A stretch of 27,973 bases of DNA, from positions 1 through 27,973 of the IMG/VR virus record IMGVR_UViG_3300022413_000034; one strand, 5' to 3'. Origin of the DNA: a virus. The notes below the pieces were generated by a model. The model made no database searches. It was not told where the DNA came from and saw only the letters and a list, made by a program, of their open reading frames with translations. Position numbers and translations under genes: made by a program. Shown piece after piece: positions 1 through 27,973 of this stretch. Each line of letters starts with the position of its first letter. Position 1 is the first letter of the stretch.

Positions 1-84
1 GTTTAGCGCTTTAGCGTGGTCGTCGCCTCGTCGTCCCGAGGTCAACAAATTCTCTTGAAGCTTTACTAGGTCCGCGGCGGTCAT
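1..84 (-). CDS. Partial small ORF running off the left edge
   Basis: The N-terminal 28 codons of an open frame begin MTAADLVKLQENLL and run out of the window with no stop. The ATG overlaps the stop of the upstream micro-gene in an ATGA junction, the arrangement shared by its neighbours, and this is the main reason to accept it. The visible part is a short amphipathic helix followed by a charged Arg/Asp/His stretch. I do not recognise a family. It is the last visible member of a leftward chain of coupled micro-genes, so the non-structural region probably continues beyond the window. Confidence 0.45.
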   Translation of the reverse strand, partial: MTAADLVKLQENLLTSGRRGDDHAKALN

Positions 85-206
85 TTAAATTTGCGGTGCT
101 TTTCGCTGATGATACAAGGAACGGTTTTTCCCCATTCAATCGTATGATGGATGCGCGGATTACTACTGTTCATCATGCTAACCTTAACGCTACTCGGTGC
201 CATCAT
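81..206 (-). CDS. 41-aa hypothetical protein (coupled micro-gene)
   Basis: The frame has 41 codons, is Met-rich at the N terminus, and has a basic, aromatic second half (HHTIEWGKTVPC then EKHRKFK). Its ATG overlaps the preceding gene's stop by 4 nt (ATGA), and its own TGA overlaps the next ATG in the same way. Two coupled junctions in a row are unlikely by chance and are the main support. A second in-frame ATG lies 10 codons in. No domain, membrane segment or signal peptide is visible. The function is unknown; position suggests an accessory phage protein. Confidence 0.45.
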   Translation of the reverse strand: MMAPSSVKVSMMNSSNPRIHHTIEWGKTVPCIISEKHRKFK

Positions 207-331
207 AACGGAAGTGAACGCTTTGCAGTATGTCGCTGTGGGTTCTTCGGCTCGTAAATCGGAGCCGCGACTTTTGATGTATATTTCTCTGGCCCGGATT
301 CGGCTTTGAATAGTGTCAACTGCTTATCCAT
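203..331 (-). CDS. 42-aa hypothetical protein with an APIYEPKN-like motif
   Basis: The frame begins MDKQLTLFKAESG and contains YTSKVAAPIYEPKN. This short stretch reminds me of a conserved N-terminal segment in longer phage hypothetical proteins (SK-x-APIYEPK), but the frame stops soon afterwards, so it is either a short version or a decayed remnant. The start lies 1 nt beyond the TGA of the upstream gene, and the stop overlaps the next ATG (ATGA). It is basic, soluble and has no membrane segment. The family resemblance comes from memory and is weak; the coding call rests on junction geometry and plausible composition. Confidence 0.5.
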   Translation of the reverse strand: MDKQLTLFKAESGPEKYTSKVAAPIYEPKNPQRHTAKRSLPL

Positions 332-332
332 A

Positions 333-545
333 TCATGTCACAAAATACCAGCGGACTCTGATGAGTCCCCAGATGTCGATATATTGCAGCGCGGGCGGAA
401 GCCCTTCATGAACGCCCATGTGCACCCATCGCATAATCCTCGGCGTTATACCGGGACTCAGCGTTGGGCGCGCCTCCGCGAAATGCGGATGGTGCAGGAG
501 CCGCTCTGAAAGCGGGATCGAGAACCAAATCTTGTCAGCCGTCAT
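333..545 (-). CDS. 70-aa hypothetical protein, coupled to the winged-helix gene
   Basis: The start is set by a perfect AGGAGG five nucleotides upstream and by an ATGA overlap with the stop of the winged-helix gene. These make this frame more convincing than the plus-strand frame covering the same bases. The protein is rich in aromatic and His residues (IWFSIPLSERLLHHPHF; IMRWVHMGVHEGLPPALQYI), with an N-terminal helix and no transmembrane or zinc motif. I do not recognise a family. It probably works in the same process as the HTH protein, because ribosomes would pass directly from one to the other. Confidence 0.6.
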   Translation of the reverse strand: MTADKIWFSIPLSERLLHHPHFAEARPTLSPGITPRIMRWVHMGVHEGLPPALQYIDIWGLIRVRWYFVT

Positions 546-814
546 GATACCCTCCTATAGAGCTTGTGGCGCCCGTTCTTCCCGACAAACTCGATCAGCC
601 CGATATCGTCCAGTCGGGCAAGATGGTTGCTTACGTTGTTGACCGTGCAATCCGGCCCGAGGAGTGCCGCCCGGCGTTCCCGGATCTGCTGCGCCGAGAA
701 GGATCCCCGGGCGCGGCCGAAGGCGGCGAGAGTCTTTTCCAGCGCCGGCGGAAGCGGAACTTCGCCGGCGCCATCGCATTTGCTGCATGGGAAGAATGTC
801 ATCACGCCAAGCAT
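542..814 (-). CDS. Small winged-helix/HTH protein with N-terminal Cys-x2-Cys motif
   Basis: This 90-aa protein starts at MLGVMTFFPCSKCDGAGEV; a second Met, four codons in, could be the true start. The N terminus has CSKCDGAGEV, resembling half of a DnaJ-type CxxCxGxG knuckle. The rest looks like a winged helix: helices around ALEKTLAAFGRARG and SAQQIRERRAALL, a recognition helix in VNNVSNHLARLDDIGLI, and a wing with KNGRHKLYRRV. Such short HTH proteins are common in phage early regions and probably bind DNA. It heads the leftward micro-gene run and is divergent from the plus-strand gene at 847, so it is well placed to act on the intervening promoters. Regulation of that site is inference only. 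Confidence 0.7.
   Translation of the reverse strand: MLGVMTFFPCSKCDGAGEVPLPPALEKTLAAFGRARGSFSAQQIRERRAALLGPDCTVNNVSNHLARLDDIGLIEFVGKNGRHKLYRRVS
551..556 (-). promoter_or_regulatory. Strong Shine-Dalgarno site for the 70-aa gene
   Basis: On the minus strand AGGAGG precedes the ATG at 545 by five bases and lies inside the last codons of the upstream gene. It decides both strand and start here. It also shows that the host ribosome uses canonical Shine-Dalgarno pairing, in contrast to several SD-less leaders elsewhere in the window. Confidence 0.75.
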
Positions 815-891
815 GAATCACCGCCGCGCATTAATCAAGACTTTTTGTGAAAAAAGATTGCAGAGCAGTTTGCTGTGTCTATTCTGGCCGG
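815..891. promoter_or_regulatory. Divergent intergenic region, probable bidirectional promoter
   Basis: The leftward HTH gene and the rightward Cys-rich gene are transcribed away from each other, so promoters in both directions should lie here. The stretch is AT-richer than its surroundings. A weak sigma70-like pair for the rightward gene can be drawn as TTGCAG at 858-863 and TATTCT at 880-885 with a 16-nt spacer. That would place transcription start near the alternative ATG at 892. The match is poor and unproven. I saw no clear operator dyad. Confidence 0.3.
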
Positions 892-1350
892 ATGAAAAAT
901 CCCTCAATCGCAGAACAGGCGTCCATGTGGTGTAAGCACCACATTTCGAACCCGAAACTGGAAGAGCAGTGCGAGAAAGTTGACTTGCGCGAAGTCGTCA
1001 AGCTGGCAGCCCTGGGCCAAACCGGATGCTACCTCCGCCGCCCGTGCTACCGGCGCAACCACGATCCCGAGAAGCGCAATGGCCAACCGCTATGCCCCTG
1101 CCCACATCTCGAATGGAAGACGCCGGCGGAGTGCGAGCAAGAAGAGAAGATGTGGAAAGAACACATCAAAAAGACAATGCTGGGCGTTGCAGCGACCGCA
1201 CAGATTCGAGAGGAGCACAAGGGCAAAGACTGGGTTGGCGTCATCCAGTGCCCGGTCTGTCTCGGCAAACTACACATCCGACATTCGGGCTATAATGGGC
1301 ATGTTTGGGGAAAATGCTCGACCGAGGATTGCCTGAGTTGGGCAGAATAA
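847..1350 (+). CDS. Cys-rich hypothetical protein with C-terminal zinc ribbon
   Basis: This is one of only two rightward genes. As drawn it starts with GTG at 847 (167 aa); an ATG at 892 (152 aa) is a credible alternative, and neither has a good ribosome site. Cysteines cluster throughout: CRAVCC at the N terminus, then WCKHH, CYLRRPCYRRNHD, CPCPHLEW, and a C-terminal CPVC followed about 25 residues later by CSTEDC, typical of a zinc ribbon. The centre contains a charged helix. It probably binds metal and perhaps nucleic acid or protein. No family is recognised with confidence. It is followed after 2 nt by a small gene on the same strand. Confidence 0.7.
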   Translation: MKKDCRAVCCVYSGRMKNPSIAEQASMWCKHHISNPKLEEQCEKVDLREVVKLAALGQTGCYLRRPCYRRNHDPEKRNGQPLCPCPHLEWKTPAECEQEEKMWKEHIKKTMLGVAATAQIREEHKGKDWVGVIQCPVCLGKLHIRHSGYNGHVWGKCSTEDCLSWAE

Positions 1351-1352
1351 CG

Positions 1353-1514
1353 ATGACCGCATCCGAATTCTGGCACCTCCCCGAGGCCGAGAGGCAAGAA
1401 ATACTCAGCGGTAAGCGGTGGCATCCCAACGTTCCGCCGAAAGCCCGCGGCTCCGGATCGCTCAAATCCTGTCACTACCCTCACCTATGTCGCAAGCGTC
1501 ATCCAGATCGCTAG
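1353..1514 (+). CDS. 53-aa hypothetical protein
   Basis: The ATG follows the Cys-rich gene's TAA by 2 nt. The protein starts MTASEFWHLPEAERQEILSG, a good amphipathic helical segment, and ends in a basic tail with two Cys and several His (CHYPHLCRKRHPD), so it may bind zinc or nucleic acid. It ends almost exactly where a leftward frame from the late operon ends, making this the convergence point of the two transcription units. The function is unknown. Coding support is the tight spacing and the helix-like N terminus. Confidence 0.5.
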   Translation: MTASEFWHLPEAERQEILSGKRWHPNVPPKARGSGSLKSCHYPHLCRKRHPDR

Positions 1515-1516
1515 AT

Positions 1517-1735
1517 TCATCCCCATTTTTCCCTGCCGCGCGTAAGGTCCAGTCTCCAGCCTGCTCGGGTCTCTCGCCGCAATCGCCGCCTTTTTTCAGC
1601 CGGCGCTTCGTCGCGTTTTGCCTGCGACGGCGGCCATTCGCCCATCGCGATCGTCAGCGGCCGGCATTGGCACAATCGGGCGTCTGTGCATTGGCATTGA
1701 TAATCTATGCACTCGGATGCCATGCCATTTCTCAC
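1517..1735 (-). CDS. 72-aa basic Cys-containing hypothetical protein
   Basis: This frame would be the last gene of the late leftward operon. It starts with GTG in a GTGA overlap with the stop of the preceding gene, which is the main support. The N terminus has CQCTDARLCQC, a possible metal-binding cluster. The C-terminal half is strongly basic and Arg-rich. It has no signal peptide, lipobox or membrane segment, so it is not an obvious o-spanin. The basic, low-complexity tail could also come from translating non-coding DNA, so the call is tentative. If it is not a gene, this 200-bp stretch between convergent units holds nothing else I can identify, and I see no clear hairpin plus T-run terminator. 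Confidence 0.35.
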   Translation of the reverse strand: MRNGMASECIDYQCQCTDARLCQCRPLTIAMGEWPPSQAKRDEAPAEKRRRLRRETRAGWRLDLTRGREKWG

Positions 1736-2064
1736 GTGATCCCGGTAATCACCAAGATAACGAGCGCTAAATCTAGGCTCTGACCGCTGTCCTCCGGGCA
1801 GGAGATCGTCAGATAGCCGCTGAATTCATTTTCCGGCGGTTCCAGGCTCGTTCCGATGATTCCCTGCTCCGCGCCCGGTCCGGTCTCATATGGCAAAGGA
1901 GAGACGGCCGCGGGGAACCCGGAACCGGTAAATTTGACGCGATCGCCAGCTTTCTGCCAGGCAATCTCGGTCCACGAAATCATGCCCGGGGTATCCGCGA
2001 GCCCATAGCTAGCGCTGTCCCCGTTTTTGAGATTCATCCACAATATTTTTTCTGCTACTGGCAT
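1732..2064 (-). CDS. 110-aa hypothetical protein near the end of the late operon
   Basis: The start is MPVAEKILWMNLKNGDS, with an AAGGAA-like ribosome site upstream, overlapping the preceding membrane-protein gene by 56 nt. A second Met 10 codons in would cut the overlap to 29 nt. The sequence looks like a small beta-rich domain: repeated short strands with Gly/Ser/Pro turns, then LDLALVILVITGIT at the extreme C terminus, which is hydrophobic but too short to be a confident membrane segment. No family is recognised. Its place after a run of small membrane proteins suggests a virion accessory or lysis-associated role. Confidence 0.5.
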   Translation of the reverse strand: MPVAEKILWMNLKNGDSASYGLADTPGMISWTEIAWQKAGDRVKFTGSGFPAAVSPLPYETGPGAEQGIIGTSLEPPENEFSGYLTISCPEDSGQSLDLALVILVITGIT

Positions 2065-2266
2065 CGTCGGCTAGTTCCTTTCGGTTGATTCTAGATCGCG
2101 CATAGGCTTCCCATTGCGCCGCGGATCGCTGTGCCGCGCGGAGTTCGAGCTTGTCTGCGCGCTGAAGTTTGAGCTCGCGCCAGATCCCGATCAGAGACAA
2201 TAGGATAAGAGCCAAAAAGCAGCAAAAAAAGAACCTCACATAGTAGGATACCGAATTTTTGCACAC
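2009..2266 (-). CDS. Small single-pass membrane protein with charged helical tail (i-spanin-like)
   Basis: As drawn the protein has 85 aa with a GTG start, 8 nt after the upstream stop. Residues about 8-27 (YYVRFFFCCFLALILLSLIG) form one transmembrane helix. The remainder is a long charged helix rich in Arg, Lys, Glu and Ala, suited to a coiled coil. An N-terminal anchor plus a long periplasmic helix is the layout of Rz-type i-spanins, and the gene sits in a cluster of such proteins at the end of the late operon. No o-spanin lipoprotein partner was found, so the spanin assignment is inference from topology. A small membrane protein of unknown role is the safer description. Confidence 0.5.
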   Translation of the reverse strand: MCKNSVSYYVRFFFCCFLALILLSLIGIWRELKLQRADKLELRAAQRSAAQWEAYARSRINRKELADDASSRKNIVDESQKRGQR

Positions 2267-2274
2267 TTGTTTCG

Positions 2275-2631
2275 TTATTTCGGGAAATCATATCTGGAAT
2301 CATTGATGTCTGGCACGTCCATAAGGTTGTTCTTTTGCGCCACATCCTCGAAAAACAGCCGCAATTGATGTCTGCCGATGTAGTCCGGATTATCGCGGAA
2401 GGTGCGCTCTCGAAGGATTTGCACGCCGGCTGAAACGTCGATCAGAGTTGACCGCATCGACGACAGATCTTTTTCGATTGTCTCGAATCGGTACGACGTG
2501 GCCAAATCTTCCTTGATCTCGTTAGCGCTCAGTCGCCACATAAAGATCGCGCACGTTCCCAGAACGCAAATGGTTGCCCACCACGTGCCCATCTTGAGAT
2601 ACTGATTTTCAATCAAGCTTGGCGTCGGCAT
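2275..2631 (-). CDS. 118-aa single-pass membrane protein
   Basis: An N-terminal segment of about 13 residues is followed by a hydrophobic helix (TWWATICVLGTCAIFMWRL) and then a soluble domain of about 85 residues with long charged helices (IEKDLSSMRSTLIDVSAGVQ; HQLRLFFEDVAQKNN). It overlaps the 3-prime end of the upstream membrane-protein gene by 23 nt. It resembles phage holin- or lysis-region membrane proteins in size and layout but contains no recognised motif. It could be a holin-associated protein, a spanin, or a superinfection-exclusion protein. Confidence 0.6.
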   Translation of the reverse strand: MPTPSLIENQYLKMGTWWATICVLGTCAIFMWRLSANEIKEDLATSYRFETIEKDLSSMRSTLIDVSAGVQILRERTFRDNPDYIGRHQLRLFFEDVAQKNNLMDVPDINDSRYDFPK

Positions 2632-2833
2632 TTTCTTTCATTTCGAGTGTTCGCACGCGCGTTTCGACTTCCATCAGCCGCTCGATCAACCACGGCGGAG
2701 GAAGGTCTTCTTTTACGGACGCCACGAGCCAATCCCGTAAAAGGAGCGCGAGAAGCGGGCCGCAAATTAGCGCAATTCCGACTGACAGAATGTAAGCGGT
2801 TGCAGATTTGCGAGCTAAGCATGGTTGATTCAT
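2609..2833 (-). CDS. 74-aa membrane protein with C-terminal coiled coil
   Basis: One hydrophobic helix (AYILSVGIALICGPLLALLL, residues about 13-32) is followed by a short amphipathic segment and a heptad-like helix (LIERLMEVETRVRTLEMKEN). The ATG overlaps the preceding gene's stop in ATGA form, so translation is coupled to the 43-aa membrane protein upstream. The layout fits a holin accessory or small lysis protein, though nothing in the sequence proves it. The N-terminal CLARKS stretch is not a lipobox. Confidence 0.6.
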   Translation of the reverse strand: MNQPCLARKSATAYILSVGIALICGPLLALLLRDWLVASVKEDLPPPWLIERLMEVETRVRTLEMKENADAKLD

Positions 2834-2961
2834 TTACCCCGGTAGATTTGCCATGCAACGAATGCAAGCACGATTGCGCAGACAATCACAATTGCCACAG
2901 CCGCCCACTCTCCGGCTGATCCCAATCCTATTGGCCCAATGCCCATTGTTTTTGTCTCCAT
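2830..2961 (-). CDS. 43-aa single-pass membrane protein (holin-sized)
   Basis: I chose the start METKTMGIGPIGLG at 2961, overlapping the preceding gene's end by 34 nt. A longer in-frame start at 3042 would overlap by 115 nt, and a later Met at 2943 by 16 nt. The protein is a Gly-rich N terminus plus one strong transmembrane helix (EWAAVAIVIVCAIVLAFVAW) and a short basic tail (QIYRGK), i.e. N-out or N-in with a positively charged end. Its TGA overlaps the next ATG. It is the first of four consecutive small membrane proteins and could be a single-pass holin or pinholin-like protein; the cluster supports this, but no family is recognised. Confidence 0.5.
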   Translation of the reverse strand: METKTMGIGPIGLGSAGEWAAVAIVIVCAIVLAFVAWQIYRGK

Positions 2962-4115
2962 TGTGTTGAGTCCCAACCGACCGCTAGAGCGTCGAAATCG
3001 TCTCCCGCATCGTTGTTCCAATCCATCCAACGACGTGTCCACGCCGGCCGCCCGCCCGAGTTGATCATTTCGATTTTTGCCTTGATCGGCATTCTCCCGC
3101 CATGCTGCTTCACGAGCACGGGAACCGGGTAAGCAACGTTAAGATGGATTCCAGATAGTTTCAGCCCCATGTTGCGCCCGCTTTCGGGGAATTCGCTTTT
3201 GATCCGCCATTCAACAAGGTCGTGGAAATTTTTGCCTTTCCACTTTGCCGCCGCCTCGAGCTTTACCGTGTCAATCGTAACATGCCCAGAGCGCCCAAAT
3301 CGCCCCGCCAAAATCCGGTCGCTCGTGTCAATCTGCGCGTCGCGAATTGAGATAACGACGGCCGTGGAATCAATGTCCGGATCGCCATGCGGATCATCGA
3401 TGGGATTGTTAGGCTCGACAACCACGAACCCGCCGGACCGGTCCGAACGCGAATGGCGTGAAGCTGCGCAATGGAGGAAATGCGCGTTAGTGGTTCCGCT
3501 AGAGATTTTCCAGCCCGCACCACCTCCGAATGTTTGCATCCCTTTCGCTACGGTCTCGAAACCTGGGTCCCAGTCGACGCACGCATGGTCACTCGACTCC
3601 GGAAGCCGAATGCAGAAATCACTGAAACGGGTATGATGTCCGCTGCCGTGCCCCGGCGTCTCAATGTGGAATGCAGGCCCGTTGTTTCCTAGCCGCTCGA
3701 CAACGGCGCCGCCGGAAAATCCAGTGTTGAATCCCATGAAATGGAGCCCGCCTACGTGGCTTTCGATCGTTTGCCCGGGGTAAGTCCACTTATCGTAAAG
3801 CGCTTCTTCGAAAGCTGATTTTTTCTCGGCCAGAAAGAAGCGCCCATCTTGTAAGATGATCGTGCCTTTCGGCGCCAGAAGCCCCTTTGTTCGCGCTTCC
3901 GGCAAGCTGTAGACGGCTTTGAAAAGCCCACGCGGGCCAAACGGCGTCACGGGCGATTCGCCGTTACCGTGCCCGCTGGCCGAGCCCCATCGAAAATATG
4001 GAGAGTATTCGCCTGGAATGTGCGGATTCCCGCCGGATCCTATTTCCCGGCGGATAGCGGCAAACTCTCGATCGAGATCGCGGCCCCAAGAGCGTGCCGT
4101 GAGCTCTGCGCTCAT
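2928..4115 (-). CDS. 395-aa putative virion protein, possibly beta-sheet rich
   Basis: The start ATG overlaps the preceding gene's stop (ATGA). The N-terminal 30 residues are helical and charged. The remainder looks like irregular beta repeats rich in Gly, His and aromatics (GLHFMGFNTGFSGGAVVERL; FHIETPGHGSGHHTRFSDF), the type of sequence seen in beta-helical or sandwich surface proteins, and it contains many His and Trp. No endolysin catalytic motif (no lysozyme E-D-T pattern, no amidase or NlpC triad) is visible, although an endolysin would be expected nearby. It lies between the coiled-coil protein and the membrane cluster. It is most likely a tail-associated or receptor/polysaccharide-interacting protein, but an unrecognised lytic enzyme cannot be excluded. 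Confidence 0.6.
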   Translation of the reverse strand: MSAELTARSWGRDLDREFAAIRREIGSGGNPHIPGEYSPYFRWGSASGHGNGESPVTPFGPRGLFKAVYSLPEARTKGLLAPKGTIILQDGRFFLAEKKSAFEEALYDKWTYPGQTIESHVGGLHFMGFNTGFSGGAVVERLGNNGPAFHIETPGHGSGHHTRFSDFCIRLPESSDHACVDWDPGFETVAKGMQTFGGGAGWKISSGTTNAHFLHCAASRHSRSDRSGGFVVVEPNNPIDDPHGDPDIDSTAVVISIRDAQIDTSDRILAGRFGRSGHVTIDTVKLEAAAKWKGKNFHDLVEWRIKSEFPESGRNMGLKLSGIHLNVAYPVPVLVKQHGGRMPIKAKIEMINSGGRPAWTRRWMDWNNDAGDDFDALAVGWDSTQWRQKQWALGQ

Positions 4116-4297
4116 TCGCCGACCTTGTGCAAGTCCTCGATGAGCCCGTCAAGCCGCGCACCCATATCGTTCAGCTTGATTTCCATGGCATCGAGGCGCT
4201 CCACCAGGACATTGATGTCTTCTCGAAATGAAATAACGGTCGCGGTGTTCTCATCGACAGCCTTCCCGAGTTTTGACGCGTGCTCTTCGTTAGTCAT
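4112..4297 (-). CDS. 61-aa coiled-coil protein
   Basis: Almost the whole sequence is one amphipathic helix with heptad spacing (INVLVERLDAMEIKLNDMG, then LDGLIEDLHKVG) and high Asp/Glu content. It is soluble and has no membrane segment. The stop overlaps the next gene's ATG. Short coiled coils of this sort are common next to fibre genes as oligomerisation modules or chaperones, but nothing specific is recognised. An open frame upstream (4290-4379) with similar helical composition overlaps its start by 8 nt. Confidence 0.6.
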   Translation of the reverse strand: MTNEEHASKLGKAVDENTATVISFREDINVLVERLDAMEIKLNDMGARLDGLIEDLHKVGE

Positions 4298-4379
4298 CCT
4301 GATTTTTCAGTTTGTGGAGTTCGGTCAACACTGTGTTTAGCGCGCCAGTGTTGGTTCTCAGTTGCTCTTCGATGTTAGT
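4290..4379 (-). other. Coding-like 29-codon frame without a canonical start
   Basis: Between the beta-helix gene and the coiled-coil gene the minus strand is open for 29 codons before TAA. It encodes a helical stretch (IEEQLRTNTGALNTVLTELH) that ends overlapping the next ATG by 8 nt. The composition resembles the neighbouring coiled coil. The only common start codon is a GTG near the middle; an ATC or CTG start would be needed for the rest. It may be a real micro-gene, a decayed one, or chance. Confidence 0.2.
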
Positions 4380-4384
4380 TCACG

Positions 4385-5941
4385 TTATGGTCCAATTGTT
4401 AGTGTTCCAGCTGTTAATCTCCGGGCTCTCAATTCTGCTAGATAGGCCCATGCTCCAATTTCCCATGTTGCATCCCTAATCGCGCCCGAATAATCAGTAG
4501 TAAACGATCCGGATAAATCCAAACCATTCGCGATCGCATCAGAGCCCGCCTGTAGCTTAAATTTGTGCGCTTGATAAGGGGTCCCTGCGTCCACAAACGC
4601 GGGATCGGTAGTCTGAGAATTCGCCTCCAGCCCAGTCAGGGTTGCTGCGGTGTAATTACTGCCAGCAAAAAGCACTATATTTCCCCCAACAGTTCGCCAA
4701 AATAAATTGTAATCATGTGTTGAGACCGTCCCCGCATCCGCATCAAAACATTGATTATCGGACTCAACACCAATATTGTTATTAATCGTGTTTCCAGTCG
4801 TTTCCGAGGAAACAACAATGCATTTGGTCCCCCCGTAAATTGTGTTGTTTTCGACCAGCGCGTCGCGTTGATGGTAATCCATCACTGGTGCGTCATCCCC
4901 ATTAGACGTTATCTGCACACCCACGCCGCTTGGATCAATTATGATATTGTTCCGGACAATCGCACCCGTGAGAGACGATGAATCCACGGTCGCATATTCC
5001 GACGCGCCTCCGTTATTGACCCTGATGCCGCTCTTGGCCCCGCTTCCGTCATTTGTGATGATGAGATTCCGCTCAATTGTCGCGGATGAGTGCGACGTGA
5101 CACCGATCTCCCCTCCCGTAATGGAGTTGCCGCGAACGACACAATCGAACACATAATTTTTTATATCAATCGAGTCTCCCTCGCCGCCCCGCGCGCCCAC
5201 ATCGATAAAAACATTGTTCAGAATTTGGATATTGGACGGACCAATGCCATGCGTGTCAGAAGTCTCCTTCGGCCCATTGACATAGAGCCCCTCTCCATAA
5301 TTGCTTTCGATCGTGCAATTCCTGACCGTAACATTCTGGCACTTTGTTGCATTCGCATTAGCTACCGTATTGGGCTCATATGTAATAAGCACTCCTGGGC
5401 CAGTGGTAGCGCCAACGTTAGATGTCCCGTAGCAGTGTTCCAAAATGCAATTACGCACCGACTTGAGATAGAAACACTGACCATCTACGGCAATCGCCCG
5501 AATCCCCCTAACAGTCACATAATCCCTCCGATCCTCCGTAGCAGAATTTTGCGTAGTTACCGGGTTTGTTGCCGTTACCTGAAATCTGCTCGTGCCCGAA
5601 TAGGACGACCATGAGGGGGTTGAATCATTACTATTATATTTAGCCATGCCGTCAAGCGTGAGCCGATTTGCCCCTGCATCGGTCCGCTCTATTTGAATAT
5701 TGGTCGTGGTGGCTTGATGCACATCAGAACCGGCATCTCGGGCGCTAAAATAAACTGTCACATCATCACTGGCTAGCGACGTATTAATGGTCGTCCACTG
5801 GCCGTCGAGATCCTGCCACGGCTGGGACGCCGTCCCGGATTCAGTGCCAGTATAGTCCGGATCAATATAATACTCGGTCAGAGCATTACAGATCCGAGTA
5901 AGCGCGAGTGCCGCCGCTATTATATAGCCAACTAATTTCAT
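4385..5941 (-). CDS. Signal-peptide-bearing right-handed beta-helix protein
   Basis: I chose the Met eight codons into the longest frame (MKLVGYIIAAALALTRICNA), because this gives a normal Sec signal peptide; the longer start at 5962 adds seven residues. After the leader comes YYIDPDYTGTESGTASQPW, the typical opening of DUF1565/pectate-lyase-like proteins. It continues with repeated parallel beta-helix rungs rich in Asn and Ile/Val (VTVRNCTIESNYGEGLYV; IVRNNIIIDPSG; VENNTIYGG). The family binds or cleaves polysaccharides, either as phage tailspikes or as secreted enzymes. It overlaps the preceding gene by 56 nt. A phage spike with an export signal is unusual, because virion proteins normally assemble in the cytoplasm. 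No catalytic residues can be assigned. Confidence 0.75.
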   Translation of the reverse strand: MKLVGYIIAAALALTRICNALTEYYIDPDYTGTESGTASQPWQDLDGQWTTINTSLASDDVTVYFSARDAGSDVHQATTTNIQIERTDAGANRLTLDGMAKYNSNDSTPSWSSYSGTSRFQVTATNPVTTQNSATEDRRDYVTVRGIRAIAVDGQCFYLKSVRNCILEHCYGTSNVGATTGPGVLITYEPNTVANANATKCQNVTVRNCTIESNYGEGLYVNGPKETSDTHGIGPSNIQILNNVFIDVGARGGEGDSIDIKNYVFDCVVRGNSITGGEIGVTSHSSATIERNLIITNDGSGAKSGIRVNNGGASEYATVDSSSLTGAIVRNNIIIDPSGVGVQITSNGDDAPVMDYHQRDALVENNTIYGGTKCIVVSSETTGNTINNNIGVESDNQCFDADAGTVSTHDYNLFWRTVGGNIVLFAGSNYTAATLTGLEANSQTTDPAFVDAGTPYQAHKFKLQAGSDAIANGLDLSGSFTTDYSGAIRDATWEIGAWAYLAELRARRLTAGTLTIGP

Positions 5942-6635
5942 CGTCTGTAAGCTGATCGTCAAAATACCCGATCCAGTCGAAATCTACGTCTTCGGTATTG
6001 GTGCCGTCCTGCGCACCAATGAACATGTTCCCTGTCCCGTAAGTTCCCCCAGTTCCGATAGTAGTGCTCAACGCAGCACCGTCAAAGCTGTAATAAGTCG
6101 CGTCTTCCGCCCCCCCATCATGAACGATCACCAACAAATACCAGGTATTCGTGGCAGGAGTGGGCGAAGTAATGCCGGTTTGGGCAACATTGGCTCCTTG
6201 TACTCTCCAACTTCCCCCACCGGCACTCTGATAGGTAAACTTCCATTTAGACGCATTGCTACGAGTCAGATCAGAGTTGTTTTGCAAGCTGACTTGCGGG
6301 CGGAATCGGACTGCTACGCTCCAGTCGGCATCGCTATTGCCCCAGCTTGAATCCAACGTGGCCTGCGTATAGGCGTTTCCCGGGGCTCCCGATACGCAAG
6401 TTGCATAATCAACTGCCCCTGTCGTGTAGGTCGGCTCTGTGCCTATCGTGGCGAGATCGAAGGTACTGTGACTATCATCATTGCCCTCACCGCCGACCGT
6501 GTCATCAAAATCATACCAGGCAACGACATTAGTCGACCCCGGGCTTACCGCTCCCCCGCTCGGAACATCGGTGTTCCCGATGATCACAACAAACCCCAAA
6601 CAAACAGGCAGAAACAGCAAAAGGAGTAATTTCAC
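5886..6635 (-). CDS. Signal-peptide-bearing LamG/concanavalin-like protein
   Basis: The longest frame starts at 6707, but a GTG at 6635 overlaps the previous gene's stop exactly (GTGA) and gives a clean signal peptide, KLLLLLFLPVCLGFVVIIG. I take this as the true start (249 aa). The mature part is one LamG-like jelly-roll domain: VVAWYDFDD near the start, SVAVRFRPQV, WYLLVIVHDGG, YYSFDGAAL, and the closing FDWIGYFDDQLTDDEISWLY, which is the characteristic end of LamG domains. Such domains bind glycans or proteins. It sits between two other exported-looking fibre-region proteins and may bind cell surface sugars. Confidence 0.75.
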   Translation of the reverse strand: MKLLLLLFLPVCLGFVVIIGNTDVPSGGAVSPGSTNVVAWYDFDDTVGGEGNDDSHSTFDLATIGTEPTYTTGAVDYATCVSGAPGNAYTQATLDSSWGNSDADWSVAVRFRPQVSLQNNSDLTRSNASKWKFTYQSAGGGSWRVQGANVAQTGITSPTPATNTWYLLVIVHDGGAEDATYYSFDGAALSTTIGTGGTYGTGNMFIGAQDGTNTEDVDFDWIGYFDDQLTDDEISWLYNSGGTRAYSDL

Positions 6636-7786
6636 GGTGTCGCCTCCACCCAGTTTGCGTTGCTCGAATTCCACATCCATCGGAGCGTTCCATTGATATT
6701 TACGCACGCGCCTGTTATCGTGTCGCCCAGCGTGTCGGCTGTATTCTGGATATGCTCATCGGCTGCCATCGCGGTCCCATTTAGGTAAAAAATCTCGCCA
6801 GCGCTTGGCTCTAGATCAATCTGGAATTCATCCCCGACAGTCACCATGATTGCACCGCTCGTAAATGGAGCAGGCAACGTAAACACATGATCCGCTCCGC
6901 TCGATTGATAGTTGCTCAGAATTGTATTGGATGCCTCGGGACTCGTCATCACGCTGGGCGTTGCGGCATCGCCCAGATCGGCGATCGCGATGGCTCTGGG
7001 TAGCAAATAAAAATCCTGGCTGGTATCGTCGCGAAATCGCGGCAAGTTCGGCGCTGCATTTTCCATCCAAATTGCCCCCTCGCCCGCCGCAACGGTCGGC
7101 CCGGAAGCCGCCTCGTTGATCACAAATTCATTTGCGTCGAGGGTAACAACGGAAATGTCGCCATCGGAATTAATGGTGGCTACCTCAACCGCACCAGAAT
7201 CCCGGATACTAAGCTCATTGACCCCGGCGGCATCCCCTAATTCGACAATCAAATCCCCCGTGCTATGCAGATCAATTGCCCCGGTGATCTCATTAGTGTT
7301 AACATCCAGCCCGCCGCCAAGTTGAGGGGAAGCGTCCTCGACGACATTGGAAATCCCGGCTCCCGCATCCGCCTCCAGCACGAATTTGTCCGCAACCGCA
7401 TCATATTTCACGATCTCGTTATCCAGCGCGGGAAGTTGTGCCGTATCGATGGCGATCGCAGTCATGTTCTCACCGCCGTCGTAATATTGCAGCAGCGGCT
7501 GGTGATCCGTGATCGTGGTATCCAGAGCAATCTCACCGGTCGCGTTCGTTGTCGGTGCCGCCCCGTTTGGTAGCGCTAGACTGGTGAGCCCCGTAACATC
7601 CGTAAGCACTGCCAAATCGCTAGAACCATCGAACCCTACCAATCCATTGGCGGTTGCCGGGAGGATGAATGTTTTGAGGTTAGTCCCGTCCATTTGCTGG
7701 ACCCAGACATCGTTATCCGCCGCATATAGCAGCGCCACGAGTCCGAATAGGAGCAGGAAAAACCCCGCCAGTTTTTTGTTTTTCAT
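6632..7786 (-). CDS. Fibre-like protein with N-terminal signal peptide
   Basis: A 384-aa protein opens with a basic n-region and a hydrophobic core (KNKKLAGFFLLLFGLVALLY) followed by AAD, a plausible signal peptidase I site. The rest is low-complexity tail-fibre-like sequence rich in Asp, Ala, Thr and Gly. It includes ISNVVEDASPQLGGGLDVNT, the VVEDxTPQLGGxLD signature found in many phage tail-fibre proteins and also present in the upstream gene. The C-terminal third (VFTLPAPFTSGAIMVTVGD; LRWMWNSSNANWVEAT) resembles a small beta-sandwich fibre tip that closely parallels the C terminus of the upstream gene. An export signal on a fibre-like protein is unexpected. The next gene is GTGA-coupled. 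Confidence 0.7.
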   Translation of the reverse strand: MKNKKLAGFFLLLFGLVALLYAADNDVWVQQMDGTNLKTFILPATANGLVGFDGSSDLAVLTDVTGLTSLALPNGAAPTTNATGEIALDTTITDHQPLLQYYDGGENMTAIAIDTAQLPALDNEIVKYDAVADKFVLEADAGAGISNVVEDASPQLGGGLDVNTNEITGAIDLHSTGDLIVELGDAAGVNELSIRDSGAVEVATINSDGDISVVTLDANEFVINEAASGPTVAAGEGAIWMENAAPNLPRFRDDTSQDFYLLPRAIAIADLGDAATPSVMTSPEASNTILSNYQSSGADHVFTLPAPFTSGAIMVTVGDEFQIDLEPSAGEIFYLNGTAMAADEHIQNTADTLGDTITGACVNINGTLRWMWNSSNANWVEATP

Positions 7787-7796
7787 TATGGAGCTG

Positions 7797-8915
7797 TTAT
7801 TGTTTCACTATCCAGTTAGTTGCGTCATATGCGGTAAAGGTGACATTGACCCCCGCTGCCAGTGTCGTTGATGCGTCCACGCCTCCGCCCAGATCGTCTC
7901 CGGACGCAGGATAAATCTGTAATGTGTTCGCACCGTTGTTGATGACAGTAATCTCACGTCCTGCTGACGCGGCTGGCAGGGTCACCACGTCGCTGGCTAT
8001 CGTGACGGTTGAGACCTCGTTGATGTCGGTCGTCAGCGCCTGCTGGCCCTGCGATTGCGTTCCCGATGCGGTAATCCCGGCAGTTGTTGATCTAGACAAG
8101 ATGCCGTAGATTTCTGTGCCGCCTACGTCCTGAATCCGTAATCTCTCTACCAATCCTCCGCCGCCATCGGGCTGAGTAAAAAACGCAATGGCGGTGCCAT
8201 TGCTCCCCGCCCCCACCGCAACGGTGTCAATGCGAGCCACACTCGCATTGTTGTGCATAAAATTCAGTCGCGCCCCGACTTGATCCTCAGACATCGTCTG
8301 ATTGCGATTCATAATCATCGAGCAAACACCGCTAGCAGTCTCCATATCGAGCCGCCCCTGCGGCGAGCTATGCCCAATTGCAACGTCACCGTCAGATGCA
8401 ATCTCGATCCCCTCGGTGCCGCCGTTGCCGACGAGCTTAAACGTTTGCAGATCATAATCCCCGCCGGCTTGCGGTGTCGTGTCCTCGACCACATTCGCAA
8501 GCCCGCCTCCGCCTCCGCCAGCAATCCACTCGTCATCGGCTGAAACAAACAGTTCGACGAATTCATTCACGCTAACAGTAGCGTCCCCAAGGATGGTGTC
8601 CGCTCCCCCTGCGGTGAGCGTCATATCATCGCTGCCTTTATTATACACCGTGACCCCTTTCCCGATGTCGACAGTTTCGATATCAGGCAATGTGACCGTT
8701 TGCGCGGCGGCGTTGCTCTCGACTACGACGTGCTTCCCGATGTCCGCGTCGTCCACGGTCGCATTCCCCGCTGCCTTCGTGACTACGCTCTTTTGCGAGA
8801 GTTCCAGCGTTGACGGGTCGATCCGGATCGGATCGAGTGCCGAGTTGTGGCCGTCAAAATAGATCCCCGCGGTTGAGGGGTCGGTGATTGTGCTAGTGCT
8901 TCTCTCTTTGGCCAT
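7797..8915 (-). CDS. Tail-fibre-like protein
   Basis: This 372-aa protein starts MAKERSTSTI after a good GGAGG-type site and has no signal peptide. It contains two tip-like beta modules with the same plan: the first around VVVESNAAAQTVTLPDIETV, the second around VTLPAASAGREITVINNGA, ending YDATNWIVKQ. Between them lie a Gly6 run, the fibre signature ANVVEDTTPQAGGDYDLQT, and a segment (IGHSSPQGRLDMETASGVCS) of the type found in long trimeric fibre or collar proteins. It is probably a structural fibre or adhesin. No intramolecular chaperone autocleavage domain is visible. Confidence 0.7.
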   Translation of the reverse strand: MAKERSTSTITDPSTAGIYFDGHNSALDPIRIDPSTLELSQKSVVTKAAGNATVDDADIGKHVVVESNAAAQTVTLPDIETVDIGKGVTVYNKGSDDMTLTAGGADTILGDATVSVNEFVELFVSADDEWIAGGGGGGLANVVEDTTPQAGGDYDLQTFKLVGNGGTEGIEIASDGDVAIGHSSPQGRLDMETASGVCSMIMNRNQTMSEDQVGARLNFMHNNASVARIDTVAVGAGSNGTAIAFFTQPDGGGGLVERLRIQDVGGTEIYGILSRSTTAGITASGTQSQGQQALTTDINEVSTVTIASDVVTLPAASAGREITVINNGANTLQIYPASGDDLGGGVDASTTLAAGVNVTFTAYDATNWIVKQ

Positions 8916-8943
8916 GGTTCGCCTCCGGTTCGCGCTCCGCTAG

Positions 8944-9363
8944 TTATGCCGACCTTGCAACCGTCGGCTTGACCAGGTTCATAACGAGGATCTTCGTCGT
9001 TCTCGCCCATCCCAGGATATAGTAGACCTCCGTGGCCACAATATCCGTTATAGGCGCAATCTTGCCGTTATTTGCGGCAGATGCGACGTACAGCATACCA
9101 ATCGTTAGCGGTGCGCCTGCGTCCCCCAATTCGATTTCCCCGCCGTATTGGTATTTGACCTCCTGGCCTGTGTTTCCTTGGTTCACCGTGATGCCCGCTG
9201 GCGGCTTGGTCAGGTCTCCTCCATCAGAAGGATGGCCGGCCCCCGTGCTCGTGTTGATCCAAAGCACCGTACCGGCCGCCATAGTTTCGCCAGCCTCGAC
9301 GCGTGCGGTTTCGGCGTTCGATCCCTCGTCAACATCTGTATCTAAAACTGTAATATCTGCCAT
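8944..9363 (-). CDS. DUF2190-like decoration/cement protein
   Basis: The 139-aa protein begins MADITVLDTDVDEGSNAETA and contains GETMAAGTVLWINTSTG, PPAGITVNQGNTGQEVKYQY and GGEIELGDAGAPLTIGMLYV. These Gly-rich beta strands match the pattern of the DUF2190/gpD-like capsid stabilisation family (control of state change, then a G-x-G turn). In most phages the family is encoded beside the capsid gene; here it sits among fibre genes, so it could decorate the tail or fibres, or the module may have been shuffled. The leader is AT-rich with no Shine-Dalgarno sequence. Confidence 0.55.
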   Translation of the reverse strand: MADITVLDTDVDEGSNAETARVEAGETMAAGTVLWINTSTGAGHPSDGGDLTKPPAGITVNQGNTGQEVKYQYGGEIELGDAGAPLTIGMLYVASAANNGKIAPITDIVATEVYYILGWARTTKILVMNLVKPTVARSA

Positions 9364-9380
9364 TTTATTGTGTAGTTAAG

Positions 9381-10193
9381 TTAAACGACCGGAAGCCGCG
9401 TTGCGTTATAGTATGCTTGAAAAGCTCTTTCGCCGACCAGTAATTGCCCTTCACTATCGTGGTGACTGGACGGAATGACGCCATCCATGGACGCGCTTTC
9501 CGTGTCGATCACAACGCAGTTGTCGAGCTCCGCGGCGATTTCATCGAGCGCGTCGTTGACTTCATCGAATCCGACCCGGTCGCCGTATCCAATCGAGTTG
9601 ATCTTGATAAGCACCAGGAAATCCCAAGTGATCAGCTTCGCGTTCATTCGCGAAACAAGCTCGTAAAAATTCTGCTTGTATCGATCCGCCACGGCTTGTG
9701 TGCTTGCGTCCGTTTCTCCCTGATACCACGAAAACAGATCGAGATGAATCGGGTTTGCGTGCCCTCCGGCATATCCTAACAACTCGCCGAAATCGTCGAG
9801 AACGGCCAGACAATTTGTATCCTCCAGGGACGTTCCCGTAAGCCATCCGGAATCCGGTCCGCCGCTTTCCATCCCCTGACCAGTTCGGCAATATGTCATC
9901 GAGCACCAAGTTTTTTCGTCCTGGTCAAACATCCGCCGGAGGAATTGCGGGCCGGCTCCAAATCTTTCCGTTGTAGGGCATCCTCGAATATCGCCCCACG
10001 CTTGATTGCCTCCAGCATCATGCTTGATCGAATACAACAAATCGTCGTCAGCATCATGCGCCAGGATATCTGTCTCAAATTTTGCATTGCTTCCGCCGCC
10101 CGCGTTGCTCTGCCCGGCATGCAAATGAAATTGAACCGCGCTCCTTGCAAATGGCGGCCCCGCGCCTCCGTTCCAGTCTGAATTGATAGACAT
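9381..10193 (-). CDS. SGNH-hydrolase esterase (SASA/sialate O-acetylesterase-like)
   Basis: All main blocks of the carbohydrate-esterase SGNH family are readable: block I GQSNAGG at residues 27-33 (nucleophile Ser29), WYQGETD at 156-162 (block III), and SHHDSEGQ at 243-250 carrying the likely Asp/His of the triad. The usual order is D-x-x-H, so the His-His-Asp arrangement is slightly atypical. Length (270 aa) is normal. It would remove acetyl or similar ester groups from sugars. Phage tails carry such enzymes to deacetylate capsular or O-antigen polysaccharide, and the fibre neighbourhood supports this. It has no signal peptide. The start is 2 nt after the upstream stop. Confidence 0.8.
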   Translation of the reverse strand: MSINSDWNGGAGPPFARSAVQFHLHAGQSNAGGGSNAKFETDILAHDADDDLLYSIKHDAGGNQAWGDIRGCPTTERFGAGPQFLRRMFDQDEKTWCSMTYCRTGQGMESGGPDSGWLTGTSLEDTNCLAVLDDFGELLGYAGGHANPIHLDLFSWYQGETDASTQAVADRYKQNFYELVSRMNAKLITWDFLVLIKINSIGYGDRVGFDEVNDALDEIAAELDNCVVIDTESASMDGVIPSSHHDSEGQLLVGERAFQAYYNATRLPVV

Positions 10194-10195
10194 TG

Positions 10196-11701
10196 TTAAG
10201 CGGTCGGGAGTGAAAGCCCGTAATAGGTGTTAATCCAAGTGTAAAAATTTGTTCGCGCCGTTCCGTCCCAAGCCCCCACAACATGCCCGAACAAAGCAAT
10301 TTCGCCATGGAATCGAGAGCCTGCGCCGCCCTTGCTCTCATCGTTGCCGATGATAAATGACGGCGCCGTCTGGGCTCCGATACCGGCGTTCGTGGCCTCG
10401 GAAACGTTGTCGATTTTGAGTTCCCCGTTAGGCGTCGCCATGATCAGCTCGAACAGATGCCAGCCGGTATCGCGCGTCCCGCCATCCATCCATTGCCCAC
10501 CGCCGCCGCCGGTTCTCCAATCGCTATCCGGAGTCGATCTCGCACGAATCAGTCGACGGTTCAAGCTGTCGAGGGAGTCGACGTAATTGTAGTTAGTCCC
10601 GGCCGCCACGCCCGCATCGAGCTTGCCGAGAACAACGACGGTATCAGGCTGAGAAACGGCCGCCCCTAACGTCACCGCCAGATGCTTGTTCGTGGCATTG
10701 TCGAACTCCAGCGTGCGCCGGGAATTGATCCCGCTCGCCTTCATGATCGGATCATTTGCACCGGCGTCCGGTTGAGTGAATTGATAGCCGCCCGTTTCGA
10801 CCGGATCCCAGATGGAGATCGGATTGCCTGCGTTCGGCGTAAGATAATCAGAAATTTGTAGGCTCGTGAATCCGTAATCGCTCTGCGGCGTAAACGCAGT
10901 CACCGTTCCGCTCCACCACCAAATGCCGCCACCGTAATACGTCACCCATCCCGCAGTTGCCGCCGTGTCAATCGTAACCGTCTGAACGCCGCTCGCCGGA
11001 ATGTTGATCCCGCGAATCGCTATCGACGTATCGACGCCCTGTAGTTGCAGATTCGCGACTTCGAAGGCGATATGACATCGAAATCCTGGCGAGACGGTTC
11101 GATGATCGAGTTGAACCGTTGCACTCGTGCGAAGAATTTTGTCATGATCATTATTGGTTAGCCGCCGAACGCCATCGATCCGGCCAAACGTGCCCTTGCG
11201 GATCGCCCGGATTTGGCTCTTGCTGTAGTAATCGGTCACCGGTGAGGGGGGACTCGCAAGCGTGATATTCTCCGCGTTGTCCTCGACCACCTCCACGATC
11301 CCCTTCGCGAAGGTTTCCTTCAGTCCGTCGCTATCCTCGTGGCGCACAATCAATTGATAGTTCCCCGCCGCGAGTGCCGCTTCCGCATCGGTGAAAATCA
11401 CGGTTGCCAACTCGTCGCTTTTCGCGTCCCATAGGGCGCCGGAGAACGTCGCAGAGCATGAGCCCGGCCCGATTTCCTCGATCATCAGCGGTGCCGTTGC
11501 GTCCGTCGCACCCTCGGCCTTGACTTCGAGCGTGATCAAAAAAACGTCGCTCTGCGCCAAATATGATCCGTCCCCGCGCTTTAACGCAATCTCGAAATGC
11601 GGATCGCTACCGCGCCACCAGAACGGGCGGGCGCCGGTGTTGGCGTCGACGGGCGCAACCTCGCTTTTGGCGTCGCAGAGTATCCGGATGATATCGGGCA
11701 T
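10196..11701 (-). CDS. Tail-associated protein: Ig/BppU-like N terminus, LamG-like C terminus
   Basis: The N-terminal 140 residues form an Ig- or BppU-like beta domain (PHFEIALKRGDGSYLAQSD; AGNYQLIVRHEDSDGL) that resembles the N-terminal half of the connector gene at 24.4 kb. A Trp/Gly-rich middle follows. The last 200 residues are a LamG-type jelly roll (DTVVVLGKLDAG; GWHLFELIMATPNGELKIDN; FHGEIALFGHVVGAWDG), typical for glycan binding. It is the first gene of the fibre cluster, begins 11 nt after one copy of the 18-bp repeat, and follows the sigma-like gene. It is probably a baseplate or fibre adaptor carrying a carbohydrate-binding domain. Confidence 0.6.
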   Translation of the reverse strand: MPDIIRILCDAKSEVAPVDANTGARPFWWRGSDPHFEIALKRGDGSYLAQSDVFLITLEVKAEGATDATAPLMIEEIGPGSCSATFSGALWDAKSDELATVIFTDAEAALAAGNYQLIVRHEDSDGLKETFAKGIVEVVEDNAENITLASPPSPVTDYYSKSQIRAIRKGTFGRIDGVRRLTNNDHDKILRTSATVQLDHRTVSPGFRCHIAFEVANLQLQGVDTSIAIRGINIPASGVQTVTIDTAATAGWVTYYGGGIWWWSGTVTAFTPQSDYGFTSLQISDYLTPNAGNPISIWDPVETGGYQFTQPDAGANDPIMKASGINSRRTLEFDNATNKHLAVTLGAAVSQPDTVVVLGKLDAGVAAGTNYNYVDSLDSLNRRLIRARSTPDSDWRTGGGGGQWMDGGTRDTGWHLFELIMATPNGELKIDNVSEATNAGIGAQTAPSFIIGNDESKGGAGSRFHGEIALFGHVVGAWDGTARTNFYTWINTYYGLSLPTA

Positions 11702-11712
11702 CTTCTAAACTC

Positions 11713-11730
11713 AAGTAAGGACGTTTGCGC
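11713..11730 (-). repeat. 18-bp repeat, copy 1 (upstream of the fibre cluster)
   Basis: Reads GCGCAAACGTCCTTACTT on the minus strand, between the sigma-like gene's stop and the ATG of the first fibre-cluster gene (11 nt away). It is one of four copies in one orientation. The sequence after it, GAGTTTAGAAG, provides a weak Shine-Dalgarno-like stretch. Confidence 0.8.
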
Positions 11731-11736
11731 CCCGCT

Positions 11737-12360
11737 TTACGCGCCCAATGCGGCGTAAAATTCCCGTGCCGAGTCGATCGTTGTCGCCACCTTTCGGAGC
11801 CGCTCAACAAGGCGAGTTTCCCCCCGCCGGAGTCTCGCTTCCGGGTATCCAGACACCTCTGAAAGCGCCTCTATCGTCACGGGAGCTGCCGCTAATAGCC
11901 GATTGTCGAGCAGTGCCCGGTCCAACCGGCTGAGCCGAATCTTGAGTTTTTCGCCGCTCCCGGGCGCCTCCGGCATCACCGCTCGATCGTGATTCGCCTG
12001 GAATTCCGTTACTGGCGGGATTTTTTGGCGCCGAGGCACACTCACCGCGCGCTGCGCCTGCTGAGCGCAGGATTGCACAACGGCGCCCCGAATCCACGTT
12101 CGGGCATACTGCAAAAATCGACCGCCCCGAGGCCGTGGTCTCCATCGTTCCGCCGCCCGGCGCGCAGCGAGCCACCCGTCCGACATCAGACATTCTGGCC
12201 GGACCGACCACTGCCGGCCGAGGAGGTTGCATTGCCGCACGAGTTCCGGCAATTGCGATTCCGCTAGCGCATTGATCGCGGCTTCATCACCGCGCGCGAT
12301 GCGCTTCGATAGCGCGCGCTCCTGCGCCGGCGTAAACGATGGGCATCCGTCAACCTTCAA
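11737..12360 (-). CDS. Phage-encoded sigma-70-family-like factor
   Basis: This 207-aa protein has sigma domain architecture. Residues 15-100 match region 1.2-2: LSKRIARGDEAAINALAES, LVRQCNLLGRQW, then GWLAARRAAERWRPRPRGG (the region 2.2 core-binding pattern) and RFLQYARTWIRGAVVQS, equivalent to the FxTYAxWWIRQAI promoter-melting/-10 recognition segment. Residues about 145-190 resemble region 4: RLDRALLDNRLL, then IEALSEVSGYPEARLRRGET (helix-turn-helix) and RLVERLRK. Region 3 is short or absent, and the FxTYA Thr is replaced by Gln. It could redirect host RNA polymerase to phage promoters. It lies between the J-like gene and the fibre cluster, an unusual place for a sigma gene. Divergence leaves another DNA-binding role possible. 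Confidence 0.7.
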   Translation of the reverse strand: MKVDGCPSFTPAQERALSKRIARGDEAAINALAESQLPELVRQCNLLGRQWSVRPECLMSDGWLAARRAAERWRPRPRGGRFLQYARTWIRGAVVQSCAQQAQRAVSVPRRQKIPPVTEFQANHDRAVMPEAPGSGEKLKIRLSRLDRALLDNRLLAAAPVTIEALSEVSGYPEARLRRGETRLVERLRKVATTIDSAREFYAALGA

Positions 12361-12380
12361 ATCTGGAGCATGATTGCCCG

Positions 12381-14528
12381 CTAGTCTGTCAGTGTCAACA
12401 CCTCGCTATCCAACTCCAGCGTATCGCCATCCAGCGTCAACTCGTACGGCAGCACACTCTCGCCCGGCAGAGTTGTCGAGGCGCTCCCCGGGATCGTCTC
12501 CTGCGTCTCGGCATCCCAATCGTAAATATCCTCCGAGGTCTCGTCCAGCTGCAGGCTAACAAAGGAGCGAGGCGCCCCCCCGCTCATATCAATTCTCCAA
12601 TCCCATTCCGACACCGTGAAAACCTTGTCAATCCCGAGCACAGTTGACGTAACCCTCACATTGTCGCCGGCCTTGATGTCGAGCCCTTTGAGCAGATTCA
12701 CCGGCATTTCGAGCCCCATGTCCCGGCGCGATTGCTCGAGTAGGATGCTTGCCACCCGCTGCGCCTGACTCGCATCATTGACCCACTCTAAATCGACGTC
12801 CAACTCCCGAACGACATTCCCATCCGCAGCAAGATATGCAGCACTTTGGACAACTGGGAAATCACTCGGCTGGTCGAAATTGTCCGGCGCCACGTAAACG
12901 CCCTTCACCGTATTCGGGCGCCTGGCACTCGTTTCCGCGGTGATCACCCGGATCGGCCCGACAATATCGTCGTCCCCGATCGCGTCCGCACCGTCAAGCA
13001 CAGGCGCCACCCAGGCGCCCGCATTGATGTAGTAGACTCCGGCGTTCTCGATGCAAGAACCGGCCATCGCAGCGACGACCGGGTCGAACAATTTCCCAAG
13101 GTCGCCGATCAGAGATGTGAACCCGTTCCCCGTGTACCGCTTCTTTGCAATCCGGTAGTCACCGCCGGCGCCGAGATCTTCCGCCGTTCCCGTCCATCGA
13201 TCGATTGCCTGAAATGTATGCGTTCCCGATCCGCCGCCGTTGAACCAATAGGATTTATTCTGTTCGATATTCGTGATTCGAAAATTGTCGGCGTCATCGA
13301 CCACGCGCACCAAATAGACACCATCCTCGAGATATCCGTTCGGCGCCCGGTTGGCGTATCCCTCTGTGACCGGGTCGACGTTAGGCGGAGCGCCTCCCGC
13401 GTCCGCCGTGAACTTGACGCGATCGCCGACCTTGAGCCCGTGCGCCGTGACATTGATCATGCGTCCTGCCACTGGAGAGGGAAACACAGTGTCCGCCGCA
13501 TCCAGTGCCGGCGCAGGAACGGCGTTCGCGTCCAGCGACACCTGGAAATCGTCAACCTCAACGTCAATCGCCCGGTAAAGAGTCGTGTTATCAAAATCAA
13601 TGTAGAGCCCGTCTCCCTCGGTCACATCGTGAGCGGTAGATTCGACTCGATCCCCGACCGCGTCCCACGTAAACGCCGCGCCCCGCTTCGTCGCCACCAT
13701 CTCGTCGCAAGTGTTCGCCGATGCAATCAGCGTCGCCTGGTGGATTCGCGATTGCGGCACATTGAGATATTCCTCGAGGATGAACGCGCAAATCAGCGCC
13801 GGGTTTTCGCTCCATCCCGTTGATAGGTCGCGAGGATCGTAAATGCGGTTTTCGCCGAGAATCGTTGCAATGAATCGCGGGATGAATCGCGGAAAGCGGT
13901 CTGCCGAGTCTGTCAACCGATAGTATCCGTAAGTGATGCCGCGTAACCGGTGATCGGTAGTCCAGTTCGAGTTCTGGGTGACGATGAAATCAATCGACGC
14001 CTGATCGTCTTCCCCGGTCGCGTAGAATATTTTTGCAAATCCGAGATACGTTCCCCCCACATTCCCGGCCGGACCAACCTCGATCGCTTCATTTCCGAAT
14101 GAAGTCCCCTCGATCCGCTCGCACTGGTTGGCCAAGAACGCCACGATCACATGCAGGAATTGGTTGTTTGTCCCGGTCCCGTTAACGTAGACACGCACCC
14201 CACCCTTGCGCACCCGCCCGAATCCGATTTCATGCGGTGCGACCGGCGTCGTGATGTTCTCCCGGCGCGTTGTCGTTACGCTGAAGGCCGATTCCAGGTC
14301 ATTCGAGGCCCGCGCACGAACGCGCGTTTTCTTTTCGAGTTCGGCGGCCAATTGACGCGCTTCTTTCTTGGCGCGGGATGACGCAAGGCTTGCTGAGATG
14401 GCGCCCAGCCCGGCCGAAATTGTAAGGCTGCCTGTGATAGCTCCCGCCGTTGCTGCTATGCCTGAGCCGGCAGTCCCGATTCCGAAAGCGGAGGCGAAGC
14501 CACCGACGAATGCCCCTACCCATCCCAT
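12381..14528 (-). CDS. J-like central tail tip / host-specificity protein
   Basis: The 715-aa protein starts MGWVGAFVGGFASAFG with a long Gly/Ala-rich hydrophobic N terminus, the usual start of tip-attachment J or TipJ proteins. It is followed by a coiled segment (ARQLAAELEKKTRVRARAS) and the Phage_tip/J core: PVAPHEIGFGRVRKGGVRVYV, a variant of the pre-existing RxxxxPxxxxYG motif, and later DVDLEWVNDASQAQRVASIL and MPVNLLKGLDIKAGDNVRVT, which are highly typical of J-family hub domains. It probably forms the tail tip hub. It is shorter than lambda J (over 1100 aa) and seems to lack C-terminal fibronectin repeats; downstream genes may provide the binding domains. The start overlaps the previous gene by 13 nt. 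Confidence 0.85.
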   Translation of the reverse strand: MGWVGAFVGGFASAFGIGTAGSGIAATAGAITGSLTISAGLGAISASLASSRAKKEARQLAAELEKKTRVRARASNDLESAFSVTTTRRENITTPVAPHEIGFGRVRKGGVRVYVNGTGTNNQFLHVIVAFLANQCERIEGTSFGNEAIEVGPAGNVGGTYLGFAKIFYATGEDDQASIDFIVTQNSNWTTDHRLRGITYGYYRLTDSADRFPRFIPRFIATILGENRIYDPRDLSTGWSENPALICAFILEEYLNVPQSRIHQATLIASANTCDEMVATKRGAAFTWDAVGDRVESTAHDVTEGDGLYIDFDNTTLYRAIDVEVDDFQVSLDANAVPAPALDAADTVFPSPVAGRMINVTAHGLKVGDRVKFTADAGGAPPNVDPVTEGYANRAPNGYLEDGVYLVRVVDDADNFRITNIEQNKSYWFNGGGSGTHTFQAIDRWTGTAEDLGAGGDYRIAKKRYTGNGFTSLIGDLGKLFDPVVAAMAGSCIENAGVYYINAGAWVAPVLDGADAIGDDDIVGPIRVITAETSARRPNTVKGVYVAPDNFDQPSDFPVVQSAAYLAADGNVVRELDVDLEWVNDASQAQRVASILLEQSRRDMGLEMPVNLLKGLDIKAGDNVRVTSTVLGIDKVFTVSEWDWRIDMSGGAPRSFVSLQLDETSEDIYDWDAETQETIPGSASTTLPGESVLPYELTLDGDTLELDSEVLTLTD

Positions 14529-14899
14529 CGATAGACCTCCTCGTTCCCGGTGATTTCCCGCTTTCCGATTCCCGGCTTGCAGAAAAAGAGTATCTGGCAG
14601 CCCCGCACGATACCGATGCCTAAATCCTCGTGAGATGTCCCGTCATAGTAAACTGCAATGTCCCCATCGGCGGGCTTGTCGTCAACAAGGCGCCAGCCGC
14701 ACCCATGCAAGCGCGCAGCAATAAACAGGCTAACCAATTCACTGCGTATCACCGCCAGTCGTGCACCGGCAGTTAGTGTATCGGGATTTATCCCCGTCAT
14801 TTCCTCGATCCATTCGGCGACCCATGAGACGCAATCATAGCGGCAGAGACGATATGCCTTTGTCGGTCGCTGCAGAAATTGCGTAAGCTCCTCGTTCAT
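14516..14899 (-). CDS. DUF6950-like / tail-tip assembly protein
   Basis: The correct start is the ATG at 14899 (ATGA overlap with the previous gene), giving MNEELTQFLQRPTKAY and 127 aa; the longer frame from 14932 overlaps more. The motif YDCVSWVAEWIEEMTG matches the DCxxFxADxVxAMTG pattern of small Cys-containing proteins routinely encoded just before the J gene, distantly related in position to NlpC/P60-type tip proteins. Later residues (GDIAVYYDGTSHEDLGIGIV) recall the His-containing beta-strand of NlpC/P60-like folds. Peptidase activity is not established, because only a Cys and a possible His can be seen. Confidence 0.65.
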   Translation of the reverse strand: MNEELTQFLQRPTKAYRLCRYDCVSWVAEWIEEMTGINPDTLTAGARLAVIRSELVSLFIAARLHGCGWRLVDDKPADGDIAVYYDGTSHEDLGIGIVRGCQILFFCKPGIGKREITGNEEVYRWDG

Positions 14900-15489
14900 T
14901 CCGTCTTGAAAAATGCGCCCGCCTCGCCCCAAAGGATCGATACGCCGCTGTTGAGGTAAGACACCAATTCAAGGCCCAGGTCCGCGGGGTATCGGGATTT
15001 CTGATCCTGATCTGTGAGCCGCCGGCTAAGCGTCCGTGTAAGGTGGACGAATTCGTTTTCCAATTTCAGCACCACCGTTCCGCCCTCCGGAGGCGAAACA
15101 GAGAACGAAACCTGGTCCATAAAATATCGATGCTCCACCGAATAGACGAGTGTCGCTTCCGCTCCCGTCGTGTCGAGCAATCCCATAATCAGCCGCGCGG
15201 ATCGGTCCTTGTAGCTCGCAACCGTGATTGGCTCCGAGAACACCTCGAGAGGCATCCCCGCAACGCTGATTTCGAGCCCGTTCGCCCGCCGGTCTTCGCT
15301 CACCGCGATCGGCGTCAGATTGATCAGCCCGTTGACAATCGGTGTCCATGTCTCGCCCTCGTGCGCCAGCGGAAATGTCCCGGTCCAAAGTCGTTGGATT
15401 CCCTCGGCAAGATCACATTCGAACAGGAGCCGAATATCGGCCTTGCCATCCGCGATCACCGTTTTTGCGGCTGCTGTGAGCAGTCCCAT
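14896..15489 (-). CDS. Minor tail protein (tail-tip/baseplate hub type)
   Basis: The 197-aa protein is of a type common in siphoviruses upstream of the DUF6950 and J genes. Landmarks are RLWTGTFPLAHEGETWTPIV near residue 33, then VNGLINLTPIAVSEDRRANG, and RTLSRRLTDQDQKSRYPAD near the C terminus, the last being a strongly recurrent motif of this tail family. It probably contributes to the distal tail or hub ring. It starts at a TAATG junction preceded by GGGAGG. Confidence 0.7.
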   Translation of the reverse strand: MGLLTAAAKTVIADGKADIRLLFECDLAEGIQRLWTGTFPLAHEGETWTPIVNGLINLTPIAVSEDRRANGLEISVAGMPLEVFSEPITVASYKDRSARLIMGLLDTTGAEATLVYSVEHRYFMDQVSFSVSPPEGGTVVLKLENEFVHLTRTLSRRLTDQDQKSRYPADLGLELVSYLNSGVSILWGEAGAFFKTE

Positions 15490-16109
15490 TACAGCGCCTC
15501 CCGGGCTTGCAGTGTGGCGCCGTAGAGTTGCAGCCTAGATCGCGTGAAGGCTGCTGTGGCCGATGTCATCCGCCAAATTGCCACAGGGTTTCGGATGATC
15601 ACTGCCGTATCAACGGCGTATGCTTCCCGGAGATTTGGGAATAGCGTAGCCGTGGCGGTGCCTCCGCCGGCAGAATCAACGCGGGCCAAAACCCGGTAAA
15701 ACGCGGTCCCGATTTGGATGTAATCGCCCTTGAGCAGTTGTCCCGGCGTATTCGGGATAAATCCCTTGAGATCGATCGTTTGCTGTCCTGCGATGCCCGC
15801 GGTTGCCACTAGGGGCACTCCTGTGCCCGCGCCGGCTGGTTCGCTCCCGTAGGGGTCTCCCATCTGGAAGCGCCCCACAGTGCCATTCAGTGACATCATA
15901 AAGGCTTCCAGCACGCCGGCCGCCGCTCTTTCCTGCGGCAGAAAGTTGAGACTCATCTGCCACGATTGCCCGCCGAAATTCTGCGCCTCAGTGTGAAACG
16001 TGTATGGCGATTGCACGCCACCGGTTGCCGTGACAGGGATTATATTCACGTCCGCGATGTGGATCCCGGCCGGGAACGTCTGGATTGTTTCGTAAAGATG
16101 CGTTGCCAT
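15489..16109 (-). CDS. Minor tail / distal-tail-like protein
   Basis: The 206-aa protein contains QNFGGQSWQMSLNFLPQERA and RFQMGDPYGSEP near the middle, which match a family of tail-tip proteins next to the tape measure (tube-end or Dit position). The C terminus has AAFTRSRLQLYGATLQA, in the style of beta-sandwich tail rings. The ATG sits in a TAATG overlap with the tape-measure stop. Position directly after the tape measure and before the tip genes supports a distal-tail role; biochemical identity is inferred. Confidence 0.65.
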   Translation of the reverse strand: MATHLYETIQTFPAGIHIADVNIIPVTATGGVQSPYTFHTEAQNFGGQSWQMSLNFLPQERAAAGVLEAFMMSLNGTVGRFQMGDPYGSEPAGAGTGVPLVATAGIAGQQTIDLKGFIPNTPGQLLKGDYIQIGTAFYRVLARVDSAGGGTATATLFPNLREAYAVDTAVIIRNPVAIWRMTSATAAFTRSRLQLYGATLQAREAL

Positions 16110-18202
16110 TATCGCGCCCGCTGGCCTCCCCTGAAATTGATGTCCGAGATCTGCGCCAGTGCCGCTTGTGATGCGGCTTCGATAATTTGCGGAATCATCT
16201 CTTGCGAAACGCCCGGCTGAATATTGTTAGTCTGGTATGTGATGTGCGATCCACCCGACATTCCGCCGGATGACCGGCCGCGCCGGTGATCGATCACCGT
16301 TTCGTCAGGATGCAGGATCGCCGGAAATCCCCCGCGTCCGTCGACGCCACCGCTCCGAGGCCCGCTTCCCGTAGAGCCGCCACCCTCGAGGTTTTGCAAA
16401 ACCCCGCCGAGAAACTGCCCAAAGGCACCGCTGCCGAAACTCGAATTTTGCAAGGCGTTCAAGATCACCTGTTGCGCGATGACTCGGGCGATTGCCGACA
16501 CAGCCGCGGCCGCCCAGTCCTCGAAAGCGAATTTACCGGTGCGAAGGAAGTCCTGAAAAACTGAGCCCGTCACGCGCCCGAAACTCTCCATCGCCCGTTC
16601 CATCACCGGAACTGAGCTTGCCGCCTGCGCTTCGAGTTGCACTAATCGAGTTTTGGCGATTTCCAGGTCATCATGTCCCCAATCGGCTTCCTCAACGAGT
16701 CTTGTCGTCGTCGCGATTTGTGCCGCAAGATCGCTATAGGATTTAGCTACGCCCTTGAGCGCGAATTCCTCTTCATCGGATTTCTTGATCCGCTCGTCAA
16801 CTTGATGGTTCGCCTCTTGCGTGATGTCTACCACTTCGCCGACGCCGTCGATGTAATCGCCAAAATCCGTCTTGAAGACTTCCGGTTCGTCCGGGATCAA
16901 TCCGCCATCATCGGCGCCGGGTGGACGCTCGCGCCGCAACTGTTCCGGACCGCTGGCGCCTGGCTCGAACTCCGGTCCTGTGATGCGTTCCGGGAAAAGA
17001 TCGCTGAAATCCAATGGTTCCCGATTGCGCAACTCCTCTTCCAGGTCCGTGACTGTATCGAGCGATGAATCGAGCAGCGCTTGATTTGTGTCGCGCGCCC
17101 GTCGCGCTCCTCTAGCAAAGCCCACAAGCCCGCTCGTGTCGGTCTCGAAATCCGGAAGCAGCCTCCCGGTGAAAGTTGCGTTCTTGATAGCGTTAGCATA
17201 CTTATCCGCCGCCTTTATAAGTTTGACGAACCCCCGGACCGTCTTGTCGACGAACGTGTCAAATTCTGCCGAGAGTTTGAAAAACGCCGCGCTAAAGCCC
17301 TCCAGAACGATCTCCCAACGTGTCCTCAGATTTTGCCCGGCGTTTATCCAGTTCAGAATCGGCTGAATGATGCCGTCTAGACGCTCGATCAGAACGTCCA
17401 CCACCTCGGCAGAACCGCCCAACTCCTGCACCATTTCCAGGATGCGTTCGGAAACATTTTGAATTGCCGGCGCCAATGCGACCGCTAATTGATTGCTCAA
17501 TCCTGTGTAAATCGTCCGCGCCCGTGCGAGCGCGTCTGTCGCTTCCTCGACCTTGGATGCATCGATGCGGGAAAATGTTAGTCCGAGAGCTTCCGCTTCT
17601 TCCTGCGCAGCCCGCAAGCCATCAGAGCCAAGTTCCAACGTATTGACCAAGGCGAGCCCGGCGCGAGAGAAAAGGCCCGAGACCGCAGCCGCTTTCTCGG
17701 CCTGCGTCGAAAACCCCTTGACCCTATCGGCAATAATGCCCAGCTGCTTATCAACCGGCAGCCCGATGAGATCTTTAGCCGACAGCCCCATAGCATCCAG
17801 CGCCTTCTTGCCGGAGCCGAACCCTTGCGCCGCCTCGCCAAGTCGCTTTGACATCGCGCCGAGGGAGGATTCCAGCACCTTCGATCCGGCGCCGGTGAGT
17901 TCGGCTGCGTGCTGCAGACCGACGAGAGCTTCCGTTGATATTCCGATCCGGTCAGAGAGTTTCGCGGTGGCATCGACGTTTTTGAGCCCCTCGGAAGTGA
18001 GCTTTGCGGTTGCCGCCGTGAGAGTGGAAACGGCGGCATCCGCGGCCGTCGCGCCCACCGCGACCGCACCCAGAGCAACCTTGCCGGACCGCCCCAGCGC
18101 CTTGAGCGTCTTGTCGAGCTTGCTGGAATTCTTATCGATTTTGCCGAGCGTAGCAGACGACTTGTCTTGCGCCTCAATCGTCCATTTAGCGGTTTTCGCC
18201 AT
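16109..18202 (-). CDS. Tape-measure protein
   Basis: The 697-aa protein is helix-rich with a long Ala-rich N-terminal half (LTAATAKLTSEGLKNVDATA; GISTEALVGLQHAAELTGAG), as in lambda-type tape measures. The middle shows a hydrophobic/amphipathic segment around LSNQLAVALAPAIQNVSERI. The C terminus ends in the family-typical GGFPAILHPDETVIDH motif. At roughly 0.15 nm per residue this length would give a tail of about 105 nm, a rough estimate from the general rule. The start lies 6 nt after a copy of the 18-bp repeat, within a near-identical context to the connector gene at 24439. Confidence 0.9.
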   Translation of the reverse strand: MAKTAKWTIEAQDKSSATLGKIDKNSSKLDKTLKALGRSGKVALGAVAVGATAADAAVSTLTAATAKLTSEGLKNVDATAKLSDRIGISTEALVGLQHAAELTGAGSKVLESSLGAMSKRLGEAAQGFGSGKKALDAMGLSAKDLIGLPVDKQLGIIADRVKGFSTQAEKAAAVSGLFSRAGLALVNTLELGSDGLRAAQEEAEALGLTFSRIDASKVEEATDALARARTIYTGLSNQLAVALAPAIQNVSERILEMVQELGGSAEVVDVLIERLDGIIQPILNWINAGQNLRTRWEIVLEGFSAAFFKLSAEFDTFVDKTVRGFVKLIKAADKYANAIKNATFTGRLLPDFETDTSGLVGFARGARRARDTNQALLDSSLDTVTDLEEELRNREPLDFSDLFPERITGPEFEPGASGPEQLRRERPPGADDGGLIPDEPEVFKTDFGDYIDGVGEVVDITQEANHQVDERIKKSDEEEFALKGVAKSYSDLAAQIATTTRLVEEADWGHDDLEIAKTRLVQLEAQAASSVPVMERAMESFGRVTGSVFQDFLRTGKFAFEDWAAAAVSAIARVIAQQVILNALQNSSFGSGAFGQFLGGVLQNLEGGGSTGSGPRSGGVDGRGGFPAILHPDETVIDHRRGRSSGGMSGGSHITYQTNNIQPGVSQEMIPQIIEAASQAALAQISDINFRGGQRAR

Positions 18203-18208
18203 CGCCTT

Positions 18209-18226
18209 AAGTTAGGACGTTTGCGC
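18209..18226 (-). repeat. 18-bp repeat, copy 2 (upstream of the tape measure)
   Basis: Reads GCGCAAACGTCCTAACTT, 6 nt before the tape-measure ATG. The TAA stop of the frameshifted tail chaperone is embedded in it (18212-18214). The following bases AAGGCG then ATGGCGA are nearly the same as at copy 4. Confidence 0.85.
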
Positions 18227-18732
18227 CTCTAGTAGCCCGTAATACGCCGCCCACGAGGCAACCTCAATCCACGGGAGACCATCAATCACCGTGCCCACCG
18301 GAACGCGCCGCCGGTCCGCGATAGCGTAGCAGATTTCTAGGAGACTTCGCCCGGCGTGTCCGGCTTTTTTTCGATGTCCTCGACTTGTTCGGCTACCTCG
18401 TCAGGATCACCGCCGATGATCGCAGAGAGCAAACCGTCAACGACGTGGCGCGGAACTTTGTCGACCAGTAACCTTTCAACGTTCCTCAACTTCCCCTCGG
18501 AATCCTTGTTCGGAAATGCCGGTTCACCATCCTCGAGCAGTGTTTTTTTCGCTATAAGGTTGGCGTAAATCAGAGCTTCGTCTTTCTTTCCGTCACGCCG
18601 CGCCCTCCCGATTTCGACAGATTCGCGGAAAGTTTGCGGTTTGACGAAGACAGGAAAGCCGATTTCTTCGAAGTCAATCCTGATAGCTCCCAGCAGACGC
18701 TGATGCTTCTCGAGTTGTTCTAATGCATCCAT
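18212..18732 (-). CDS. Tail-assembly chaperone, frameshifted long form (gpGT-like)
   Basis: This is a join of 18732-18364 in frame 0 with 18364-18212 in the -1 frame, giving about 173 aa. Frame 0 alone (18337-18732) yields a 131-aa short form with a short C-terminal tail. In the -1 frame a 50-codon extension is open and reads ICYAIADRRRVPVGTVIDGL then PWIEVASWAAYYGLLEAQ, a typical ending of siphovirus chaperone extensions. As with lambda G/GT, both forms should coat the tape measure before tube assembly. The extension ends at a TAA within the repeat, and the tape-measure ATG is just downstream. It is the expected gene between tail tube and tape measure. Confidence 0.8.
18337..18732 (-). CDS. 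Tail-assembly chaperone, short form (gpG-like)
   Basis: The 131-aa product terminates at TAG without frameshift. The N terminus is helical with a conserved-looking core: HQRLLGAIRIDFEEIGFPV, FVKPQTFRESVEI, and AFPNKDSEGKLRNVERLLV, similar to small acidic/helical tail-assembly proteins. The C-terminal third is acidic (DPDEVAEQVEDIEKKPD). The leader CCAACCAGCAACCACCCAACC-type sequence lacks a Shine-Dalgarno site. It is found directly after the tail-tube gene, the usual order. Confidence 0.8.
   Translation of the reverse strand: MDALEQLEKHQRLLGAIRIDFEEIGFPVFVKPQTFRESVEIGRARRDGKKDEALIYANLIAKKTLLEDGEPAFPNKDSEGKLRNVERLLVDKVPRHVVDGLLSAIIGGDPDEVAEQVEDIEKKPDTPGEVS
18364..18370 (-). promoter_or_regulatory. 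Programmed -1 ribosomal frameshift site, A AAA AAG
   Basis: On the minus strand the codons read GAA AAA AAG, so the heptamer A AAA AAG is positioned correctly for -1 slippage (the same heptamer as in E. coli dnaX). The -1 frame beyond it stays open for 50 codons with tail-chaperone-like sequence. A small CCGG-ACACG-CCGG hairpin lies immediately downstream but is too close to count as an established stimulator. Confidence 0.8.
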
Positions 18733-18777
18733 GGTTGGGTGGTTGCTGGTTGGTTAGATTTGGGCCGCACGGCCCGG

Positions 18778-19245
18778 TTAGGTAACGAGTGCTCTGCTGA
18801 GATCGTCGTCGCCGGTGAATGAGATTGTCTGCCGCACCTCGCCGGATGCCTCGGACGGAACGCCGATGTCCGTGATGATCGCGAATCCGCGATATTCGAC
18901 TTTCCCGACGTCCTTGGTGTTCGGGTAGAGTAGAGTCTGCACTCGTGATCCGACGTCAATGGGATCGAGTGCCGCGGCTGCGCCGGCGGTGTCGTCTTCT
19001 TGCCAGGCAAATTCGGCAGTGAGCGACCAGGATTTACTCTCCAGATAGTTACGGTCCCAACCTCCGGCTGCCGCGCTTCCGCCATCGGAATTGGAAAGCA
19101 TACATAGAGTCGGAACGGTTTGCGTCGCGGCCGCAATCGAAAGTTCCCAACTCGAAAGGCATGGAATTTCCCCTTGGCTTGCGCTTGCCTCGTTTAAGAT
19201 CTCAATGACTCCGTCGATCCCTCTAATTCTTTCTCCTGCTGGCAT
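18778..19245 (-). CDS. Major tail (tube) protein
   Basis: The 155-aa protein starts MPAGERIRGIDGVIEILNEA and contains the beta-rich pattern of the lambda gpV / phage tail tube family: WELSIAAATQTVPTLCM, DRNYLESKSWSLTAEFAWQ, then YRGFAIITDIGVPSEASGE and RQTISFTGDD, the last being typical of tube subunits. It is in the expected place between tail terminator and chaperone genes. There is no added Ig domain. The leader is SD-less. Confidence 0.8.
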   Translation of the reverse strand: MPAGERIRGIDGVIEILNEASASQGEIPCLSSWELSIAAATQTVPTLCMLSNSDGGSAAAGGWDRNYLESKSWSLTAEFAWQEDDTAGAAAALDPIDVGSRVQTLLYPNTKDVGKVEYRGFAIITDIGVPSEASGEVRQTISFTGDDDLSRALVT

Positions 19246-19258
19246 GGCTTATACTTTG

Positions 19259-19681
19259 TTAGATTGTGATGTTTACGCCGTAGCTGGCCTGAAATGCGAA
19301 GCTCCAGCCGCCTTGAGTGTTTTCGGCTAATTCGTTTCTCAACGGTTGACCGCCCACAAAATGCAGATTGGTGTCGGCAAAATCCGTGAGTCTCGCGGCC
19401 TCGATCGCCTTTTCCGCGGCCGCGCCGGCTTCGAGCAGCACCTTTTCCGCGTCGACCGTATCCTCGGCCCAGATGTCCACCCGGAAAATCGGTTCGCGCG
19501 TCCGGCAATCACGTGACCCCAGGTCCGAATCGATCGACTCAATATAAATGGATGCCGCCGGGTAGGTGTCGACGGCATCCATTTTCCCGACGGATACGAC
19601 CGTGATCCCCATTGCAGCGATCTCGGCCACCGTAGGCAGCAAAACTTTCAGCTTGTCGCGTATGTCGAGAGCTTTGATCAT
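19259..19681 (-). CDS. Tail terminator (gpU/gpZ-like)
   Basis: The 140-aa protein has an N-terminal helix (LDIRDKLKVLLPTVAEI), the strand YPAASIYIESIDSDLGS and FRVDIWAEDTVDAEKVLLEA, which is the alpha/beta layout of lambda gpU-type tail terminators, and ends with GWSFAFQASYGVNITI. It closes the tail tube at the head end and joins to the head completion protein. ATGA overlap with the preceding joining gene indicates coupled synthesis. Confidence 0.7.
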   Translation of the reverse strand: MIKALDIRDKLKVLLPTVAEIAAMGITVVSVGKMDAVDTYPAASIYIESIDSDLGSRDCRTREPIFRVDIWAEDTVDAEKVLLEAGAAAEKAIEAARLTDFADTNLHFVGGQPLRNELAENTQGGWSFAFQASYGVNITI

Positions 19682-20055
19682 GCGACGACCCTGCAGGAAT
19701 AGGTTGATTGACCGCTATCGTGCCACTTGTCTACGATCCGCAATCGTTCGCCGGTCGCGCGCACAAAATCCCCTTTGAGGATGCCCGCGGCATCGGTGTC
19801 GTTCAGCGTCACATCGCGCGCTTTCCGCACAACGGAACGTTCCGAGCTCTCCTCGGGAATGTCCGCGTCATCGACAATAGCGCTTAGTGTCTGCAACTCG
19901 CCGCTGTCCGCAACGTCTCCGAGACCAAGCGCCGCACCATCCAGCGCAACAAGTTCACCATCGAGCACAAGCGTATCATCCTCGACTAACTCGAAAGTGA
20001 CGTCTTCCGCAAACTGCGTTGCTGTCACATCGAGAATGTCGGGAGCGATAGGCAT
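19678..20055 (-). CDS. Head-tail joining protein (FII-like)
   Basis: The 125-aa protein has a long acidic N-terminal half (FELVEDDTLVLDGELVALDG) and a C-terminal beta unit, ILKGDFVRATGERLRIVDKW then STYSCRVVA, in the style of small head-tail joining/FII-like proteins. Its position between the capsid and the tail terminator supports this. The ribosome site AAGGAAG lies 6-7 nt upstream of ATG. The next gene overlaps by ATGA. Confidence 0.6.
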   Translation of the reverse strand: MPIAPDILDVTATQFAEDVTFELVEDDTLVLDGELVALDGAALGLGDVADSGELQTLSAIVDDADIPEESSERSVVRKARDVTLNDTDAAGILKGDFVRATGERLRIVDKWHDSGQSTYSCRVVA

Positions 20056-20057
20056 GC

Positions 20058-20297
20058 TTACTTCCTTGGGTTTGCTGTCTTGGCCGGAGCGGCATCTTTC
20101 GCTTTCGCTTCTGATGCCGCTTTCGCTTTCGCGGTGTCTGCTTTCACGCTCCCCTTCATGGCCGCTCGATTCGCCGCGCCGATCAGAATGCCGGCATCGG
20201 ATTTCGAGACCGTCAGCTCGGCGCCTCGAGCCTGCCTTTCTCCATTGAATTTACAAGGGGAGGTGATTACAATTTCGACTTGGTCTTTTGCTGGCAT
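20058..20297 (-). CDS. 79-aa small head-region protein
   Basis: The N terminus VEIVITSPCKFNGERQARGA followed by ELTVSKSDAGILIGAANRAA resembles a widespread short phage module (value-of-nGxxxxxG beta strand, then DAxxLIxxGxA helix) found next to head-completion genes. The C-terminal third is Ala/Lys-rich low complexity. The role is unknown, perhaps a head or linker component. The leader has a CCAACCAACC run and no Shine-Dalgarno. Confidence 0.55.
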   Translation of the reverse strand: MPAKDQVEIVITSPCKFNGERQARGAELTVSKSDAGILIGAANRAAMKGSVKADTAKAKAASEAKAKDAAPAKTANPRK

Positions 20298-20323
20298 AAT
20301 TTGGTTGGTTGGTTTGCCAAAAC

Positions 20324-22348
20324 TTACGTGATGTCATCCATCTGCGCCCAGTTGGCGGCCTGCGTGACGTCGCCGTCGACATCGACAAACACCCGGAGAA
20401 CAACGCTTCCCGTGTCCGCGTGCGTTGCGGTGTCTCGGGAAAATTCCACGCCGCCCCAGAATCCAAACAAGTAAAATGCCGGGATTCCGTACACATAGGC
20501 GCTTTTATCGTTGCCGACTTGCAGGTCATTCGGAACGTTGTTCGTGACCTCGAAAGTCCCGATATCGGTATCAACGGCGTTGCGCCCTGGGACGCGACTT
20601 CCTAGCATCACGCTATCGGTTGACGCTACTTTCGCCGTGGAGAGCAACAGCCGCTTGCCGCGGGAATTCGTGAATCCAACCGCGCGCCCGGTGTCTGCGT
20701 TCGCATCCCCTAGCGCTTGCTCCAGATCGAGCAATAGCGCGAGAGTCGGCGCGGTCCCGGCGACGTCGCCGACTCCACTTGCGCCGATGATTCCTTGCGG
20801 ATCGGTAGTTCCCCCGCCGTTGAACGCCTTCTTTTCCAGTTCGATTCCAATGCCCGTTCGCAGGGAATTCGAAAGCAGCGTATCAATGTTAGGCAACGTG
20901 ATCTTGCCGGCCGTCCGCGTAAACGGAATCTGAGCACCCATCGTTTTGAACGCCAGCGTGAACTGGTCGAGAGTATAGTCGCCTTCGGTCGGTTCCGTGG
21001 CTTCTCCAACCCAGTAAAACGCGGGATTCGTCAGCTCTCGCGGAATCGTCACGGCTGATCCCACGAGCCCGCCTAGCATCGATGCCATGCCGAGAAAGGG
21101 TGTCGTCTCCCGAAGCGAATCGATAAACATCTCCGGATGATACTCAGGCGGATCGATGTTTGCTGCATCGGCGTTTCCGGCGCCTCCCGTCAGAGAGAAT
21201 ACTGCGCGTTCGCGGTGTTGACTCGCCGCGCGCGATCCCCTGACAAATGCTTCCGGCATGATCGCGATCCGGTCCGAGTCGCCGCTTCCAGATCGTTCCT
21301 TGATCGCCTTGGAAACCTCAAATTCAAACGGCGCGTCCTTTTCACACCTGCCGTTTACGATCGCCTCGACCATCCGCGAAAGACTGTAGGTTTTGACCTC
21401 GGTTGGCGTCATTCCGATTTCTTGACCGCTCGGGCCGCCGGCGCGCGTTTTGTGCACCTTTTCCATGACCGCTCGCCGGAAATCCGCTTCGGACGTTCCG
21501 TCTTCAATCGCTCGTTGGGCGTCGTCCGGACAATCCCATTCTTTCCCGATCCTGTTGATCTCGGCCATTCGGGCGCGGTCTTTTGCCACTCCGTCCTGGA
21601 CCGCATCGGCCCGCTGTTTGTCTGCCTCGTCCAACGTGATCGTGGCTGTAGGCGTTGCTGTTGGTTCTTTTGCCATTTCGATTTCTGGTTCGTTTTTGTC
21701 GGCGTCTTCAGTTTCGCCTGATCTGATGGAAGTAAGGACGTTTGCGCAAAGGCTCTCAATGTAGCGCGTCCGCGCCTCGGTCTCCTCCTCGGACCTCCCG
21801 AGCCCGGTCGAATCATCGGCGGCCACCGGCGCGAAAGATATCTCAATCGGCGACCAGTCCGTCACCCTGGAGACGATACGGTTGCCGCCCTCGCCGGTTT
21901 CCTGCTCCTCGAGTCGCTCGTTGTGGATCTTGTAGCCGACGCTTGTATTGCGGACGATCCCGTCTTCGATGTCGCTTAAAAGCCGCGTCTCATTGCGGGA
22001 GATTTGGATTTCCGCGTGCCCGCGGCCGTCTCTCACTTCGACGCCCGTGATCCGCCCGACTTGCCGGGACCGGTCGTGATTCCAGAGCACCGGCGAATTG
22101 CCAGACTCGAATCGCTTCAGTCGCACCTCGCCGGCACCGTGCCCGAGAATTTCAAAAAACTGCGGAAAGACCTCGATTTCCCGATCCGACGAAAACGACA
22201 CCCGGAAGCGTGGCAACTCGGCGCCTTCGGCCTCACCGTCCTGCCGGATTTTCTCAATCGTCCCCGGAAAGGATCGCGTCAGCGTCGTCTTCGGCCTCGC
22301 CGGTTTCGCCGGTTTCTTCTTCGGTGCTTTCATTTTCATTGCTTGCAT
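20324..22348 (-). CDS. HK97-type prohead protease fused to major capsid protein
   Basis: Residues 20-185 are a U35/S78-type HK97 prohead protease: FESGNSPVLWNHDRSRQVG carries the likely catalytic His91, IVRNTSVGYKI the Ser136, and WSPIEISFAPV the Glu169. A linker of about 40 residues follows, then from Met225 a helical delta-like segment and the HK97 capsid fold (TPFLGMASMLGGLVGSAVTI; AFYWVGEATEPTEG; FKTMGAQIPFTRTAG; NGGGTTDPQGIIGASGV). Such fusions are known in other phages; the protease would cut itself free during maturation. The 5-prime end overlaps the portal gene by 95 nt. Copy 3 of the 18-bp repeat lies in the linker (residues 200-207, LCANVLTS), and internal initiation at Met225 could make extra capsid protein. 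Confidence 0.85.
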   Translation of the reverse strand: MQAMKMKAPKKKPAKPARPKTTLTRSFPGTIEKIRQDGEAEGAELPRFRVSFSSDREIEVFPQFFEILGHGAGEVRLKRFESGNSPVLWNHDRSRQVGRITGVEVRDGRGHAEIQISRNETRLLSDIEDGIVRNTSVGYKIHNERLEEQETGEGGNRIVSRVTDWSPIEISFAPVAADDSTGLGRSEEETEARTRYIESLCANVLTSIRSGETEDADKNEPEIEMAKEPTATPTATITLDEADKQRADAVQDGVAKDRARMAEINRIGKEWDCPDDAQRAIEDGTSEADFRRAVMEKVHKTRAGGPSGQEIGMTPTEVKTYSLSRMVEAIVNGRCEKDAPFEFEVSKAIKERSGSGDSDRIAIMPEAFVRGSRAASQHRERAVFSLTGGAGNADAANIDPPEYHPEMFIDSLRETTPFLGMASMLGGLVGSAVTIPRELTNPAFYWVGEATEPTEGDYTLDQFTLAFKTMGAQIPFTRTAGKITLPNIDTLLSNSLRTGIGIELEKKAFNGGGTTDPQGIIGASGVGDVAGTAPTLALLLDLEQALGDANADTGRAVGFTNSRGKRLLLSTAKVASTDSVMLGSRVPGRNAVDTDIGTFEVTNNVPNDLQVGNDKSAYVYGIPAFYLFGFWGGVEFSRDTATHADTGSVVLRVFVDVDGDVTQAANWAQMDDIT
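21730..21747 (-). repeat. 18-bp repeat, copy 3 (inside the protease-capsid fusion)
   Basis: Reads GCGCAAACGTCCTTACTT, identical to copy 1, but lies inside coding sequence, 53 nt upstream of an internal ATG (Met225) that starts the capsid part. It is preceded by CCTTT, so that TTTGCGCAAA forms a perfect palindrome here only. Confidence 0.8.
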
Positions 22349-23909
22349 CTGGTTTGGTAAAAATTGTTGGCGTCTCGATTCCGAGTTCTTCTAGCTCGGC
22401 TTCCTCGTCCGCGATGTCCTGGAACATCTGATCGGGCTCGATGTTAGCTTTGTTGCGGATCACCATGGCGCGCGTTTTGAGTTTCATCTCGATCGCCTTG
22501 ATTTCGGCGTTCCCCTCTTTCTCCGGGTCCACCCACTGCCACTTGCGGCCATCGAACCCATAGGAGTCTAACTCCATCATGGAGCGCAATTTCCTCCGGT
22601 TCACTCCCGGATATGCATCGATGTTCAAGTCTTGCACGGCGCCCCACTGCCGGAAATCCCAGTCGACAAAGTGATCAATTACAAAGTTCTGCAACCCCTC
22701 GTAAATCGGGCGTTGCTCGAGAGCACCGCTTCGCAGGCTATTATAGTTTACCCCCTTGAGATTGTTGGAGATTGACACGTAATCAATGCCGATGCCAGAC
22801 GCGATGCCGCGGAGGATTGCAATTTGGAATTCCTCGAGGTTTCCGGGAGGATAGTTCGGGTCGAAATTCTCCACCGTCATGCCGCGAGGAATCACTTCGA
22901 ACGTCCCGGGCTCTGCGTCCTGCCGTAGATCGCCGGCCGGGTCGCTGGGATCCTCGTCCCCTGGCGCCTGGCCCTCGTAATTTTCGTCCGGAACGTAGAA
23001 ACCCATCTTAGAGGCAGCCACCCGAGAGCCTACGACAATCGCTTCCTCGAACTGGTCGAGGTGTCGCGCCCGGGTCGCCGGACTCGCCAACCACGAAACC
23101 CCGCGACTTTGGCCCGGGCGCTCCACAACAAACGTGTGATTGACGTAGCGCGCCTCAATCCGCTGGTGTTCTTGCGGGTCGCTCTGATACGGAAACACAA
23201 GATCCGATGGCAGCCGGTTGAGAAACCAATACGCAACGGGCGCATCGTCGGCGTCGACCTCGACGCCCATGATGATCCGGTTTCCGTTCGGCGCAATCTG
23301 GTTCAGCCTATGATCGAGGCGGGCCGTGTCGATGAATTGCAGGCTCCAGCGGGCTTCGTTGCCAAACCCAGGCTTGCCAATCACGATGACCTCGCCGTCC
23401 ACGATCAGCGTCCGAAACCAGAGCGAATAGGCATCCTTCCGCGTCAGTTGTCCGTTAGTCGTCGGGCGGTTGCGCAACTTGCCGGCCCGGCTCCATGCCG
23501 CATGTAGTTTCGAACGGAATCCACGATCGCACGTCTTCCCGTTGCCGTCCCGAAGCTTGCACGACAGCGTAAAGCCGAGAGGCCCGATGACATTGTTGTC
23601 AAAGATTTGTAGGCTCCGGCGCACGTAATCGTTATTCCGCGCCAAGTCCCGAGCCCGGGACTTCATCAGCCAAAGGTTCTGATAGATCGCCGCGTTTGCG
23701 CTGACATCGTCGACGTTCCAGCCCAGGGTTTCCGACACCTGGCCGATATCGAAATAGCGCCGCCGGGCCGCACTCGGCGGCTTGCGCTTGTTGCCGTTGC
23801 TCGAGGCCCGGTGCCCGGTCACCTTCAGCCGCCCGGTCTCAGGATTGAAAAATGTTCGCCGGCGCCCGTTCACTTTGGCACCGTTCACGTGTCCGTTTAC
23901 GCCAAGCAT
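22254..23909 (-). CDS. Portal protein (lambda gpB family)
   Basis: The 551-aa protein is a lambda-type portal: ARDLARNNDYVRRSLQIFDN, NNVIGPLGFTLSCKLRDGN, FRTLIVDGEVIVIGKPG, and the characteristic IASGIGIDYVSISNNLKGVN followed by YNSLRSGALEQRPIYEGLQ. It forms the dodecameric DNA channel at the capsid vertex. The C terminus is strongly acidic (NESTEEETGETGEAEDDAD). A GGAG site lies about 9 nt before the ATG, which overlaps the connector gene by 13 nt. Confidence 0.9.
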   Translation of the reverse strand: MLGVNGHVNGAKVNGRRRTFFNPETGRLKVTGHRASSNGNKRKPPSAARRRYFDIGQVSETLGWNVDDVSANAAIYQNLWLMKSRARDLARNNDYVRRSLQIFDNNVIGPLGFTLSCKLRDGNGKTCDRGFRSKLHAAWSRAGKLRNRPTTNGQLTRKDAYSLWFRTLIVDGEVIVIGKPGFGNEARWSLQFIDTARLDHRLNQIAPNGNRIIMGVEVDADDAPVAYWFLNRLPSDLVFPYQSDPQEHQRIEARYVNHTFVVERPGQSRGVSWLASPATRARHLDQFEEAIVVGSRVAASKMGFYVPDENYEGQAPGDEDPSDPAGDLRQDAEPGTFEVIPRGMTVENFDPNYPPGNLEEFQIAILRGIASGIGIDYVSISNNLKGVNYNSLRSGALEQRPIYEGLQNFVIDHFVDWDFRQWGAVQDLNIDAYPGVNRRKLRSMMELDSYGFDGRKWQWVDPEKEGNAEIKAIEMKLKTRAMVIRNKANIEPDQMFQDIADEEAELEELGIETPTIFTKPDASNENESTEEETGETGEAEDDADAILSGDD

Positions 23910-24439
23910 GATTTGATTCTCCGGTAGGTCGTCTGCTTGCCGGCGCCGCGTAGGCGTTCGATATTGATCTGCCCTAGCAACCAGGAACGATGGCTGCGCA
24001 GTTCGGATAACTCCATGTTCTCGAGTTGCCGTGAGCTACCGTTGACGGTCCCGATCGAATAGGATTTAGCGCCCTTGCCGGCCACCACGGCGCGAATCGC
24101 GGCATCGACGGCCGCAAGATCGGTTTCCCATTGCGTTAAGGCCGGCGTTCCCGCCGGGTCCGCCAGCACCCACATTTTTTGGACTTGGACGATCTCGCGT
24201 TCGGCGCCTTTCGTCATGACGACGCTCGCCGTGTATTCGCCGGCCGTCACGGCCGCGGATGCCGCCGCCGTCACGCTCACCTTCCACCCGCTACCATCTG
24301 CCACGCCCGCGAAACTCGCCGTCTCAGTGCCTGACCGCAGCACCACAGCCGAAGCCCACCCGTCCGCGTCCGAGTATCCCGTGTAGCTGTAGGACCACTC
24401 TGCGCTGGTGTTCTGATAGATAGTTCCCGGTATCGCCAT
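23897..24439 (-). CDS. gpW-like connector with N-terminal Ig-like domain
   Basis: The 180-aa protein has an Ig-like beta domain in residues 1-95 (GWASAVVLRSGTETASFAGV; AGEYTASVVMTKGAEREIVQ) followed by an alpha-helical gpW-like part: LAAVDAAIRAVVAGKGAKSY, SSRQLENMELSELRSHRSWL. Phage genes with this arrangement are placed between terminase and portal. It may stabilise the head-DNA connection. The ATG lies 6 nt after the 18-bp repeat and shares the surrounding sequence with the tape-measure start. Confidence 0.7.
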   Translation of the reverse strand: MAIPGTIYQNTSAEWSYSYTGYSDADGWASAVVLRSGTETASFAGVADGSGWKVSVTAAASAAVTAGEYTASVVMTKGAEREIVQVQKMWVLADPAGTPALTQWETDLAAVDAAIRAVVAGKGAKSYSIGTVNGSSRQLENMELSELRSHRSWLLGQINIERLRGAGKQTTYRRIKSCLA

Positions 24440-24445
24440 CGCCCT

Positions 24446-24463
24446 AAGTTAGGACGTTTGCGC
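24446..24463 (-). repeat. 18-bp repeat, copy 4 (upstream of the connector)
   Basis: Reads GCGCAAACGTCCTAACTT, identical to copy 2, 6 nt before ATG at 24439. The flank AGGGCG then ATGGCGA is almost identical to that at copy 2. Phased GTAACT repeats lie directly upstream (24466-24503). Confidence 0.85.
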
Positions 24464-24465
24464 CC

Positions 24466-24503
24466 GTAACTTTTGGAGTTACAACTGTAACTTCAGCGGT
24501 TAC
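24466..24503. repeat. Phased GTAACT/AGTTAC inverted-repeat cluster
   Basis: On the plus strand GTAACT (24466-24471), AGTTAC (24477-24482), GTAACT (24487-24492) and GTTAC (24499-24503) alternate in orientation, with starts 10-12 bp apart, about one helical turn. They can form 6-7 bp hairpins. The stretch lies between terminase stop and connector start next to repeat copy 4, so it may be an operator or an RNA structure. The minus strand is also open here as a Val-Thr-rich peptide, which could explain the repeats. Confidence 0.45.
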
Positions 24504-24511
24504 AGGCAGAC

Positions 24512-26422
24512 TTATCTATTCATCCACGATTTGCGCCTACTCGCTCTGGGATTCCGCCGGAAAACTGGCTTTTCCCGAGGTTTTTCCGCAGGTTGAGCCC
24601 CTTTTTCCTCGGTTTCCTCGGGTTTTCGTGGAGTTTCTGCAGTTTCCTGGCGCCGGAACGCACTCAGATTGATCGGCAGTATCCGGAGCGCCGCCAACGC
24701 ATACACCCGGCAATCCAACGGTTCATTCGGTATCTCGGAGCCGAATTGATCCTTTCGCGGCATCCAGACGCCGATGTGCGATCCTTGCCGGTATTCGTCC
24801 TTCTTTTCCTCGCTGGTGAGCCCCTGGAAATACTTTTCATCGTAGCTCAGCGGGAAATGGCACCGGCCCGGACCGTCGCCTCCCAATTCAAGGCGACCGA
24901 AGATCAGTTCCTTTGCGGTGTCGGTCCCGATGTTCACAAGCCTCACGTGCTGCTTTTTTTGCCGTGTCATTCCGGCGAGCACGGGCTTCCCGTAGGCGCT
25001 CGCACCCTTGCAAGGGTAAACCTTGCGCCGCGCCTTCCCGCGGCAGAATGCATACACCTGGTCGCGCCGGTGGCCGCCGGAGTCCTGCAGCATCGCCCGG
25101 ACGCGCAAGATTCGACCATCGATGCGTTGGAACTCGGTGTTCGCGAGATACTCATCGAGATCGCGCCAGACTTGCAACTCGGCCGTGTTGCCCCAGAACG
25201 TCCGGTAATCGATCGACCACGATTCTTCGCCGGCGCCCCAGCCGACAACCTCGAGTTCGATGCGATCGTCTTGTGTGTCCCCGCCGGCCGTGATCACGCG
25301 CACCTCATCGGGCAGGCTGTTCGGCCCGTAGTTTTTCTGTCGATGCACGAGCAGGCTTTCCGGATCGATTCGCTCGGCGGCGTCCTCGGTGCATTCGCCA
25401 AGCGAGAGGTTCACAAAGGTTTTCCACTGTTCTGGATCGTCCTTCGTTTGGCTGTGCTTGATAGCGAATTCCTCCCAAGTCACCCACGGCGAATAGAGCT
25501 TGGAAATGTGAAAGCTTGCGATGCCCTCGAATTCCTTTGTGGGGATCCACTTGGCGCTGCCACCCATCGACTCATCACTCAGCATCTCGATTTGATGCTC
25601 GCCGGGGATGTATTCGTCGCACGCCTGGCACAGATATTGCCCGAAGTATTTCGAATCCTCGTCCACGCAGAGTTGCCGCCGCCCTTTCTCCTCGGGCTCG
25701 AAAATCAACCGGATCAACTCGCCGCACGATGGGCATGGAACGTGATAAAACCGCTTGTCGCCGGATTCCCAACCCTTATTCACTCGTGACGCCTTCCGCG
25801 TCGTTGGCGTCCCACCGGCGAAGAAAAAGCGGTTCCAGAACGTCGCTGTCCTCTCCTCGAGCAGTAGGATCGGGTCGCCTTGGTCACCCACGCCTGCTTT
25901 GTATTGATCGACCTCGTCAAACAAAACGCCCCGGATCGGTCTCGATTGCAGAGACGCCGGGGAATTCGCGCCGGCTAGCGTGATGTGACCGCCGGGGAAT
26001 TTCTTGTATAACAACGTATTGCCGCTGATCCTCGTGCTTTCATCGATCAGACCGGCAAGGACGGGAGAATCCCTGATCATCGTGGATAGCCGATCTTTCG
26101 AGAGCATGTTTGCTAGCGCAAGCGTCGGCATCAGCATCATTATCGGCGCCGGTTGCTGGTGGATGAAGTAGCCGAGAATGTTGCAGAGGTTCGTCGTGTA
26201 GGCGATCTGAGCGCCTTTCTTCAGCCACGTTTGCTGCACCCGCTCGTCGATGACGGTGTCGAGTATCTCCCGCATGAACGGCGTTCGATCCATGTCGAAA
26301 TCACCGGGCTCCGCGCTGTCCTCTGGCGAAAGCCGTCGATGCTGGTTTGCCCACTCCGAAACCTTCAGATCCGGTGGAGGCCGCCAGACATTACGGTCAA
26401 GGATTAGTAGGTCCGCTAGCAT
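24512..26422 (-). CDS. Terminase large subunit (GpA family)
   Basis: This 636-aa protein packages DNA. The ATPase part has a variant P-loop (KKGAQIAYTT at residues 69-78; GpA proteins often deviate from GxxxxGKT), and Walker B LFDEVD at 167-172. A zinc finger follows: CPSC at 230-233 with CQAC at 265-268. The nuclease begins at GGDTQDDRIELEVVGWG (380-396) and continues with LQDSGGHRRDQVYAFC. The extreme C terminus is a Pro/Glu/Arg-rich tail. It has 26 nt overlap with the small-subunit gene. Family assignment is certain from order and motifs. Confidence 0.95.
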   Translation of the reverse strand: MLADLLILDRNVWRPPPDLKVSEWANQHRRLSPEDSAEPGDFDMDRTPFMREILDTVIDERVQQTWLKKGAQIAYTTNLCNILGYFIHQQPAPIMMLMPTLALANMLSKDRLSTMIRDSPVLAGLIDESTRISGNTLLYKKFPGGHITLAGANSPASLQSRPIRGVLFDEVDQYKAGVGDQGDPILLLEERTATFWNRFFFAGGTPTTRKASRVNKGWESGDKRFYHVPCPSCGELIRLIFEPEEKGRRQLCVDEDSKYFGQYLCQACDEYIPGEHQIEMLSDESMGGSAKWIPTKEFEGIASFHISKLYSPWVTWEEFAIKHSQTKDDPEQWKTFVNLSLGECTEDAAERIDPESLLVHRQKNYGPNSLPDEVRVITAGGDTQDDRIELEVVGWGAGEESWSIDYRTFWGNTAELQVWRDLDEYLANTEFQRIDGRILRVRAMLQDSGGHRRDQVYAFCRGKARRKVYPCKGASAYGKPVLAGMTRQKKQHVRLVNIGTDTAKELIFGRLELGGDGPGRCHFPLSYDEKYFQGLTSEEKKDEYRQGSHIGVWMPRKDQFGSEIPNEPLDCRVYALAALRILPINLSAFRRQETAETPRKPEETEEKGAQPAEKPREKPVFRRNPRASRRKSWMNR

Positions 26423-26945
26423 CTGTTACCGGTCTCTCTGCCATCTCGTCCAACGCTCGCCGGACTTGCTTATCGATCAGTTGCTTGATCTCGGCCGGGT
26501 CGGTCTTCGCAGCGAGTCGCTGGGCAAGCTTGGCACCTAGCGCCAAGAACTTCGAGCGGGCCGCGACGACCATCGCCGACCATTCGTGCGCAACTTCATC
26601 GTGCGCCAAGAGATCGCCGTCCATCATGGCAATCTCGCGTTGCACCTTTTCGCGCCGGGCTTTGTTCAGCTTCGCGAGTTCAATCGTTGGATGCTCCAAT
26701 GGTTCGGAATCACCGTTCTCGCTGCCGGTGCCGGGCTCGCCGACCAACTCCCGCTTGAACTCCTCGAATTTCCATCGCACCGCTTTTCCGACGTCCGCCT
26801 TGAGTGTCCGCCCTTCTTTCACGGTCGGCATTCCCGCTTCGCTCCACTCGTAAAACCGCTGGCGATTGCAGCCTAAGATTTTGCAGAAATCGACCACGCC
26901 GACAACTTTCCCGGGCTTCTTTCCGATGGCTGGGATTTCTGGCAT
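26397..26945 (-). CDS. Terminase small subunit (Nu1-like)
   Basis: The 182-aa protein has an N-terminal winged-helix DNA-binding domain of the Nu1 type (VVGVVDFCKILGCNRQRFYE, then WSEAGMPTVKEGRTLKADV) and a long charged helix ending in the typical ELAKLNKARREKVQREIAMM and MVVAARSKFLALGAKLAQRL, seen in Nu1/phage terminase small subunits. It recognises the packaging (cos or pac) site and recruits GpA. A GAGG site lies about 5 nt before the start. The gene precedes terA, the usual order. Confidence 0.85.
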   Translation of the reverse strand: MPEIPAIGKKPGKVVGVVDFCKILGCNRQRFYEWSEAGMPTVKEGRTLKADVGKAVRWKFEEFKRELVGEPGTGSENGDSEPLEHPTIELAKLNKARREKVQREIAMMDGDLLAHDEVAHEWSAMVVAARSKFLALGAKLAQRLAAKTDPAEIKQLIDKQVRRALDEMAERPVTDASGPTNP

Positions 26946-26970
26946 TACGCCTCGGATTTTTGGAAGTCAT

Positions 26971-27153
26971 TCACGGTGATTGTAGGCTCTCGGCGCATGA
27001 ATCGCAGAGCACCTTATTTGTGTGCCCCTTTATTCCACCCGCGAGAGCAACCTTTTCTCCGTCCTGGAACCGTCTATTGCACAGGTGGCAGGAAGAGAGC
27101 TTGACCTTGAAGGTAGATCGAACTCTGCGGAAAGTATCATCGTAAGTGAACAT
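26971..27153 (-). CDS. 60-aa zinc-ribbon-like protein
   Basis: The protein has one CxxC (CHLCNRRFQDGEKVALAGG) and, 24 residues further on, a second CxxC (VLCDSCAESL), a plausible four-Cys zinc site. The fold would be a small zinc ribbon with basic residues in the N terminus. It precedes the terminase genes and might bind DNA or help HNH/GIY-YIG-assisted packaging, but that is speculation. Confidence 0.6.
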   Translation of the reverse strand: MFTYDDTFRRVRSTFKVKLSSCHLCNRRFQDGEKVALAGGIKGHTNKVLCDSCAESLQSP

Positions 27154-27194
27154 TTCCCGCCTAATCCAGGAGGGCTTGAATGTGGCTGGTCATC

Positions 27195-27299
27195 TCAAGT
27201 CAGCCACCTCCCGAGGATGTCGAGCAGCAGGAGCAGGAGCAGGAGCCCGGCGCCGGTGAGCAGCTGGTGGATTGCGTCTTTGGTGCGGTTGTATTTCAT
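27195..27299 (-). CDS. 34-aa single-pass membrane micro-protein with eight consecutive Leu
   Basis: The minus-strand frame starts with an ATG overlapping the nuclease stop in ATGA form. It reads MKYNRTKDAIHQLLTGAG, then eight Leu, then DILGRWLT. It has a basic N terminus and one hydrophobic helix, so it should insert in the membrane. Codons for the Leu run alternate CTC and CTG, giving the GAGCAG-type repeat on the plus strand. Size and layout resemble small hydrophobic peptides (type I toxins, holin antagonists, small phage membrane proteins). Function is unknown. The Leu run could also arise by slippage, so the call rests chiefly on the exact ATGA junction. Confidence 0.5.
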   Translation of the reverse strand: MKYNRTKDAIHQLLTGAGLLLLLLLLDILGRWLT

Positions 27300-27922
27300 A
27301 GGCTATTTTTTTCAGCCAGCGCGTGATCTCTTTTCCTTTTTGCTGACAGCGCGACAGAACAACGGTTATATTTCGGCAGGAACGCCTTGATATAGTCTGA
27401 TTCCACCTGACAAAGTGCGCTCTCGTGACAAGGGACGCTGAAGGCGCCTGTGTATATCTTGTCAGTGTGAGCCCCGCACCGCTTGCATACCTCGTCCGCC
27501 TTTCCGACATACACGATTTCGTCTTCATCGGTCAGAAAATAGATCCCCGGCCATCTGCATAACGGACCGGCAATGGTGAGTCCCCTAATACCCCTGAGCT
27601 CCGGCGGAATGCTACGTGGCCTTTCCACTGTGATGGTCTCAACCTCCTGCGTCGGCAGGAACTTTCCGAGGTACGTTTCAACCAGGTTAGCAGCGATCCA
27701 ATCTCTAAGCGGCTGCATCGCGAATCGAGGCGGCCCTCCCGAAATTCTATAGTGTGGCACTAGCTGTAGGTCCGCCAACTCTTGTAGCTGCTTGGAACCA
27801 ACGCCTAGTTTCTCGCTCGCCTCTTGCACCGACTTTGCGTTTACCCACTTCGCCGGGTCCAGGTCGACACCCTCGTAAGTTTCCAGCGGCAGCTTCGCCA
27901 TAGAAGCAAATTTACTAATCAT
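27296..27922 (-). CDS. HTH-GIY-YIG endonuclease-like protein
   Basis: The N-terminal 85 residues look like a helix-turn-helix domain (VNAKSVQEASEKLGVGSKQL then RFAMQPLRDWIAANL, in a MerR/excisionase-like style). From residue 122 a GIY-YIG nuclease domain follows: WPGIYFLTDEDEIVYVGKAD contains GIY at 126-128 and YVG at 138-140, Arg148 is in place for catalysis, and Glu174 in VESDYIKAFLPKYN is the expected metal-binding Glu, with the family-typical PKYN. The start at 27922 gives 208 aa; a Met at 27901 would be an alternative. It is located next to the terminase genes, where phages often carry nucleases needed for, or parasitic on, packaging. The bases to the window edge (27923-27973) hold no gene I can identify. 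Confidence 0.75.
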   Translation of the reverse strand: MISKFASMAKLPLETYEGVDLDPAKWVNAKSVQEASEKLGVGSKQLQELADLQLVPHYRISGGPPRFAMQPLRDWIAANLVETYLGKFLPTQEVETITVERPRSIPPELRGIRGLTIAGPLCRWPGIYFLTDEDEIVYVGKADEVCKRCGAHTDKIYTGAFSVPCHESALCQVESDYIKAFLPKYNRCSVALSAKRKRDHALAEKNSL

Positions 27923-27973
27923 TGCGGTCGTTATAAAAATTCACAACTAGCCCTAAAGTGCGGGTCTCGCGCC

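Follow-up and report, generated by a model that had tools for sequence, protein, structure and literature searches.

The window, by which we mean the whole stretch of DNA analyzed in the present study, comprises 27,973 bases and is a virus record from IMG/VR. Its likely genes lie almost all on the minus strand and follow the late order of a tailed phage: a gpA terminase, a lambda-type portal, an S78-protease/capsid fusion, tail genes, a tape measure, a DUF6950-like gene, and a gpJ-like tip. The tip is followed by a sigma-like ORF, a 501-aa gene, a SASA esterase, a small gene, and fibre A. Fibre B, a LamG-like gene, and a beta-helix gene come next (Table 1); behind them lie a 395-aa gene, which has no leader, and small membrane genes. 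The 395-aa gene possibly encodes a tailspike, which is a guess from its sequence. A convincing lipobox spanin partner was not found in the late end of the window. Among cultured phages, the CRP-821 group of Roseobacter phages has the nearest terminase (42%). Searches with the terminase (best match 45%), the LamG-like protein, and the beta-helix protein found no near relatives of the window.

Table 1. Features of the three-gene region and its neighbours in the window (a slash marks a predicted cleavage position)
Feature	Position	Strand	Description
Fibre A	7797..8915	-	Leaderless relative of fibre B next door; phrog_4209 tail fibre, 1.8e-6
Fibre B gene	6632..7786	-	384 aa, fibre-like, ATG 7786; ORF
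Fibre B Sec leader, 22 codons	7721..7786	-	Predicted cut LYA/AD; h-region 3.07, n-charge +3, cleavage score 2.5
Shine-Dalgarno GGAGG	6643..6647	-	7 nt upstream of LamG-like GTG 6635
LamG-like gene	5886..6635	-	249 aa; GTG start overlaps fibre B stop (GTGA)
LamG-like hydrophobic leader, 20 codons	6576..6635	-	h-region 3.26, weak cleavage site
Overlap, LamG-like 3' end/beta-helix 5' end	5886..5941	-	56 nt, out of frame; carries beta-helix leader
Right-handed beta-helix gene	4385..5941	-	518 aa, ATG 5941; PF13229, 6e-12
Beta-helix Sec leader, 20 codons	5882..5941	-	Predicted cut CNA/LT; h-region 2.98, cleavage score 2.1
395-aa late gene, downstream of beta-helix gene	2928..4115	-	Leaderless; no Pfam or PHROG match

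Several other features of the late region were noted. The SASA carbohydrate esterase (9381-10193, minus strand; PF03629, 7e-13) is leaderless and lies within the fibre region. The sigma-like ORF, which lies after the tail tip and before the fibre genes (11737-12360, minus strand), resembles sigma-70 region 2 just under the cut-off (PF04542, 2e-4). Four exact coding-strand copies of AAACGTCCTNACTT occur on the minus strand (24446-24459, 21730-21743, 18209-18222, and 11713-11726); three are directly upstream of genes (24439, 18202, and 11701) and one is within the capsid gene. These copies are possibly a late regulatory element.

An earlier note on this DNA described three consecutive genes with convincing Sec leaders. 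The genes are indeed consecutive, at 4385-7786 on the minus strand, and in each leader a lysine precedes a hydrophobic stretch, with a positive n-region and an uncharged h-region in 3/3 genes. The description of the leaders holds for fibre B, which begins MKNKKLAGFFLLLFGLVALLYA/ADNDVW, and for the beta-helix protein, which begins MKLVGYIIAAALALTRICNA/LTEYY (the slash is the predicted cut), but not fully for the LamG-like protein, the leader of which, VKLLLLLFLPVCLGFVVIIG, is hydrophobic but has a weak c-region. This leader may be a signal peptide or else a signal anchor, and the LamG-like protein is possibly anchored because the hydrophobic leader is long and its cleavage site is poor. The GTGA coupling of the LamG-like start to the fibre B stop was confirmed, and the GGAGG in front of it, a strong ribosome-binding site, disfavours a true start farther downstream. 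Shine-Dalgarno sequences are absent at the fibre B and beta-helix starts.

The gene labels fared differently. The beta-helix label is secured by PF13229 (45.9 bits; cut-off, 25.9); this protein also weakly matches choice-of-anchor Q, a bacterial-protein domain, below the cut-off (E 0.005). Searches of Pfam, PHROGs, NCBIfam, and PDB sequences gave no match for the LamG fold proposed earlier, and single-sequence AlphaFold modelling of the LamG-like protein and of the beta-helix protein gave unusable models (pLDDT 30-31). Fibre B has no Pfam, PHROG, or NCBIfam match. It and fibre A have a repeat in common (30% match, 9.3e-6), and its GEIALDT domain has relatives in other phage contigs.

Leaders were called using a rule-based scorer written for this analysis (n-charge, an 8-residue h-region, and the cleavage site). 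The scorer recovered 10/10 E. coli signal peptides and lambda Lom, Bor, and Rz1. All three window leaders passed at an h-region score of at least 2.4 and a cleavage score of at least 1.2, and 2/3 at a cleavage score of at least 2.0. At these settings, 0/4,200 internal 60-mers from the window and related proteins passed (0-2/4,200 across thresholds). The only other window genes to score were a weak call at 19681 and a TM gene at 2266. The premise that virion proteins normally lack leaders was supported: virion proteins of lambda, HK97, T7, P22, Mu, and CRP-821 gave two calls, both weak, among 111, and a leader was present in 1/70 IMG/VR fibres with an intact start and the NVVEDTTPQLGG repeat common to fibres A and B. 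ORFs of at least 150 aa carried leaders in 2/552 cases near related terminases and in 12/422 around NVVED fibres, with three of the latter in one locus (L015). The virion-protein, fibre, terminase-neighbourhood, and internal 60-mer controls reject a chance origin of the leaders.

The beta-helix leader lies within the overlap with the LamG-like gene. We recoded the LamG-like C-terminus synonymously 20,000 times with the codon usage of the window; a strict leader arose in the beta-helix frame in 2.2% of recodings, and one as strong as that observed in 0.19%. An origin as a by-product of the LamG-like frame is unlikely on these figures (0.2-2.2% of recodings), which come from one gene pair and have limited power; the leader is probably no by-product because so few recodings match its strength.

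The phenomenon extends beyond the window. Six further phage records contain leader-bearing fibre-type genes, with runs that reach four or five genes in L193 and vir555, and 17/18 related cassette genes had full n-, h-, and c-region organization at the standard threshold. The GEIALDT...QYYDG domain of fibre B also occurs in three phage contigs (L003, L004, and L007), in ORFs with strong leaders, and in two MAG contigs; at the MAG locus L008, the GEIALDT ORF has a hydrophobic start with no clear cut site. Late genes with leaders number three in L003, two in L007, and three in L015. In L193, exactly 4/42 ORFs bear leaders; they are contiguous, directly follow the tail tip (p 3.5e-4 under random placement), and are the only large genes past it. 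In vir555 (L183, BK063671.1), a short gene with a T7-type tail-fibre N-terminal domain is followed by five consecutive leader-bearing genes, one with a weak cut site, including a fibre, a Cys-containing 241-aa gene, a possible beta-helix, and an FN3-like gene. The order of gene kinds is that of the window. Methanomicrobiales is the recorded host of vir555, although the vir555 structural genes bear T7-like family annotations; this host assignment looks doubtful.

Two other loci deserve mention. In a Nealsonbacteria MAG contig (L009 5733-8120), the GEIALDT fibre domain is part of a collagen-like protein with a membrane segment, and no phage genes were evident in the stretch read; an exchange between phage fibres and cell-surface proteins is possible from this arrangement. 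By eye, a minor-head-like protein in L003 (10531-12486) appears to be interrupted by an intein-like insert, and the opposite strand carries an ORF that looks HNH-type.

Leaders have also been added to otherwise leaderless families. A 120-aa family (ITAQNxFSD...) has no leader at the 37 other related viral loci that were detected, many of them near-duplicates, but is leader-bearing in L003 (the same sequence in L184-L186), L193, and a diverged vir555 relative; the mature proteins are predicted to start at the position at which the leaderless proteins begin. Furthermore, the leader-bearing L193:9217-10554 is a PHROG_5302 tail protein by profile (8e-84). Its residue 38 aligns with profile position 153, and the leader replaces a longer N-terminal region of the profile; this replacement may have cost the protein its virion attachment. 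Seven PHROG_5302 homologues (MetMV, S-EIVl, cr50, cr7, crAssphage LMMB, LoVEphage, and Perkons) are leaderless, and several of them adjoin reverse transcriptases. The L193 protein is an exception in a family that includes targets of diversity-generating retroelements (DGRs).

A warning comes from the L004 phage (L233 4051-7961, contig IMGVR_UViG_3300037247_000219), in which three nearby genes have Tat-like RRxFLK/RRQVLK leaders: two small genes with near-identical leaders and unrelated bodies, and the large terminase (phrog_9, 6e-157). Such leaders occurred in 0/1,326 control ORFs when a hydrophobic stretch was also required after the motif. Terminase acts in the cytoplasm, so that either its translation begins farther downstream (TTG 6231) or leader-like starts can exist without export. 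Since a cytoplasmic enzyme has a Tat-like leader, a leader alone does not prove export, and our confidence in export is therefore lower.

We consider the products of the three window genes to be probably exported. Blocks of leaders recur elsewhere, and leaders are prepended to otherwise leaderless phage families, which makes export the most economical explanation. From the leaders, which can be read directly, we infer that the host Sec system would carry the three late-gene products across the inner membrane and that signal peptidase would cleave fibre B and the beta-helix protein, whereas the LamG-like protein would be cleaved or remain anchored. The cleaved proteins are expected to be soluble outside the cytoplasm because the three window proteins have no second strongly hydrophobic segment past the leader and no recognized C-terminal anchor; if the host has two membranes, they would stay in the periplasm until lysis. 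With lower confidence, we favour the view that the exported proteins are glycan binders separate from the cytoplasm-built virion, which may, for example, mask or trim surface glycans around lysis. A role outside the virion is the preferred reading for the window: leaderless fibre candidates are left to serve the virion, and the L193 leader stands where the profile has a longer N-terminal region. The full reading, in which three late genes encode Sec-exported, non-virion glycan-binding proteins that act outside the cytoplasm, is tentative, with a chance just short of even. In its favour are three consecutive leaders over a low background, a beta-helix leader that the overlapping frame does not explain, recurrence in six phage records with runs in L193 and vir555, and leaders prepended to the 120-aa family and PHROG_5302; lambda Lom is also an exported protein encoded among tail genes. 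However, the poor LamG-like cleavage site, the two starts without a Shine-Dalgarno sequence, the location of the genes in a structural late operon, as for virion genes, and the L004 terminase leader stand against it, and no close relatives were found with which to compare the conservation of the window leaders.

The location of the genes in structural modules and their fibre-type repeats would also suit fibres that are exported, processed, and folded outside the cytoplasm and joined to virions at lysis. Large genes past the tail tip in L193 are leader-bearing ones only, the vir555 run follows a short T7-type tail-fibre N-terminal gene, and the mature start in the 120-aa family is the start of its leaderless homologues. 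Particles can acquire P22 tailspikes and T4 tail fibres in vitro; the completion of virions outside cells is thus chemically possible. However, the mature window proteins showed no identifiable attachment domain, and fibres freed into the open medium would dilute before reaching virions. Moreover, leader-bearing fibres show no general cysteine enrichment, by which a disulfide adaptation was rejected. We regard maturation in the periplasm as rather unlikely. It is unlikely that a complete receptor-binding or fibre cassette has been redirected through Sec in several unrelated lineages of tailed phages by the addition of leaders to ordinary structural genes, with fibres maturing outside the cytoplasm and the virion completed only at lysis.

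The L004 terminase and the weak LamG-like cleavage site may instead indicate that export does not occur and that the hydrophobic N-termini are either artefacts of the chosen start sites or decayed leaders, or serve another role, for example membrane contact or virion attachment; two starts without a Shine-Dalgarno sequence and a leader that overlaps another gene are consistent with this. We consider it improbable, given the full n-, h-, and c-regions of fibre B, the beta-helix protein, and the related cassette genes, the contiguous clustering of leaders, and the very low background in controls. Carriage of cell-derived surface proteins as moron-type genes expressed in the lysogen, like lambda Lom, is very improbable. 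The lom gene has a clear leader and lies between J and the side-tail-fibre genes, and the weak choice-of-anchor Q match of the beta-helix protein also points in this direction. However, the fibre B repeat is shared with the neighbouring phage fibre A, and promoter evidence does not go past simple consensus matches. The earlier note had also proposed a role in lysogeny; no tyrosine integrase (PF00589) was found in the window record, which may be a fragment, or in the six additional records, several of them fragments, of phages whose fibre genes bear leaders. A role in lysogeny is thus unsupported, and lysogenic conversion is less likely because none was found in the seven records.

Since the fibres of phages are normally assembled within the cell, export tags on clustered fibre genes, which a few unrelated environmental phages also have, are unusual. 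Leader-bearing fibre blocks would mean either exported phage effectors or the completion of virions outside the cytoplasm. The literature searched, which mostly excluded subscription papers, contained no description of a leader-bearing fibre cassette. Missing signal peptides have been used to support the assignment of lectin-type variable proteins to phage parts rather than to the cell surface (PMC6199706); recurrent phages with blocks of leader-bearing fibre-type genes break this rule of thumb.

Several known systems resemble the window in part. Filamentous phage coat proteins, such as pIII, are virion proteins with Sec leaders; however, filamentous phages are unrelated to tailed phages, and are assembled at the membrane and extruded without lysis. 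The PHROG_5302/crAss tail-collar fibre family has a leader-bearing member in L193 among leaderless homologues, and the window genes are not members. DGR target proteins on bacterial surfaces are lectin-type proteins with signal peptides that are displayed on cells (PMC6199706, PMC8144416), whereas genes of the window type lie in phage late modules, and no reverse transcriptase was found in the phage records with leader-bearing fibres. Signal-arrest-release endolysins, such as JG068 gp47, have an N-terminal signal sequence for leaving the cytoplasm (PMC3765740). They are late phage proteins, similar to those of the window, but are lysis enzymes with an uncleaved signal rather than fibres. Lambda Lom and Bor, for which we claim no homology, are also phage-encoded with export leaders, and lom lies among tail genes; however, they are single outer-membrane-type genes, whereas the window carries a run of fibre and beta-helix genes.
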